Positions 1 through 64,000 of a stretch of 64,000 bases of DNA are shown piece after piece; position 1 is the first letter of the stretch; each line of letters begins with the position of its first letter. The stretch comes from Polaribacter butkevichii (GTDB lineage: Bacteria > Bacteroidota > Bacteroidia > Flavobacteriales > Flavobacteriaceae). The translations under genes were made by a program, and so were the position numbers. The DNA is taken from contig NZ_CP150661.1 in the NCBI RefSeq assembly GCF_038024105.1, positions 1,879,001 to 1,943,000 of the forward strand, read 5' to 3'. Under the pieces are notes generated by a model that was not told the origin of the DNA, made no database searches, and was given only the letters and a program-made list of their open reading frames with translations.

Positions 1-1180
1 TGCTGTACCAATTGCAGGTAAATATAGATTGGTAGACATCCCTATTTCTAACTGTATCAATTCTGATATAAAAAGAATGTATGTATTAACCCAATTTAAT
101 TCTGCTTCTTTAAATGCTCATATTAAAAATACTTATCACTTTAGTTTTTTTAGCTCTGCTTTTGTAGACGTATTAGCCGCAGAACAAACAATTCATAGCG
201 ACAAATGGTTTCAAGGTACCGCTGATGCAGTAAGACAAAGTATGCTCCATTTTTTAGAAAATGATTTTGAATATGCCCTAATTCTTTCTGGTGATCAATT
301 ATATCAGATGGATTTTAACCATATGATTGAGAAACACGAAGAAAGTGGTGCAGAAATTTCTATTGCCACTTATCCTGTAAATGCTAAAGATGCTACACAA
401 TTTGGTTTATTAAAAACAAATGACGAAAATATAATTACATCATTTATAGAAAAACCAGCTGCTGAATTATTGCCAGATTGGACTTCTGATGTAGGTGATG
501 CAATGAAAGCGCAAGGTAGAAATTACTTAGCCTCTATGGGTATTTATATATTTAATAGAGATCTATTAGTTGAATTGATGAAAAATCCAGATACCAATGA
601 TTTTGGTAAAGAAATTATTCCGCAAGCTATAGAAACACACAAAACATTAAGTTATCAATACGAAGGATATTGGACAGACATTGGAAATATTGATTCTTTC
701 TTTGAAGCAAATTTAGGGTTAACAGACGATGTTCCTCAATTTAATTTATATGATGAAAAAGGAATATACACAAGACCAAGAATATTACCAACTTCTAAAA
801 TTGCAGGTTCTATTTTAAATAAAGCTGTAATTGGAGATGGATGTATTATTCATGCTGAAAAAATAGAAAGATCAGTAATTGGTATTCGTTCTAGAATTGG
901 TAAAAACTCTCTAATATCTAACACCTATATGATGGGAAATGATTCTTATGAAACTTTAAATGAAATTTCTGAAAATCATATTGAAATTATGATGGGAATT
1001 GGAGAAAGATGTTACATACACAACTGTATTATAGATAAAAACTGTAGAATTGGTGATGATGTTAGAATTAACGGAGGTCCACATATACCAAATATAGAAA
1101 CAGATACTTATATGGTTAAAGAAGGAATTGTAGTTATTAAAAAAGATGCTACTATACCAAAAGGAACCAACATCGGATAA
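1..1180 (+). CDS. glgC: Glucose-1-phosphate adenylyltransferase, 5' end missing
   Basis: Makes ADP-glucose from glucose-1-phosphate and ATP, the activated donor for glycogen synthesis in the cytoplasm. The reading frame is open to the left edge, and the first residues (AVPIAGKYRLVDIPISNC) belong to the nucleotidyltransferase core, so the true start lies outside the window. About 392 residues are present. The core contains FQGTADAVRQ, the conserved LSGDQLYQMD segment and FIEKP; the C-terminal third is a left-handed beta-helix with isoleucine-rich hexapeptides, typical of GlgC. It heads an alpha-glucan block with glgE 41 bp downstream on the same strand. The family assignment is firm; allosteric behaviour cannot be read here. 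Confidence 0.95.
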   Translation, partial: AVPIAGKYRLVDIPISNCINSDIKRMYVLTQFNSASLNAHIKNTYHFSFFSSAFVDVLAAEQTIHSDKWFQGTADAVRQSMLHFLENDFEYALILSGDQLYQMDFNHMIEKHEESGAEISIATYPVNAKDATQFGLLKTNDENIITSFIEKPAAELLPDWTSDVGDAMKAQGRNYLASMGIYIFNRDLLVELMKNPDTNDFGKEIIPQAIETHKTLSYQYEGYWTDIGNIDSFFEANLGLTDDVPQFNLYDEKGIYTRPRILPTSKIAGSILNKAVIGDGCIIHAEKIERSVIGIRSRIGKNSLISNTYMMGNDSYETLNEISENHIEIMMGIGERCYIHNCIIDKNCRIGDDVRINGGPHIPNIETDTYMVKEGIVVIKKDATIPKGTNIG

Positions 1181-1221
1181 AATAAATTTTTACTTTTTTA
1201 TTATTTAAATGAACCTAATTA

Positions 1222-3159
1222 ATGCAAAATCAAAGTAGAATTGTAATAGAAAATATTGCCCCACAATTAAATAGTGGAAAAGTTAGTATTAAACGTGTTG
1301 TAGACGAAATTGTAAATGTAACTGCAGATGTTTTAGTTGATGGTCATGATGTACTTCAGGCTAATTTATTATTCAAACATGAAAAAGATAATAAATGGTC
1401 AGACATTAGAATGACACCAACTTGTAATGATGAATATACTGCATGTTTTCAAACATCAAAACAAGGTTTTTATTCTTATAAAATTGAAGGATGGGTAGAC
1501 TATGCCTTAAATTGGCAACATGGTTTAGGTAGAAAAATTGATGATTCTCAACATGTAAATTCAGAACTTTTAGAAGGTGCAGAACTTTTAGTTGCTATTG
1601 TAGATAAAGTTGCCCCTGAAGAAAAAGACTATTTATTACATTTAATTTACATTTTTAAAAATGATAAAACCTATTCAGAAGCCATTAAAGAAGCTGTTTC
1701 AGAAAGATTAACATCAATTTTAAAAAAATATCCTGAAAAATTTTTAACAGAAACTTCTCAAGAATATAATGTTTATGTAGACAGAAAAAAAGCAAGATTT
1801 AGTACTTGGTATGAATTCTTTCCTCGTTCCGCATCAGAACAAGAAGGAAAACACGGTACTTTTAACGATTGCCACAGAATATTACCAAGAGTTGCCCAAA
1901 TGGGGTTTGATACTTTATACTTCCCTCCTATTCATCCTATTGGAGAAGTAAATAGAAAAGGAAAAAACAACACCACAGTTGCACAAGATGGCGATGTTGG
2001 TTCTACTTGGGGAATTGGGTCTAAATACGGAGGTCATAAAGACATCCATCCTGAGTTAGGTTCTTTAGAAGATTTTAAAAACTTAGTTGCAAAAGCAAAA
2101 GAATTGGGTATTGAAGTAGCAATGGATTACGCATTGCAAGCTGCCCCAGATCATCCATGGGTAACAGAACATCCAGATTGGTTTAAATGGAGGCCAGATG
2201 GTACTGTGCAATATGCAGAAAATCCACCAAAAAAATATCAAGACATTCTACCAATTTATTGGGAAAGCAAAGATTTTAAAAATCTTTGGCAAGAATGTTT
2301 AGACTCGTTATTCTATTGGATAGATTGTGGAATTAATATTTTTAGAGTTGATAACCCACATACAAAACCGTACTTTTTTTGGGGTTGGATTATTGCAGAA
2401 GTAAAAAAACAACATCCCGATGTATTGTTTTTAGCTGAAGCATTTACCAGACCTAAAGTAATGCAACAATTGGCAAAACAAGGATATACACAATCGTATA
2501 CTTATTTTACGTGGAGAGAATCTAAGCATGAATTAATTGAGTATGTAAACGAACTCACCAAAACAAATCAAAAAGAATATATGAGACCTAATTTCTGGCC
2601 AAATACGCCAGATATTAATCCGTTTCATTTACAAGGTGCTCCAGAAAGTAAATACTTACAACGATATGTATTGGCTGCAACCTTAAGTTCTAATATTGGT
2701 ATCTATGGCCCTGTTTTTGAACAAATGATAAGCGATCCTATTCCTGGAAAGGAAGAATATTATATGTCAGAAAAATTTCAACTTTGTCATTACGATTGGT
2801 TTAAACAAAATAAAGTGACTACTTTAATTACTAAAATTAATCAGATTAGAAAAGAGCAAGAATCTTATCAACAAACAAATAATATAAAGTTTGTAGAAAC
2901 TGGTAATGATCAAATAATTGCTTTTTATAAATGGAATGATACCAGAAGTAATGAAACCTTAACAATTATAAGTTTAGATGCTTATAATTCTCAATCTGGT
3001 TCTATACAATTACCACTTCATGACCTAAAAATTCATAATGGTCAAAAAGTGCAAGTAGAAGATTTGGTAACAAGAAATTGCTACGATTGGTATAATGAAT
3101 GGAATTATGTTGAATTACATGCAACACTACCATTTCATATTTTTAAAATCAACAAGTAA
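1222..3159 (+). CDS. glgE: Alpha-1,4-glucan:maltose-1-phosphate maltosyltransferase
   Basis: GH13 enzyme that extends alpha-1,4-glucan from maltose-1-phosphate. The 645 residues match the usual length. An N-terminal GlgE-type domain (about 1-190) precedes a TIM-barrel with STWYEFFPRS, the probable nucleophile Asp377 in FRVDNPH, probable acid/base Glu406 in LAEAFTRP, and Asp464 in NTPDINPF. These assignments come from family knowledge. It lies between glgC and glgB (43 bp to glgB) and is probably cotranscribed. No treS, pep2/mak or glgM is in the window, so the source of maltose-1-phosphate is not visible. Confusion with another GH13 member is unlikely because the N-terminal domain and the NPHTKP motif are characteristic. 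Confidence 0.93.
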   Translation: MQNQSRIVIENIAPQLNSGKVSIKRVVDEIVNVTADVLVDGHDVLQANLLFKHEKDNKWSDIRMTPTCNDEYTACFQTSKQGFYSYKIEGWVDYALNWQHGLGRKIDDSQHVNSELLEGAELLVAIVDKVAPEEKDYLLHLIYIFKNDKTYSEAIKEAVSERLTSILKKYPEKFLTETSQEYNVYVDRKKARFSTWYEFFPRSASEQEGKHGTFNDCHRILPRVAQMGFDTLYFPPIHPIGEVNRKGKNNTTVAQDGDVGSTWGIGSKYGGHKDIHPELGSLEDFKNLVAKAKELGIEVAMDYALQAAPDHPWVTEHPDWFKWRPDGTVQYAENPPKKYQDILPIYWESKDFKNLWQECLDSLFYWIDCGINIFRVDNPHTKPYFFWGWIIAEVKKQHPDVLFLAEAFTRPKVMQQLAKQGYTQSYTYFTWRESKHELIEYVNELTKTNQKEYMRPNFWPNTPDINPFHLQGAPESKYLQRYVLAATLSSNIGIYGPVFEQMISDPIPGKEEYYMSEKFQLCHYDWFKQNKVTTLITKINQIRKEQESYQQTNNIKFVETGNDQIIAFYKWNDTRSNETLTIISLDAYNSQSGSIQLPLHDLKIHNGQKVQVEDLVTRNCYDWYNEWNYVELHATLPFHIFKINK

Positions 3160-3202
3160 TTATAAAAACTACCAAACAAAACTATATTTTAAAAGATAAC
3201 TT

Positions 3203-5110
3203 ATGGCACAAACAAAAGTACACAGTCTTTTTACAGAATTTGATATTAGCCTTTTTCAGGCAGGAAAACATTATCGTTTATACGAAAAATTTGGTTCGCA
3301 CATTATTACTGTAGATGGTATAGAAGGAACTTATTTTGCCGTTTGGGCACCAAGTGCCAAATCAGTATCTGTTATTGGTGATTTTAATTTCTGGTTAGAA
3401 GGAGAACATCACCTAAATGTACGTTGGGACGGAAGCGGTATTTGGGAAGGTTTTATACCTAATGTAGGTAAAGGAGCTATTTATAAATACAAAATAAGAA
3501 GTGCCAATAACAATATTACCACAGAAAAAGCAGACCCTTTTGCTAGAAGATGCGAACATCCACCAAAAACAGCTTCGGAAGTTTGGGAAGATGATTACTC
3601 TTGGAAGGATAAAAAATGGATGAAAAACAGAAAAAAGAATAACGCTTTAGACGCGCCTTTTTCTGTATATGAAGTTCATTTAGGTTCTTGGAAAAAACAA
3701 ATTGAAGAAAATCGATTTTTAAGTTATAGAGAACTAGCCGATGAATTGGTAGATTACGTATCTGAAATGAATTTTACACATGTAGAATTTATGCCAATTA
3801 TGGAATATCCTTACGACCCAAGTTGGGGATATCAATTAACAGGTTATTTTGCACCAACATCTCGTTTTGGTTATCCTGATGAATTTAAATATTTGGTAGA
3901 TACGTTTCACGAAAAAAACATTGGAGTCTTGTTAGATTGGGTTCCTTCTCATTTTCCGTCAGACGATCATGGATTAGGATTCTTCGATGGTTCTCATTTA
4001 TACGAGCATCCAGACAGAAGAAAAGGATATCACCAAGACTGGAAAAGTTTAATATTTAACTACGGAAGAAACGAAATAAAAGCATTTTTAATTAGTAATG
4101 CTATCTTTTGGCTAGACCAATATCATGCCGACGGATTAAGAGTAGATGCGGTAGCTTCTATGTTATTTTTAGATTATTCGAGAGAAGAAGGAGAATGGGA
4201 ACCAAATGAGTTTGGTGGTAGAGAAAATTTAGATGCCATAAATTTTATCAAGGAAATGAATATGGCTGTTTATGAAGCCTTTCCGGATGTACAAACAATA
4301 GCAGAAGAATCTACTTCTTTTCCTAAAGTATCTAAACCAATTTATGATGGTGGCTTAGGTTTTGGTATGAAATGGATGATGGGCTGGATGCACGATACAC
4401 TAGATTATTTTGCAAAAGAACCTATTTACAGAAAACATCATCAAAATGAATTAACCTTTAGTTTAAATTACGCTTTTACAGAAAATTTTATGTTGCCATT
4501 ATCTCATGACGAAGTGGTATACGGTAAAAAATCTATTGTAAATAAAATGCCAGGTGATGAATGGCAAAAATTTGCAAACTTAAGAGTCTTATATAGTTTG
4601 ATGTTTACACACCCAGGAACTAAATTATTATTTCAAGGAGGTGAATTTGGTCAAACTTCTGAATGGAATTTTAATGGTAGTTTAGATTGGCATTTATTAG
4701 ATTACGATGTACATAAAGGAGCACAAAATTTAGTAAAAGACTTAAATAAATTATACCAAAAAGAACCTGCTTTACATGAAAAACAATTCTCACACGAAGG
4801 TTTTGAATGGATAGATCATGGAGACCACGAAAACTCTGTAATGTCTTATATTAGAAAAGGAGTAAACGAAAAAGATAATGTAATCGTTATTTTAAATTTA
4901 ACACCAGTACCAAGAGAAAACTATAGAATTGGGTTACCAAAAACAGGAACCTTAAAAGAAGTTTTTAATAGTGATGCTAAAAAATATAACGGAACAGGAA
5001 ACTATAAAAATAAAAAATTAACTTCAGATAAAAAGGTATGGAATAATAGAGAGCATTCTATTGAATTAGACTTACCTCCATTAGGAATGATAGCATTTAA
5101 GTACAAATAA
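3203..5110 (+). CDS. glgB: 1,4-alpha-glucan branching enzyme
   Basis: Introduces alpha-1,6 branches into glycogen. At 635 residues it is near the normal length. An N-terminal CBM48 domain (about 25-120, GTYFAVWAPSAKSVSVIGDFN) is followed by the GH13 barrel with the family signature at HLGSWKK, the nucleophile Asp315 in LRVDAVASM, the acid/base glutamate in AEEST (367-371) and LSHDEVVYGKKS as the third catalytic region. A C-terminal beta domain ends at LPPLGMIAFKYK. It is the last gene before a clear terminator hairpin, so glgC-glgE-glgB is probably one transcript, with the GH31 gene behind it separate. Confidence 0.96.
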   Translation: MAQTKVHSLFTEFDISLFQAGKHYRLYEKFGSHIITVDGIEGTYFAVWAPSAKSVSVIGDFNFWLEGEHHLNVRWDGSGIWEGFIPNVGKGAIYKYKIRSANNNITTEKADPFARRCEHPPKTASEVWEDDYSWKDKKWMKNRKKNNALDAPFSVYEVHLGSWKKQIEENRFLSYRELADELVDYVSEMNFTHVEFMPIMEYPYDPSWGYQLTGYFAPTSRFGYPDEFKYLVDTFHEKNIGVLLDWVPSHFPSDDHGLGFFDGSHLYEHPDRRKGYHQDWKSLIFNYGRNEIKAFLISNAIFWLDQYHADGLRVDAVASMLFLDYSREEGEWEPNEFGGRENLDAINFIKEMNMAVYEAFPDVQTIAEESTSFPKVSKPIYDGGLGFGMKWMMGWMHDTLDYFAKEPIYRKHHQNELTFSLNYAFTENFMLPLSHDEVVYGKKSIVNKMPGDEWQKFANLRVLYSLMFTHPGTKLLFQGGEFGQTSEWNFNGSLDWHLLDYDVHKGAQNLVKDLNKLYQKEPALHEKQFSHEGFEWIDHGDHENSVMSYIRKGVNEKDNVIVILNLTPVPRENYRIGLPKTGTLKEVFNSDAKKYNGTGNYKNKKLTSDKKVWNNREHSIELDLPPLGMIAFKYK

Positions 5111-5114
5111 CAAC

Positions 5115-5170
5115 AAATCCTCTTTTTTATATCCTTTTATTATGATAAAAAAGAGGGTTTATTTTTTTAT
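5115..5170 (+). terminator. Terminator after glgB
   Basis: A 16-bp stem with one G-T pair (5115-5130 with 5145-5160) is followed by a run of T. It sits directly behind the glgB stop codon. Confidence 0.8.
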
Positions 5171-5376
5171 AAATCACAAAAAAAGAAGTCAATTTTAAGA
5201 CTTTAAAAAATCTTTCAACAATACATGAAAGAAAATGTATTCTGTTTATTTTTAAATAAATAAACAATATTTTTACTTCTTAAATAGACAAATACATTAT
5301 CGAAAAAAACATAAAAAGCAATGTTGTTACATATTTTTTTTTCGAATTTTACAAGATTTAATAAACAACCAAAATT
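5171..5376. other. Intergenic region upstream of the GH31 gene
   Basis: About 200 very AT-rich bases without a plausible gene. A 7-bp inverted repeat AATACAT/ATGTATT lies near 5219-5241 and could be an operator, but it is short. I found no good TAnnTTTG box in front of the GH31 gene. Confidence 0.4.
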
Positions 5377-7782
5377 ATGATTGTTAATACAGAGTTAGAA
5401 CAAAAAGGAAATTTGTTTCCTTCAGAAATTGTGAGCTACAAAAAAGATGTAGACACATTATATTTTACCACAAAGAATAATGTAATTTTACAACTAACTG
5501 TAGTTAGAGATAGTGTTATCCGTTTTAGATATTCTACAACAGGTAAATTTGAAAATGATTTTTCTTATGGTGTAACAATACACGCTTCTAGAGGATATTA
5601 TTTTCTAGACGTTACCGAAGATGAAACGCATTACATTGTTACAACATCAAAATTAATTTGTAAAATAGAAAAAAGTAGTTTACAAGTTAAACTTTTTGAT
5701 GCCATAGACTTAAAACTAATTAACGAAGATGAAATTGGTTTTCATTGGGAAGAAAGCTATGAATATGGTGGTGACATCGTAAAAATGAGTAAAGCGTGCC
5801 AAAGAGCAGAAAGCTTTTACGGTTTAGGTGATAAACCTGTAGACGTTAACTTAAAAGGAAAACGTTTTGAAAATTGGGCAACAGACTCTTATGCTTTTGG
5901 TAAAGATACAGACCCTATTTACAAAGCTATTCCTTTTTACACAGCTATACAGGGTGGTAAATCTTATGGTATTTTCTTTGATAATACGTTTAAGTCTCAT
6001 TTCGATTTTGCACACGAAAGAAGAAATGTAGCTAGTTTCTGGGCACAAGGTGGTGAAATGAATTATTATTTCATTTACGGTCCACAAATGGACGACGTTG
6101 TTAAAAATTATACAGACTTAACAGGAAAACCTCATGCTTTGCCTCCATTATGGGCTTTAGGATTTCATCAATGTAAATGGAGTTATTATCCAGAGAGTAC
6201 AGTAAAAGAAGTTACCAACACTTTTAGAGATTTAAAAATTCCGTGTGATGCTATCTATTTAGATATAGATTATATGGATGGTTTTCGTTGTTTTACTTGG
6301 GATAAAAACTATTTTCCAGACCCAAAAAGAATGGTAAAAGAACTAGAAGACGATGGGTTTAAAACTGTTGTAATTATAGATCCAGGTATTAAAATAGATT
6401 TAGAATACGATGTTTTTAAAGAAGCTTTAGATAAAGATTATTTCTGTAAACGTGCAGATGGACCATATATGAAAGGTAAAGTTTGGCCTGGAGAATGTTA
6501 TTTTCCAGATTATACAAAACCAGAAGTTAGAGAATGGTGGTCTGGATTGTTTCAAGAGTTAATTGAAGATATTGGAGTAAAAGGTGTTTGGAATGACATG
6601 AACGAGCCTGCTGTAATGGATGTACCAAATAAATCTTTTCCAGACGATGTTCGTCATGATTTTGATGGCAACCCTTGTTCTCATAGAAAAGCACACAATA
6701 TTTATGGAACTCAAATGGCACGTGCTACCTACCACGGTTTAAAAAAATATGCATACCCAAAAAGACCTTTTGTAATTACTAGATCTGCATATTCTGGTGC
6801 ACAACGTTATACTTCTACTTGGATGGGTGATAATGTTGCCACTTGGGAACATTTATCAATAGCAAACAACCAAGCACAAAGAATGGCAATGTCTGGTTTT
6901 TCTTTTGCAGGATCTGATATTGGTGGATTTGCAGAACAACCTCAAGGAGAACTTTTTGCACGTTGGATTCAGTTAGGTGTATTTCATGCCTTTTGTAGAG
7001 TGCATTCTTCTGGAGATCATGGAGATCAAGAACCTTGGGTTTTTGGTGATGAGATTACAGATATTGTAAGAAAATTCGTAGAACTTAGATACCAATTGTT
7101 ACCTTATTTATATACTGCTTTTTGGAAATATATAAATGATGGAACGCCAATCTTAAAATCTTTAGTTTTATACGATCAAGAAGATACATCTACACACCAT
7201 AGAAGTGATGAATTTGTTTACGGTGAACAGATTTTAATTTGTCCAATATTAGAACCTAATGCCAAAGGAAGAAGAATGTATATTCCTAGAGGTAAATGGT
7301 ATAACTTTTGGACAGAAGAACTTGTAGAAGGAGGTAAAGAAATGTGGGTGGATTCAGATATAGACAGCATGCCAATATTTATTAAAGAAGGAGCTGTTAT
7401 ACCAAAATACCCTGTTCAACAATACGTTGATCAAATAGAATTTGATGAAATTACTTTAGACCTATATTATAAAGAAGGTAAAGAATCTTCTCAATTATAT
7501 GATGACGCACATGATGGTTATGATTATAAAAAAGGTAGATTTAGTTTACGTACTTTTAAAGTAACAGGTAAAAAAGAAGAATTAATTATACAACAACACA
7601 AACAAGGAGACTTTGATGCAGCTTATACCAAGTTTAATATTGTATTCCATAATTTACCGTTCGAAATTACGACTGTACAAATAGATAATGTAAAAATTCC
7701 GTTAAACGAAGCAAATCTTACTAAAAACCAGTCTATACTTATAGATAAAGGATTTACAGAGTTACATTTATTAGGAAAATAA
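5377..7782 (+). CDS. Glycoside hydrolase family 31 alpha-glucosidase
   Basis: Hydrolyses terminal alpha-glucosidic bonds. It is 801 residues long. An N-terminal galactose-mutarotase-like domain is followed by the barrel: WNDMNEPAVM with nucleophile Asp407, and TSTWMGDNVATW with acid/base Asp485, both diagnostic of GH31. Other GH31 landmarks are YLDIDYMDGFRCFTWD and GFSFAGSDIGGF. No signal peptide is visible, so it probably acts in the cytoplasm. Position next to glgC-glgE-glgB suggests degradation of maltodextrins or storage glucan; the exact substrate (alpha-1,4 or alpha-1,6) cannot be told from sequence alone. Confidence 0.93.
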   Translation: MIVNTELEQKGNLFPSEIVSYKKDVDTLYFTTKNNVILQLTVVRDSVIRFRYSTTGKFENDFSYGVTIHASRGYYFLDVTEDETHYIVTTSKLICKIEKSSLQVKLFDAIDLKLINEDEIGFHWEESYEYGGDIVKMSKACQRAESFYGLGDKPVDVNLKGKRFENWATDSYAFGKDTDPIYKAIPFYTAIQGGKSYGIFFDNTFKSHFDFAHERRNVASFWAQGGEMNYYFIYGPQMDDVVKNYTDLTGKPHALPPLWALGFHQCKWSYYPESTVKEVTNTFRDLKIPCDAIYLDIDYMDGFRCFTWDKNYFPDPKRMVKELEDDGFKTVVIIDPGIKIDLEYDVFKEALDKDYFCKRADGPYMKGKVWPGECYFPDYTKPEVREWWSGLFQELIEDIGVKGVWNDMNEPAVMDVPNKSFPDDVRHDFDGNPCSHRKAHNIYGTQMARATYHGLKKYAYPKRPFVITRSAYSGAQRYTSTWMGDNVATWEHLSIANNQAQRMAMSGFSFAGSDIGGFAEQPQGELFARWIQLGVFHAFCRVHSSGDHGDQEPWVFGDEITDIVRKFVELRYQLLPYLYTAFWKYINDGTPILKSLVLYDQEDTSTHHRSDEFVYGEQILICPILEPNAKGRRMYIPRGKWYNFWTEELVEGGKEMWVDSDIDSMPIFIKEGAVIPKYPVQQYVDQIEFDEITLDLYYKEGKESSQLYDDAHDGYDYKKGRFSLRTFKVTGKKEELIIQQHKQGDFDAAYTKFNIVFHNLPFEITTVQIDNVKIPLNEANLTKNQSILIDKGFTELHLLGK

Positions 7783-7792
7783 AATTTAAATC

Positions 7793-7830
7793 TCACCATT
7801 TTCAGTTAGTAGACTCACTGAAAATGGTGA
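7793..7830. repeat. 14-bp perfect inverted repeat without T-tract
   Basis: TCACCATTTTCAGT (7793-7806) pairs perfectly with 7817-7830 across a 10-base loop just behind the GH31 stop. No T-run follows on either strand, so it is not a textbook terminator. It may stabilise the 3' end of the mRNA. Confidence 0.6.
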
Positions 7831-7955
7831 AGTAAAAAACCCCATAAATGGGTATTGTGAGGTTTATAGAACACATATATATTTGTAGTGTAAGCAATCT
7901 TTACCCCCAAACATAACACAACTTGTTTAAGATTCCTTAATCTTTGTTAAATGTA

Positions 7956-7999
7956 AAAAAGTGATGAATAGTTTTAATAAAACTTTCATCACTTTTTAT
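7956..7999. terminator. Terminator hairpin between GH31 gene and prfA
   Basis: A 13-bp stem (AAAAAGTGATGAA, 7956-7968, with 7985-7997) has A- and T-runs on both sides, so it can act on either strand between these convergent genes. Confidence 0.75.
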
Positions 8000-8014
8000 T
8001 TTGTTTAAGATCAT

Positions 8015-8052
8015 AAAAAAACCTCAGAACTAAGTTTTGAGGTTTCTTTTTA
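8015..8052. terminator. Terminator downstream of prfA
   Basis: A 12-bp stem (8019-8030 with 8035-8046 approximately; AAACCTCAGAAC against GTTTTGAGGTTT) lies just behind the minus-strand prfA stop and has flanking A and T runs, probably bidirectional. Confidence 0.75.
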
Positions 8053-8071
8053 TGAAAATATTTAAAGAGAA

Positions 8072-9148
8072 CTATATTCCGTCTCCTAATCCTTTTAATT
8101 TTTGTGTATTCTCTGCAAGCATTAATTCATCTATAATTTTTTGGATATCACCATTCATAATATTAGGTAAGTCATATAATGATAAACCAATTCTATGATC
8201 TGTAACTCTACCTTGTGCATAATTATAAGTTCTAATCTTAGCACTTCTATCTCCAGAAGAAACCATAGAACCACGTTTTAAAGCATCTTCGGCATTTTTC
8301 TTTGCTAATTCCATATCATACAAACGAGAACGCAACACTTTAAATGCTTTCTCTTTATTTTTATGCTGCGATTTCTGATCTTGACATTGTGCCACCAAAC
8401 CTGTAGGAATGTGCGTTAAACGTACTGCAGAATAGGTTGTATTTACAGACTGACCTCCAGGACCTGAAGAACAGAAAAAATCGATACGTACTTCTTTTGG
8501 ATTAATCTCAACATCAAATTCTTCTGCTTCTGGAAAAACCATACAAGTTGCAGCAGATGTATGTACACGACCTTGAGTTTCTGTTTGCGGAACCCTTTGT
8601 ACACGATGCACACCGGCTTCAAACTTTAAAATTCCGTAAACATCATTTCCAGAAACTTCAAACTGAATTTCTTTAAAGCCACCATTTGTTCCTTCAGAAT
8701 AATCTACCGTAGAAACTTTCCAACCTTTACTTTCGCAATATTTAGAATACATTCTAAACAAATCTCCTGCAAAAATACTGGCTTCATCCCCACCTGCTCC
8801 TGCACGTAATTCTACAACAGCATTTTTAGAATCTTCAGGATCTTTGGGTATTAATAATACTTTAATTTCATCTTCTAATTGAGGAATTCTAATATTGGCT
8901 TCTTCAATTTCCATCTTCGCCATCTCATTCATTTCGGCATCAGAACCATCTGCAAGAATTTCTTTTGCTTCTTCTATATTGTTTGTTAAATTTAGGTATT
9001 CATCCCCTTTTTTAACAACATCACCTAAATCTTTATATTCTTTCATCAATTGCGCATAACGCTTTTGATCCATGATGATTTCTGGCTGAATAATTAAATC
9101 AGAAACTTCATCATAACGCTGCTTTACAATTCTTAATTTATCTAACAT
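8072..9148 (-). CDS. prfA: Peptide chain release factor 1
   Basis: Recognises UAA and UAG stop codons and triggers peptide release on the ribosome. The GGQ loop is in [12 protein letters not shown], and the stop-codon-reading motif is Pro-Gln-Thr in [12 protein letters not shown], which marks RF1 (PxT) rather than RF2. I chose the ATG at 9148, giving 358 residues starting [15 protein letters not shown], the usual RF1 beginning and length. The frame is open to an upstream ATG at 9208 that would add 20 residues without family resemblance and would run into the divergent promoter region. Terminator hairpins lie directly downstream. Confidence 0.96.
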
Positions 9149-9190
9149 CTTCTGTCTTTTCTTGGATTGCGAATTTACAATTTTTATGGC

Positions 9191-9198
9191 TATATTTG
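9191..9198 (+). promoter_or_regulatory. Promoter -7 box for the lipoprotein gene at 9218
   Basis: TATATTTG matches the Bacteroidota -7 consensus TAnnTTTG, 19 bases before the ATG. A TTG at 9167-9169 lies 21 bp upstream as a possible -33 element. Confidence 0.65.
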
Positions 9199-9217
9199 AA
9201 CAAAGCAAACTATTTTT

Positions 9218-9613
9218 ATGAAATTACTACTATTTTCGTGTTGTTTTTTATGCTTGATTTCTTGTCAACAAGAAAAAAAGAAAGTACAAAGACCAACTTT
9301 CTTAATTGGAAATTGGGTACGTATTAACGATAAAGAAGGTAGTATTACTTATGAAACCTGGCATAGAAACCTTAAAGGTTTAGGTTATACCTTAAAAGAA
9401 AAAGACACTACTTTTAAGGAAATATTGAGTATTGTTACCATAAAAGACACTCTTTTTTTAAAAGTAGAAGGCCTAAATGAAAACCCAATATTATTTAAAT
9501 TTACACAACAATCTGCTACTTCTTTTGTTTGTGAAAATTCGAAGAATGAATTTCCAAAAAAAATAAAATACTATTTAGAAAATAATCAAATTAAAGGCAA
9601 TTGTTTCTGCTGA
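9218..9613 (+). CDS. Small lipoprotein, DUF6265-like
   Basis: 131-residue predicted lipoprotein. The signal peptide ends in a lipobox (LISC, acylated cysteine about residue 16). The mature part begins with [23 protein letters not shown], resembling the DUF6265 / lipocalin-like small beta-barrels found in Bacteroidota. No catalytic residues are recognisable and the function is unknown. It has its own promoter, is divergent from prfA and is followed by two hairpins. The name rests on the pattern GxW...ExW only and should be treated as tentative. Confidence 0.75.
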
Positions 9614-9647
9614 TGATTTTAAAATTGATTTTGTTTTTGAAAGATAC

Positions 9648-9680
9648 AATACCAAATTCTTATAAAGAATTGGGTATTTT
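9648..9680 (+). terminator. Terminator hairpin behind the small lipoprotein gene
   Basis: A 13-bp stem with one mismatch (9648-9660 with 9666-9678) ends in a short T-run. Confidence 0.55.
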
Positions 9681-9700
9681 CTATTAAATGTAAAACATAA

Positions 9701-9735
9701 AAAACTCCTTATTTAAGATTTAAATAAGGAGTTTT
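9701..9735. terminator. Bidirectional terminator
   Basis: A perfect 16-bp inverted repeat (9701-9716 with 9720-9735) with A-run and T-run ends separates the convergent lipoprotein and ABC-F genes and serves both. Confidence 0.85.
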
Positions 9736-9756
9736 CATTTTTTAATATAACTAAGA

Positions 9757-11673
9757 TTAAAAACTAGAAACTTCTGCTTCTACTTTTTCCCAATCCTCCA
9801 TTTTAGCATCTAATTTTGCTTTTTTAGCTTTGTATTTTTCAAAGAAATTAGGTCTTGCCGAAACTTCATCATAATTTTCAGCTAATTCCAAATCTATTTT
9901 TGCAATTTCTTTCTCTAAATCAGCAATTTCAGTTTCTATATTAGACAATTTGTTCTTTAGCTTCTTTAATTGCTTTTCTTGATCTCTAGATAATTGATGA
10001 GATTCTTTTTTAGACGAATCCTTTTCAACTTTTACAACCGTTCTTTTTTCTGCCTCTCTAAGATTTTCTATTTTATGTTGCTCCAAGAAATAATCAATAT
10101 CTCCTAAATACTCTTTAATCACTTTGTCTTTAAAACCATAAACAGTTTCTGTTAATCCTTGTAAGAAATCTCTATCATGAGATACTACAATTAAGGTTCC
10201 GTTAAACTGTTTTAAAGCTTCTTTTAATACGGTTTTAGAGGCAATGTCCAAGTGGTTGGTTGGCTCATCCATTATTAAAACATTAAAAGGTTGTAATAAT
10301 AATTTACACAATGCCAATCTATTTCTTTCCCCTCCAGAAAGTACTTTTGCCTTTTTATCAACAGCATCTCCACCAAATAAGAAAGAACCTAACATATCTC
10401 TAACACGCATTCTGTTGGTATCAGTAGCAGCATCTTCCATTATCTCTAATACCGTTTTTTCTGGCGGTAATTCCTCAGATTGATTCTGAGCAAAATATCC
10501 TACTTCTACATTATGACCAAGTTTTAAATGTCCTTCAAAAGGAATTTCTCCTACCATCATTTTAGCCAATGTAGATTTTCCTTGTCCGTTCTGACCAACA
10601 AAAGCAATTTTACTATTTCGCTCAATCAATAAGTCTACATCTTCTAAAACATGCTTATCTCCATAACTTTTGCAAAGATTTTCTGCTTCAACAATAATTT
10701 TACCAGGTTCTTTAGAAATGGCAAAACGTACATTCATAGCAGCATTATCGTCTTGGTCAACCTCTATTAACTCAACTTTATCAAGTTGTTTCATTAAAGA
10801 TTGTGCCATAGAAGCCTTACTTGCTTTTGCCTTAAACTTATTAATTAAGTGTTGCTTTTGCTTTATTTCTTTTTCTTGGTTTTTCTGAGCTTGTAACTGC
10901 TTTTCCTTAATCTCTCCTCTTAATAATAAGAACTCAGAATATGGTTTTTTATAATCATAAATCTGACCTAAAGAAATTTCAATAGTTCTATTAGTTACAT
11001 TGTCTAAAAACATTTTATCATGCGATACCAATACAATAGCACCAGAATATCCTTTTAAGAAATTCTCTAACCAAATAATAGACTCAATATCTAAGTGGTT
11101 GGTAGGCTCATCTAATAACAAAATATCATTATTCTGTAACAATAGTTTTGCCAACTCAATACGCATTCTCCAACCTCCAGAAAAAGTATCAGTTTTTTTA
11201 TCAAAATCTTCTCTCTGAAAACCTAAACCTTGTAAAATCTTTTCGGTATCACCTTGGTAATTATACCCACCAAGTAATTCGTAACGCTCTGTATTGTCTG
11301 TTAAATCATGAATCAGTTCTGTATACCCTTCACTTTCATAATCTGTTCTTGTAGCCAGTTGCTCATTAATTTCATCAAGTTTAACTTCAATTTCTTTAAT
11401 TTCAACAAAAGCTTGGTACGCTTCTTCTAAAATAGTTCTTCCTTCAACAAAATCTATATCTTGTCTTAAAAATCCCATTCTAATATCTTTATCAAAAGCC
11501 ATGGTACCACCACTACTTTCTATATCTTTAGAAAGCACTTTTAAAAGTGTAGATTTTCCTGCTCCATTTTTTCCAATAAGACCAATTCTATCTCCTTTGT
11601 TTAACTTGAAAGTAATTCCCGAAAATAAATCAGTTCCCATAAAAGAAACTGTTAAGTTGTGTACGTTTAGCAT
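9757..11673 (-). CDS. ABC-F family ATPase
   Basis: Soluble protein of 638 residues with two ABC nucleotide-binding domains and no membrane segment, the ABC-F architecture (ribosome-associated translation factors such as Uup, YdiF and EttA). Domain 1 has Walker A GLIGKNGAGKST (about residues 32-43), signature FSGGWRMR and LLLDEPTNHLD; domain 2 has VGQNGQGKST, LSGGERNRLAL and LIMDEPTNHLD. A lysine-rich linker separates them. The C-terminal 100 residues form a charged coiled coil, as in Uup/YbiT-like members. A role in resolving stalled ribosomes is possible; antibiotic resistance is not indicated by anything here. The likely promoter is 11722-11729, back-to-back with that of the neighbouring DUF983 gene. 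Confidence 0.93.
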   Translation of the reverse strand: MLNVHNLTVSFMGTDLFSGITFKLNKGDRIGLIGKNGAGKSTLLKVLSKDIESSGGTMAFDKDIRMGFLRQDIDFVEGRTILEEAYQAFVEIKEIEVKLDEINEQLATRTDYESEGYTELIHDLTDNTERYELLGGYNYQGDTEKILQGLGFQREDFDKKTDTFSGGWRMRIELAKLLLQNNDILLLDEPTNHLDIESIIWLENFLKGYSGAIVLVSHDKMFLDNVTNRTIEISLGQIYDYKKPYSEFLLLRGEIKEKQLQAQKNQEKEIKQKQHLINKFKAKASKASMAQSLMKQLDKVELIEVDQDDNAAMNVRFAISKEPGKIIVEAENLCKSYGDKHVLEDVDLLIERNSKIAFVGQNGQGKSTLAKMMVGEIPFEGHLKLGHNVEVGYFAQNQSEELPPEKTVLEIMEDAATDTNRMRVRDMLGSFLFGGDAVDKKAKVLSGGERNRLALCKLLLQPFNVLIMDEPTNHLDIASKTVLKEALKQFNGTLIVVSHDRDFLQGLTETVYGFKDKVIKEYLGDIDYFLEQHKIENLREAEKRTVVKVEKDSSKKESHQLSRDQEKQLKKLKNKLSNIETEIADLEKEIAKIDLELAENYDEVSARPNFFEKYKAKKAKLDAKMEDWEKVEAEVSSF

Positions 11674-11713
11674 CTAATGTAATAATTGTTACTTAAAAAA
11701 AAGTTTAAAACTC

Positions 11714-11721
11714 TATATTTG
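11714..11721 (+). promoter_or_regulatory. Promoter -7 box for the DUF983 gene
   Basis: TATATTTG matches TAnnTTTG, 27 bases before the ATG at 11749. It directly abuts a mirror-image box on the other strand. Confidence 0.6.
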
Positions 11722-11729
11722 CAAAAGTA
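11722..11729 (-). promoter_or_regulatory. Candidate promoter -7 box for the ABC-F gene
   Basis: CAAAAGTA on the plus strand reads TACTTTTG on the minus strand and matches TAnnTTTG, about 49 bases ahead of the ABC-F ATG. No clear -33 element was found. Confidence 0.4.
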
Positions 11730-11748
11730 TACAAATTTATAGTCTATT

Positions 11749-12138
11749 ATGTTTAAAAAAGGAACCAAGTTATATAGTATTTTTAATGCTAAGTGTCCTA
11801 GATGTCATGAAGGTGCATTCTTTGAGTATAAATTTACACTAAACCCCAATAAAGTTACCAAATTACATGAGCATTGCCCAAATTGTGATTTAAAATATAT
11901 GATGGAACCATCATTCTTTTATGGAGCAATGTACGTAAACTACGGGTTAACAGTTGGTATTTCTATTGTTGCCTTCTTAATTTCTGTACTCATATTTGGA
12001 GCAACACTATTGCAATCTTTTGCAGTAATTGTAATTTCATTGTTGGTATTAGCACCAATTAATTTGCGCTTATCTAGAATAATATGGATAAATATGTTTG
12101 CGCATTACGACAAAAAATTCTCTAAAAAAGAAAAATAA
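11749..12138 (+). CDS. DUF983 family membrane protein
   Basis: 129 residues. Two CPxC pairs (Cys16/Cys19 in CPRCHEG and Cys43/Cys46 in CPNCDLKY) probably form an N-terminal zinc ribbon, followed by two hydrophobic segments at about 63-85 and 87-107. The motif MMEPSFFYGAMYVNYG is typical of DUF983. Function is unknown; it is an inner-membrane protein by prediction. It has its own promoter divergent from the ABC-F gene, and a dispersed repeat lies right after the stop codon. Confidence 0.88.
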   Translation: MFKKGTKLYSIFNAKCPRCHEGAFFEYKFTLNPNKVTKLHEHCPNCDLKYMMEPSFFYGAMYVNYGLTVGISIVAFLISVLIFGATLLQSFAVIVISLLVLAPINLRLSRIIWINMFAHYDKKFSKKEK

Positions 12139-12147
12139 TGTCTTTTT

Positions 12148-12276
12148 GGGCGTTTAAACAGGCTTTCGCTACTCGCTTTTTTTAGTGATAGTTCTCGATA
12201 CAAATTTGCTGAAAAACAAATTCACTCGAACCAACACTAAAAAAGAGCTCAAACAAACCGCTCTATCCTTAACGCA
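12148..12276. repeat. Dispersed intergenic repeat, GGGCGT type, copy 1
   Basis: Begins GGGCGT and ends TATCCTTAACGCA. Similar start and end signals recur at 50513-50672 and 62132-62257. Inside is a second inverted repeat (CTTTTTTTAGTG near 12176-12187 with CACTAAAAAAGAG at 12235-12247) that encloses a further weak palindrome with CAAATTTG and CAAATTCACTCGAA, so this copy looks like one element nested in another. No coding potential. Confidence 0.6.
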
Positions 12277-12306
12277 TATTGCAAACCTAAAAGATAATTG
12301 TAGTAA

Positions 12307-13377
12307 TTAGCCTTTTTTAGAATTCTTAACGTTTAAATGTTTAAAACGAACAATATCTATTTCTTCATCTAAACTTTCATCATTATATAAGTGATTGTAA
12401 AGATTTTTAGCAACTGTTGGTGCAATCATAACACCACGAGTACCTAAACCGTTTAAAACGATTAAATTGGCATAATCTGGATGAATCCCCACCAAAGGTC
12501 TTCTACCAGAAACGGTAGGTCTTATTCCTGCAGATTGAGATACAATTGTATAAGGAACAGTAATTACTTTCTTTAACTTTTCTACCAATTCTTCTTTTCC
12601 TTCCTCCGAAGGGTCAGATGTTTTGTCTGTCCAATTAAAAGTAGCGCCTACTTTATAAGTATTGTCTCCTAAAGGCATTACAAAAAGTGTTGACTTTAAT
12701 AAAAAATCGATATTTAATTCTGGTGCATGTATGGTTAATAACTCACCTTTTGCCTCATTAATCGGTAAATAATTAAAATATGGGTTTTGTTTAATTCCGA
12801 ATCCTTCGCAAAACACAATTTTAGAAGCTTCAATATCTTTATAGTTTACAGATTCTTCACCAATAATTAGTTCGTCATGTTTAAATTGTTCAAAACGAAT
12901 ATGATTTTCGGATGCTAAATAGGCTCTGTAAGCAGTTATTAACTTTTCTGTATCTATTCTTCCTGTTTCATTTACATTTCCAAAACTAAAATCGGCAATA
13001 ACTCCATGATAAGAGTTTTTATCTAATTTCGGGTCTAAATATGCCACTAACTTTGGTTTATCTAAAGCTCCAAACCAGTTATTTTGATCTTCTATAGATT
13101 TAAAAGATTTCTTGATTACAAATTTTTGATCAACAGTAATGTTTAGTTTTTCTTCTAAACCTTTATAAAAAGGGAGTGCAACTTCTAATTGTTCTTTAGC
13201 GTTCCAAACAGGTGTAAACCTTTTTAAAATTACCGGATTATAAACGCCACCAGCAACTAATGAAGAGGTTTGAGAATCATCTTCAAAGACTAAAAATGTT
13301 TTTTTTGCGGCAATTAATTCTTCTACAAAAGCCAAACCAGCTAAACCTAAACCAACTATTATGTAATCTATTTTCAT
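12307..13377 (-). CDS. FAD-dependent oxidoreductase (DAO family)
   Basis: 356 residues. An N-terminal dinucleotide-binding fold (DYIIVGLGLAGLAFVEEL, residues 4-21) is followed by a D-amino-acid-oxidase-type domain; the C-terminal part has SAGIRPTVSGRRPLVG and VLNGLGTRGVMIAP, typical of DAO/ThiO/MnmC-like proteins. It is cytoplasmic by prediction. The substrate is unknown. It lies on the same strand behind gldN but is separated from it by a terminator and a dispersed repeat, so it is probably not part of the gld transcript. Confidence 0.87.
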   Translation of the reverse strand: MKIDYIIVGLGLAGLAFVEELIAAKKTFLVFEDDSQTSSLVAGGVYNPVILKRFTPVWNAKEQLEVALPFYKGLEEKLNITVDQKFVIKKSFKSIEDQNNWFGALDKPKLVAYLDPKLDKNSYHGVIADFSFGNVNETGRIDTEKLITAYRAYLASENHIRFEQFKHDELIIGEESVNYKDIEASKIVFCEGFGIKQNPYFNYLPINEAKGELLTIHAPELNIDFLLKSTLFVMPLGDNTYKVGATFNWTDKTSDPSEEGKEELVEKLKKVITVPYTIVSQSAGIRPTVSGRRPLVGIHPDYANLIVLNGLGTRGVMIAPTVAKNLYNHLYNDESLDEEIDIVRFKHLNVKNSKKG

Positions 13378-13429
13378 GGGATAAAAATACGTGAATTTGA
13401 ATTAATTATTACTGGTCTTTCTAAAATGT

Positions 13430-13500
13430 TTAGCCCTGATTGAAACGGCATCCTTTTTACTTTTTCTGTAAAAAGATATAGTGGAAAGCAGGAAATAGCT
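13430..13500. repeat. Dispersed intergenic repeat, family A, copy 1
   Basis: TAGCCCTGATTGAA at one end and AGCAGGAAATAGCT at the other enclose a hairpin core (CATCCTTTTTA / TAAAAAGATAT). The same ends and core, inverted, occur at 23533-23624; part of the core also recurs at 50542-50658. Confidence 0.7.
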
Positions 13501-13501
13501 A

Positions 13502-13536
13502 CAAAAAAAAACGTCCCAAATAAATTGGAACGTTTT
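13502..13536 (-). terminator. Terminator after gldN
   Basis: On the minus strand a 12-bp stem (13525-13536 with 13508-13519, one wobble pair) ends in a U-run. It closes the gldKLMN unit 23 bases behind the gldN stop. Confidence 0.8.
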
Positions 13537-13558
13537 GTATTTTTAAAATATTGAAATT

Positions 13559-14413
13559 TTAGTAATTCCACATATCCATTTCTCTATTTCTAATGTCTTC
13601 TTTAATCTTATTTGCTTCTAATAATTGGAACAAAGAATTACCTCTTACATAATCTGAAATAGATCTGTTACCGTAAATGTTTTCTTCTTTTACAATGGTA
13701 CTGCTAAATCTTCTTGCATTTAACATGTGATCGAAAGAAATTGGTTGAGATGCATTCTTTGGATTAAACACTTTTGCTTCGTGTAAAACGTCTCTTGCAG
13801 ATGGGTAAAAAATCCAAAATAACTCATACAATTGTTCGTCTTCTATATCTTGAACACCTAAAGTTTGTACATCTTTCCCCATTGGAGCTAATGCCAACAA
13901 TCTATATTTTAATTCACCTTGACGTTTATCAAAATACCACATTCCTTTAATCATATAGCCTTCTACATCTTGAGATTGTAATCTAATAGTATCGCTATAA
14001 CCGTTTTCTTCTCTAATGCTAGACATTCTAGATTGTATTTCGTTTTCAGAAATTTTTGAAGTAAAGAAAGAATCTGAATAAGCATCTTTTATTTTACCTT
14101 GTTTAATACCTTTAATAAGGGTATCAAATAAAGATCTTCTATTCGGAGAAATATTAGATTTATCTATAGGAAAATAATATGGTAAATTTATTTTTTGATT
14201 TAAATCAATAAATTCCCACACAACTTTAGACCATAATACATCTCTATCGTCTACATATCCATAGGCTAAAGGTGCATCATTATCTGCAGCAATTTGTTGC
14301 TCGTTTTTCTTTCCTATTTGATCTACTTCTTTAGCATTCAATAAGCCTATTTGTGCGTTTATTGAACCACTTATCATCAAACCGAAAAATAATAGTAAAC
14401 AATTTTTAAACAT
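13559..14413 (-). CDS. gldN: Gliding motility / T9SS protein GldN
   Basis: Periplasmic component of the type IX secretion system; with the lipoprotein GldK it forms the ring-shaped complex at the outer membrane. 284 residues with a signal peptide (about 1-20, ending in NAQ). Recognised by the GldN family body (YGYVDDRDVLWSKVVWEFIDLNQK, shortened here to its key residues W-S-K-V-W-E) and by position as the last gene of gldK-gldL-gldM-gldN, 17 bp behind gldM. A terminator follows. Confidence 0.95.
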   Translation of the reverse strand: MFKNCLLLFFGLMISGSINAQIGLLNAKEVDQIGKKNEQQIAADNDAPLAYGYVDDRDVLWSKVVWEFIDLNQKINLPYYFPIDKSNISPNRRSLFDTLIKGIKQGKIKDAYSDSFFTSKISENEIQSRMSSIREENGYSDTIRLQSQDVEGYMIKGMWYFDKRQGELKYRLLALAPMGKDVQTLGVQDIEDEQLYELFWIFYPSARDVLHEAKVFNPKNASQPISFDHMLNARRFSSTIVKEENIYGNRSISDYVRGNSLFQLLEANKIKEDIRNREMDMWNY

Positions 14414-14430
14414 ATTTTATTTTTTAACTT

Positions 14431-15957
14431 CTAGTTTGTTAACTCTATATTAACTGGTAATACTTTTTTAAGATTATACCCATTAGCCGTAGCTTTAATA
14501 CCATAAATATTAATGATATCTCCTCTCTTTGCTTTAGACAATTTTTGTTTTGCCGCTGCATTTAAACTAGATCCATTTACAATAATTGTTAATTGACCTG
14601 GTACTTTTATTTTAAAACTCTGTACTTTAATATTTAAATCGAATTCAAAATCTGGCAATCCTGCTGCAATTGGTGCAGAAGACAAACCTGATTTAGGCAT
14701 TCTAACGGTTCCGTATTGTCCTCTTACAGACCCCATAGCTGCTGGTATATCTTTAATTCTAAAAGTAGCCTTAGAATTTACAGATTTACCATTACTTAAG
14801 GTAGCACTTACGTTAATGGTAGCTACATTTCCTCCTGCAGGTCTAATACTATATTTACCTCTACCTCCTTTTAAAGTACCTCCACTAGCAGAAACTCTTA
14901 AGTTATTGTCACTTACACCTGGTAATGAAACTGAAATAGGGTTATCTAAACCTCTATACACAACATTCATCTTATCTGCAGAAACAACAGCATCACCTGG
15001 TTGTGGAATTACAGAATAAGAACTTTCGAAAGGAACTTCTACTACTTCTCCATTTTGTGTAAAAGCAATTTTTCCTTTAATATCATGATTTCCAATATTA
15101 CCAGACGGCATATCAATAATTACTTGACCCGATTGAATGTTTTTATAATCTTTACCATTTAAAGTTACATTATCCGGAATCATAGTAGCATCATAACGAC
15201 CTAATACGATTTTACCTGTAACTTTTTCTCCTGCAAAATATGCGTTTTTATCTAAAGCAACAATACCCTTATAGTTGTTTAAAGACAACGCTTCTTCCAT
15301 TTTACCACCTAATAAATCTGATACAATATCACTTTCTGTGTTTTTGATATCAGCTTGCATTTGCGTTAAGTTTGTTAAAGAAGCAACTAAAGGAAACCCT
15401 TTATATCTATAATCTAACCATTTAATAGTTTTTCCATCTCTATTTTTTACATCATCTGTAGAGAATCTCTTTGCTAATATTGGCGCAAACTTACTATCTT
15501 TCCCTAAAGCATTTGTTACGTCTGTTCTATATCCGTTTACTTTATCTAAAAATTCTTGCCCTTCCGCAGTAAATTTATCACCTTTAAAGAAATGTTCATC
15601 TAAAAAGGCTGTTTTATCCATAGATTCGTAATCCTTTTTATCTTCTATATCTGCAGTCATTTTAGATTTTAATTCTTCTAAATATGCATAAAAATTTGAA
15701 GAATACTCTTTAATCTTTACCGCCTCTTTATTTAATTCTGCAAATTTTGCAGCTTGTTCAGAAGCTTTAGTTGCTAAATTAGCATACGCTTCATTGTTCT
15801 TAGCTGTAGTTGAAATATTATTTTCACTCAACTTTTCGTTCATAAAACCAAAAGATGATAAAACTTCTTTACTCATATTCATTGCCAACATTGCAATAAA
15901 CACAAGATACATTAAGTTAATCATTTTCTGTCTTGCGGACATTTTTCCTCCTGCCAT
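14431..15957 (-). CDS. gldM: Gliding motility / T9SS motor protein GldM
   Basis: 508 residues. A single N-terminal membrane helix (about 12-32, MINLMYLVFIAMLAM) anchors a long periplasmic part with several beta-sandwich domains, as known for GldM/PorM. GldL and GldM form the proton-driven inner-membrane motor that powers T9SS secretion and gliding; GldM spans the periplasm to reach the GldK/GldN ring. Preceded by gldL (45 bp) and followed by gldN (17 bp), so cotranscription is likely. Length and the start (MAGGKMSARQKMINLMY) match the family. Confidence 0.96.
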   Translation of the reverse strand: MAGGKMSARQKMINLMYLVFIAMLAMNMSKEVLSSFGFMNEKLSENNISTTAKNNEAYANLATKASEQAAKFAELNKEAVKIKEYSSNFYAYLEELKSKMTADIEDKKDYESMDKTAFLDEHFFKGDKFTAEGQEFLDKVNGYRTDVTNALGKDSKFAPILAKRFSTDDVKNRDGKTIKWLDYRYKGFPLVASLTNLTQMQADIKNTESDIVSDLLGGKMEEALSLNNYKGIVALDKNAYFAGEKVTGKIVLGRYDATMIPDNVTLNGKDYKNIQSGQVIIDMPSGNIGNHDIKGKIAFTQNGEVVEVPFESSYSVIPQPGDAVVSADKMNVVYRGLDNPISVSLPGVSDNNLRVSASGGTLKGGRGKYSIRPAGGNVATINVSATLSNGKSVNSKATFRIKDIPAAMGSVRGQYGTVRMPKSGLSSAPIAAGLPDFEFDLNIKVQSFKIKVPGQLTIIVNGSSLNAAAKQKLSKAKRGDIINIYGIKATANGYNLKKVLPVNIELTN

Positions 15958-16002
15958 TCTAATTAGTTTTTTTAAGTTAAAATTATATTAGTAAACTAAT
16001 TA

Positions 16003-16638
16003 TTATTTAGACATTGCAGAAAGCATACCTCCATAAACACCGTTTAAAGAAGATAAGTTTTTTGCTAAAGATTCCATTTGCTCTTTTAGTTTTTCTGTAT
16101 TTTCTACAATTGATCCATTTAATTCAGATTGTTTTGCAGTATTTTCTACCTGTACTTTATATAAGTTATTTAAAGTTTCCATTTGAACGGCTGCCATAGA
16201 AACTTGCTCGTTATATTTATTTGTTGATGAAATAGATTCTGATGCAGCAGATAAACCTTCTGCAGCTCCTTGAAAATTTTTCATGCTATTACCTAAACTA
16301 GCCATTAAAGAAGCATCTATTTTTGCGTCTTTTAATAAATCATCTAATTTTTGAGATAACATTCCTTGTGTACCTACTTCTTCTTTTTCTGCTTTTAAAC
16401 TGTCTTCTCCTAACTCAGGATATACTTTAGACCAGTCAAAATCATCTTCTGGAGTATCAAAAGCTGAAACAGCAAAAACGGCTGCTTCTACCAATAAACC
16501 AATTGTTAACATCATTCCTCCAGTAATAGGACCCAAAGTCATATGCTGAATTTTAAATAATGCTCCAACAATTACAACTGCCGCTCCCATTCCGTAAACG
16601 AAATTCATTGTTTTTTTGTAAGATTTTGATTGTGCCAT
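16003..16638 (-). CDS. gldL: Gliding motility / T9SS motor protein GldL
   Basis: 211 residues with two membrane helices (about 10-30 and 36-58). Lys29 in the first and Glu51 in the second correspond to the charged membrane residues implicated in proton coupling of the GldLM motor in Flavobacterium johnsoniae (numbered a little lower there). The rest is a cytoplasmic, partly coiled-coil region. It sits between gldK (39 bp) and gldM (45 bp) in the canonical order. Confidence 0.96.
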   Translation of the reverse strand: MAQSKSYKKTMNFVYGMGAAVVIVGALFKIQHMTLGPITGGMMLTIGLLVEAAVFAVSAFDTPEDDFDWSKVYPELGEDSLKAEKEEVGTQGMLSQKLDDLLKDAKIDASLMASLGNSMKNFQGAAEGLSAASESISSTNKYNEQVSMAAVQMETLNNLYKVQVENTAKQSELNGSIVENTEKLKEQMESLAKNLSSLNGVYGGMLSAMSK

Positions 16639-16677
16639 AATGTAATTTTTCTTTTTTTTTGTTATTTTTTTTATTAT

Positions 16678-18054
16678 TTATTTGTTTGTTGTACCAATAT
16701 AGTTTTGTACGGTTCTAAAGCCAATATAACTTCTAGCGGTATCTGCATACTCATAATCTCTAGAACTTACTTCTAAAAAGTAAGCTACATCTTTCCAAGA
16801 ACCTCCACGAATTATTTTTCGTTTATTTTTTCTATCTTCTACATTAGGGTTCATTGTTGAAGCCATATAATAAGAAGATAAATTATAAGCAGTGCTTGTC
16901 CATTCAGATACGTTACCGGCCATGTTGTATAATCCGTAATCATTTGCATTAAAAGATCTTGCCTCCATCGTATATAGCGCTCCATCTACTGCATAATCTC
17001 CTCTTACAGGTTTAAAGTTTGCTAAGAAACAACCTCTATCACTCGTTGTACCACCGGTTCCCCAAGGATAAGTAGCAAATTCTAATCCACCACGTGCAGC
17101 GTATTCCCACTCTGCTTCTGTAGGCAATCTAAAATCAGGAACCGCCGTAGCATTTTTCTTACTTTTTAGATAATCATTCTTTTTCTTAGTTCTCCAATTA
17201 CAAAAAGCATTCGCTTGTCTCCAATTTACCCCAACTACAGGATAATCTCCATAAGATTGATGATAAAAATAATCTTGATGCATTGGATCATTATAAGAAT
17301 AATTAAAATCTTTAACCCATACCGTAGTATCTGGATAAATATTTAATGTTTCTGTTTTTACAAAGTCTCTTCTATTACCACCTTTTCTTGCAGCATTATC
17401 TCTATCAAACCAAGTGTATTTATATTTTAAATATTTTACATTAAAAGAACGAACACCATCAACAGCTTCTTCTCTAGGAACAAATAATGAATCCATTACC
17501 TCTACATAATCTACATCTGGAAAATCATCTTTTTTCCAAATAATTTCTGGCTCCCAATTTAAGGGTCTAATAGAATCAGAATCAAACGCTAAACTTGTGT
17601 AGTTATCAAACATATATCTTTCATAAGCATTTGCACCTGTTGTATCTTTTACAACGGCAAATGCATAATCATTGATACCTCCAGTAAGTGCTGTTTCTCC
17701 TGGATCTGGAGCCCCCATCATTGCAGAGAATTCTTGTTGATAACCTAATCTAGTTCTTACTACAGAATCTCTAACCCAAAATACAAACTCTTTGTATTCA
17801 TTGTTTGTAATTTCTGTTTCATCCATGTAATAAGGTCTAACAGTAACTGTTTTAGTTGGCGAGTTCATAGTACCAATAATATCTTGATCCTGTTTACCCA
17901 TTGTAAAGGCACCTCCAGGAATTAAAGCCATACCAAATGGTTTTTCTGAAAACCATTTTTTCTTAGACTTAATTCCTACCAACTCTCCTCTATCATTAGA
18001 GCCACAACTGTAAAAAACTACTATTAAAAGTGCAAATATTGCTGCTTTCTTCAT
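16678..18054 (-). CDS. gldK: Gliding motility / T9SS lipoprotein GldK
   Basis: 458-residue outer-membrane lipoprotein; the lipobox FYSC puts the acylated cysteine at residue 17. The body is a formylglycine-generating-enzyme-like (FGE-sulfatase) domain, with MALIPGGAFTMG, DETEITNNEY, FRLPTEAEWEYAARGG and IRGGSWKD. Members of the GldK/PorK type have a structural role in the ring with GldN rather than enzyme activity. First gene of the gld unit; 106 bp separate it from the upstream ureohydrolase-like gene. Confidence 0.96.
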   Translation of the reverse strand: MKKAAIFALLIVVFYSCGSNDRGELVGIKSKKKWFSEKPFGMALIPGGAFTMGKQDQDIIGTMNSPTKTVTVRPYYMDETEITNNEYKEFVFWVRDSVVRTRLGYQQEFSAMMGAPDPGETALTGGINDYAFAVVKDTTGANAYERYMFDNYTSLAFDSDSIRPLNWEPEIIWKKDDFPDVDYVEVMDSLFVPREEAVDGVRSFNVKYLKYKYTWFDRDNAARKGGNRRDFVKTETLNIYPDTTVWVKDFNYSYNDPMHQDYFYHQSYGDYPVVGVNWRQANAFCNWRTKKKNDYLKSKKNATAVPDFRLPTEAEWEYAARGGLEFATYPWGTGGTTSDRGCFLANFKPVRGDYAVDGALYTMEARSFNANDYGLYNMAGNVSEWTSTAYNLSSYYMASTMNPNVEDRKNKRKIIRGGSWKDVAYFLEVSSRDYEYADTARSYIGFRTVQNYIGTTNK

Positions 18055-18160
18055 ATTTTAAAATGTCTTTACTATAAAGTCCGTAAACCTATTATTTTTT
18101 TTGTTAAAAAACAATAAGCAAATTGCTTTTTAACGTTCTATTATTCTAATATCTTTTTTA

Positions 18161-19324
18161 TTACACTAATTTCCGCATCGCTTTATACCATTTTTCAGGA
18201 ATAATTTGCTTGGTTGCATCTATATAATCATTGTATGTACATGGTATTAACGCATGTCTTTTGTATTTATTATCTGATAAAATTTTTATCTCTATCCACC
18301 ATCGTCCAGATTTATTACTTTTATAAAAAGTTAAAGGATCATCATCTTCTAATAACACGGTAAATTTCTGATAATTTTCCTTTCCTGAAAAAGGATAATC
18401 TTTTACTCTAAAATTCACTCCTTCAACAAAATACCAAATCATTTGCGCAATTAAATGTGCTGTTTGATGGTTGTTATCTAGCTTAGAATTGTACTCATAA
18501 ATCCCGAATGAAGATACTTTATCACTTAAACCAGCATACCTAGAAATAGCACAAATTTCTTCTCCATAAAACCCATTTGGAGAAGCATTATTGTTTGCAG
18601 GTGCCTCACTTTGTCTTACAGAACCCAAATCTATAGAAACAATATCGGCATTTCTAAAAACAGGCTCAATATTTTCTAATTGTTTTGCATTTCCTAATCT
18701 GCAAGCATCAAAAAATAAGTTATCTAATAATTGAATTTCTTCTTGAGAGTTAAAATAAGTTTGATAACCTACATTACTGTAATTAAACAAGTTGTTGGGT
18801 TCTTGCATAATTATTTTACTCAAATAAGACTGCGAAGTTAACTCATCATCTAAATTACCTAAATCGAAACGACTATCTACAGCGGCAATATTTACAGTTT
18901 GCTCTAAAGAATCGTAGGCTCTATAATTTACGTAGGTAAGATCTTGACCGCCACCTATAATAACCGGAATAATATTTTTTTTAAGTAAGTCTGTTATAAT
19001 TTTTGAAACCGCAAAATAAGTATCAGATACGGAGTTTCCTTTTAAAACATTTCCTAAATCGGCTATTTGAGTATTCCAATTCCCTGGAAATAATTCATAT
19101 AATTTTCTTCGGATAAAGTGTAAATCTTCTCCACATCCAAAATTATTTTCAGAATTTCGATCCTCTTGCACTCCTAAAATTGCAATCTGAACGCTCTCCA
19201 AATCCGGAAAACCTTCTTCTTCTGTGTGAATTCTAATTTTTTTCCCCAGGCATGCAGGAGATTGCAACGCTAAATGCGCTACAACCGAATCTTTTACGGG
19301 GGTTAAAAAGTCTTGGTTCATCAA
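18161..19324 (-). CDS. Ureohydrolase-fold protein with degraded metal site (annotated formimidoylglutamase in relatives)
   Basis: 387 residues with the arginase/formimidoylglutamase layout, but three of the six expected metal ligands are changed. The GGDHS motif reads GGGQD (124-128, His to Gln), DAHxD reads DSRFD (150-154, His to Arg), and SxDxD reads SIDLG (230-234, Asp to Gly). Asp150, Asp154 and Asp232 remain. A binuclear manganese centre is therefore unlikely and classical ureohydrolase activity is doubtful. It lies 34 bp behind topA and 106 bp ahead of gldK on the same strand, so it may be cotranscribed with either. A structural or accessory role related to T9SS is speculation. Start choice: ATGATG at 19319-19324. 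Confidence 0.8.
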   Translation of the reverse strand: MMNQDFLTPVKDSVVAHLALQSPACLGKKIRIHTEEEGFPDLESVQIAILGVQEDRNSENNFGCGEDLHFIRRKLYELFPGNWNTQIADLGNVLKGNSVSDTYFAVSKIITDLLKKNIIPVIIGGGQDLTYVNYRAYDSLEQTVNIAAVDSRFDLGNLDDELTSQSYLSKIIMQEPNNLFNYSNVGYQTYFNSQEEIQLLDNLFFDACRLGNAKQLENIEPVFRNADIVSIDLGSVRQSEAPANNNASPNGFYGEEICAISRYAGLSDKVSSFGIYEYNSKLDNNHQTAHLIAQMIWYFVEGVNFRVKDYPFSGKENYQKFTVLLEDDDPLTFYKSNKSGRWWIEIKILSDNKYKRHALIPCTYNDYIDATKQIIPEKWYKAMRKLV

Positions 19325-19358
19325 TTTTTTTTAATACGAAAGGCAAGGTAATAAATCC

Positions 19359-21875
19359 TTACTTCTTTTTTGTTGTTTTTCTTACCGTAGTTTTCTTTTT
19401 TGCTGCAGGCTTCTTTTTAGCTACCTTTTTCTTTGGGGTTTTGGCTTCAATCATTTTTACAGCCTCTTCCTTAGAAAGTTTTTCTATTTCTGTAGTTTTG
19501 GGTAATTCTATTTTAATCTTTCCTTTAATTACATTAAAACGCCCCCAACGTGCTTTTTCTACACGAATGGCAACATCTTCCCAATTATGAATTACTTTAT
19601 CTATTTCTTTTTGTTTTTTAACTTCAATTAATTCAATAATATCGTCATCAGTAAGGTTATCAAAATCGTATTTTTTACTTACGTTGATAAAAATAGAATT
19701 CCATTTTAAGAAAGGTCCAAATCGTCCAACTCCCTTTTGTACAGGTAAATCTTCATAGAAATAAATTGGCGCATCTGCTTTTTGCTTTGCAACAATTAGC
19801 TCTATTGCTCTTGCCAAATCAACTTCCATTGGGTTTTCTCCTTTATCCAAAGAAACAAACATAGTTCCGAAACGAATATAAGGTCCAAAACGTCCGTTAG
19901 AAACAATAACTTCTTCATCTTCATACGCACCTAACGTTTTAGGAAGCAGAAACAATTCTAATGCTTCTTCCATGGTGATGGTTCCTAAGTTTTGATCTTT
20001 ATTTAGGCTTGCAAATACTTTTTCTTCATCTTCTGGCGCTCCTATTTGTGCAATCGGTCCAAATTTACCTAGACGAACTAAAACCGTTTTCCCTGTTTCC
20101 GGATGTTTTCCTAAAATACGCTCACCACTTTCTCTTTCTGCATTTTCTTTAACATCCTCTACATTATCATGAAACTTTGTATAGAAACCTTTAATCATTT
20201 CTATCCAATCTTCGTTTCCTTCAGAAATATCATCAAAAGAACTTTCTACTCTTGCAGTAAATCCGAAATCTAAAATATTAGAAAAGTTAGCAACTAAAAA
20301 GTCGTTTACAATGTTTCCAATATCCGTAGGAATTAATTTATTTTTATTTGAACCTGTTTTTTCTGATAAGGCTAAACTTTTTACAGTTCCTTCAGATAAA
20401 ACCATCTGTTCATAATTTCTTTCCACTCCTTCATCTTCTCCTTTTTCTACATAACCTCTTCTTTGTACTGTAGAAATTGTTGGTGCATACGTAGACGGAC
20501 GTCCAATACCTAGTTCTTCTAGTTGCTTAACCAAAGAAGCTTCAGTAAAACGGTAAGGCGGACTTGTAAAACGTTGTGTTGCATTTATAAAAGAGTAGGT
20601 TAATTCTTCGCCAACTTTTAAGTTAGGCAACATACCTGCTTGCTCCTCATCTTCATTATCGTTCCCTTCTAAATACACTTTTAAAAACCCATCAAATTTT
20701 ATCATCTCTCCATTAGCTGTAAAGATTTTTGCGTTTTCTGAATTTGATATCTTAAAATTAGTTCGCTCTAATTGAGCATCACTCATTTGAGAAGCTAGTG
20801 TTCTTTTCCATATTAAATCATACAATCTCGTTTGATCGTACTCAGTAGCTATAGAGTGCATTTTCATGTTGGTAGGTCTAATTGCCTCATGCGCTTCTTG
20901 TGCCCCTTTGGCTTTCGTCTTAAAAACACGTTGTTTACTATATTCTTTTCCGTAATAATTGGTAATTTCTTCCTCAGCTGCATTTCTTGCATCAACAGAT
21001 AAATTTAAACTATCTGTTCTCATGTAGGTAATTAAACCGGCTTCATATAAACGCTGTGCAACTTGCATTGTCTTTGCCACAGGAAAACCTAATTTCCTAG
21101 AAGCTTCTTGCTGTAAAGTAGACGTTGTAAATGGAGCTGCTGGAGATTTTTTTGCTGGTTTTTTTGTTAACTCTGCAATAGAAAAATCTGCATTGGCACA
21201 CGATTTTAAGAAATTTTCGGCTCCTTTTTTAGACTCGAAATTCTTTGGTATGGTTGCTTTAAAAGTTTTTCCTTCTACATTAGAAAACTCTGCAACAACC
21301 TTATAATGTGTTTCTGCATTAAATTCTTGAATACTTCTTTCTTTTTCTACAATTAAACGAACTGCTACAGATTGTACTCTACCGGCAGATAAGCCTCCTT
21401 TAACCTTACGCCATAAAACTGGCGATAACTCATACCCAACAAGTCTGTCTAAAACTCTACGTGCTTGCTGTGCATTTACCATATTATAGTCTATATCTCT
21501 TGGATTTTCGACCGCTTTTAAAATGGCATTTTTTGTTATTTCATGAAAAACAATACGTTTTGTATTTTCTTCTTTTAAGTTTAATTGTTCTTTTAAGTGC
21601 CACGCAATTGCTTCTCCCTCTCGATCCTCATCACTCGCTAACCAAACAGTATCTGCTTTCTTTACTAACGCCTTTAACTTTTTTACTACTGGTTTTTTAT
21701 CATCAGAAATAATATATTTTGGACTAAAATCTCCTTCTACATCAATACCCAATTCTTTGGATGGTAAGTCTGCAATATGACCATAACTCGATTCTACTTG
21801 AAAATCTTTTCCAAGGAATTTTTCGATGGTTTTTGCTTTTGCTGGTGACTCTACAATTACTAAATTCTTTGCCAT
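19359..21875 (-). CDS. topA: DNA topoisomerase I
   Basis: Type IA topoisomerase that relaxes negative supercoils. 838 residues: Toprim domain at the N-terminus (VIVESPAKAKTIEKFLG; SDEDREGEAIAWHL), the active-site tyrosine in GLITYMRTDS, then repeated C-terminal topo domains of the Bacteroidota type (GKFGPIAQIG, GRFGPYIRFG, GRFGPFLKWN, ARWGRFNVIKG) in place of cysteine zinc fingers. The last 40 residues are very lysine- and alanine-rich, a DNA-binding tail. A TACTTTTG box lies 52 bases upstream on the minus strand. Confidence 0.97.
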   Translation of the reverse strand: MAKNLVIVESPAKAKTIEKFLGKDFQVESSYGHIADLPSKELGIDVEGDFSPKYIISDDKKPVVKKLKALVKKADTVWLASDEDREGEAIAWHLKEQLNLKEENTKRIVFHEITKNAILKAVENPRDIDYNMVNAQQARRVLDRLVGYELSPVLWRKVKGGLSAGRVQSVAVRLIVEKERSIQEFNAETHYKVVAEFSNVEGKTFKATIPKNFESKKGAENFLKSCANADFSIAELTKKPAKKSPAAPFTTSTLQQEASRKLGFPVAKTMQVAQRLYEAGLITYMRTDSLNLSVDARNAAEEEITNYYGKEYSKQRVFKTKAKGAQEAHEAIRPTNMKMHSIATEYDQTRLYDLIWKRTLASQMSDAQLERTNFKISNSENAKIFTANGEMIKFDGFLKVYLEGNDNEDEEQAGMLPNLKVGEELTYSFINATQRFTSPPYRFTEASLVKQLEELGIGRPSTYAPTISTVQRRGYVEKGEDEGVERNYEQMVLSEGTVKSLALSEKTGSNKNKLIPTDIGNIVNDFLVANFSNILDFGFTARVESSFDDISEGNEDWIEMIKGFYTKFHDNVEDVKENAERESGERILGKHPETGKTVLVRLGKFGPIAQIGAPEDEEKVFASLNKDQNLGTITMEEALELFLLPKTLGAYEDEEVIVSNGRFGPYIRFGTMFVSLDKGENPMEVDLARAIELIVAKQKADAPIYFYEDLPVQKGVGRFGPFLKWNSIFINVSKKYDFDNLTDDDIIELIEVKKQKEIDKVIHNWEDVAIRVEKARWGRFNVIKGKIKIELPKTTEIEKLSKEEAVKMIEAKTPKKKVAKKKPAAKKKTTVRKTTKKK

Positions 21876-21926
21876 TTATCTTTCTTTTGTCGCTAAAACG
21901 CTTTAAAAACGTACTTTTTTCAGTTG

Positions 21927-21934
21927 CAAAAGTA
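21927..21934 (-). promoter_or_regulatory. Candidate promoter -7 box for topA
   Basis: Reads TACTTTTG on the minus strand, matching TAnnTTTG, 52 bases ahead of the topA ATG. No convincing -33 element at 19-23 bp. Confidence 0.4.
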
Positions 21935-22042
21935 GTTAGTTTTTTGTAAAAAAAAATTATTTCATCAATTTTCAATAAATTATTATTAAAACAAGACCCA
22001 TAATTTTTCTGCCAATTTGTCACAACAAATCAAATTTGGTTG

Positions 22043-22050
22043 TATCTTTG
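22043..22050 (+). promoter_or_regulatory. Promoter -7 box for miaB
   Basis: TATCTTTG matches TAnnTTTG, 26 bases before the ATG; TTTG at 22016-22019 lies 23 bp upstream as -33 element. Confidence 0.7.
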
Positions 22051-22076
22051 CACACCTTCAAATGATAAATTGATAG

Positions 22077-23531
22077 ATGGAACACGTAGAAAAAATCATA
22101 GACGACAAAATACAAGGAAAAGCACTTGTAACAGAAAATAAAAAACATAACACTAAAAAATTATTCATAGAAAGCTATGGCTGTCAAATGAATATGAATG
22201 ATAGTGAAATTGTTGCGGCCATTTTAGACAAAGAAGGCTACAATACAACTCAAATTCTTGAAGAAGCAGATTTAGTATTGGTAAATACTTGCTCTATTAG
22301 AGAAAAAGCAGAAACAACGGTACGTAAAAGATTACAGAAATACAACGCTGTGAAACAAGTAAACAAAAACATGAAAGTTGGTGTTTTAGGTTGTATGGCC
22401 GAACGTTTAAAAGAAAAATTTTTAGAAGAAGAAAAAATAGTAGACTTAGTTGTTGGTCCTGATGCTTACAAAGATTTACCAAATTTATTAGCAGAAGTTA
22501 ATGAGGGTAGAGATGCGGTTAACGTTATTTTATCTAAAGAAGAAACTTACGGAGATATTTCTCCTGTAAGGTTAAATTCTAACGGAGTTACAGCATTTGT
22601 TTCTATAACAAGAGGTTGTGACAATATGTGTACTTTTTGTGTAGTTCCGTTTACTCGTGGTAGAGAAAGAAGTCGAGACCCTAAGAGTATTTTAGAAGAA
22701 ATTCAGACTATGGTCGATAGAAATTTTAAAGAAATTACACTTTTAGGTCAAAATGTAGATAGTTTCTTATGGTTTGGAGGCGGCTTAAAAAAAGATTTTA
22801 ATAAAGCTACAGAAATAGCACAAGCAACTGCCGTAAATTTTGCACAGTTGTTAGATATGTGTGCAACTCAATTTCCAAAAACACGTTTTCGTTTTGCTAC
22901 TTCTAATCCTCAAGATATTAGTTTAGATGTTATACACACCATGGCAAAACACAAAAACATCTGTAAATACCTTCATTTACCAGTTCAGAGCGGAAGTAAT
23001 AATATGTTAAAAGCTATGAACAGACAACACACACGTGAAGAATACATAGAACTAGTTGATAATATTTTTAGAATAGTTCCAGAAATGTCTTTATCACAAG
23101 ATATGATTGTTGGTTTTTGTGGAGAAACAGAACAAGATCATCAAGATACTTTAGAGCTAATGAAATATGTAAAATACGACTTTGGTTTTATGTTTGCATA
23201 TTCTGAAAGACCGGGAACTTTAGCTGCTAAAAAAATGAAAGATGATGTTCCTTTCGAAACAAAAAAACGAAGATTACAAGAAATAATCGACCTACAACAA
23301 GAACACGCATTATATAGAACCCAACAACATTTAGGTAAAGTAGAAGAATTTTTAATAGAAGGTACTTCTAAGAAAAACCCAAATGAATGGAAAGGTAGAA
23401 ATACACAAAACACAGTTGCCGTTTTTGAAAAAGGTAATTACAAATTAGGAGACTTTGTAATGGTAAAAGTAGAAGATTGTACGTCTGCAACCCTAAAAGG
23501 AACCGTCATTGGGTATTCTGACAATAATTAG
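22077..23531 (+). CDS. miaB: tRNA-2-methylthio-N6-dimethylallyladenosine synthase
   Basis: Radical-SAM methylthiotransferase that adds the 2-methylthio group to i6A37 in tRNAs reading UNN codons. 484 residues: UPF0004 N-terminal domain with three cluster cysteines (ESYGCQMN, NTCSIREKA, LGCMAERL), radical-SAM CxxxCxxC in RGCDNMCTFCVVPFTRGRE, and a C-terminal TRAM domain (about 415-480). The RGRERSR loop supports MiaB rather than RimO or MtaB. It is divergent from topA and has its own promoter; a family-A repeat begins two bases after its stop. Confidence 0.96.
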   Translation: MEHVEKIIDDKIQGKALVTENKKHNTKKLFIESYGCQMNMNDSEIVAAILDKEGYNTTQILEEADLVLVNTCSIREKAETTVRKRLQKYNAVKQVNKNMKVGVLGCMAERLKEKFLEEEKIVDLVVGPDAYKDLPNLLAEVNEGRDAVNVILSKEETYGDISPVRLNSNGVTAFVSITRGCDNMCTFCVVPFTRGRERSRDPKSILEEIQTMVDRNFKEITLLGQNVDSFLWFGGGLKKDFNKATEIAQATAVNFAQLLDMCATQFPKTRFRFATSNPQDISLDVIHTMAKHKNICKYLHLPVQSGSNNMLKAMNRQHTREEYIELVDNIFRIVPEMSLSQDMIVGFCGETEQDHQDTLELMKYVKYDFGFMFAYSERPGTLAAKKMKDDVPFETKKRRLQEIIDLQQEHALYRTQQHLGKVEEFLIEGTSKKNPNEWKGRNTQNTVAVFEKGNYKLGDFVMVKVEDCTSATLKGTVIGYSDNN

Positions 23532-23532
23532 A

Positions 23533-23624
23533 AGCTATTTCCTGCTTGGAGTTCATCTTGAGCGTAGCCGAAAGGTTATATCTTTTTATGAAAAATAAAA
23601 AGGATGTCACTTCAATCAGGGCTA
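23533..23624. repeat. Dispersed intergenic repeat, family A, copy 2
   Basis: AGCTATTTCCTGCTT and TTCAATCAGGGCTA form the ends, in inverted orientation relative to 13430-13500. The core TATATCTTTTTA...TAAAAAGGATG can form a hairpin and may end miaB transcripts. Compared with copy 1 it carries an extra stretch, and 23558-23580 resembles half of the palindromic repeat at 24998-25020. Confidence 0.7.
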
Positions 23625-23723
23625 AGCATATTTATAAAAAACACAGCATTAAAAAATTGAATTGAATTTTTGGTATCAATTAACAAAAAAGCAACATTAT
23701 AATCCTGTTTCAAAAAAGAGAAA

Positions 23724-24947
23724 ATGGAAAACTTACAAGCATTAAAACAACGTTTTGGAATTATCGGTAACGATATTCACTTAAACCGAGCTTTAGAAAA
23801 AGCACTTAGAGTTGCGCCTACAGATATTTCTGTTTTAGTTACCGGAGAAAGTGGTGTTGGTAAAGAAAGTATTCCTAGAATAGTACATCAATTATCACAC
23901 AGAAAACACGCAAAATACATTGCTGTAAACTGTGGTGCAATTCCAGAAGGAACTATTGATAGTGAATTATTCGGCCACGAAAAAGGTTCTTTTACAGGAG
24001 CAACACAAGACAGAAAAGGATACTTTGAAGTTGCAGATGGCGGTACTATTTTTTTAGATGAAGTTGGCGAATTACCTTTAACAACACAAGTACGTTTATT
24101 ACGTGTTTTAGAAAACGGAGAATTTATAAAAGTTGGTTCTTCTAAAGTAATTAAAACAAACGTTAGAATAGTTGCTGCAACCAACGTAAACATGTTGTCT
24201 GCCATACAAAAAGAAAAATTTAGAGAAGACCTATATTATAGACTAAGTACAGTAGAAATTAATTTACCTGCTTTAAGAGAACGTAATGAAGATATTCACT
24301 TATTATTTAGAAAATTTGCAGCAGATTTTGCTCAAAAATATAGAATGCCATCTATTCGCTTAGATGAAAATGCTGTAAAAGTTTTATTAAACTATCGTTT
24401 TCCAGGAAATATCCGTCAGTTAAAAAATTTAGCAGAACAAATTTCTGTTATAGAAGAAAGTAGAACCATTACAGCAGCAAAATTACAACAATACCTCCCA
24501 AATAATAATGGAAATTTACCTGCAATTATTGGAAGCAAAAAAGAAAATGATTTTTCTACCGAACGCGATATTATGTATAAAATTTTATTTGATATGCGTA
24601 ATGACATCAACGACTTAAAAAAGTTAACGTTAGATTTAATGAAGAGTGGTAATGTAGAAGAAGTGCAAGAAGAACATCATCAATTAATAGAAAAGATGTA
24701 CGAAAACAAAGACATGCACGATCATAACGTAGAAGTTATGAACATTCCTCAAAACACTGCCACAGAAAAAGATTATGATTTTATTGAGACTATTGAAGAG
24801 GATGAGTCTTTATCTTTACAAGACAAAGAAATAGAAATGATAAAAAAATCTCTAGAAAAAAACAGCAATAAACGCAAGTTAGCCGCCAAAGAACTAGGGA
24901 TTTCTGAAAGAACATTATATAGAAAAATTAAACAATACGACTTATAA
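23724..24947 (+). CDS. Sigma-54-dependent transcriptional activator
   Basis: 407 residues. The AAA+ domain starts near residue 15: Walker A GESGVGKE, the sigma-54 contact loop GSFTGAT (usually GAFTGA; Ala to Ser here), Walker B TIFLDEVGE, and the arginine-finger region FREDLYYRLS. A Fis-type helix-turn-helix closes the protein (RKLAAKELGISERTLYRKIKQY). There is no receiver or other N-terminal sensory domain, so activity may be set by level or by a partner. It leads the row lptE, TPR gene, secG, groES. A TGGCAC element upstream of groES could be one of its targets, but this is inference. Confidence 0.92.
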   Translation: MENLQALKQRFGIIGNDIHLNRALEKALRVAPTDISVLVTGESGVGKESIPRIVHQLSHRKHAKYIAVNCGAIPEGTIDSELFGHEKGSFTGATQDRKGYFEVADGGTIFLDEVGELPLTTQVRLLRVLENGEFIKVGSSKVIKTNVRIVAATNVNMLSAIQKEKFREDLYYRLSTVEINLPALRERNEDIHLLFRKFAADFAQKYRMPSIRLDENAVKVLLNYRFPGNIRQLKNLAEQISVIEESRTITAAKLQQYLPNNNGNLPAIIGSKKENDFSTERDIMYKILFDMRNDINDLKKLTLDLMKSGNVEEVQEEHHQLIEKMYENKDMHDHNVEVMNIPQNTATEKDYDFIETIEEDESLSLQDKEIEMIKKSLEKNSNKRKLAAKELGISERTLYRKIKQYDL

Positions 24948-24997
24948 AACGCACACAATTGTTTAAATTTAAAACGTTTAAGCGTAAAAAACACCCC

Positions 24998-25056
24998 TCG
25001 AGTGCAGTCGGGAGGTTATAATAAGTAACTATTTTAGGTCTCGACTGCGCTCGACC
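24998..25056. repeat. Dispersed palindromic repeat, family B
   Basis: TCGAGTGCAGTCGGGA (24998-25013) pairs with TCTCGACTGCGCTCGA (25039-25054), 14 of 16 positions. It is GC-rich against the local background. The left arm plus GGTTATA is echoed at 23558-23580. It lies 12 bases ahead of lptE and could act as a terminator or spacer. Confidence 0.65.
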
Positions 25057-25067
25057 ATACAAAATCG

Positions 25068-25574
25068 ATGAAAAAAATATTTTACATAACGCTATTTACA
25101 ATTAGCTCGTTACTATTAGTGGCTTGTGGCGCTTATTCTTTTACAGGAGGAAGCACAGGAGACGCAAAAACTTTGCAAATAGATTTTTTTCCTAACCAAG
25201 CACCTTTAGTAGAACCTAATTTAAGTCAGCGTTTTACTCAAGAAATGCTCGATTTATTTACCAGACAAACCAACTTAACTACAGTAACTTCTAATGGAGA
25301 TTTATACTTTAGTGGAGAAATTACAGGATATAGAATTACACCAATGAGTGCAACGTCTGACCAAACAGCAGCGCAAAACAGACTTACCATTACGGTTAAC
25401 GTTCGTTTTGTAAATAAGCTTGTAGAAAAAGACGACTTTGAAAAACAATTTTCTTTCTACTCAGATTTCGCTGCTGATGCACAACTTACTGATAGTGTTT
25501 TAGAAGCTGCTTTTGATGAAATTTTAGAAAGAATTACACAAGATATCTTTAACGCTTCTGTTGCCAAATGGTAA
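25068..25574 (+). CDS. lptE: LPS-assembly lipoprotein LptE
   Basis: 168-residue lipoprotein (lipobox LVAC, acyl cysteine about residue 20) of the Bacteroidota LptE type, beginning GAYSFTGGSTGDAKTLQIDFF after the cysteine. It partners the LptD barrel that inserts lipopolysaccharide into the outer leaflet. The body has the SxxF...L..R.TN...GDL.F.G.ItGY pattern of the family. It follows the sigma-54 activator and precedes a TPR gene and secG, all on the plus strand. Confidence 0.88.
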   Translation: MKKIFYITLFTISSLLLVACGAYSFTGGSTGDAKTLQIDFFPNQAPLVEPNLSQRFTQEMLDLFTRQTNLTTVTSNGDLYFSGEITGYRITPMSATSDQTAAQNRLTITVNVRFVNKLVEKDDFEKQFSFYSDFAADAQLTDSVLEAAFDEILERITQDIFNASVAKW

Positions 25575-25616
25575 ACAAAGCAAGGTTTAACCTTCAACAT
25601 TGAAAAAAGACACAAT

Positions 25617-26414
25617 TTGAAAACAGCCACTTTTATAAATCTAATAGAACACAAAACTAAAATTCAGGAAGTAGAAACTGCTGAATTAAAAGCTGTTGTT
25701 GAAAAATATCCGTATTTTCAAACAGCCAGAGCCCTGTATTTAAAAGGATTAAAAAACCAAGATAGCTTTAAATATAATAACGAATTAAAAATTACCGCTT
25801 CATACACCACAGACAGAACGGTTTTATTCAACTACATTACTTCTAACGACTTTAACAATCAAAAAGAAGATATTCATCAACAGATTGTTGAAAAAATATC
25901 AGAAGAAAAAATAAATAAAATAAGTTCCACAACAACAGAACCTGCTATAAAAAAGCCTATTGAAGCTTCAGAAAAAACAAATGAAATAAAAGTAGAAGAA
26001 ATAAAATCTGAATTAGAAATCGGAAAACCAATTCCTTTTTCATCAACAGAAAATCACTCCTTTAGAGAATGGCTTCAGATTTCTACCAGAAAACCAATTG
26101 TAAGAGAAGTAAAAGAAACCATTAAAAAGGTTGAAAAACCTAACAAGAAAGAAGAATTAATCAATAATTTCATAGAAAACAACCCTAAAATAACCCCTTT
26201 AGCTAAAGATAAAATAGTAACAGTACCCGTTGCAAAAAACAGTCAAGATTCTTCTTTAATGACCCAAACTTTGGCAAAAGTTTATTTAGAACAAAAAAAG
26301 TATGAAAACGCAATGCAAGCTTATAGAATTTTAAGTTTGAAATATCCAGAAAAAAGTGGTTTCTTTGCAGACCAAATTAAAAGAATACAAATTTTACAAA
26401 AAAATAAATCATGA
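25617..26414 (+). CDS. TPR-containing protein of unknown function
   Basis: 265 residues, starting at TTG (25617); no in-frame ATG gives a better start, and the A-rich stretch before it may serve for initiation. The N-terminus (about 1-75) is a conserved-looking globular part (YPYFQTARALYLKGLK). The middle (about 85-185) is lysine- and glutamate-rich and probably disordered. The C-terminus has one clear TPR-like unit (SSLMTQTLAKVYLEQKKYENAMQAY..L). The stop overlaps the secG start (ATGA), which indicates translational coupling. No signal peptide. Function unknown; neighbours suggest envelope biogenesis. Confidence 0.8.
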   Translation: MKTATFINLIEHKTKIQEVETAELKAVVEKYPYFQTARALYLKGLKNQDSFKYNNELKITASYTTDRTVLFNYITSNDFNNQKEDIHQQIVEKISEEKINKISSTTTEPAIKKPIEASEKTNEIKVEEIKSELEIGKPIPFSSTENHSFREWLQISTRKPIVREVKETIKKVEKPNKKEELINNFIENNPKITPLAKDKIVTVPVAKNSQDSSLMTQTLAKVYLEQKKYENAMQAYRILSLKYPEKSGFFADQIKRIQILQKNKS

Positions 26415-26743
26415 GTTACACAGCATTTTTAATTCTAATTTTGATTGTAGCCATTGCATTAATCTTAATAGTGATGGTTCAAAATCCTAAAGGTGGAGGG
26501 TTATCTTCTTCTTTTGGAGGTGGTGGAGCACAATCTTTAGGTGGTGTACAAAACACTAACAATTTTTTAGACAGAACAACTTGGACTTTAGCAATTGCTA
26601 TGTTTGCATTAATTTTATTAGCAAATTTTGCAATTCCAAGAGATGGAGACAACAATTTTGAGTTAAAAAATACTTTAGATGGTATTGAAACTACAACTCC
26701 AGTAGAAAACACAACTCCTGCAACGAACGATAGTTTAAAATAA
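26411..26743 (+). CDS. secG: Preprotein translocase subunit SecG
   Basis: 110 residues with two membrane helices (about 4-22 and 53-72) separated by the glycine-rich cytoplasmic loop NPKGGGLSSSFGGGG, the SecG hallmark. It stimulates SecYEA-dependent export. The start codon overlaps the preceding stop by 4 bases. The tail is threonine- and asparagine-rich. A strong terminator follows. Confidence 0.95.
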   Translation: MSYTAFLILILIVAIALILIVMVQNPKGGGLSSSFGGGGAQSLGGVQNTNNFLDRTTWTLAIAMFALILLANFAIPRDGDNNFELKNTLDGIETTTPVENTTPATNDSLK

Positions 26744-26763
26744 TTATCCGTTAAAACAACTTT

Positions 26764-26800
26764 AAAAATGCCAACGAAAATGACACGTTGGCATTTTTTT
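26764..26800 (+). terminator. Terminator after secG
   Basis: A 13-bp perfect stem (26764-26776 with 26786-26798) followed by T-run. Confidence 0.85.
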
Positions 26801-26856
26801 ATGCTTAAAATTCAGCAATAAAATCAATCAAAGAAAAATTGTCAGTTTTAACGTAA

Positions 26857-26872
26857 TGGCACAATTTCTGAC
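26857..26872 (+). promoter_or_regulatory. Candidate sigma-54-type promoter for groES
   Basis: TGGCAC fits the -24 element of sigma-54 promoters exactly; at the right distance the -12 element reads CTGAC instead of TTGCA, a weak match. A partial inverted repeat (GTCAG at 26841 with CTGAC at 26868) surrounds it. No CIRCE-type operator is present. Confidence 0.35.
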
Positions 26873-26919
26873 CATTTAACAAACGTAAAACATATTTTAA
26901 TTAATCAAAATTTATAAAA

Positions 26920-27195
26920 ATGGGATTAAACATTAAACCTTTAGCAGACAGAGTTCTTGTAGAACCTGCTCCAGCAGAAACAAAAACAGCGTCGGGATTA
27001 ATTATACCAGATAACGCAAAGGAAAAACCACAACAAGGAACTGTTGTTGCCATTGGTAATGGTAAAGTAGATGAACCTTTAACCGTTAAAATTGGTGACA
27101 CTGTTTTATATAGCAAGTATGGTGGAACTGATTTAAAGTTAGAAGGTAAAGATTATTTAATGATGCGTGAAAGCGACATTTTAGCAATTATTTAA
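26920..27195 (+). CDS. groES: Co-chaperonin GroES
   Basis: 91 residues, full length. Recognised by [15 protein letters not shown] at the start, the mobile loop ([19 protein letters not shown]) and [14 protein letters not shown]. It caps the GroEL folding chamber. The groEL gene is on the same strand but 446 bp away, because another small gene lies between. Confidence 0.97.
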
Positions 27196-27198
27196 TTC

Positions 27199-27228
27199 GC
27201 TTTAAGCCTTATGCAATAAGCTTTAAGC
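27199..27228. repeat. Short repeats flanking the inserted gene, left side
   Basis: GCTTTAAGC occurs twice (27199-27207 and 27220-27228), and the stretch can fold on itself. A related string with AGCCTAAAGCATAAAGCAT lies on the right side of the four-helix-bundle gene at 27614-27632. Confidence 0.5.
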
Positions 27229-27229
27229 T

Positions 27230-27580
27230 ATGAAAGATTTTAAAAAATATGATATTTGGAAACTAAGTCATGTATTTACATTAAAAATATATGATGCCAC
27301 AAAGTCTTATCCTAAAGATGAAATATATGGTCTTGTTTCCCAAATAAGAAGAGCCTCATCTTCAATACCAACCAACATTAGTGAAGGTTGTGGTAGAGAT
27401 AGTGACGCTGAATTCAATCGTTTTTTAACAATAGCTTTAGGCTCTGCATCAGAAGTTGAATATCAATTAATTCTTTCAAAAGATTTAAATTATATTAATG
27501 AAACATCATTTATTAATTTAACTGAAGAAATTAATATAATAAAAAGGAAAATTTATTCCTTAAAACAAAAATTAAAATAA
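27230..27580 (+). CDS. Four-helix-bundle protein (23S rRNA intervening-sequence family)
   Basis: 116 residues, all predicted helical. Family signs are DIWKLSHVFTLKIY near the start, YGLVSQIRRASSSIPTNISEG in the middle (key residues L-Q-R-R-A-S-S-I-N-I-E-G) and FLTIALGSASEVEYQL. Members were first seen encoded inside 23S rRNA intervening sequences and are common as stand-alone genes in Bacteroidota; their job is unknown, and they may act on RNA or form oligomeric bundles. The gene separates groES from groEL and has short repeats on both sides, suggesting insertion into a once compact operon. Confidence 0.9.
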   Translation: MKDFKKYDIWKLSHVFTLKIYDATKSYPKDEIYGLVSQIRRASSSIPTNISEGCGRDSDAEFNRFLTIALGSASEVEYQLILSKDLNYINETSFINLTEEINIIKRKIYSLKQKLK

Positions 27581-27613
27581 TAAACTAGCTTTCGGTTTTT
27601 GCTAACAGCATAT

Positions 27614-27632
27614 AGCCTAAAGCATAAAGCAT
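27614..27632. repeat. Short repeats flanking the inserted gene, right side
   Basis: AGCCTAAAGCATAAAGCAT, composed of the same AGC/TTTA words as 27199-27228, lies between the four-helix-bundle gene and groEL. Confidence 0.45.
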
Positions 27633-27638
27633 ATTTAA

Positions 27639-29276
<1,638 letters not shown>

Positions 29277-29327
29277 AAACAAAGAACTACAGATAAGTTT
29301 TTTACTATTTTGTAAAAAATGAGAATA

Positions 29328-29365
29328 AAAAAATCCGATAGAACTATTTCTATCGGATTTTTTAT
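29328..29365. terminator. Terminator between groEL and the HMA gene
   Basis: A 14-bp stem (29328-29341 with 29350-29363) with A- and T-runs at the ends. It can serve both of these convergent genes. Confidence 0.85.
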
Positions 29366-29379
29366 TTAAATAAATTAAA

Positions 29380-29787
29380 TTACTGTTTCTTTTGTTTTTT
29401 CAAATCTCCATTATGGTCTAAGATAATTTCTTCATCTCTGTATTTACAACAAGGATGTACAGAATTATACGCTTCTGTGGTTGCCACAACTTTTTTATCA
29501 TCAGCATCAAAAACATCATGACCAACTGCTAAAATATTTTGTTGCACAGTTGCTACATCTGTTTTACGCTCATCTAAAATTAAATTTAACTGATGTGTTT
29601 CTACACTCCAAATTGCAAATTTTACGCCTTTAGTTTTTAAAGCAGCAGTTTCTATTCTTTTTTTACACATACCACAAATACCATCTACCTCAAAGGTAAT
29701 TTTTGCACTTTTTTTCTTTTTTACTTCTTGTGATTGAACCGAAAACCCGATCAAAAACAAACTGAATACTAAAATTATTTTTTTCAT
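29380..29787 (-). CDS. Secreted heavy-metal-associated (HMA) domain protein
   Basis: 135 residues with a signal peptide (about 1-19, ending in QSQ). One HMA domain (about 28-95) carries the metal-binding pair Cys38 and Cys41 in GICGMCKKR; a Cys-Cys pair appears again in VHPCCKYRDEE near residue 114. Periplasmic or surface metal binding, most likely a soft metal such as copper, is inferred from the CxxC. It is the last gene behind the TonB-dependent receptor (96 bp), so the two probably act together. Confidence 0.88.
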   Translation of the reverse strand: MKKIILVFSLFLIGFSVQSQEVKKKKSAKITFEVDGICGMCKKRIETAALKTKGVKFAIWSVETHQLNLILDERKTDVATVQQNILAVGHDVFDADDKKVVATTEAYNSVHPCCKYRDEEIILDHNGDLKKQKKQ

Positions 29788-29883
29788 TTTTATTGATTTT
29801 ATTTATAAGAACTACAACTCAACATTCTGTGTGTTTTATTACGTTAATGAAGTTGCTTTGTTCCTCTTAATTATATTTAATTA

Positions 29884-32127
29884 TTACTTAATTTTAAATC
29901 GTAAACCAGCATACATTGCCCTTCCAAAAATTGGCGAGTACACAATGGTACTATCAAAATACGAACCAAAAGGATCATCACTTGCTAAAATAGGATTTTC
30001 TTGTTGAACGTTGGTCAAATTCTCTACACCTGCATACATTTCAAATTTGTTTGAAAACACCTTGGTTATCTGAGCGTTTAACAATTGGTAAGAATCTGAA
30101 TGTGACGGCAATTGATATTGTGCAGGATTTGAAGCTGTATTTGGTAAACGTTGTTTACCTATATTATTAAAGGTAACGTCAAATTTCCATTGAGCCCCAG
30201 TTTCTTTCGCCGGAGTTTCATAAGAAAGATTGGCAAAAAACCTGTTTTTAGGATGCATTGGTTTTTGCAAATTACCAGCTATATATTCTGTAGAAATATC
30301 GAAATATTTATACGCGGTTCTAAAATTAAAATACGGCGCAATGTTGTAATTTACTTCTACTTGAAAACTATTGGCAATACTATTTCCTTTTAAATTATAA
30401 AATGATATTTCTTGCGGATTCTCCCAGTCTACTACTACTTGGTTTGTAAAATCTGTTTGATAAAAATCAAAAGTAATATCTCCTTTTTTATCAAAAATAT
30501 TAAATTTCTGCATGTAAGAAACACCATAATTCCAGGCAACTTCCGGATTTAACCCATAGACATTACCACCAACATCATCAACCTTTATTTGTCTAGAACT
30601 TGCAAAAAATTGTTGATTTTCCGCAAAAATATTTGCGCTTCTTTTCCCTCGTCCAGCTGAAGCCCTAAAAACACTATTTTCCCAAGGTACATATCTTGCA
30701 TGAATTCTTGGCGTTACAAAAGTTGCTAATAAATTATGAGTATCTATACGCAAACCTGCCGTTAAACTAAAATCGTTTAGATTATCAAAGGCATATTCAA
30801 AAAAGGCACCTGCAGATGTTTCTTTTCTATCATAATTAGTAATACTTACCAATTCTTCGTAATTATCATGCGTAAAACTAATACCTGTTTTAAACTTATT
30901 TCTGGTATCTCCTATGATTGAGTTAAAAATAATGTTAGAAAAGATACTTTCATGTTCTATCTCGTAAGTTCTTAGTCCAAAATAAGAATCTTGTTGATGA
31001 TTGCTATAGGCAAACTGAAGACTCACACTTTGAAAAGGCAACTCAGGAAAAACATAGCCTAATTTTGCTGAAGTTTCAAAACGTTTTGTGTCTATTTCAC
31101 TTCCCCATGCATTTACTGTCCCTTTATCTAATGTAGGATTAAAATTAAGCTCGCCTGTTTGTTTTTCATCATTTAAAAAACGAACATTTATAAAACTCAC
31201 CCAACCTTTTTCTACATCAATATATTGCCATCTATTCATAACATTAATCTGATTAGCCAAAGGACTGTCTAGAAAATTATCGTTGTTTTTATCAAACTTT
31301 TCTCCTCTATAGTTTCCATGAATATAAACACCTGTAGCCCATTTATCGGATATTTTTTGATTAAAATGTGTGTTTAGTTCTAACCTACCATTTAAAGAAG
31401 AATAGGCATTTAAAAAGAATTTATTATCAGAAAAAGGCTTTACCAATTCTGCATTTATTTGTCCGGATATACTCTCATAACCATTTACTACAGAACCCGC
31501 TCCTTTTGTAATTTGAATACTTTCTACCCATGTACCAGGTGTAAATGTCATTCCAAAAACCTGACTCGCACCTTTTACCGAAGGAATATTTTCTTGTGTA
31601 ATTGACAAATACGGACTTGTTAAACCTAACATTTGTATTTGCTTTGTACCCGTTAAAGCATCAGAAAAACTAACATCTATAGATGGATTGGTTTCAAAAC
31701 TTTCTGCCAAATTACAGCAAGCAGCTTTTAATAATTCGCCTGAATTAACAGTAAACATATTAGTCGTTGACAAGAACGATTTATAAGTTGCCTTCTTTTT
31801 AGCTTTAACAATTACCTCTTTTAACTCACTTTGTTCCGTTAAAAAATGATGAATAGCTTTTAGGTTTGTTATTGAAATTGTATCGGTTTTATAACCTAAA
31901 TAATTTACAACTAATTTCTTATATTCTTCTTTATAAGGAATAGAAAACCATCCTTTTTTATTTGTAATAGCACTAACATTTGTATGCAACCAATGCACAC
32001 TTGCTCCTTCTACCCCTAAATTATCTTTTGGGGTATTTTTATCCATAATCATCCCTTTAAAAGTTGTTTGAGAGAAAATTATGAATGGAAAAAGTAGAAA
32101 GAAACTACTTAATATCTTTTTTATCAT
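29884..32127 (-). CDS. TonB-dependent receptor with carboxypeptidase-like N-terminal domain
   Basis: 747 residues. Signal peptide (about 1-19), a CarboxypepD_reg-like domain (about 22-100, GVEGASVHWLHTNVSAITNKKG region), a plug domain (about 115-230 with ITKGAGSVVNGYESISGQIN) and a C-terminal 22-strand barrel ending in an aromatic/basic strand (MYAGLRFKIK). The plug has an unusual Cys-Cys pair in LLKAACCNLAESFETNPS. No SusD partner follows, so glycan uptake is less likely. With the HMA and HYC_CC_PP proteins on each side, metal uptake is the best guess. Confidence 0.9.
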   Translation of the reverse strand: MIKKILSSFFLLFPFIIFSQTTFKGMIMDKNTPKDNLGVEGASVHWLHTNVSAITNKKGWFSIPYKEEYKKLVVNYLGYKTDTISITNLKAIHHFLTEQSELKEVIVKAKKKATYKSFLSTTNMFTVNSGELLKAACCNLAESFETNPSIDVSFSDALTGTKQIQMLGLTSPYLSITQENIPSVKGASQVFGMTFTPGTWVESIQITKGAGSVVNGYESISGQINAELVKPFSDNKFFLNAYSSLNGRLELNTHFNQKISDKWATGVYIHGNYRGEKFDKNNDNFLDSPLANQINVMNRWQYIDVEKGWVSFINVRFLNDEKQTGELNFNPTLDKGTVNAWGSEIDTKRFETSAKLGYVFPELPFQSVSLQFAYSNHQQDSYFGLRTYEIEHESIFSNIIFNSIIGDTRNKFKTGISFTHDNYEELVSITNYDRKETSAGAFFEYAFDNLNDFSLTAGLRIDTHNLLATFVTPRIHARYVPWENSVFRASAGRGKRSANIFAENQQFFASSRQIKVDDVGGNVYGLNPEVAWNYGVSYMQKFNIFDKKGDITFDFYQTDFTNQVVVDWENPQEISFYNLKGNSIANSFQVEVNYNIAPYFNFRTAYKYFDISTEYIAGNLQKPMHPKNRFFANLSYETPAKETGAQWKFDVTFNNIGKQRLPNTASNPAQYQLPSHSDSYQLLNAQITKVFSNKFEMYAGVENLTNVQQENPILASDDPFGSYFDSTIVYSPIFGRAMYAGLRFKIK

Positions 32128-32201
32128 TATTTAAATTTTATTAATCACACTTCTAAGTTTCCTTTAAAAAAAGGAATCTATCTGAAATAATAATTTAAAA
32201 A

Positions 32202-32600
32202 TCAAATTAAAAAAGATTGATACAAAACCTGATAATCGCTGTGAACATTTGGCGGACAAAGGTCTTTATAGTGGGTTTTCTGAGATTCTTTTTCTACAAA
32301 TAGATTGCTGTAAGCTACGTCTAAAGCAACTAAAAACTGTTGTTTAGAAAAATCAAAATCATCTATTTGAGTTTGTCTTAACTGGTCTTGACCTTTAATA
32401 TGATGAACTTCATCTTTGCAACAATTTTTCTTTACATTAATTGCTTCCATTTCATCTCCACAACTATCTACATTCCCTACAAAAGAAACATCCATTAAAG
32501 AATCTCCACAATAATGTTTTTCTACCGTAAAAGAAAAGGTAGAAAACAACACTAAAAGTGCTAATAAAAAAGACGCTATTTTAGAAAAAAACTGTTTCAT
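32202..32600 (-). CDS. HYC_CC_PP family protein
   Basis: 132 residues with an N-terminal signal or membrane segment (about 8-25). It carries the three marks from which the family is named: HYC (EKHYCGD), CC (KKNCCKDE) and PP (LCPPNVHSD). Biochemical function is not known; the cysteines and histidines suggest metal binding, and it precedes a TonB-dependent receptor and an HMA protein. A TAAATTTG box lies only 9 bases before the ATG, which would give an almost leaderless transcript. Confidence 0.88.
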   Translation of the reverse strand: MKQFFSKIASFLLALLVLFSTFSFTVEKHYCGDSLMDVSFVGNVDSCGDEMEAINVKKNCCKDEVHHIKGQDQLRQTQIDDFDFSKQQFLVALDVAYSNLFVEKESQKTHYKDLCPPNVHSDYQVLYQSFLI

Positions 32601-32608
32601 TGCTTTTG

Positions 32609-32616
32609 CAAATTTA
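32609..32616 (-). promoter_or_regulatory. Candidate promoter -7 box for the HYC_CC_PP gene
   Basis: Reads TAAATTTG on the minus strand, matching TAnnTTTG, with its end 8-9 bases from the start codon. No -33 element at normal spacing. Confidence 0.4.
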
Positions 32617-32632
32617 CAACAAGATAATTTAA

Positions 32633-33064
32633 TTATCTATTACTTAATTTTTGATAATAAAATGCAGGTAATAATATTAACAAAAATATTGGATGAATGA
32701 TAAATCTACGAATATAAAAAGGGAGTAAATAACCGCTTTGAAAATTATCACGAATTAAAAATACAAAAACCACAATAAGAATCATAAAGGCAATCATCAG
32801 GAAAAAACTAGAAAATTTAAGATAATCTTTTCTTTCAAAAAGCACCCAAATTAAACTTAATGATATTATCGAATTTAACAAATATCTATAAAACATATTT
32901 ACAGTTAAACGCCAGATATCTACATTATAAACACTTTTATATAAATAATCATTTTTAAAATACACTACTAAAGGATCATAAAATAATTCTGAACTAACTG
33001 ATCTTACCACAAATAGTAATAGAAAAAGAATTAAAACGAGTGCTATTTTAATGTATTTATTCAT
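32633..33064 (-). CDS. Exosortase F system-associated protein
   Basis: 143 residues, four probable membrane helices (about 6-24, 60-75, 85-107, 120-138). It matches the small membrane protein regularly encoded directly behind XrtF in Flavobacteria. Its start overlaps the xrtF stop by 4 bases, so the two are translationally coupled. The molecular role is unknown; it may help the sortase or its substrates in the inner membrane. Confidence 0.85.
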   Translation of the reverse strand: MNKYIKIALVLILFLLLFVVRSVSSELFYDPLVVYFKNDYLYKSVYNVDIWRLTVNMFYRYLLNSIISLSLIWVLFERKDYLKFSSFFLMIAFMILIVVFVFLIRDNFQSGYLLPFYIRRFIIHPIFLLILLPAFYYQKLSNR

Positions 33065-33597
33065 TTTTTGAAATTAGAAAATTTATTAACCCACACTACC
33101 CAAAGTAGAAAAATAGTACCATAAATAATTGCAGGAAAAACTAAATCATGTAAAAGCCCTACTTTATGTGGATATTTATAAATCATAACTGTTAAAAAAG
33201 CTATTCTTAACACATTAACTATATAAATAAAAACACTACCAAAAACGGCAAATAGAAAAGTAGCTTTAAAAGCCCCAGAAAAGGCTATAATAAATGAAAT
33301 AAATAGAATAATTAAACTAATAGAATTACACCCCTCGATAACCCTTGCTGTATATTGCCCTTCTATAATTAATTTAACAGATACTTCTTTATCATGCTGA
33401 ATAGCCGCTACCTGATAACCAAAAAAGGAAAGCACTTTAACAGTTTGATCTGCTACCGCTTTTGTTATTGATGAAGTTTTAAAAACATCACCTTTTTGCT
33501 GAGACTTTTGTAAGTAACTATTATAAAAAGTTACTAATAAAAAATAAGTAACAAAAAACTTAATCAGAAAAATGATGATACTTTTATTTTTTTTCAC
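33061..33597 (-). CDS. xrtF: Exosortase F (XrtF)
   Basis: 178-residue integral membrane protein of the exosortase/archaeosortase group, predicted to cut and transfer proteins with a C-terminal sorting signal. The catalytic triad is visible: Cys90 in IEGCNSIS, Arg131 in NVLRIAF and His150 in GLLHDLVFP, placed at membrane boundaries. The compact length is typical of XrtF. The associated protein follows with a 4-base overlap. No protein with an obvious sorting tail is encoded in this window, so the substrate must lie elsewhere. Confidence 0.92.
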   Translation of the reverse strand: MKKNKSIIIFLIKFFVTYFLLVTFYNSYLQKSQQKGDVFKTSSITKAVADQTVKVLSFFGYQVAAIQHDKEVSVKLIIEGQYTARVIEGCNSISLIILFISFIIAFSGAFKATFLFAVFGSVFIYIVNVLRIAFLTVMIYKYPHKVGLLHDLVFPAIIYGTIFLLWVVWVNKFSNFKK

Positions 33598-33647
33598 AAT
33601 AATTTTTAATTTAATTTAGCCATTTATATCTAGAACGAATATACAAA

Positions 33648-34100
33648 ATGAATATAGAAATTTTACAAGAACAAATAGACAAAATTATTTTATCTAATAA
33701 AACAAAAGATGAAAAGCTACAAGCTATCTGTGATTATTTAGAAAAAGAAATCTCTTACTATGATTGGGTTGGTTTCTATTTTAAAAACGGAGATAAAAAC
33801 GAATTAAAACTAGCGCAGTACACCGGAGAAGAAACTGAACACACCATTATTCCTTTTGGCAAAGGTATTTGTGGTCAGGTTGCTGTAAGTAATGAAAACT
33901 TTGTAGTACAAGACGTTTCTGCACAAGACAATTATATTTCTTGCGGATGGAAAGTGAAATCTGAAATTGTAATACCTATTTTTGTGAACGGAGAAAATAT
34001 TGGTCAAATAGACATAGATTCTCATACTGCAAATACATTTTCCGCAAAAGACGAAGCTTTTTTAGAGTACATTTGCAAAGAATTACCAAAGATTCTTTGA
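33648..34100 (+). CDS. GAF domain protein related to free methionine-(R)-sulfoxide reductase
   Basis: 150 residues, one GAF domain, cytoplasmic. IPFGKGICGQVA and SEIVIPIFVNGENIGQIDIDS are typical of the fRMsr subgroup, which reduces free methionine-R-sulfoxide. Of the three cysteines used by the Escherichia coli enzyme, two are kept (Cys75 in GKGICG; Cys99 in YISCGWKVKSE, the catalytic position), and the first is His65. Activity with a two-cysteine mechanism is possible; a non-catalytic GAF sensor cannot be excluded. Divergent from xrtF with 50 bp between. Confidence 0.82.
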   Translation: MNIEILQEQIDKIILSNKTKDEKLQAICDYLEKEISYYDWVGFYFKNGDKNELKLAQYTGEETEHTIIPFGKGICGQVAVSNENFVVQDVSAQDNYISCGWKVKSEIVIPIFVNGENIGQIDIDSHTANTFSAKDEAFLEYICKELPKIL

Positions 34101-34128
34101 TTTTATTGATTTTTATTTAAATTATTCT

Positions 34129-34136
34129 TAGATTTG
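34129..34136 (+). promoter_or_regulatory. Promoter -7 box before the 42-residue ORF
   Basis: TAGATTTG matches TAnnTTTG; TTG at 34106-34108 lies 20 bp upstream. The next ATG is at 34177. Confidence 0.55.
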
Positions 34137-34176
34137 ATGAATATAATATAATTTCTAATTATCAAGTCTTAAAACA

Positions 34177-34305
34177 ATGAGAAAACACGAATCTTCTGCC
34201 ACATTTCTTTCAAAAAACTCAGAATCTAATCCTGATATTAAAAACGACTCTATTTTAGATCATTTTATTGTTTGGTTTCGAGATTTTTTAGACAATGCTG
34301 AGTAG
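34177..34305 (+). CDS. Possible small protein of 42 residues
   Basis: ATG to TAG encodes MRKHESSATFLSK followed by a polar stretch and a hydrophobic/aromatic tail (DHFIVWFRDFLDNAE). Codon use is like the neighbours, it is preceded by a good promoter at 34129-34136 and an A-rich stretch (AAAACA) right before the ATG. No family recognised. It could instead be a leader of the purH region, but purH has its own promoter at 34408. Short length keeps confidence low. Confidence 0.4.
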   Translation: MRKHESSATFLSKNSESNPDIKNDSILDHFIVWFRDFLDNAE

Positions 34306-34407
34306 CATTTTTCTGTTTTCTCATCATAAAAATATCATTAATCGTTTGTTGTTAATTACTTGCTTGTTTTGTTACTATCTTTTATTGTCTTAGAAGATTG
34401 GTTTTCC

Positions 34408-34415
34408 TAAATTTG
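34408..34415 (+). promoter_or_regulatory. Promoter -7 box for purH
   Basis: TAAATTTG matches TAnnTTTG, 23 bases before the ATG; TTG at 34385-34387 is 20 bp upstream. Confidence 0.65.
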
Positions 34416-34438
34416 CACGCTTAACAACACAACACTAA

Positions 34439-35965
34439 ATGAGCACTTCAAAAACAATTAAATCCGCATTAATTTCGGTATTTCACAAAGACGGTCTAGA
34501 ACCAGTTGTAAAAAAATTAAATGAATTGAATGTAACCATCTATTCTACAGGTGGAACAGAGAAATTTATTAAAGATTTAGGAATCAACGTAATTCCGGTA
34601 GACGAGGTTACCTCTTACCCATCTATACTTGGTGGTAGAGTTAAAACATTGCATCCAAAAGTTTTTGGAGGAATTCTAAACAGACAAGACAACGAAAGCG
34701 ATGTTGCAGAGTTAGCAGAATATAATATTCCACAAATAGATTTAGTAATTGTAGATTTATATCCATTTGAAAAAACAGTTGCTTCTGGAGCATCTGAACA
34801 AGATATTGTTGAAAAAATTGATATTGGAGGAATCTCTTTAATAAGAGCTGCTGCAAAGAATTTTAAAGATACTTTTATTGTTTCTTCTATGGATCAATAT
34901 GATGGCTTTTTAAACATTATTTCAGAAAACAACGGAGAAACAACAATTTCTCAAAGAAAGAAATTTGCTGCAAAAGCATTTAATATTTCTTCTCATTATG
35001 ACACTGCTATCTTTAACTATTTTAACGAAGATGAAATCGTTTATAAAGCAAGTGAACAAAACTCTAATGTTTTACGTTACGGAGAAAACCCTCATCAAAA
35101 AGGATATTTCTTTGGAGATTTAGATGCTATGTTTGATAAACTACATGGTAAAGAATTAAGCTACAACAATCTATTAGATGTTGATGCTGCCGTAAATTTA
35201 ATTGGAGAATTTAAAGGAGAAGCACCAACTTTTGCAATTTTAAAACACAATAATGCTTGTGGTTTTGCACAAAGAGAAACCTTAAAACAAGCTTACGTAG
35301 ATGCTTTAGCAGGAGACCCTGTTTCTGCTTTTGGTGGTGTTTTAATTGCAAATACAGAAATAGATAAAGAAACAGCAGAAGAAATTCATTCTTTATTTTG
35401 CGAAGTTGTAATTGCACCTTCTTTTTCTGAAGAGGCTTTAACTATTTTAAAAGGAAAGAAAAATAGAATTATTTTAATTCAGAAAGACACTGCATTACCT
35501 ACTACAACTGTAAGAACTTGTTTAAATGGTTCTTTAGTTCAGGATAAAGATAGTATTACAGACAAATTAGCAGATTTAAAGTACGTTACTAACAATAAAC
35601 CAACTCAAAATGAGTTAGATGATTTGTTATTTGCTTCTAAATTGTGTAAAAACACAAAATCGAACACTATAATACTTGTAAAAAACAAGCAATTATTAGC
35701 AGGAGGAACAGGACAAACAAGTAGAGTTGATGCTTTAAACCAAGCTATTGAAAAAGCAAATTCTTTTAAATTAGATTTAAACGGATCTGTAATGGCAAGT
35801 GATGCTTTTTTCCCTTTTCCTGATTGTGTAGAAATTGCAGATAAAGCAGGTATAAAAAGTGTTATTCAACCTGGTGGATCTATCAAAGACCAATTAAGTA
35901 TCGATTATTGTAATGAGCATAATTTATCTATGGTTATGACAGGAACAAGACATTTTAAACATTAA
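34439..35965 (+). CDS. purH: Bifunctional AICAR transformylase / IMP cyclohydrolase
   Basis: Carries out the last two steps of IMP synthesis. 508 residues: N-terminal MGS-like cyclohydrolase domain (about 1-190, STGGTEKFIKDLGI, GRVKTLHPKVFGGIL) and C-terminal AICAR transformylase domain with LKHNNACGFA (Lys-His active pair), DPVSAFGGVL and SDAFFPFPD. Length fits the family. It appears to be a single-gene unit; mreB has a separate promoter. Confidence 0.97.
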   Translation: MSTSKTIKSALISVFHKDGLEPVVKKLNELNVTIYSTGGTEKFIKDLGINVIPVDEVTSYPSILGGRVKTLHPKVFGGILNRQDNESDVAELAEYNIPQIDLVIVDLYPFEKTVASGASEQDIVEKIDIGGISLIRAAAKNFKDTFIVSSMDQYDGFLNIISENNGETTISQRKKFAAKAFNISSHYDTAIFNYFNEDEIVYKASEQNSNVLRYGENPHQKGYFFGDLDAMFDKLHGKELSYNNLLDVDAAVNLIGEFKGEAPTFAILKHNNACGFAQRETLKQAYVDALAGDPVSAFGGVLIANTEIDKETAEEIHSLFCEVVIAPSFSEEALTILKGKKNRIILIQKDTALPTTTVRTCLNGSLVQDKDSITDKLADLKYVTNNKPTQNELDDLLFASKLCKNTKSNTIILVKNKQLLAGGTGQTSRVDALNQAIEKANSFKLDLNGSVMASDAFFPFPDCVEIADKAGIKSVIQPGGSIKDQLSIDYCNEHNLSMVMTGTRHFKH

Positions 35966-35998
35966 TGATTAATATGTAATTTACACTCAGAATTTTAG

Positions 35999-36006
35999 TA
36001 AGTTTG
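35999..36006 (+). promoter_or_regulatory. Promoter -7 box for mreB
   Basis: TAAGTTTG matches TAnnTTTG, 36 bases before the ATG. No clear -33 TTG. Confidence 0.5.
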
Positions 36007-36042
36007 TAAGGTTACATCAAAAATAAAACACAAAGATATTTT

Positions 36043-37071
36043 ATGGGTTTTTTCGATTTTATGACTGAAGATATTGCGATTGATTTAGGAACCGCAAATA
36101 CTTTAATAATTCACAATGGAAAGGTGGTTATTGATAGCCCTTCTATTGTTGCAAGAAATAGGATTACTGGAGAAATTATTGCAATTGGAAAGGAAGCCAA
36201 TTTAATGCAAGGAAAAACCCATGAAAATATTAAAACAATCCGTCCTTTAAAAGACGGAGTTATTGCAGATTTTGAAGCTTCTGAGCAAATGATTAAAGAA
36301 TTTGTAAAACAAATTCCATCTATCAAAAAGAAGTTATTTCCACCAGCATTAAGAATGGTTATTTGTATTCCATCAGGAATTACAGAGGTAGAAAAACGAG
36401 CTGTTCGTGATTCTGCTAAACACATGAATGCCAAAGAAATCTATTTAATTTACGAACCAATGGCTGCTGCTATTGGTGTAGGTATAGATATTATGGAGCC
36501 TAAAGGAAACATGATTATCGATATAGGTGGTGGTACAACAGAAATTGCTGTGATTGCTTTAGGTGGTATTGTTTGCGATCAATCTGTAAAAGTTGCAGGA
36601 GACTTGTTTACAAATGATATTATGTATTACATGCGTACGCAACACAATTTACATGTTGGAGAAACAACTGCAGAAAAAATAAAAATTACCATTGGTGCCG
36701 CTACAGAAGATTTAGAAACTCCACCAGATGAAATGTTGGTTCAAGGTAGAGATTTATTAAGCGGAAAACCAAAACAAGTACAAGTTTCTTATAGAGAAAT
36801 TGCCAAAGCATTAGACAAATCTATTTTAAGAATTGAAGATGCTGTTATGGAAACTTTATCTAAAACGCCACCAGAATTAGCGGCAGATATTTACAACACT
36901 GGTATCTATTTAGCAGGAGGAGGTTCTATGCTAAGAGGTTTAGATAAACGTTTGTCTAGAAAAACAGATTTACCTGTATATGTAGCTGAAGACCCGTTAA
37001 GAGCTGTAGTTCGTGGAACAGGTATTGCTTTAAAAGAATTAAAAAAATACAAAAACGTATTAATGAAATAG
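36043..37071 (+). CDS. mreB: Rod-shape-determining protein MreB
   Basis: Bacterial actin homologue, 342 residues, that guides the elongation machinery under the inner membrane. Actin-fold nucleotide-binding motifs are visible: IDLGTANT (phosphate 1), IDIGGGTTEIAV (phosphate 2) and LAGGGSMLRGLDKRL (adenosine). The N-terminal MGFFDFMTEDIA is amphipathic. It begins the canonical mreB-mreC-mreD-mrdA-rodA series, 19 bp ahead of mreC. Confidence 0.98.
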   Translation: MGFFDFMTEDIAIDLGTANTLIIHNGKVVIDSPSIVARNRITGEIIAIGKEANLMQGKTHENIKTIRPLKDGVIADFEASEQMIKEFVKQIPSIKKKLFPPALRMVICIPSGITEVEKRAVRDSAKHMNAKEIYLIYEPMAAAIGVGIDIMEPKGNMIIDIGGGTTEIAVIALGGIVCDQSVKVAGDLFTNDIMYYMRTQHNLHVGETTAEKIKITIGAATEDLETPPDEMLVQGRDLLSGKPKQVQVSYREIAKALDKSILRIEDAVMETLSKTPPELAADIYNTGIYLAGGGSMLRGLDKRLSRKTDLPVYVAEDPLRAVVRGTGIALKELKKYKNVLMK

Positions 37072-37090
37072 TGTTTTTTAAGTTCTAACA

Positions 37091-37915
37091 ATGCAACAGA
37101 TTATCTATTTTTTTCAGAAGTTTAAGTATTTTCTGTTTTTTTTATTGTTAGAGCTCATTGCGCTAACATTTACTTTTAATAACCTTAATTTTCATAAGAG
37201 TAAATTTGTAAACTCTGCAAATAATATTACAGGTGGGCTTTACACTACTCTAGCTAACTCTACAGAATACCTAGGGTTAAAGACTGAAAATGAATTTTTA
37301 TCGATAGAAAATACAAAGCTTAAAAATCAATTAGAAAAAAATAAATTGTTTTTTTCTAAGGATTCTATGATTGTAGATTCTTCTAAATACCATCAAAAAT
37401 ACACTTATACCCAAGCAAAAATCATCAATAACAACTATTCGAAATCTTTTAATTTTTTAACCATTAATAAAGGTAAAAATCAAAAAATAGACAAAGAAAT
37501 GGCTGTAATAAATAGCAGAGGTGTTATTGGTATAACAGAAAATACTTCTAATAATTACACAAGAATTCAATCTATTTTAAATAAGAATAGTAAAATTAAT
37601 GCCCGCTTAAAAAACAGTAATTACTTTGGAACTTTAGGATGGGACGGTAGTAATTATAGAACTGTACAACTTTCTGACATACCAAGACAAGCTCCATTAA
37701 AAATAGGAGACACCATAGAAACCGATGGTAAATCTACAATTTTTCCAGAAGGAATACCTATTGGAACCATTTCTAAAATAAACCACGGTAATACCGCAGA
37801 CAACAAAGTAGACGTACAACTTTTTAACGACATGAGTAATCTTGGTTATGTTTATATCATTAGAAATTTAGATAAAGAAGAAATACAATCTTTAGAAAAC
37901 ACAAGTAATGAATAA
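37091..37915 (+). CDS. mreC: Rod-shape-determining protein MreC
   Basis: 274 residues. One N-terminal membrane helix (about 14-31), a coiled coil (about 65-95, LSIENTKLKNQLEKNK) and two periplasmic beta domains with VINSRGVIGITE and DIPRQAPLKIGDTIETDGKSTIFPEGIPIG (key words GD-T-G-FP-GIP-G, the MreC hallmark). It links MreB to PBP2 in the elongasome. The 3' end overlaps mreD by 8 bases. Confidence 0.96.
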   Translation: MQQIIYFFQKFKYFLFFLLLELIALTFTFNNLNFHKSKFVNSANNITGGLYTTLANSTEYLGLKTENEFLSIENTKLKNQLEKNKLFFSKDSMIVDSSKYHQKYTYTQAKIINNNYSKSFNFLTINKGKNQKIDKEMAVINSRGVIGITENTSNNYTRIQSILNKNSKINARLKNSNYFGTLGWDGSNYRTVQLSDIPRQAPLKIGDTIETDGKSTIFPEGIPIGTISKINHGNTADNKVDVQLFNDMSNLGYVYIIRNLDKEEIQSLENTSNE

Positions 37916-38411
37916 AAGTATTAATCAAATTTTCTTTTTTTTATTCTTGCTGTTTTTGCAAGTTTTAGTCTTAAATAACATTAATTTTTTAGGTTACATA
38001 AACCCATATTTATATATAGCATTTGTATTTCTATACCCCGTAAAGGAAGAAAGATTTACTTTCTTATTCGTTTCTTTTCTACTAGGGTTATTTGTTGATT
38101 TCTTCTCAGATTCAGGAGGAATACATGCATTTGCAACGTTGTTTATCGCTTATATCAGATTATTTTTTATAAGAGTTTATTTTAGAAAAATGCCTGCAGA
38201 TTACCCTTTCTTTACTTTAAAATCAGAATCTTTTGGTAAAGTTTTTAACTATGTAGTAACTTTAACAATAATTCATCACCTTATCTATTTTTCTTTTGCT
38301 AATTTTAGCTTTCTAAATTTATCAATGGTTTTTTTTAATACATTATATTCTAGTGTATTTACTTTGATATTATTTTTTATAGGAACCTATATTTTTACCA
38401 AAGACGAATAA
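37908..38411 (+). CDS. mreD: Rod-shape-determining protein MreD
   Basis: 167 residues, very hydrophobic, five or six membrane helices. Assignment rests on position between mreC and mrdA, size and the GLFVDFFSDSGGIHAFATL segment, which is usual for Bacteroidota MreD. It overlaps mreC by 8 bases and mrdA by one base, indicating tight translational coupling. Confidence 0.92.
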   Translation: MNKSINQIFFFLFLLFLQVLVLNNINFLGYINPYLYIAFVFLYPVKEERFTFLFVSFLLGLFVDFFSDSGGIHAFATLFIAYIRLFFIRVYFRKMPADYPFFTLKSESFGKVFNYVVTLTIIHHLIYFSFANFSFLNLSMVFFNTLYSSVFTLILFFIGTYIFTKDE

Positions 38412-40297
38412 TGAAGAGAAGTTTTTTACTCTATTTTTTAATTACACTTATTGGTATCATTTTTATTGGAAGACTTTTTCAACTTCAAATAATTAGAGGT
38501 GATAGCTATGACCCAATACACAATTCTGCTGTAAAAATCGAGTACAATTATCCAGAAAGAGGTTATGTATACGACAGAAACGGAAAGCTATTAGTTGCAA
38601 ACCAACTTTCTTACGATGTTATGGTACAACCCAACCAAGTTAAACCTTTAGACACCATAGAGTTTTGTAACCTATTAAAAATAGACAAAGAGGACTTCTT
38701 AAAAAGGTTTCATAAAGCAAATAATTACGCCTCTTATTTGCCTTCTGTTTTTTTAAAACAATTAGCAAAAGAAGATTTTGCTTTTCTTCAAGAAAAATTA
38801 CATAAATACACCGGTTTCTTTATTCAAAAAAGAATTATTAGAAAATATCCAATAAATGCAGCTGCAAATGTATTAGGGTATATTGGTGAAGTAAATGAAA
38901 CGTTAGCAAAAGAAAATCCTTATTATCAACCAGGAGAATTAATTGGAAAAGATGGAATTGAAAGACAGTATGAAGATTATCTTAGGGGAAATAAAGGAAA
39001 AAAATACCTTCAAAGAAACAATTTAAATAGAGTTACTGGATCTTATTTAGATGGTAAATATGACACATTACCTCAAAACGGAAAAGACCTTACTTTAACT
39101 TTAGACATAGAATTACAACGTTATGCACAAAAATTAATGAAAGGAAAAAGAGGTGGTATAGTTGCTATAGAACCTGCTACCGGAGAAATTTTAGCTTTGG
39201 TAACAGCTCCCTCATACAACCCTAATATGTTAGTTGGTAGAAAACGATCTAAAAACTCAATACTACTTTTTAACGACACCATTAGCAAACCCTCATACGA
39301 TAGAGGCTTATTGGCTACCTATGCACCTGGATCTCCTTTTAAAATGATGAATGCCTTAATAGGTCTTCAAGAACGTGTTATTACAGAAGAAACGGGTTTT
39401 AAATGTTATCATGGTTTTAAATACGGAAACAGAGCTGGTGCTTTTATGGGCTGCCATTGCGGAATTGTAGGAAGACCCATAAAACTAAAAACAGCTATTG
39501 CAAAATCTTGTAACACTTACTTTTCTAACACGTATAAAAGAATTGTAGAAAAAGACAACAACCCATCAGAAGGATTAGATACCTGGAAAAAACACATTAG
39601 CAGTTTTGGTTTGGGTAATTATTTAGGCTACGACTTACCGGCAGGAAGCCCAGGTTTAATACCGAGTGGGAAATATTATGATGGTGTCTATAAATACCAT
39701 TGGAATGGATCTACAACAATATCAAATGCAATAGGACAAGGTGAAGTACTAACAACTCCTATTCAATTAGCTAATTTTACCGCTGCAATTGCCAACAAAG
39801 GCTATTTTTACACACCACATGTATTAAAAGAAGTGAATAAGAAACCTATAAAAGATTCTACATATACCGTTGCAAAACACACAACCATAGACAAAAAATA
39901 TTTTACTCCGGTTATTGAAGCAATGCATGAAGTTTTTAAAACAGGTACAGGAAAATACAACCAAGTAGAAGGTATTGAAATTTGTGGAAAAACAGGTACT
40001 GCAGAAAACTTTATAAGAATTGATGGTCAAAAAATTCAACTTCCAGATCATTCTATATTAGTTGCTTTTGCACCAAAAGAAAACCCTAAAATTGCTTTGG
40101 CTATTTTTGTAGAAAACGGAGGTTACGGTTCTACTATAGCGGCTCCTATTACCAGTCTACTCATTGAAAAATATTTAACTGGTAAAATTTCTAAAGCAGA
40201 CAAACATAGAGAGCAACGCATGTTAAACTTAAGTTTAGAAGATATTTACGCCAAGATAAATCAAAAACCAAAAGACATTGCGACAGGAACGGAATAA
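38411..40297 (+). CDS. mrdA: Penicillin-binding protein 2 (transpeptidase of elongation)
   Basis: 628 residues. One membrane anchor (about 5-24), a PBP dimerisation domain (about 45-215) and a transpeptidase domain with Ser308-x-x-Lys311 (GSPFKM), SCN in AKSCNTYF and the KTG triad in CGKTGTAEN. It cross-links peptidoglycan during lateral growth with RodA. Starts in the last base of the mreD stop and overlaps the rodA start by 20 bases. Confidence 0.97.
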   Translation: MKRSFLLYFLITLIGIIFIGRLFQLQIIRGDSYDPIHNSAVKIEYNYPERGYVYDRNGKLLVANQLSYDVMVQPNQVKPLDTIEFCNLLKIDKEDFLKRFHKANNYASYLPSVFLKQLAKEDFAFLQEKLHKYTGFFIQKRIIRKYPINAAANVLGYIGEVNETLAKENPYYQPGELIGKDGIERQYEDYLRGNKGKKYLQRNNLNRVTGSYLDGKYDTLPQNGKDLTLTLDIELQRYAQKLMKGKRGGIVAIEPATGEILALVTAPSYNPNMLVGRKRSKNSILLFNDTISKPSYDRGLLATYAPGSPFKMMNALIGLQERVITEETGFKCYHGFKYGNRAGAFMGCHCGIVGRPIKLKTAIAKSCNTYFSNTYKRIVEKDNNPSEGLDTWKKHISSFGLGNYLGYDLPAGSPGLIPSGKYYDGVYKYHWNGSTTISNAIGQGEVLTTPIQLANFTAAIANKGYFYTPHVLKEVNKKPIKDSTYTVAKHTTIDKKYFTPVIEAMHEVFKTGTGKYNQVEGIEICGKTGTAENFIRIDGQKIQLPDHSILVAFAPKENPKIALAIFVENGGYGSTIAAPITSLLIEKYLTGKISKADKHREQRMLNLSLEDIYAKINQKPKDIATGTE

Positions 40298-41558
40298 CAT
40301 TTTTGCAGAAATCGATTGGATTTTAGTTTTTTTATTCACCATACTTGTTGGTTTTGGATGGATGAATATATATGCTGCGTCAAAAACAGAAGAAAATCAT
40401 CAGATATTAGATTTTTCAACAAAATACGGAAAACAAATTCTTTGGATAACCTTAAGCGTACCACTAATTGTTATCATCCTTTTTTTTAATTCAAAATTTT
40501 ACGAAAAATACTCTAGTATACTCTACATCATCTCATTAATAATATTAATTCTTCTATTTCCACTAGGAAAAGAAATAAATGGTGCAAAATCTTGGTTTAG
40601 CTTTGGAGGCATGAGTTTACAGCCCTCTGAGTTTGTAAAAGCCTTTACTGCCCTTGCCGTTGCCAAACTATTAAGTGATAGACAATACAATTTAGGATTA
40701 ATTAAAAACCAAATAAAGGCTTTTATAATTATTTTTACACCTGCACTTTTAATTACTTTACAACCAGATGCAGGTTCTGCTTTAATTTATCTAGCCTTCT
40801 TTTTTGTTTTAAACAGAGAAGGATTAACACTTAACTACATCATTTTTGGATCGTTATTTATACTCCTTTTTATTTTAACCATTTTATATGGATATCTTTC
40901 TGTTTTATTGTTCTTGTTTATTTTAATTACAATGGCAGTTATTTATGCTGTTTATAAAGGTGGTAAAAGATTTCTCCGTTTTAATTGGCACAAAGTTTTA
41001 GCCATATATGTAATTACAACTCTTTTTACATTTGGAACTGACTTTGCGTACAATAATATCTTTAAACAACACCATAGAGATCGTTTTGAAGTATTATTAG
41101 GCTTAAAAACAGACAAAACCAATATCGGTTATAATTCTTATCAATCTGAATTAACAATTAGTTCTGGAGGATGGGCAGGTAAAGGTTTTTTAAGAGGAGA
41201 TATTACAAAAGGAGATTTTGTGCCCGAACAACACACCGATTATATTTTTAGTACTGTTGGTGAAGAATGGGGTTTTTTAGGCAGCAGTCTTGTTATTATT
41301 TTATTTATGTTGATGATGTATAGAATAATTTACCTATCAGAAACTCATAATAATAAATTTGGACGAATATACGGCTACAGTGTTGCCTCCATTCTCTTTT
41401 TTCATGTTATAGTAAATATAGGGATGGTTATAGGCTTATTACCAACAGTTGGTATTCCGCTACCATTTTTCAGCTACGGAGGGTCTTCTCTGTGGGGGTT
41501 TACAATCTTACTATTTATCTTTATTAGATTAGATGCACATAAAAACTACGATTGGTAA
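40278..41558 (+). CDS. rodA: Peptidoglycan polymerase RodA
   Basis: 426 residues, about ten membrane helices, SEDS family glycosyltransferase that pairs with PBP2. Motifs: KSWFSFGGMSLQPSEFVK, the TLQPDAGSALIY segment, EQHTDYIFSTVGEEWGF and IGLLPTVGIPLPFFSYGGSS. The start is taken as TTG at 40278, inside mrdA, because MRQERNNIFAEIDWILV has the normal Bacteroidota RodA beginning and no in-frame ATG is close. Last gene of the cell-shape operon; a hairpin follows. Confidence 0.95.
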   Translation: MRQERNNIFAEIDWILVFLFTILVGFGWMNIYAASKTEENHQILDFSTKYGKQILWITLSVPLIVIILFFNSKFYEKYSSILYIISLIILILLFPLGKEINGAKSWFSFGGMSLQPSEFVKAFTALAVAKLLSDRQYNLGLIKNQIKAFIIIFTPALLITLQPDAGSALIYLAFFFVLNREGLTLNYIIFGSLFILLFILTILYGYLSVLLFLFILITMAVIYAVYKGGKRFLRFNWHKVLAIYVITTLFTFGTDFAYNNIFKQHHRDRFEVLLGLKTDKTNIGYNSYQSELTISSGGWAGKGFLRGDITKGDFVPEQHTDYIFSTVGEEWGFLGSSLVIILFMLMMYRIIYLSETHNNKFGRIYGYSVASILFFHVIVNIGMVIGLLPTVGIPLPFFSYGGSSLWGFTILLFIFIRLDAHKNYDW

Positions 41559-41592
41559 AAGAGAGCCTTATTTATTAAGATGTCTCTTTAAT
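41557..41592 (+). terminator. Terminator after rodA
   Basis: A 7-8 bp stem (AAAAGAGA at 41557-41564 with TCTCTTT at 41583-41589) followed by a T-rich stretch. Moderate strength. Confidence 0.5.
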
Positions 41593-41706
41593 TTTGTTTT
41601 TATATCAATAAACTATATTCAAAAGAAAAGATTACCACAACTTTTTGACTTGATCCCTTGATCCCTTGAGTCCCAAAAATATTAAAATATTAATTCTTAA
41701 AAACAA
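41593..41706. other. Non-coding stretch between rodA and tRNA-Val
   Basis: No gene is visible. A short tandem repeat with three copies of a TTGA(T/G)(C/T)CC-like unit lies at about 41651-41676. The rest is AT-rich. Confidence 0.4.
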
Positions 41707-41736
41707 AAAATCCTTTACATAAATGTAAAGGATTTT
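41707..41736 (-). terminator. Terminator behind tRNA-Val
   Basis: A perfect 14-bp inverted repeat (41707-41720 with 41723-41736) ends in A/T runs, directly downstream of the minus-strand tRNA. Confidence 0.8.
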
Positions 41737-41740
41737 ACTT

Positions 41741-41818
41741 TGGTGGGCAATGAGGGATTCGAACCCCCGACCCTCTCGGTGTAAACGAGATGCTCTGAAC
41801 CAACTGAGCTAATTGCCC
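41741..41818 (-). tRNA. tRNA-Val (anticodon TAC)
   Basis: On the minus strand the acceptor arm GGGCAAT pairs with ATTGCCC, then A as discriminator and an encoded CCA (41741-41743). D-arm TTAGCTCAGTTGGTTCAGAGC, anticodon stem CTCGT/ACGAG-like around TTTACAC with anticodon TAC, and T-arm GGGGGTTCGAATCCC are all present. 78 bases with CCA. It reads GUA, and by wobble other valine codons. Confidence 0.97.
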
Positions 41819-41878
41819 TAAAGCGGTTGCAAATATAGTATAGATTTTAGATATACCAAATAAAAAAACAAACTTTCT

Positions 41879-43087
41879 TCAAATAATTTCTGCCACCACA
41901 AAAGTACTTCCGCCAACATAGATGATATCTTCCTGATTAGCTTCTAGTAATGCTTTTTTATAAGCAATTTCTACTGAAGAATATTTTTCTCCTATCAAAC
42001 CAAAATCTTTCGATTTTTCTTGTAAAACAGCCTCACACATACCTCTGGGAATGTTTGGCTTGCAAAAATAATACGCTGCTTCTTTTGGAAAAAGTGGTAA
42101 AACCTCTTCTAACTTCTTATCAGAAACTACTCCTAAAACAAAATGTATTTTTTTAAAGGATTCTTTTTTTAATTGATTAAGCACAATACTTAATCCGTCT
42201 TTATTATGTGCCGTATCACAAATTACTTTTGGGTTCTCTTGTAAAATCTGCCATCTACCTTTTAGATTGGTGTTTTTTACAACATTCAGCAACCCTTTTT
42301 CAATATTTTCTGTAGATATAGAAAAACCAGTTAACTTCTTAATAGCAGCAACGGCTGTTTTTGTGTTTTTTTGCTGATAATCTCCCAACAAATCCGTCTT
42401 ATAGCTTTTATTATCATCCGAAGCAAAATAAATAGGCGCATTGCATTCATCCGCTTTAGCGATAAAAACACTTTTTACGGCTTCTTGCTCTTCCCCTATT
42501 ATAACAGGAATCTTACTCTTAATAATACCTGCCTTTTCAAAAGCTATTTCAGGCAACGTTTCTCCTAAAAATTGTGTGTGATCTAAACCTATATTGGTAA
42601 TTACAGAAACTTCTGGGGTAATAATATTTGTAGAATCTAATCTTCCTCCTAAACCAACTTCAACAATAGCAATATCTATTTTTTCTTCAGCAAAATAATC
42701 AAAAGCCAAACCCACCGTCATTTCAAAAAAAGACAGTCTTTGTTTTTCTAAAAAGTCTTTATGTTGTTCTATAAAGGATGAAACTTTCTTTTCGGAAACT
42801 TCGACTCCATTAATTTTAATTCTTTCGGTAAAGTTTTTTAAATGAGGAGATGTATACAAGCCCACTTTATAACCGGCTTCTTGCAAAATAGAAGCTAACA
42901 TATGGCTTGTAGACCCTTTACCATTGGTACCACCAACGTGAATTGATTTAAACTTTTTTTCTGGAAAATTTAATTCTTTAGAAAGTACTAAAGTATTGGT
43001 TAAGTCTTTTTTGAATGCTGTTTTACCTTCTCTTTGGTACATCGGTAATTGTGCAAACATCCAATCTAATGTTTGTTGATAATTCAT
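41879..43087 (-). CDS. folC: Folylpolyglutamate / dihydrofolate synthase
   Basis: 402 residues, Mur-ligase fold. ATP loop HVGGTNGKGSTSHML (about 51-65), LYTSPHLKNFTERIKING, VEVGLGGRLDSTNII and the C-terminal CDTAHNKDGL are all typical. Adds glutamate to dihydropteroate and folates in the cytoplasm. It is 17 bp behind tonB on the same strand, so it is probably the last gene of the exbB-exbD-tonB-folC unit, an arrangement of unrelated functions. Confidence 0.95.
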   Translation of the reverse strand: MNYQQTLDWMFAQLPMYQREGKTAFKKDLTNTLVLSKELNFPEKKFKSIHVGGTNGKGSTSHMLASILQEAGYKVGLYTSPHLKNFTERIKINGVEVSEKKVSSFIEQHKDFLEKQRLSFFEMTVGLAFDYFAEEKIDIAIVEVGLGGRLDSTNIITPEVSVITNIGLDHTQFLGETLPEIAFEKAGIIKSKIPVIIGEEQEAVKSVFIAKADECNAPIYFASDDNKSYKTDLLGDYQQKNTKTAVAAIKKLTGFSISTENIEKGLLNVVKNTNLKGRWQILQENPKVICDTAHNKDGLSIVLNQLKKESFKKIHFVLGVVSDKKLEEVLPLFPKEAAYYFCKPNIPRGMCEAVLQEKSKDFGLIGEKYSSVEIAYKKALLEANQEDIIYVGGSTFVVAEII

Positions 43088-43104
43088 ACGACAAAAATAC
43101 GTGA

Positions 43105-43992
43105 TTATTTAGACAAAGAAAACTTATAAATAATAGTTCCTACTTGGTTTGCAGGTGCTTTTTCATCTGGATTCCATTTGGTTCTTAAGGCTGCTTCTTT
43201 TGCTGCTTTTAGTAGACAAGAAGCCGTATTTGTACTTCCTTTATAACCTGGTTTTGCAAAAATTACTTTTCCGTTTTTACCTACCTGAATCTGTACAACA
43301 ACCGTACCTTCTTCTTGACAATCGGGTTGTACTTTTGGCTTAGAAAGTGCTTTTCTACCCGCTAAGTTATAATCGCCACCAGAACCACTTCCTGTATTTC
43401 CATAATATTTAGAGGAGCTTGGATCTCCATCTACTTTTCCCTTTACTCCGGGTTTGTCATCATCTCCTTCTCCCTGAGGCTTTCCGTCGGAAGCATTCCC
43501 GTTTAATAAATTATTTAAAGCGTCTTGGGTTGCTTTTGATGGTTTCGGTTTTGGCTTCTCTTTAGGAATTTCTTTTTTAACCTCTTCTTTTACTAGTTTT
43601 TTAACTTCCTTCTTTTTTTCTACAATCTTTTTAACAGGTTCTTTTTTTACCTCTTTTACTTTTTCTACAACAGGTACATCTTTAACTGTTTCTTCTGTTA
43701 TAAGATCTTCTTTAACAATTTCTTTCGGCGTTTCTTTTACTTCTTCTTCAACAACTTCCTCTTCTACAACCTTTTGTTCTTCTACTTCTTTTGGGGCAGA
43801 AATTTTCTTAGTATCCTCCACAGGTTTACCGCTTCCTACCTCTGAAGTTCCAAAATTAATTGCCACTCCATATTCTTCTGGCGGGTCTAAATAATGCATT
43901 CCGTAGTTAAAAATCCCGAAGATTAAAAGCAGCAGAATAACCGCTGTAATTACAGCAGATTTACGTTTGTATGTGGTATCTAATATTTGCAT
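43105..43992 (-). CDS. tonB: Energy transducer TonB
   Basis: 295 residues. One N-terminal membrane helix (about 16-34), then a long periplasmic linker (about 60-150) rich in valine, glutamate, lysine and proline (KEVKKEPVKKIVEKKKE), then a glycine-rich bridge and a C-terminal domain with CQEEGTVVVQIQVGKNGKVIFAKPGYKGS. It transmits the proton-motive force from ExbBD to TonB-dependent outer-membrane receptors. Located 21 bp behind exbD. Confidence 0.94.
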   Translation of the reverse strand: MQILDTTYKRKSAVITAVILLLLIFGIFNYGMHYLDPPEEYGVAINFGTSEVGSGKPVEDTKKISAPKEVEEQKVVEEEVVEEEVKETPKEIVKEDLITEETVKDVPVVEKVKEVKKEPVKKIVEKKKEVKKLVKEEVKKEIPKEKPKPKPSKATQDALNNLLNGNASDGKPQGEGDDDKPGVKGKVDGDPSSSKYYGNTGSGSGGDYNLAGRKALSKPKVQPDCQEEGTVVVQIQVGKNGKVIFAKPGYKGSTNTASCLLKAAKEAALRTKWNPDEKAPANQVGTIIYKFSLSK

Positions 43993-44013
43993 TTATATTG
44001 TGTGCTAGAAAAC

Positions 44014-44406
44014 TTATTTCCCTTTTACAGCCAAAATCATTTTTAATTTGTTCTTATTAGCAATGTCAATTACTTGCATTACATTTTTATAAGGCACATC
44101 TTTATCCCCTCTAATTATAATGGTTTTCTTTTTATCTGCACCAACACTTTTTAATATTTCATTTTCTAAATTAGAGGCACTTACTTTTGTTTTATCTATA
44201 TAAAACAAAGATTCACTTGTTATAGATACTGCCACAGATTTGTTATTTTCTGTTTTACCACCTGCTTTTGGCAACAAAACATCAATAGCACTTACTGTTA
44301 CTAAAGTTGATGTAAGCATAAAAAATATCAACAATAAAAAAACAATATCTGTCATTGACGACATATTGAATGTTGGGTCTACTTTATTTCTTCCTCGTAA
44401 ATTCAT
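44014..44406 (-). CDS. exbD: Biopolymer transport protein ExbD
   Basis: 130 residues. One membrane helix (about 17-38) preceded by the conserved aspartate in FNMSSMTDIVFLLLIFFML, which is the proton-carrying residue of ExbD/TolR, and a small periplasmic domain (about 50-130). Works with ExbB as the proton-driven stator for TonB. It lies between exbB (88 bp) and tonB (21 bp). Confidence 0.94.
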   Translation of the reverse strand: MNLRGRNKVDPTFNMSSMTDIVFLLLIFFMLTSTLVTVSAIDVLLPKAGGKTENNKSVAVSITSESLFYIDKTKVSASNLENEILKSVGADKKKTIIIRGDKDVPYKNVMQVIDIANKNKLKMILAVKGK

Positions 44407-44494
44407 ACTTTGTATTCAAAATTTAAAATTCAATATTCAAAAAATTAAGGTTCATTGTAAAACTTTAAACCAGAAATTTTAAACCTTGAGCTTT

Positions 44495-45184
44495 TTATAC
44501 TGGTTCGTTTAATAAATCTAAAAACTCAACAGATTTTGCCTCCATTTGATACACTACCTTGTCTGTTCTTACCACTAAGTGATTGTATGTAATATACGCT
44601 ATAATACCTACTATTAAACCAGCAACGGTAGTTGTCATTGCGGTATACAAACCATCAGAAAGTAATTTTATATCTATTTGACCGCCTGCATTTGCAATTT
44701 CATGTATCGCTACAATCATACCTATTACAGTTCCTAAAAAACCAATCATTGGAGCTGCACCTGCAATAGTTGCCAAAACGCTCACATTTTTTTCTAGTTG
44801 ATAAACTTCTAGCTTCCCTGCTGTTTCAATGGCTTTATTTATATCATCTAAAGGCTTTCCTATTCTAGAAATTCCTTTACCAATTAACCTTGCTGTTGGT
44901 GTATTCTTACTTTTACAAAGTGCATCTGCAGATTCTAATTTTCCGTTAGAAACAAAATCTTTAATTTGATTCATAAAGTTTTCATCTATTTTTGATGCCG
45001 CTTTTATTGCAAAAAAGCGTTCAAAATAAATATATATACCAACAGTTAACAATACAAATAGAATTGCTATTATTATTTGGCCTCCTAAGCCACCATCCAT
45101 AATTAAGTTATAGATAGAAAGCGTTTTTTCTTCTGAAACAGCTTCTTCTAAAATTTCTTTATTCTCTTGAAAAAATGACAACAT
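44495..45184 (-). CDS. exbB: MotA/TolQ/ExbB proton channel protein
   Basis: 229 residues, three membrane helices (about 32-52, 140-165, 180-205). Conserved ATIAGAAPMIGFLGTVIGMI and the following LYTAMTTTVAGLIVGIIAYITYN mark the ExbB/TolQ family. The partner genes exbD and tonB follow on the same strand, which favours ExbB over TolQ. Confidence 0.95.
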   Translation of the reverse strand: MLSFFQENKEILEEAVSEEKTLSIYNLIMDGGLGGQIIIAILFVLLTVGIYIYFERFFAIKAASKIDENFMNQIKDFVSNGKLESADALCKSKNTPTARLIGKGISRIGKPLDDINKAIETAGKLEVYQLEKNVSVLATIAGAAPMIGFLGTVIGMIVAIHEIANAGGQIDIKLLSDGLYTAMTTTVAGLIVGIIAYITYNHLVVRTDKVVYQMEAKSVEFLDLLNEPV

Positions 45185-45276
45185 TTAATTCTCTTTTTAA
45201 GTTCTAATTAAGTAACGACTATTCCTTTTTTAAATTGTTTCAATAGAAAAGAATAGATTTTTCTTTATATCAAAAA

Positions 45277-45312
45277 AAATGCCATTCTGTATGAAAACAA
45301 AATGACATTTCT
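45277..45312 (-). terminator. Terminator after nhaD
   Basis: On the minus strand AAATGTCATT (45301-45310) pairs with AATGGCATTT (45277-45286) with one wobble pair, then a U-run. It separates nhaD from exbB. Confidence 0.7.
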
Positions 45313-45330
45313 ATATTTATTTTTTATCAA

Positions 45331-46728
45331 TTAAAAAAGTGTTCTTGTAATCATAAAAGTAGCTGAACCTACTAAAAACCCAGTTAACGCTAACCAAGAT
45401 ATTTTTTTAAAGTACCAGAAAAAATCTATTTTTTCCATTCCCATTGCCACAACTCCTGCAGCAGAACCAATAATTAACATAGATCCTCCTGTACCTGCAG
45501 AAAATGCAATAAAGTGCCATAATTCATTATCTATTGGCTCAGAAAACATACCTAAACTAGCAGCTACTAAAGGCACATTATCTATCACTGCAGAGCCTAC
45601 ACCTAATAACAATACTACTAAATCAGATACACCTGTAACACCTGGCACATGTATTTCTGTTCCCATCATTGGCACTGTATCTTGTAATGTTGATGCAAAA
45701 TCATATAAAATACCTAAAGACTCTAACGCTGCAACTGCCATTAATATACCTAAGAAAAATAAAATACTTGGCATTTCTATCTTAGACAAAGAATGATGTA
45801 CAGGACTATGGTGCGCACCTGCTTCTGCTTCATTATCATAATCTGTTAAAGAGAATTTAGATCTACTATAAATTTCTGCAAAAGTAGCAACAACTGCTAA
45901 AGACAACATCATACCAACATAAGGAGGTAAGTGAGTTATGGTTTTAAAAATTGGCACAAAAACAATAGCACCTAATCCTAAATATAACATTCTTGCACTA
46001 TGCTGACTTTTTGGTTTATCTACTTCTTCCTCAAAATCTATTTCACCTTTAAAGGCTGGTAAAAAAGAGGCAATAAAAGTTGGTACTGCCATACATAAAA
46101 ATGATGGTAACAATAAATATTCTACTAATTTTAAGGTAGTTACTTTTTTACCAATCCAAAGCATTGTTGTAGTAACATCTCCAATAGGAGACCAAGCACC
46201 ACCTGCATTTGCAGCAATAATAATTAAACCTGCAAACCAAATTCTTTCATCTCTATTTTTAACAATTTTCTGTAAAATAGAAATTAATACAATTGTAGCA
46301 GTTAAGTTATCTATAATTGCAGATAAAACAAAAGCAAGGATAGAAAAAATCCATAAAATTTTAGACTTCTTTTTGGTCTTTACATAAGTTTTTATTGTAG
46401 AAAAACCATCGAAATAATCAATAATTTCTACAATTGTCATAGCTCCTAAAAGGAAAACTAAAATTTCGGCTGTTTTACCTAAGTGATGTAATAAGGTTTC
46501 TTCTACCATGTGTAATTTTTCTACATGATCAAAAGAAGCAAATCCATCTACCAAACTATGTTTACTAGAGTCAAACCATTGTGTAAAATTATCTACCCCA
46601 AGTGCTACTAATGCCCAACAAAACGCCATCATTATTAAGGCTGGGATTAATTTATCTAATTTTAAATTATGCTCTAAGGTAATGGCTAAATACCCCATTA
46701 CAAATACAATAATAATTACTGACTCCAT
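45331..46728 (-). CDS. nhaD: Sodium:proton antiporter NhaD
   Basis: 465 residues with about eleven to thirteen membrane helices. Conserved NhaD/ArsB-like stretches include DNLTATIVLISILQKIV, IIAANAGGAWSPIGDVTTTMLW and VIDNVPLVAASLGMF; both DN pairs are membrane charge sites. Expels sodium in exchange for protons, fitting a marine lifestyle. It lies 22 bp behind the amino-acid dehydrogenase gene and is likely cotranscribed with it. Confidence 0.94.
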   Translation of the reverse strand: MESVIIIVFVMGYLAITLEHNLKLDKLIPALIMMAFCWALVALGVDNFTQWFDSSKHSLVDGFASFDHVEKLHMVEETLLHHLGKTAEILVFLLGAMTIVEIIDYFDGFSTIKTYVKTKKKSKILWIFSILAFVLSAIIDNLTATIVLISILQKIVKNRDERIWFAGLIIIAANAGGAWSPIGDVTTTMLWIGKKVTTLKLVEYLLLPSFLCMAVPTFIASFLPAFKGEIDFEEEVDKPKSQHSARMLYLGLGAIVFVPIFKTITHLPPYVGMMLSLAVVATFAEIYSRSKFSLTDYDNEAEAGAHHSPVHHSLSKIEMPSILFFLGILMAVAALESLGILYDFASTLQDTVPMMGTEIHVPGVTGVSDLVVLLLGVGSAVIDNVPLVAASLGMFSEPIDNELWHFIAFSAGTGGSMLIIGSAAGVVAMGMEKIDFFWYFKKISWLALTGFLVGSATFMITRTLF

Positions 46729-46750
46729 TTTAGTTACTTGTTTATTTAAT

Positions 46751-47977
46751 TTATATCAATTCTTTAAGCGCTATTTCAAACGCTGTTTCACTTATTTTTG
46801 TTTTTGATGCACTTCTAGCAAAGGTTCTTTGCAATGCTCTTTTTATTGTATTTGATGTGTCTTCAAAAATTGCTTCGTCTGTCATTTCTACTCTTCTTTC
46901 CATAAAATAGGCAAAAACTCTTGCCATTCCGCAATTGGAAATAAAATCAGGAATTAGACTCACTTTTTTATCCGTATCTTCCATTATCGACCCAAAGAAA
47001 ATTTCTTTATCAGCAAAAGGCACATTCGCTCCACAAGAAATCACTTCTAAACCTGTTTCAATCATTTGGTTAATTTGCTCTTGTTTAATTAACCTAGAAG
47101 CCGCACAAGGTGCAAAAACTTCACAAGACAAACTCCAAATTCGCTCATTAATTTCTTTAAAAGGAATCATGTTTTCTGCAACCAATGTATTACCATTTTT
47201 ATGTAAAAACATTTTTTTTATCTCCTCAAAAGAAAAACCATCTTCATTTATTACACCACCTTCTCTATCTATAATCCCTACAACTTTTGCGCCCATTTGC
47301 GCTAAATAATAAGCTGCTGCAGATCCTACATTTCCAAAACCCTGTACAATTGCTCTTTTATCAACAATGGTTCCTCCATAGATATCATAATAATGACGTG
47401 CAGCTTCTGCAACACCAAAACCAGTTATCATATCGGCAACTGTAAATTTAACCGAAATATCAGGAGAATATTTTTTGCTTTCTATGACTTTTATCACGCC
47501 ATGTCTCAATTGTCCTATTCTGTTAATTTTGTCAGCTTCAGTTGGTTTAAAATGACCATTAAACACCCCTTCTTGAGGATGCCAAACACCAACATCTTCT
47601 GTCATTGGTATTACTTCATGAATCTCATCTACATTTAAATCACCACCTGTACCGTAATAATTTTTTAGTAACGGAGACACCGCTTTATACCAACGTTCTA
47701 ACACTCCTTTTTTTCGAGGATCATTCGGGTTAAAATTTATCCCAGATTTTGCACCTCCTATAGCGGGCCCAGAAACGGTAAATTTAACCTCCATTGTTTT
47801 CGCTAAAGACAGAACTTCATTCATATCTAAACCCTCTCTCATTCTTGTACCACCACCTGCGGCACCTCCTCTTAATGAGTTTATTACTGTCCAACCTTCT
47901 GCTTCTGTTTCAGAATCTTTCCAATTAAAAACTATTTCCGGCTGCTTATTCTCGTATATCTTTAGTAATTCTTTCAT
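46751..47977 (-). CDS. Glu/Leu/Phe/Val dehydrogenase family protein
   Basis: 408 residues, NAD(P)-linked amino-acid dehydrogenase. The dimerisation/catalytic domain has SGPAIGGAKSGINF with the catalytic lysine and YYGTGGDLNVDE; the Rossmann domain begins near VQGFGNVGSAAAYYLAQMGAKVVGI. Glutamate or branched-chain substrate cannot be decided from the motifs. Neighbour nhaD is probably in the same transcript. Lies about 170 bases behind anmK; no strong terminator between them. Confidence 0.9.
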   Translation of the reverse strand: MKELLKIYENKQPEIVFNWKDSETEAEGWTVINSLRGGAAGGGTRMREGLDMNEVLSLAKTMEVKFTVSGPAIGGAKSGINFNPNDPRKKGVLERWYKAVSPLLKNYYGTGGDLNVDEIHEVIPMTEDVGVWHPQEGVFNGHFKPTEADKINRIGQLRHGVIKVIESKKYSPDISVKFTVADMITGFGVAEAARHYYDIYGGTIVDKRAIVQGFGNVGSAAAYYLAQMGAKVVGIIDREGGVINEDGFSFEEIKKMFLHKNGNTLVAENMIPFKEINERIWSLSCEVFAPCAASRLIKQEQINQMIETGLEVISCGANVPFADKEIFFGSIMEDTDKKVSLIPDFISNCGMARVFAYFMERRVEMTDEAIFEDTSNTIKRALQRTFARSASKTKISETAFEIALKELI

Positions 47978-48149
47978 AATAAAATTTTATATAAATTAAC
48001 TTTTCTTTTTGCTTTTTCAAACAATTTTAATTTGCTATTAAAATCCCCTTCAGGGGAAAAGTTAAAGTTGATTCATTAAATTTTATTTAGATTATTATTA
48101 AGTTCATACCCTACAAACTTACAGTAAAAAAATGATTGTTCAAATATTT

Positions 48150-49217
48150 TTATTTTCTATTCGGATAAAAAATTTCGCCTGAAGAATGATTTTTACTAGC
48201 ACCTGTTACAGACTTTAAACAATTTACCTTTCCATCACTTCGTAAAAGCCCTAAAAACGCAAAAATAAGCGCTTCTTTAAAGTCAATTATTTTACTACTT
48301 GTTAACGTAATTTTAATATGAGCATAAAAAGCTATTCTTTCTAGTAAAAAGGAATTAAAAACACCCCCACCTGTTATTAACACCGAATTGCTACCTGCAA
48401 TTACACTACCTATTTGCATGGCAATATGCTCTACAAAAGTTCTTAATATCGATGAAACATTTGTTTCTAATTGATCTATTAATGGAAAAACCACTTCTTG
48501 CACCCACTCTAACCCTAAAGATTTTGGTGGTGCTTTTGTATAAAACGAAAGTGCATTTAATTTTTCTAAAAGCTCTTTATTAATTTTTCCTTTTGATGCA
48601 ATTTTTCCAGATTCATCATAATCTACACCTAATTTATTGGCATAAAAATTTAAAACAATATTTACCGGACAAATATCGTATGCAATTCTGCTACCCTTTT
48701 TATGAAAAGATATATTAGAAAAGCCTCCTAAATTTAAACAAAACCCATAATCAGAAAACAACAATTCATCACCAATTGGTACTAAAGGAGCTCCTTGACC
48801 ACCTAACTGTACATCTTGCGTTCTAAAATCGCAAATAACCTTTAGATTGGTTGCATTTGCAATGGTTTGCCCATCGCCTACCTGAAGCGTAACTCCGTCT
48901 TGTGGTTGATGCAAAACCGTATGACCATGAGACGCTATAAAATCGATATTATCAATATTAAATTTATCAATAAAACCGTTAAGTACCTCTCCCAACAGTT
49001 TGCCATAAGCAATATCTAAACTTTTTAAAGCATCCGAAGAAAAAGCAATTGCATTCTGCAAAGTAGACTTCCATTTTTCTGAATAAGCAACCGTTTCCGA
49101 ATGTAAAATATCAAAATCTTGATATCTATTTTTATCAAACTTCACATACACCAAATCAATTCCGTCTAGAGATGTACCAGACATTAAACCTATTACAAAA
49201 ACACTACCTATATTCAT
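48150..49217 (-). CDS. anmK: Anhydro-N-acetylmuramic acid kinase
   Basis: 355 residues, ASKHA-type kinase. GLMSGTSLDGIDLVYV near the start is the phosphate-binding signature; FIASHGHTVLHQPQ, CDFRTQDVQLGGQGAPLVPIGD (key residues D-F-R-D-G-G-G-A-P-L-V-P) and SVLITGGGVFNSFLLER follow. Phosphorylates and opens anhydroMurNAc during peptidoglycan recycling in the cytoplasm. Divergent from the acyl-CoA dehydrogenase gene. Confidence 0.95.
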   Translation of the reverse strand: MNIGSVFVIGLMSGTSLDGIDLVYVKFDKNRYQDFDILHSETVAYSEKWKSTLQNAIAFSSDALKSLDIAYGKLLGEVLNGFIDKFNIDNIDFIASHGHTVLHQPQDGVTLQVGDGQTIANATNLKVICDFRTQDVQLGGQGAPLVPIGDELLFSDYGFCLNLGGFSNISFHKKGSRIAYDICPVNIVLNFYANKLGVDYDESGKIASKGKINKELLEKLNALSFYTKAPPKSLGLEWVQEVVFPLIDQLETNVSSILRTFVEHIAMQIGSVIAGSNSVLITGGGVFNSFLLERIAFYAHIKITLTSSKIIDFKEALIFAFLGLLRSDGKVNCLKSVTGASKNHSSGEIFYPNRK

Positions 49218-49264
49218 ATATGTAAAAATAACAAAACCTTATTGATAATATGTTACGAAATCGA

Positions 49265-49272
49265 TATCTTTG
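49265..49272 (+). promoter_or_regulatory. Promoter -7 box for the acyl-CoA dehydrogenase gene
   Basis: TATCTTTG matches TAnnTTTG, 37 bases before the ATG; TTG at 49242-49244 is 20 bp upstream. Confidence 0.65.
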
Positions 49273-49309
49273 AAACAAGATTTTACGAATATAACAAAAA
49301 TATATACAG

Positions 49310-50452
49310 ATGGATTTTAGTTTAACAGAAGAACACATCATGATTCGGGATGCCGCAAGAGACTTTGCGCAGACAGAATTATTACCTGGCGTAATAGAAA
49401 GAGACAACAAGCAAGAATTTCCACAAGAATTAGTCAAAAAAATGGGAGACCTTGGTTTCTTAGGTATTATGGTAGATCCAAAATACGGAGGAAGCGGTAT
49501 GGACACCATCTCTTACGTACTAATTATGGAAGAACTCTCTAAAATTGATGCCTCTGCCTCTGTAATTGTTTCCGTAAACAACTCATTAGTTTGTTACGGA
49601 TTAGAAGCTTATGCAAATGAAGATCAAAAGCAAAAATATTTAACAAAATTAGCAACAGGAGAATTTGTTGGCGCCTTTTGCTTAAGCGAACCAGAAGCTG
49701 GTTCTGACGCAACCTCACAAGCAACCACCGCAGAAGACAAAGGAGATCATTATATAATTAACGGAACAAAAAACTGGATTACAAGTGGTGGTCGTGCAGA
49801 TGTTTATTTAGTAATTGCACAAACAGACAGAGAAAAAGGTCATAAAGGCATCAACGCTTTTATAGTAGAAAAGGGAACTGAAGGTTTTCACATTGGTCCA
49901 AAAGAAGACAAATTAGGAATCCGTGGCTCAGACACACACACCTTACAATTTAACGATGTAAAAGTACCCAAAGAAAACAGAATTGGTGAAGATGGTTTTG
50001 GCTTTAAGTTTGCCATGAAAACACTTTCTGGAGGTAGAATTGGCATTGCCGCACAAGCCTTAGGTATTGCTGCCGGCGCTTACGAACTAGCCTTAAAATA
50101 CTCAAAACAACGTAAAGCTTTTGGCACAGAAATTTGCAACCACCAAGCAATTGCTTTTAAATTAGCAGACATGCACACAGAAATTGAAGCTGCAAGAATG
50201 CTGGTTAGAAAAGCGGCATGGGACAAAGACCAAGGTAATAATTACGACATGTCTTCTGCAATGGCAAAACTATACGCAAGTAAAGTTGCCATGGAGCACA
50301 CCGTAGAAGCCGTACAAATTCACGGAGGAAACGGCTTTGTAAAAGACTACCACGTAGAACGCTTAATGCGCGATGCTAAAATCACCCAAATTTACGAAGG
50401 AACTTCTGAGATTCAGAAAATTGTAATTTCTAGAGGAATAATCAAAGGATAA
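49310..50452 (+). CDS. Acyl-CoA dehydrogenase
   Basis: 380 residues, full length, FAD flavoprotein. FCLSEPEAGSDA and the ITSGGRAD stretch are family signature 1; the catalytic glutamate lies near the C-terminus in IYEGTSEIQKIV, the short-/medium-chain position. Catalyses the first oxidation step of fatty acid or branched-chain acyl-CoA breakdown in the cytoplasm. No other beta-oxidation gene is nearby, so chain-length preference is open. GC content is slightly higher than in neighbours. Confidence 0.94.
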   Translation: MDFSLTEEHIMIRDAARDFAQTELLPGVIERDNKQEFPQELVKKMGDLGFLGIMVDPKYGGSGMDTISYVLIMEELSKIDASASVIVSVNNSLVCYGLEAYANEDQKQKYLTKLATGEFVGAFCLSEPEAGSDATSQATTAEDKGDHYIINGTKNWITSGGRADVYLVIAQTDREKGHKGINAFIVEKGTEGFHIGPKEDKLGIRGSDTHTLQFNDVKVPKENRIGEDGFGFKFAMKTLSGGRIGIAAQALGIAAGAYELALKYSKQRKAFGTEICNHQAIAFKLADMHTEIEAARMLVRKAAWDKDQGNNYDMSSAMAKLYASKVAMEHTVEAVQIHGGNGFVKDYHVERLMRDAKITQIYEGTSEIQKIVISRGIIKG

Positions 50453-50476
50453 ACAACACCTATATATAAGTTATAA

Positions 50477-50507
50477 AAAAATCCATCTTACTATAAGGTG
50501 GATTTTT
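50477..50507 (+). terminator. Terminator after the acyl-CoA dehydrogenase gene
   Basis: A 14-bp stem with one wobble pair (50477-50490 with 50494-50507) followed by T-rich sequence. Confidence 0.8.
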
Positions 50508-50512
50508 ATTTT

Positions 50513-50674
50513 GGGCGTGTTTTTGAGAAAAACAAAAACCGCGCTATTCACTATATCTTTTTAAATACATTATCGCAAAGTTTCCTCTTTTTTGCAAAAT
50601 ACTCACAATTAAAAAGCAAACTACACTTATTTGCCAACCTTTTAAAAAGGATGCCGTTGCTATCGCTCACGCAA
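50513..50674. repeat. Dispersed intergenic repeat, GGGCGT type, copy 2 with family-A core
   Basis: Starts GGGCGTG and ends near CTATCGCTCACGC. The internal words CACTATATCTTTTTA (about 50549-50562) and AAAAAGGATGCCGTT (50644-50658) are the same as in 13430-13500. It fills most of the 307-base gap between the acyl-CoA dehydrogenase and truA genes; a 65-codon open frame across it has no coding look. Confidence 0.65.
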
Positions 50675-50759
50675 CTACTTGCCATCAACATTTAAATAAC
50701 CAACTAATTTTACCGCCCTAAAACACAAACAAATATCCGCCACAATACACAAACCCTAC

Positions 50760-51542
50760 TTAAAACTCCAATTCAACATCATACAACTGCAAACCAGAAG
50801 AAGGCGCATTGTTTCTCATATACTTCCTATCGTTATCTTCTTTTAAGGAAGCTTCAATAAATTCTAAATCTAAATTTCCTTTTCCTACTTCAAAAAGCGT
50901 TGCCATCATCAATCTAATTTGATATCGCAAAAATCCTTTTCCTCTCACCTTAAATATATACGATTTTTCAGGAAAAAAATTAGCCGTTAAAACATCATTT
51001 TCTACAATTTCACAACTATCAATCACTCTTTTAAAAATCGTTTGTGCACTAGGTCTTGTGCAATATTTATGAAAATAATGTTCTCCCTCAAAAAGATTTG
51101 CTGCTTTTAACATCAAATCAAGATCAAGATTTTCATCAACATTTACAATAAAAGGCGCCGAAAAGGGATGATTCTTCTCGCCAAAAGAAAAATAATAATG
51201 ATACTCCTTTACCTTAGCACAGTTAATCACATTAAAACTTCGATCTACTTTTTTTATAGAAACACCTCTAAAATCGGGAGAAAAATTAGCATTTAAAGAA
51301 TCTATAAACCCAATTTCACTAACAAGCTTATCTGTAAACATCTGAATATAATAGGTATTTGCAGAAACCTTAGCGTCCGTTCTACCTACACCAATCGTTT
51401 TGTAATTAACATCTTCAAAAACAAAAGACAAGGTTTTATCTACCATATCGTGCAATGTTTTAGCGTTTGTTTGTTTTTGCCACCCAGAAAAACGAAAACC
51501 GAGAAATTGTAACTTAATTATATAAGAAAATGAATATTTCAT
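50760..51542 (-). CDS. truA: TruA-family tRNA pseudouridine synthase
   Basis: 260 residues. The catalytic aspartate lies in GVGRTDAKVSANTYYIQ; the general family motif is GxGRTDxxVHA, so the residues after the aspartate are divergent (KVSA in place of GVHA). The FLRYQIRLMMATLFEVGKGN segment is the usual C-terminal landmark. TruA modifies uridines 38-40 in tRNA anticodon arms. This could be the housekeeping enzyme or a paralogue; the window cannot decide. No partner genes nearby. Confidence 0.8.
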   Translation of the reverse strand: MKYSFSYIIKLQFLGFRFSGWQKQTNAKTLHDMVDKTLSFVFEDVNYKTIGVGRTDAKVSANTYYIQMFTDKLVSEIGFIDSLNANFSPDFRGVSIKKVDRSFNVINCAKVKEYHYYFSFGEKNHPFSAPFIVNVDENLDLDLMLKAANLFEGEHYFHKYCTRPSAQTIFKRVIDSCEIVENDVLTANFFPEKSYIFKVRGKGFLRYQIRLMMATLFEVGKGNLDLEFIEASLKEDNDRKYMRNNAPSSGLQLYDVELEF

Positions 51543-51816
51543 AGGTGCAAATGTACAATAATTGCATTTTTTTTCACAAAAGGTTCATTTTTATGAATAT
51601 CCTAAAATTTTGACACCCATTTTTACATACCCAACATTTTACACCCTACAAAAACTTCAAAATGAAGTTATCTCAAATTAACCCCCCTTTTTTTGAGGGT
51701 CTAAACTCAAAAACAAGTATTTTTAAAAACACACCCCTTGCCAGTTTCAATTTAATATTTACTTTTGACACAGTTCAATTAATAAAAATTCATTTAACAC
51801 AAAAAGAACAAACATT
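51543..51816. other. Divergent regulatory region between truA and the barrel-protein gene
   Basis: No gene. It contains a 7-bp inverted repeat around 51653-51669 (AACTTCA / TGAAGTT), a C-run and T-run with GAGGGT near 51682-51701, and the promoter box at 51760. These may be operator sites, but no known binding motif was recognised. Confidence 0.4.
51760..51767 (+). promoter_or_regulatory. Promoter -7 box for the outer-membrane barrel gene
   Basis: TACTTTTG matches TAnnTTTG; TTG at 51738-51740 lies 19 bp upstream. It is the likely start for the barrel gene and possibly amt. Confidence 0.6.
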
Positions 51817-52812
51817 ATGAAAAAAGTAATTTTTACATTATTATTAGCAACAAGCTTAATAGTAACTGGACAAGAAAAAGAAGACGAAGGAACTTTCACA
51901 TTAAGCGGAACAGTTGACGTATACGGAACTACTAATTTTACAAAAGACCCAGGAACTCCTGGTATATTAATAGCTAACCCAGAAAACGCAAACGCTTTTG
52001 GTTTAGGTTTTGCAAATACTGTATTTGCTTATGAAAAAGGAAAAGCAGGAGTTGTTGCTGATATTGCATTTGGACCTAGAGCAGATGATGCAAACATGGC
52101 AGGAGCAATTAATCAATTATACGCATACTACAATGTAACTGATAAATTAACACTTACTGCAGGACAATTCAATACCTTTTTAGGATATGAAGTTATCAAC
52201 CCATCTGCTAACTTTAACTACACGGTATCTTACTTATTTAACGCAGGACCTTTTTCTCATACAGGTATAAAGGCAGATTACGCTGTTTCTGAAGATTTAT
52301 CTCTTATGTTAGCCGTAACAAACGCACACGGAATTTCTAGTGCAGACGGTAACCTTACAGACGACACTCAATTAGGAGCTCAAATTGGATACAAAGGTCA
52401 ATACTTAAACTTTATTACTGGTGCATACGCTGCAGGTTCTGCAACAGACTGGATCTTTTTAGATTATACAGGTGGTTTTGATTTATCTGACACTTTTTAC
52501 GTAGGTATCAACGCAGCATACGCAAATTCTAGCGACGATGATGAAGGATACAAAGGAGTAGCACTTTACTTACAAAATGCTTTTTCTGACAAATTTTCTT
52601 TAGGATTAAGACCAGAATTTTTTACAACTTCTGCAGGAAGTGCTGATAGTAATGTAACTGCATTTACCTTAACTTCTAACATCAACTTAACAAGTAACTT
52701 AAAGTTTATAACTGACTTAAGATTTGATTCTTCTGACGATTATATTATTGAAGCTTTTCCTACAGAAAAAAGCACTTCTACTTTAACAATGGCTGCAGTA
52801 TACTCTTTCTAA
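51817..52812 (+). CDS. Outer-membrane beta-barrel protein (porin-like)
   Basis: 331 residues with a signal peptide (about 1-19). After it comes an alternating hydrophobic-polar pattern of beta strands (FTLSGTVDVYGTTNF, KLTLTAGQFNTFLGYEV), ending in an aromatic residue (AAVYSF) as in outer-membrane barrels. It resembles the OmpL-like putative barrel group of Bacteroidota. It stands 41 bp ahead of amt, so it may let ammonium or small nitrogen compounds cross the outer membrane; this is inferred from context only. Confidence 0.82.
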   Translation: MKKVIFTLLLATSLIVTGQEKEDEGTFTLSGTVDVYGTTNFTKDPGTPGILIANPENANAFGLGFANTVFAYEKGKAGVVADIAFGPRADDANMAGAINQLYAYYNVTDKLTLTAGQFNTFLGYEVINPSANFNYTVSYLFNAGPFSHTGIKADYAVSEDLSLMLAVTNAHGISSADGNLTDDTQLGAQIGYKGQYLNFITGAYAAGSATDWIFLDYTGGFDLSDTFYVGINAAYANSSDDDEGYKGVALYLQNAFSDKFSLGLRPEFFTTSAGSADSNVTAFTLTSNINLTSNLKFITDLRFDSSDDYIIEAFPTEKSTSTLTMAAVYSF

Positions 52813-52853
52813 GAAAAGAACACAAAGCACTTTACTAACTAAAATTTATAAAT

Positions 52854-54143
52854 ATGAGTTTATTTTTAACATTATTTCAAGATACTCCAGCAACAGAAGT
52901 TACAGCAGCTGTTGAACAAATAAACGGAGATATGGGAATGCTTTGGATGCTTATTGCAGGTATCTTAGTATTCTTAATGCAAGCAGGATTTACATTAGTA
53001 GAATCTGGTATGACAAGATCTAAAAACGCAGTTAACATTGCAATGAAGAACTTACTAGACATTTGTGTTGGATCTTTAATTTTTTGGTTAGTAGGTTATT
53101 CTTTAATGTACGGAGACACCTCTAACGGATGGTTCTTCTGGGGCGGTTTATTTCAAGGAGAAGGAGCTGATTTATTCTTCCAAACAATGTTTGCTGCAAC
53201 AGCTGCAACAATTGTATCTGGAGCTATCGCAGGAAGAACTAAATACACAACCTACATTGTTTTCTCTATTGTAATGACAGCAATAATCTACCCAATTGCA
53301 GGTGGATGGCAATGGCAAGGTGAAGGCTGGTTAACTAAACTAGGTTTCATTGACTTTGCAGGATCTTCTATTGTACACTCTGTTGGTGGATGGGCTGCTT
53401 TAGTAGCTGCATTTATGGTAGGACCTAGAATTGGAAAATATGTTGACGGTAAAGTTTTACCAATATCTGGTCATAACCAAGTATTAGCAACTTTAGGGGT
53501 ATTTATCCTTTGGTTTGGTTGGTTTGGTTTTAACGGAGGATCTCAATTAGCTTGGGGTGGAGCAGATTCTATTGCTGCATCAAACGTAGTTTTAGTTACC
53601 AATTTAGCAGCAGCAGCTGGTGGACTAGGTGCTTTAATTACTACTTGGATCTGGTACGGAAAACCAAACTTAGGACAAACATTAAACGGAACATTAGCTG
53701 GTTTAGTTAGTATTACAGCTGGTTGTGGAAACATGACAACAGAAGGAGCTGTATTAACAGGATTATTAGGTGGTGTTTTAGTAGTATTCTCTATTGAATT
53801 CATTGAAAAGAAATTAAAGATTGACGACGCCGTAGGTGCCGCATCTGTACACGGTGTAGCTGGTGCTTTTGGTACGTTAGCTATTGGTCTTTGGGGGGTA
53901 GATGGTGATACTGCTATTGGTTTATTTAATGGTGGTGGAGCTTCTCAATTGGGTGTTCAAGCAACAGGAGTTTTAGCATACGCGGTATGGTCTATTACTT
54001 TATCTTTTATTGTTTTTACAATCTTAAAAAAGACAATGGGATTACGTGTTACCAAAGAAATAGAAATCGAAGGTTTAGATGTACATGAACACGGTTCTAT
54101 TGCTTACCCAGGAGTAAGACAAAGAGAATTTGATGACAAATAA
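52854..54143 (+). CDS. amt: Ammonium transporter, first copy
   Basis: 429 residues with eleven membrane helices. The two pore histidines are visible in FAGSSIVHSVGGW and AASVHGVAGAFGTL; LWFGWFGFNGGS is the Amt signature region. Residues 1-25 precede the first helix and are probably periplasmic. Brings ammonium into the cytoplasm under PII control. A terminator separates it from glnK. Confidence 0.95.
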   Translation: MSLFLTLFQDTPATEVTAAVEQINGDMGMLWMLIAGILVFLMQAGFTLVESGMTRSKNAVNIAMKNLLDICVGSLIFWLVGYSLMYGDTSNGWFFWGGLFQGEGADLFFQTMFAATAATIVSGAIAGRTKYTTYIVFSIVMTAIIYPIAGGWQWQGEGWLTKLGFIDFAGSSIVHSVGGWAALVAAFMVGPRIGKYVDGKVLPISGHNQVLATLGVFILWFGWFGFNGGSQLAWGGADSIAASNVVLVTNLAAAAGGLGALITTWIWYGKPNLGQTLNGTLAGLVSITAGCGNMTTEGAVLTGLLGGVLVVFSIEFIEKKLKIDDAVGAASVHGVAGAFGTLAIGLWGVDGDTAIGLFNGGGASQLGVQATGVLAYAVWSITLSFIVFTILKKTMGLRVTKEIEIEGLDVHEHGSIAYPGVRQREFDDK

Positions 54144-54177
54144 AATATAAAAAAGAAATTAGCAGTTATTCTTTTAT

Positions 54178-54218
54178 AAAATCACATAACTTATTCAATT
54201 AAGTTATGTGATTTTAAT
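54178..54218 (+). terminator. Terminator between the first amt and glnK
   Basis: A perfect 16-bp stem (54178-54193 with 54200-54215) followed by TTTTAAT. It may partly uncouple amt from glnK. Confidence 0.8.
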
Positions 54219-54259
54219 ACGAAAAAAAACAATTAACAAAAAAAACAATTAATTCTATC

Positions 54260-54598
54260 ATGAAAAAAATTGAAGCAATTATTAGAAAGTCAAAATTTAG
54301 AGCAGTAAAAGACGCTTTGCTTGAAGTTGGTGTAAACTTTTTCTCTTACTGGGATGTTACCGGTTTAGGAAACGAAAAAGAAGGCCATGTTTACAGAGGT
54401 GTTAGCTACAGTACAAGCGACATACAAAGAAGACATTTAGCCATTGTTGTAAATGATGATTTTGAAGAAATTACCGTTAATACAATTATAAAAGCAGCTT
54501 CTACAGGAGACGTAGGTGATGGTAAAATTTTTGTAAGCGATGTAAAAGAAGCATACAGAATAAGAACAGGAGAAAAAGGCGGACAAACTTTAAAATAA
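54260..54598 (+). CDS. glnK: PII signal transduction protein
   Basis: 112 residues, trimeric sensor of 2-oxoglutarate and ATP/ADP that gates Amt channels. T-loop HVYRGVSYSTSD has Tyr45 and Tyr50, corresponding to the YRG tyrosine and the uridylylated tyrosine (residue 51) of enterobacterial PII; TGDVGDGKIFVSDV and RIRTGE are the C-terminal signatures. The residues before the T-loop read TGLGNEKE in place of the usual KGxGxQKG. Position between two amt genes supports the GlnK type. Confidence 0.95.
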   Translation: MKKIEAIIRKSKFRAVKDALLEVGVNFFSYWDVTGLGNEKEGHVYRGVSYSTSDIQRRHLAIVVNDDFEEITVNTIIKAASTGDVGDGKIFVSDVKEAYRIRTGEKGGQTLK

Positions 54599-54617
54599 AC
54601 GATTACAAATTTTTATT

Positions 54618-55859
54618 ATGGAATTATTAACAATAAACAATGTATGGATGATGATCTGTACAGCACTAGTTTTCTTTATGCACACAGGTTTTGCATTTTT
54701 AGAAATTGGTTTAACAAGACAAAAAAACACACTTAACATATTATTTAAAAATATATTTATTATCACCATTGGATTACTACTATACGCATTAGTTGGTTTT
54801 AACTTAATGTACCCTGGTTTTGCTGATGGATCTTCTGGAATTATTGGTTTTGCAGGATTTGGATTATCATCTCCACTTACCGCAGAAGGCGCTCTAGACC
54901 TTACCTACAACTCTGGATATACATACTGGACAGACTTCTTATTTCAAGGAATGTTTGCTGCTACAGCTGCAACCATCGTTTCTGGTGCCGTTGCAGAAAG
55001 AATGAAAATTCTTCCTTTTATGATTTTTGCTATTTTATACGTAGGCTTTGTGTACCCAATTGCAGGTTCTTGGAAATGGGGTGGTGGATTTTTAGATCAA
55101 TTATCAACACCTTTTTACGATTTTGCTGGTTCTACTTTAGTACACTCTGTTGGTGGATGGGCTGCTGTAGTAGCTGTTTGCCTTCTAGGATCAAGAATTG
55201 GAAAATTTAAAAATGGAGAAATACAAGCTATCCCTGGACACAACATTCCTTTAGCAACTGCCGGAGTTTTAATTCTTTGGTTAGGATGGTTTGGTTTTAA
55301 CGGAGGTTCTGTTTTATCTGCAGACCCAACATTAACCTCTTTAACTTTAGTTACTACTTGTTTATCTGCTGCTGCAGGAGGTGTTATAGCTGCAATTGTA
55401 TCTACAATAATGTATAAAAATTTAGATTTAACAATGTTCTTAAATGGTATTTTAGGAGGATTAGTTGGTATTACTGCAGGAGCAGATCAAATGTCTCCTA
55501 CAGATGCAATTTTAGTTGGCGCTATTGCCGGAGCTTTAATTGTTTTTGCTGTTAGTTTAATCGATAAATTAAAATTAGACGATCCTGTTGGTGCAATTGC
55601 TGTTCACTTAGTATGTGGTATCTGGGGAACCCTAGCTGTTGGATTATTTGGTAACCTTGCAGGTGTAGATCAGTTTATTAGCCAACTAATAGGAGTTGCC
55701 TGTTATGCGGTATTCTGTTTAGTAACTTCATTTATCATCCTATTTACCTTAAAGAAAACAATGGGTATTAGAGTAAGTGAAAGAGAAGAAATAGAAGGCT
55801 TAGATGCACATGAACATGGTATGGAAGCATATCCTGACTTCCGATTAAACGAGCATTAA
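54618..55859 (+). CDS. amt: Ammonium transporter, second copy
   Basis: 413 residues with eleven membrane helices. Pore histidines in FAGSTLVHSVGGW and AIAVHLVCGIWGTL; signature LWLGWFGFNGGS. It lies 19 bp behind glnK. It is clearly diverged from the first amt (different N-terminus, different insertion after helix 2), so the pair is not a recent duplication. Different affinities or expression are possible. Confidence 0.95.
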   Translation: MELLTINNVWMMICTALVFFMHTGFAFLEIGLTRQKNTLNILFKNIFIITIGLLLYALVGFNLMYPGFADGSSGIIGFAGFGLSSPLTAEGALDLTYNSGYTYWTDFLFQGMFAATAATIVSGAVAERMKILPFMIFAILYVGFVYPIAGSWKWGGGFLDQLSTPFYDFAGSTLVHSVGGWAAVVAVCLLGSRIGKFKNGEIQAIPGHNIPLATAGVLILWLGWFGFNGGSVLSADPTLTSLTLVTTCLSAAAGGVIAAIVSTIMYKNLDLTMFLNGILGGLVGITAGADQMSPTDAILVGAIAGALIVFAVSLIDKLKLDDPVGAIAVHLVCGIWGTLAVGLFGNLAGVDQFISQLIGVACYAVFCLVTSFIILFTLKKTMGIRVSEREEIEGLDAHEHGMEAYPDFRLNEH

Positions 55860-55882
55860 TCACCCAAAAAACATAAAAGAAG

Positions 55883-55914
55883 AGTCTGTAAATTTAATTA
55901 TTTACGGACTTTTC
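55883..55914 (+). terminator. Terminator after the second amt
   Basis: An 11-bp stem with one wobble pair (55883-55893 with 55900-55910) and short T-run, separating the amt unit from gltB. Confidence 0.7.
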
Positions 55915-56045
55915 CTGTTTTTATGAATTTGATAATAAAAATGCTCCACATTGTCATAAGTAAACTTTTTGCTATGTTTTATTGATTTCATCATAAAAAT
56001 CACATTAAAATAACAATAACATTGAGTCCTTTTCAATAAAATACA

Positions 56046-56053
56046 TAGATTTG
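56046..56053 (+). promoter_or_regulatory. Promoter -7 box for gltB
   Basis: TAGATTTG matches TAnnTTTG, 20 bases before the ATG; TTG at 56022-56024 is 21 bp upstream. Confidence 0.65.
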
Positions 56054-56073
56054 TATATATAATTGAACACAAT

Positions 56074-59000
56074 ATGGAGAAACAAGGATTATACTTACCA
56101 GAGTTTGAACACGAAAATTGCGGTGCTGGTTTTATCTGTAATTTAAATGGAGAAAAGACAAATCAAATTATACACGATGCACTAGAAATTCTAGTTAAAC
56201 TAGAACATAGAGGTGGTGTTAGTGCTGATGGAAAAACAGGAGATGGAGCCGGAATATTGATAGATATTCCTCACGACTATTTCAAAAGAGTTTGTGACTT
56301 TCCTATTCCAGAGCAAAGAGAATATGCGGTTGGTATGGTATTTCTTCCTAAGGTTAGCAATCAATACGATTTTTGTAAAACCACGTTTGAAAACGAAATT
56401 AAAGAACAAGGACTCGCCATTTTAGGATGGAGAGAAGTTCCTGTAGACTCTTCTCAATTAGGAGAAATTGCTTTAGCTTCTGAACCAAATATTGAACAAT
56501 TATTTATAGGTAAAACAGAAGAAATAGACGAGGCTACTTTTAAAGCTAAGTTATATGCTGCTCGTAAAATTGCAGAACATGCCATCAGAAAATCTAAAAT
56601 TTCTGAAAGTAAATATTTCTACATTCCGAGTTTATCATTAACCACTATCATCTATAAAGGTATTATTATGCCAGAAGATATTGGTCCTTATTATAAAGAT
56701 TTACAAGCAATAGATTTAGTAACACGTTTGGCATTAGTACACCAACGTTTTTCTACCAACACAATGCCAACTTGGGAGTTAGCACAACCATTTAGACACA
56801 TGTGTCAGAATGGAGAAATTAACACTTTACGTGGTAATGTTAGTAGAATGCGTGTTCGTGAAGAAATCATGAAAAGCGATGTTTTTGGTCCACAAATAGA
56901 AAAATTATTTCCAATTATATTACCAGGAAAATCAGATTCTGCTTCTATGGATATGGTTGTTGAGTTGTTAACTCACACAGGCCGTTCTTTACCAGAAATT
57001 ATGATGATGATGATTCCTGAAGCTTGGGAAAAACACAAAACCATGTCTAAAGAGCGTAAAGCTTTTTACGAATACAATGGTTGTATTATGGAACCTTGGG
57101 ATGGTCCTGCCTCTGTACCTTTTACAGATGGAGACTATATTGGAGCTTTATTAGACAGAAACGGATTAAGACCTTCTAGATATACCGTTACCAAAAGCGG
57201 TAGTTTAATTATGTCATCAGAAATTGGTGTTGTAGATGTAGCACCAGAAGACATCAAAGAACATGGTAGATTAGAACCAGGAAAAATGTTCTTGGTAGAC
57301 ATGAACGAAGGAAGAATCATTGAGGATGAAGAAATAAAAAGTAAAATTGTTTCTGAAAGACCTTATCAAGAATGGTTAGATAATACTCGTTTACACTTAA
57401 AAGACGTACCTTATAACGGAGAAACTTGCCCTATAGAATCTATTGATGTAAAAACGCGTCAACGTTTATTCAATTACACTTTTGAAGATATTCAGGAAGT
57501 AATTACACCAATGGCAATTGTTGGTAAAGAAGCTTTAGGATCTATGGGAATAGATACACCTTTAGCTGTTTTATCAGACAGACCTCAATTAATATCTAAC
57601 TACTTTAAACAATTATTTGCACAAGTTACAAACCCTCCTTTAGATGGTATTCGTGAAGAAATTGTAACAGATATTAGTTTAAATTTAGGAAAAGATAGAA
57701 ACATTTTCAGCATTACAGACAGACAATGTAGAAAATTAAGAATTCAGAATCCGGTTATTTCTAATGCAGATTTAGAAAAAATTAGAAACATAGATATAGA
57801 AAGCTTTAAAGCAGCAACAATACAAATATTATATCCAAAAGCACAAGGTTTAAATGGTCTTGAAGATGCTTTAGATAATATTGTTATTCAAGTTGAAAAA
57901 GCTTTAGAACAAAAGAATAATATTATTATTCTTTCAGATAGAGGTGTAAACCAAGAGCTTGCTCCTATCCCAGCTTTATTAGCTTGTTCTTTTGTAAACC
58001 ATCAATTAAACCGTTTACGCAAGCGTTCTCATTTCGATATTATTATTGAATCTGCAGAACCACGTGAACCTCATCATTTTGCTACTTTATTTGGTTACGG
58101 CGCAAGTGCCGTAAACCCATATATGGTAAATGAAATTATTAGAATGCAAGTTAAAGAAGGCTTCATTACTGGTATGGATGAACAAAAAGCAGTTGATAAC
58201 TTTAACAAAGCAATTGGAAAAGGAATCTTAAAAGTAATGAACAAAATAGGAATCTCTACTTTACATTCTTACAGAGGTTCTCAGATTTTTGAAATTGTAG
58301 GTTTCAACTCTCCTTTTGTAGAAAAATACTTCCCTTATACTGCTTCTAGAATTGAAGGTATTGGTTTGTATGAAATAGAAAAAGAAATAGATCAACGCTA
58401 CAAACAAGCATATCCAGATAATCAAATTGACAAAAACTTAGGTTTAAATGTTGGTGGAGATTATAGATGGAGAAGAAATAGTGAACGTCACTTATTTAAT
58501 CCAACAACAGTTGCTAAACTACAGCAAGCTGTAAGATTAAGTGATCAAGGAAGTTATAACGTTTACGCAAAAGCAATTAACGAACAGTCAGAGAATTTAA
58601 TGACAATTCGTGGTTTGTTTCAGTTCGACAACTTAGACCCAATTCCATTGGAAGAAGTAGAACCTTGGACAGAAATTGTAAAACGTTTTAAAACGGGTGC
58701 AATGTCTTACGGATCTATCTCTAGAGAGGCGCACGAAAACTTAGCGATTGCTATGAACAGAATTGGTGGTAAATCTAACTCTGGTGAAGGTGGTGAAGAT
58801 AGAAAACGTTTTCAAAAAGACATCAATGGAGATAGTAGAAACTCTGCTATTAAACAAGTAGCATCTGGTAGATTTGGGGTAACTTCTCATTATTTAACCA
58901 ACGCAAGAGAAATTCAAATAAAAATGGCTCAAGGAGCCAAACCTGGTGAAGGTGGTCAATTACCTGGAGCTAAAGTTTTACCTTGGATTGCTGCGGCAAG

Positions 59001-60585
59001 AAATTCAACTCCTTTTGTAGGATTAATTTCTCCTCCTCCACATCACGATATTTATTCTATTGAAGATTTAGCACAATTAATCTACGATTTAAAAAATGCA
59101 AATCGTGAAGCTAGAATTAATGTAAAATTAGTTTCAGAAGTTGGTGTAGGTACAATTGCAGCAGGTGTTGCAAAAGCAAAAGCAGATGTTGTTTTAATAT
59201 CTGGTTATGACGGTGGTACAGGAGCGTCTCCTCTTACCTCTTTAAAACATGCAGGTTTACCTTGGGAACTTGGTTTAGCAGAAGCACAACAAACATTAGT
59301 TCTTAATGATTTAAGAAGTAGAATTGTTGTAGAATGTGATGGTCAGTTAAAAACAGGTAGAGATGTTGCTATTGCTGCATTATTAGGTGCTGAGGAATTT
59401 GGTTTTGCAACCGCTCCTTTAGTAGCTTCTGGTTGTATTATGATGCGTAAGTGTCACTTAAATACATGTCCGGTTGGTATTGCAACTCAAGATAAAGAGT
59501 TACGTAAAAACTTTAAAGGAACACCAGAACACGTAATTAACTTCTTCTACTACATTGCAGAAGAATTAAGAGGAATTATGGCACAACTTGGTTTTAGAAC
59601 ATTAGCTGAAATGGTTGGTCAAACTCATAAAATCAACGCAAATCACGCTATTAAGCATTATAAAGCAAAAGGTTTAGATTTATCTAGTATTTTACACAGA
59701 CCAACTTCTTATAGAAGTATGACGGTAAGAAATACAGAAAGTCAAGATCATAATTTAGAAAGCGTTTTAGACTTTACTATATTAAAAGATTCACATAGAG
59801 CTTTGTATAGAAAAGAAAAAATGAACCTAGCATATCCAATCAAAAACACAAACAGAACTGTTGGAGCCATAGTTAGTAATGAAATCTCTAAAATTTACGG
59901 TCATTTAGGTTTACCTGAAGATACCTTAAACATCAACTTTACAGGTTCTGCAGGACAAAGTTTTGGAGCTTTTGGTGCACACGGATTAACGTTCACCATA
60001 GAAGGTAATACAAACGATTATTTAGGTAAAGGTTTATCTGGAGCCAAGTTAATTGTTAAAAAACCAGCAAGAGCAGATTTCTTAGCAGAAAACAATATTA
60101 TTGTTGGTAATGTTTGTATGTTCGGAGCAGTAGCAGGACAAGCTTACATTAACGGAATTGCAGGAGAACGCTTTGCAGTTCGTAACTCTGGTGCAACTGC
60201 TGTTGTAGAAGGAGTTGGAGATCACTGTTGTGAATATATGACCGGTGGTAAAGTAATTGTTTTAGGAAAAACAGGTAGAAACTTTGCAGCAGGTATGAGT
60301 GGTGGTATTGCATATGTTTACGACCCTGAAAACAAATTTATAAATGGACTTTGTAATACAGAAACCATAGAGTTTGAAGAAATTAGTAAAGACGATGCAG
60401 CAGAATTAAAAGCAACTATAGAAAAACACGTTTTATATACAGATAGTAAAAGAGGTGCTGCTTTGTTAGCTGATTGGGATACAAGTTTAAAAAACTTTGT
60501 AAAAGTAATGCCTACAGAATACAAGAAAGCATTAATACGTATAGAAACAGAAGAACCAATGTTCGAAGAATTAACAATAGCATAA
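56074..60585 (+). CDS. gltB: Glutamate synthase, large subunit
   Basis: 1503 residues. After a 15-residue propeptide, Cys16 in [10 protein letters not shown] is the N-terminal nucleophile of the glutaminase domain (about 16-420). The central and FMN-binding domains follow ([34 protein letters not shown]; key residues), with the 3Fe-4S cluster cysteines in [15 protein letters not shown], and the beta-helix domain at the end (GGIAYVYDP). It turns glutamine and 2-oxoglutarate into two glutamates, taking electrons from GltD. gltD starts 4 bp after the stop. Confidence 0.98.
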
Positions 60586-60589
60586 TCTC

Positions 60590-62053
60590 ATGGGAAAAAT
60601 AACAGGATTTAAAGAATTTGAAAGACAAGATGAAGCCTATACTTCTGTAAAAGATCGTGTAAAAAATTATAAGGAATTTACGGTTCCTCTTTCTGAAGAC
60701 GAAATAACAAAACAAGGTTCACGTTGCATGGATTGTGGTATTCCTTTTTGCCATAGTGGTTGTCCATTAGGAAATCTAATACCAGATTTCAATCATATGG
60801 TACACCAAGGAGAATGGAAAAAAGCTTCATGGATATTACATTCTACAAACAATTTTCCAGAATTTACAGGTCGTTTATGCCCTGCCCCATGTGAACAAGC
60901 ATGTGTATTAGGTATTATAGAAGATCCAATTTCTATTGAAAACATAGAAAAAAACATTGTAGAACGTGCCTTTAAAGAAGGTTGGATTAAACCTCAACCG
61001 CCAAAAAATAGAACAGGAAAAACAATTGCTATTGTTGGTTCTGGACCAGCAGGTTTAGCAACAGCACAACAATTAAACAGAGCTGGTCATACAGTTACTG
61101 TTTTTGAAAGAGATGATGAAGTTGGTGGTTTATTACGCTACGGAATCCCTAACTTTAAGTTAGAAAAAGGAATCATAGACAGAAGAATTGCCATCTTAGA
61201 AGCAGAAGGAATTACATTTAAAACCAACGTAAACGTAGGTGTTAATTACGATGTAAAAGACCTAAAAGCTTTTGATAGTATTGTTTTATGTGGTGGATCT
61301 ACAGAAAGACGTAGCTTACCAACTCCAGGTATCGATGCTGATGGAGTTGTACAAGCAATGGATTTTTTAACACAACAAACAAAAGTAGTACTTGGTAAAG
61401 AAGTAAAAGAGCGAGTACTTGCTACCGACAAAAACGTAATTGTTATTGGTGGTGGAGATACAGGTTCAGATTGTATTGGTACTTCAAACAGACACGGAGC
61501 AAAATCTGTTGTTAACTTTGAAATTATGCCAAAACCTCCAGGACACCGTTCACCTACAACTCCTTGGCCTTTTTGGCCATTACAATTAAAAACCTCTTCT
61601 TCTCATAAAGAAGGTGTAGAACGTAATTGGTTAATCAACACAAAGGAATTTGTAAAAGATGAAAACGGAAAATTAATTGCCTTAAAAACAATTAATGTAG
61701 AATGGAAAATGGTTCCAGGAGAAAGACCACAATTAATTGAAATTGCAGGTACAGAAAAAACTTGGCCATGTGACTTAGCTTTATTAGCACTAGGTTTTAC
61801 AGGTCCAGAAAGTACTTTAGCAGACAAATTAGGTCTTAAAACAGACGCTCGCTCTAACTACAAAGCGGAATACGGAAAATATCAAACAAACGTAAAAAAC
61901 ATTTTTACTGCCGGAGATATGCGTCGTGGACAATCTTTAATTGTATGGGCAATATCAGAAGGTAGAGAAGCTGCCAGACAAGTAGATTTATTCTTGATGG
62001 GTAAAACAGAATTACCTACCAAAGATGCTTCTGGCGATTTAGTAGCTATGTAA
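60590..62053 (+). CDS. gltD: Glutamate synthase, small subunit
   Basis: 487 residues. N-terminal two 4Fe-4S cluster cysteines in CMDCGIPFCHSGCPLGN and RLCPAPCEQACVLG; FAD site in IAIVGSGPAGLATAQQL (about 146-162); NADPH site in VIVIGGGDTGSDCIG. Passes electrons from NADPH to the large subunit. Translationally close to gltB and closed by a clear terminator. Confidence 0.98.
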   Translation: MGKITGFKEFERQDEAYTSVKDRVKNYKEFTVPLSEDEITKQGSRCMDCGIPFCHSGCPLGNLIPDFNHMVHQGEWKKASWILHSTNNFPEFTGRLCPAPCEQACVLGIIEDPISIENIEKNIVERAFKEGWIKPQPPKNRTGKTIAIVGSGPAGLATAQQLNRAGHTVTVFERDDEVGGLLRYGIPNFKLEKGIIDRRIAILEAEGITFKTNVNVGVNYDVKDLKAFDSIVLCGGSTERRSLPTPGIDADGVVQAMDFLTQQTKVVLGKEVKERVLATDKNVIVIGGGDTGSDCIGTSNRHGAKSVVNFEIMPKPPGHRSPTTPWPFWPLQLKTSSSHKEGVERNWLINTKEFVKDENGKLIALKTINVEWKMVPGERPQLIEIAGTEKTWPCDLALLALGFTGPESTLADKLGLKTDARSNYKAEYGKYQTNVKNIFTAGDMRRGQSLIVWAISEGREAARQVDLFLMGKTELPTKDASGDLVAM

Positions 62054-62074
62054 GAATCTAAAAATATATTTTAT

Positions 62075-62108
62075 AAAAAGGCATCAGTATTAACTGATGC
62101 CTTTTTTG
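62075..62108 (+). terminator. Terminator after gltD
   Basis: A perfect 14-bp stem (62075-62088 with 62093-62106) ending in T-run. Confidence 0.88.
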
Positions 62109-62131
62109 TGTTTATAGAAACTATTTTTTTA

Positions 62132-62257
62132 GGGCGTGCCCATTTTTAAAAAACACAATTTATAAACATTAAAATATCGCTTAAAAATGGTCAGGCTATC
62201 CATTACAAGTCCTCGTTCGTACCTCACTGTGGGCTTTTCATTTCTATCCTTCACGCA
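62132..62257. repeat. Dispersed intergenic repeat, GGGCGT type, copy 3
   Basis: Begins GGGCGTGCCC, contains GGTCAGGCTATCC and CCTCACTGTGGGCTTTTC, and ends TATCCTTCACGCA. Start and end correspond to 12148-12276 and 50513-50674. GC-richer than its surroundings; no coding potential. Confidence 0.6.
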
Positions 62258-62413
62258 AAAAAAGTTAACATAAAAAAACCTTCTACAAGATCCAAATTAT
62301 CCTTATAAAAACAATTTACTTAACAAAACAATCATCAATTTAAATACTCACTAAAAAGCTTTTAAACAAAGCAATTAGTCCTAATTTTAAATAGCACAAA
62401 AAAATAAAGACAT

Positions 62414-62520
62414 AAAAAAAAGCGTCCCGTTTCAGGGAAGCTTTCCATTGGTTAACAAAACCACGACGCTTTTACTAAAGCGCCAAAACAACACAACTAA
62501 TGCTGCCCTAACAAAAAGCA
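62414..62520 (-). ncRNA. Probable small RNA, family not identified
   Basis: On the minus strand a nearly ideal promoter (62526-62556) is followed by about 105 bases with several hairpins and no ORF. Hairpin 1 is GCTGC/GCAGC (near 62503-62523), hairpin 2 is CGCTTT/AAAGCG (about 62466-62483, partly shared with the terminator stem), and the 3' end is a branched structure closed by GACGCTTTT-like pairing (62465-62473 with 62418-62426), enclosing TGGTT/AACCA, and followed by a run of eight U. No gene lies downstream within reach, since gltD is on the other strand. A 6S-like or other Flavobacteria RNA is possible; I could not match it to a family. Confidence 0.6.
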
Positions 62521-62525
62521 GCCGA

Positions 62526-62556
62526 CAAATATACGATGTTTTTAAATATTCTCAAA
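62526..62556 (-). promoter_or_regulatory. Promoter of the small RNA
   Basis: Minus strand: TTTG (62553-62556), 19-base spacer, TATATTTG (62526-62533). This is the full Bacteroidota consensus with the best fit in the window. Confidence 0.75.
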
Positions 62557-62609
62557 TAAAGATGTTGTTTTTTATTTTATTCTCAATTGTCTATTAATTC
62601 ATTTGATTG

Positions 62610-62617
62610 TATCTTTG
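62610..62617 (+). promoter_or_regulatory. Promoter -7 box for lysS
   Basis: TATCTTTG matches TAnnTTTG, 35 bases before the ATG; TTG at 62587-62589 is 20 bp upstream. Divergent from the small RNA promoter. Confidence 0.7.
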
Positions 62618-62652
62618 CAATCTTAAATAAACATCAGAAAACTAAACAGCAA

Positions 62653-64000
62653 ATGCAATTATCAGAACAAGAAGTTGTACGTAGAGAAAAGCTCGTAAAA
62701 TTACGCGCTTTAGGCATCAATCCTTATCCTGCAGATTTATATCCTATAGATTCAAATTCGGCAAAGATAAAGCAAGAGTATGCTGAAGGAAAAAAGGTAA
62801 TTATTGCTGGTAGACTAATGTCTATTAACATACAAGGAAAAGCTTCTTTTGCACAACTGCAAGATGGAGAAGGTAGAATACAAGTGTATTTTAACCGTGA
62901 TGAAATTTGTATTGGTGAGGATAAAACGTTGTACAATGATGTTTTTAAAAAATTACTAGATTTAGGTGATTTTGTTGGTATAGAAGGGGAATTGTTTACT
63001 ACTAAAGTAGGCGAAAAAACAGTGCGTGTTAAGAACTTTACATTGTTAAGTAAGTCTTTAAAACCATTGCCTTTACCAAAAGTAAAAGACGGTGTTACTT
63101 ATGATGCTTTTACAGATCCTGAATTACGTTACAGACAACGTTATGCAGATTTAGTGGTAAACCCACACGTAAAGGAAGTATTTATAAAAAGAACTAAATT
63201 GTTTAACGCAATGCGTTCTTTCTTTAATGATGCTGGTTATTTTGAAGTTGAAACTCCGGTTTTACAACCAATTCCTGGAGGTGCAGCAGCAAGACCTTTT
63301 ATAACACATCATAACTCATTAGACATTCCATTATACATGAGAATTGCTAATGAATTGTATTTAAAAAGATTAATTGTTGGTGGTTTTGATGGTGTGTATG
63401 AATTTTCTAAAAACTTTAGAAATGAAGGAATGGACAGAACTCATAACCCTGAATTTACAGCCATGGAAATCTATGTATCTTACAAAGATTACAATTGGAT
63501 GATGGATTTTGCTGAGCAACTTTTAGAGCATTGTGCTATTGCTGTAAACGGAACTTCTGAAGCTACTTTTGGTGAACACAAAATAGACTTTAAAGCGCCT
63601 TATGCAAGAGTAACAATGGCAGATTCTATTAAACATTTTACTGGTTTTGATATTACAGGTAAAACAGAAGCTGAAATTAGAGAAGCTGCTAAAGGCATGA
63701 ATATTCCTGTGGATGAAACAATGGGAAAAGGAAAATTAATTGATGAGATTTTTGGTGAGAAATGTGAAGGAAACTACATTCAGCCAACTTTTATTACCGA
63801 TTATCCTAAAGAAATGTCTCCGCTTTGTAAAGAACATAGAGACAACCCAGAGTTAACAGAGCGTTTTGAGTTAATGGTTTGTGGTAAAGAAATTGCCAAT
63901 GCATATTCTGAATTAAATGACCCAATTGACCAACGTGAGCGTTTTGAGCATCAATTAAAATTAGCTCAAAAAGGAGATGATGAAGCAACTGAGTTTATTG
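62653..64000 (+). CDS. lysS: Lysyl-tRNA synthetase, 3' end missing
   Basis: Class II aminoacyl-tRNA synthetase. The frame runs open from ATG 62653 to the right edge (449 residues seen; family length in this group is about 560). N-terminal OB-fold anticodon-binding domain (about 40-150, IIAGRLMSINIQGKASFAQLQDG with key residues G-R-G-A-F); motif 1 near FNDAGYFEVETPVL; motif 2 FRNEGMDRTHNPEFTAMEIY; the usual LysRS beginning RREKLVKLRALGINPYP. Motif 3 lies beyond the window. Confidence 0.97.
   Translation, partial: MQLSEQEVVRREKLVKLRALGINPYPADLYPIDSNSAKIKQEYAEGKKVIIAGRLMSINIQGKASFAQLQDGEGRIQVYFNRDEICIGEDKTLYNDVFKKLLDLGDFVGIEGELFTTKVGEKTVRVKNFTLLSKSLKPLPLPKVKDGVTYDAFTDPELRYRQRYADLVVNPHVKEVFIKRTKLFNAMRSFFNDAGYFEVETPVLQPIPGGAAARPFITHHNSLDIPLYMRIANELYLKRLIVGGFDGVYEFSKNFRNEGMDRTHNPEFTAMEIYVSYKDYNWMMDFAEQLLEHCAIAVNGTSEATFGEHKIDFKAPYARVTMADSIKHFTGFDITGKTEAEIREAAKGMNIPVDETMGKGKLIDEIFGEKCEGNYIQPTFITDYPKEMSPLCKEHRDNPELTERFELMVCGKEIANAYSELNDPIDQRERFEHQLKLAQKGDDEATEFI

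Follow-up and report, generated by a model that had tools for sequence, protein, structure and literature searches.

The small RNA gene between gltD and lysS

The window analysed here is a stretch of 64,000 nucleotides from the Polaribacter butkevichii genome (contig NZ_CP150661.1), and close to its end the gap separating gltD and lysS contains a small RNA gene that is divergent from lysS. A sequence-only reading had placed a promoter here, with TTTG and TATATTTG separated by 19 nt on the minus strand, and a terminator ending in eight U; both lie exactly where it put them, and the eight-T run (62421-62414, minus strand) forms the 3′ end of the RNA. It had counted three hairpins, one short of the four that we find (H1, H2, H3 and the terminator hairpin H4). 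The features are as follows, where relatives of the lysS type are those that keep the divergent arrangement.

62553..62556, minus strand: TTTG, the -33 element of a Bacteroidota-type promoter, read from the sequence and often kept in lysS-type relatives
62526..62533, minus strand: TATATTTG, the -7 element, read from the sequence; its columns are invariant or at least 90% conserved in 29 aligned sequences
62414..62524, minus strand: small RNA of about 111 nt, delimited by promoter, terminator and family alignment, with an inferred 5′ end
62502..62522, minus strand: H1, the 5′ hairpin, variable in sequence with pairing kept; pairs changed on both sides in the genus alignment A1
62485..62500, minus strand: unpaired segment UUAGUUGUGUUGUUUU, the proposed seed; GUGUUG columns conserved in 86 or 87 of 87 sequences
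62497-62489, minus strand: motif GUUGUGUUG within the unpaired segment, invariant and unpaired
62465..62484, minus strand: H2, free in sequence; 8/8 pairs changed on both sides, 95.4% of cells paired
62450..62462, minus strand: H3, GGUU..AACC; 97.3% of cells paired, 2/4 pairs changed on both sides
62414..62449, minus strand: conserved AAUGGAAAGC and terminator hairpin H4 with its U-tail, from the family alignment
62444-62419, minus strand: H4 itself

As had been claimed, no open frame crosses the RNA (none of at least 60 aa). Judged from its sequence, the gene would be an independent unit with promoter and terminator and without an ORF, as expected of an sRNA, and it is probably transcribed. 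The RNA strand folds at -38.6 kcal/mol compared with -27.1 ± 3.2 for shuffled sequences (n = 200; z -3.6), none of which folds as well. A sigma-70 scan of 62000-62800 gave promoter-like sites at chance level (3 against 3.4 expected), one of them overlapping the RNA promoter, while a terminator scan of the same interval gave 3 against 0.3 by chance, namely H1, H2 and the gltD terminator; H4 is missing from that list because of a mismatch in its stem. The gltD terminator is a strong terminator-like hairpin 3′ of gltD at 62075-62106 on the plus strand, opposite to the small RNA. The genome holds one match to our covariance model R2 and no second full-length copy, the next best match being 49 nt long with an E value of 0.004.

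Covarying hairpins around a constant open segment

Covariance models were built stepwise from 15 (R1), 73 (R2) and 87 (R3) sequences, and the alignment was rebuilt with them because MAFFT misaligned H2. In a set of 86 distinct sequences, pairing holds in 96.6% of pair cells, and 14 of 21 pairs have changed on both sides (326 cells); such counts are inflated because these sequences were aligned to the structure. Covariation scores 0.490, where shuffles give 0.163 and slid partners no more than 0.126, and none of 500 shuffles attains any of five covariation measures. The genus alignment A1, comprising 29 sequences aligned by sequence alone, shows changes on both sides in 8 of 31 predicted pairs. 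The fold of the single sequence merges parts of H1 and H2; the covarying structure keeps them apart.

Across the family, the unpaired stretch after H1 reads UUAGUUGUGUUGUUU, in which the GUGUUG columns hold in 86 or 87 of 87 members. After H3 comes CCAAUG, with UG in 87/87 and its A in 83/87. Since the open segment is near-constant between hairpins that change, it looks like a seed. The sequence-only reading had offered conservation and covariation upstream of lysS as its own check: the divergent arrangement is kept in 162 loci and the helices covary, so the absence of these that it had named as counting against it is not what is found. At the level of sequence, comparison thus establishes a conserved RNA gene.

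Distribution in and outside Flavobacteriaceae

With a 161-bp stretch as query, BLAST gave matches at E <1e-9 in 54 of 58 genomes of the same GTDB genus, P. butkevichii included, and the four genomes without a match are 53-82% complete. Polaribacter, Tenacibaculum, Lutibacter, Aureivirga and Kordia are among the matches listed in the pattern scan, together with others. R2 at E ≤ 0.01 found the RNA in 319 of 397 Flavobacteriaceae genomes and 205 of 237 genera, and most genomes have one match. When 20 of the 78 R2-negative genomes were rescanned with R3, 15 gave a match; on reading the places in these 20 genomes, the motif was present in 12, one was doubtful (G108) and two were spurious (G153, G158). 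A match in G057 and three further matches in G183 from the R3 rescan also proved spurious on reading. In the probable genus Flavobacterium, 383 of 398 genomes carry the RNA, or 329 of the 333 good ones; the good genomes G940, G951, G861 and G1088 gave no match with R2 or R3.

In an order-wide sample, R3 matched all 21 family genomes and gave weak matches in 7 of 127 genomes of other families, the best at 38.1 bits. R2 at E ≤ 0.01 matched 17/127 genomes of the order sample and 7/133 of a phylum sample outside the family, all at 37.4 bits or less. The outside-family matches that were read (12 regions of the order and the seven loci L245 and L247-L252) lie mostly 3′ of protein genes, fit mainly by the terminator and contain GUUGUGUUG in no case, and these candidates were rejected as members. 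Two pattern matches were likewise discarded, one in Eubacteriaceae (L114) read as a chance match and one in a Gracilibacteria MAG (L085) read as contamination. The outside-family samples, whose matches were read in part, therefore seem not credibly to contain this RNA. Most sampled genomes of this large family of environmental bacteria carry the RNA, which has no Rfam 15 family and so is left unannotated. We regard it as a genuine RNA family of Flavobacteriaceae that is missing from the catalogues searched, new in itself but probably of a known kind, the trans-acting sRNAs.

Two genomic settings

The RNA occurs in two settings. In the lysS type, seen in the P. butkevichii window and in Polaribacter, Tenacibaculum and Lutibacter, it has its own promoter, whose Bacteroidota-type -7 box is kept across relatives in the alignment, and is divergent from lysS. 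Among 191 loci located by a simple motif search (some genomes being counted repeatedly), 162 have the RNA no more than 1.5 kb from the lysS start, always divergently, and eight of eight loci scanned have no tRNA. In the tRNA-Asp type, found in Flavobacterium and Kordia, the RNA lies shortly 3′ of tRNA-Asp(GTC), typically some 60 nt away (range about 25 to 130) and usually after a terminator-like hairpin that replaces H1. This type accounts for 10 of 19 weaker-hit loci, and tRNA-Asp is close upstream in all 26 probable Flavobacterium loci (25 genomes). In Lutibacter, which is of the lysS type, and in one tRNA-type genome, the RNA has a convergent DUF456 gene as its neighbour, which suggests that both settings derive from one rearranged locus.

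Some copies have a truncated or interrupted tRNA-Asp end next to them or are arranged in tandem (L215, L237, L301, L313, L316, and three in G269). Such copies suggest that integration or recombination takes place at the tRNA-Asp/sRNA locus.

Control of lysS in cis was considered and rejected, as the RNA is divergent from the gene and ACACAAC occurs in none of 121 lysS leaders; the comparative data support the earlier view of an independent RNA without a cis target.

Predicted targets in nucleotide and one-carbon synthesis

The seed was ranked against 1283 ORF starts in 2.06 Mb of the P. butkevichii genome (about half of it), with ORFs called by length. Of 25 E. coli reference genes for nucleotide and one-carbon synthesis, 7 were located in these 2.06 Mb and the other 18 were not found there. 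An 18-nt seed paired against positions -60..+15 ranked purD 1, purH 3, purA 9, glyA 14 and carB 15, with purN at 307 and pyrG at 461; by duplex energy, a 14-nt core against -50..+15 gave purD 1, purH and purA tied at 2, carB 6 and glyA 7, with pyrG at 480 and purN (28% identity) at 1181. The names purD, purH, purA, glyA and carB were confirmed with NCBIfam. One predicted target lies within the window:

34439..35962, plus strand: purH, predicted target (NCBIfam), placed 2 of 1283 by the seed; its leader CUUAACAACACAACACUAA, immediately 5′ of the ATG, is complementary to the seed

Five of the seven reference genes in the top 15 is a result reached by none of 96 shuffled seeds, whose maximum was three genes, in 4 shuffles; when the ranks of all seven genes are averaged, 10 of the 96 do as well as the true seed. 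Three other parts of the RNA, used as seed, brought none of the seven genes into the top 15. The sequence AACACAAC occurs within 50 nt of the start in seven of the genes examined, four of which encode CarB, PurD, PurH and PurA, and by eye the sites of purD and purH fall 3′ of the -7 box and 5′ of the ATG, hence within the transcript. An initial excess of ACACAAC at starts was weak, and a second 0.8 Mb failed to reproduce it (4 against a mean of 3.5).

Among 17 E. coli control genes, three were too short; of the remaining 14, three lay in the P. butkevichii stretch, at ranks 940, 1100 and 1231, and one in 0.4 Mb of probable F. johnsoniae, at 288 of 373. In that second stretch folD ranked 13, carA 17 and carB 65 of 373 ORFs, with p 0.006, a value which like all the target p values is post hoc, because the class caught our attention only once the results were in view, and both the seed length and the interval around the start were altered between rankings; AACACAAC stood near the start in none of 355 genes there. 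Support from relatives is thin: the prs leader of another genus carries ACACAACACAC, whereas L145 lacks a site at guaA. The stretches chosen in advance as tests, from two relatives, contained none of the relevant genes. Leaders of hpt-adk (n = 16) had a median percentile of 48 and no conserved site, and those of aspartate aminotransferase had 1 of 5 in the best 5% and no conserved site; for adk, 4 of 6 were in the best 5%, but the site overlaps the apparent end of the hpt frame. Nine Bacteroidales leaders (three of purH and two each of purA, purD and glyA), from strains not themselves scanned for the RNA, gave -4.8 to -11.9 against -14.7 to -17.0 in P. butkevichii, and none contained ACACAAC. 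Leaders on viral contigs, from scans for purH, purA, glyA, purD and carB, had the site in 0 of 12, two of them lacking a start codon, a result that counts neither for nor against the targets. We give about even odds to the predicted target class of purine, one-carbon and carbamoyl-phosphate synthesis.

Proposed mechanism and alternatives

Our main reading, to which we assign a probability of roughly 0.55, is that of a structured trans-acting sRNA of Flavobacteriaceae predicted to pair with leaders of nucleotide-synthesis genes. The 5′ hairpin, H2 and H3 would flank and present the open segment GUUGUGUUG, which would pair with C/A-rich leaders AACAACACAAC immediately 5′ of the start codon in the predicted target mRNAs purD, purH, purA, glyA and carB, in the manner of GcvB R1. 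Such pairing would most likely block translation and might possibly enhance it. The sRNA would act without Hfq, and none was found in the P. butkevichii genome. It would be expressed from its own promoter in P. butkevichii and, to judge by position, as the tail of a tRNA-Asp transcript in other genera.

The leaders themselves could account for the ranking if the C/A-rich stretches of purD, purH and purA were a DNA operator or a translation enhancer of a nucleotide regulon, the fit to the seed being coincidental. Shuffled G/U seeds do lift up to three genes into the top 15, and on mean rank some match the true seed; five genes are reached with the true seed only, and the purD and purH sites fall within the transcript by eye, which makes this explanation rather doubtful in our view. 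Unlikelier still is that the open motif, H3 and AAUGRAAAGC form a surface for a protein to be titrated or guided, with mRNA pairing secondary. It would explain why 87 members share several near-invariant motifs outside H2, more than a short seed needs, and why most genomes have one match, as with a housekeeping RNA; yet the motif occurs once per RNA without the repeats of a sponge, the seed selects a coherent gene class, and the genome yielded neither Hfq nor an RRM_1 protein, the RRM_1 control being positive in Bacteroides ihuae.

That the RNA is left over from the tRNA-Asp transcript or serves in its processing, with no regulatory role in trans, fits the constant tRNA-Asp neighbour in probable Flavobacterium and the tRNA-Asp remnants beside L215 and L237, and is nonetheless very improbable, given that the lysS type, with a promoter of its own and without a tRNA at any of the eight scanned loci, still keeps the motif, H2, H3 and terminator. 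There is a real chance, somewhat below even, that the RNA is a homologue of Rfp18, a published trans-acting sRNA of Flavobacterium psychrophilum. Its presence in nearly all good probable Flavobacterium genomes is what such a homologue would show; Rfp11, Rfp13 and Rfp15 are likewise named as conserved (PMC9723704).

A broader scheme may be put forward tentatively, as a conjecture that we consider improbable on balance. One core sRNA with a GcvB-type seed, acting without Hfq, would control de novo purine, one-carbon and carbamoyl-phosphate synthesis in Flavobacteriaceae; co-transcription with tRNA-Asp in many genera would tie nucleotide synthesis to tRNA-Asp output, and lysS-type lineages would have given the RNA its own promoter. 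Nucleotide synthesis is a large consumer of aspartate (PurA, PurC, PyrB). The link between the RNA and nucleotide synthesis is suggestive but unproven, and it supplies a concrete and easily tested prediction. The RNA also offers a single-gene entry to post-transcriptional control where Hfq is not found (in the one genome tested).

Comparison with known RNAs

A scan of the locus with Rfam 15 reached no family threshold and gave weak matches only, and the same scan of ten relatives' loci matched tRNAs alone. Membership in 6S-Flavo, Flavo-1 or the SRP RNA had been suggested and is not borne out, as 6S-Flavo (RF01685), Flavo-1 (RF01705) and bacterial SRP RNA have no match at the locus; Flavo-1 and 6S-Flavo resemble the present RNA in being structured RNAs of Bacteroidota. 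A Flavo-1 RNA does occur elsewhere in the window, at 13428-13499 on the plus strand (72.4 bits). Two Bacteroidota sRNAs align weakly, Bacteroides BTnc231 (RF04180) at 19.1 bits against a gathering score of 80.4 and FopS (RF04319) at 15.5 bits against 56, and what aligns with confidence is the terminator.

Also among the closest known RNAs are Rfp18 and the other Rfp RNAs of F. psychrophilum, described as conserved structured sRNAs of Flavobacterium. For the third stem-loop of Rfp18, pairing with metalloprotease mRNAs is predicted, and two of these are lowered when Rfp18 is deleted (PMC9723704). In the open-licence literature, our searches turned up no report of a flavobacterial sRNA linked to tRNA-Asp.

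The closest parallel of the proposed seed is in GcvB (RF00022), which shares the motif GUUGUGUUG. E. coli GcvB contains GUUGUGUUGUU once, at nt 72, identical to the present RNA, and we take this to be the open R1 seed. GcvB pairs with C/A-rich targets near start codons, and its targets are amino-acid transporters, unlike the nucleotide genes predicted here. The two RNAs also differ in length (206 nt for GcvB, about 111 nt here) and in their setting, no Hfq having been found in P. butkevichii, and GcvB is absent from the Rfam matches at the locus up to E 10. The flavobacterial seed may have arisen by convergence with that of GcvB.
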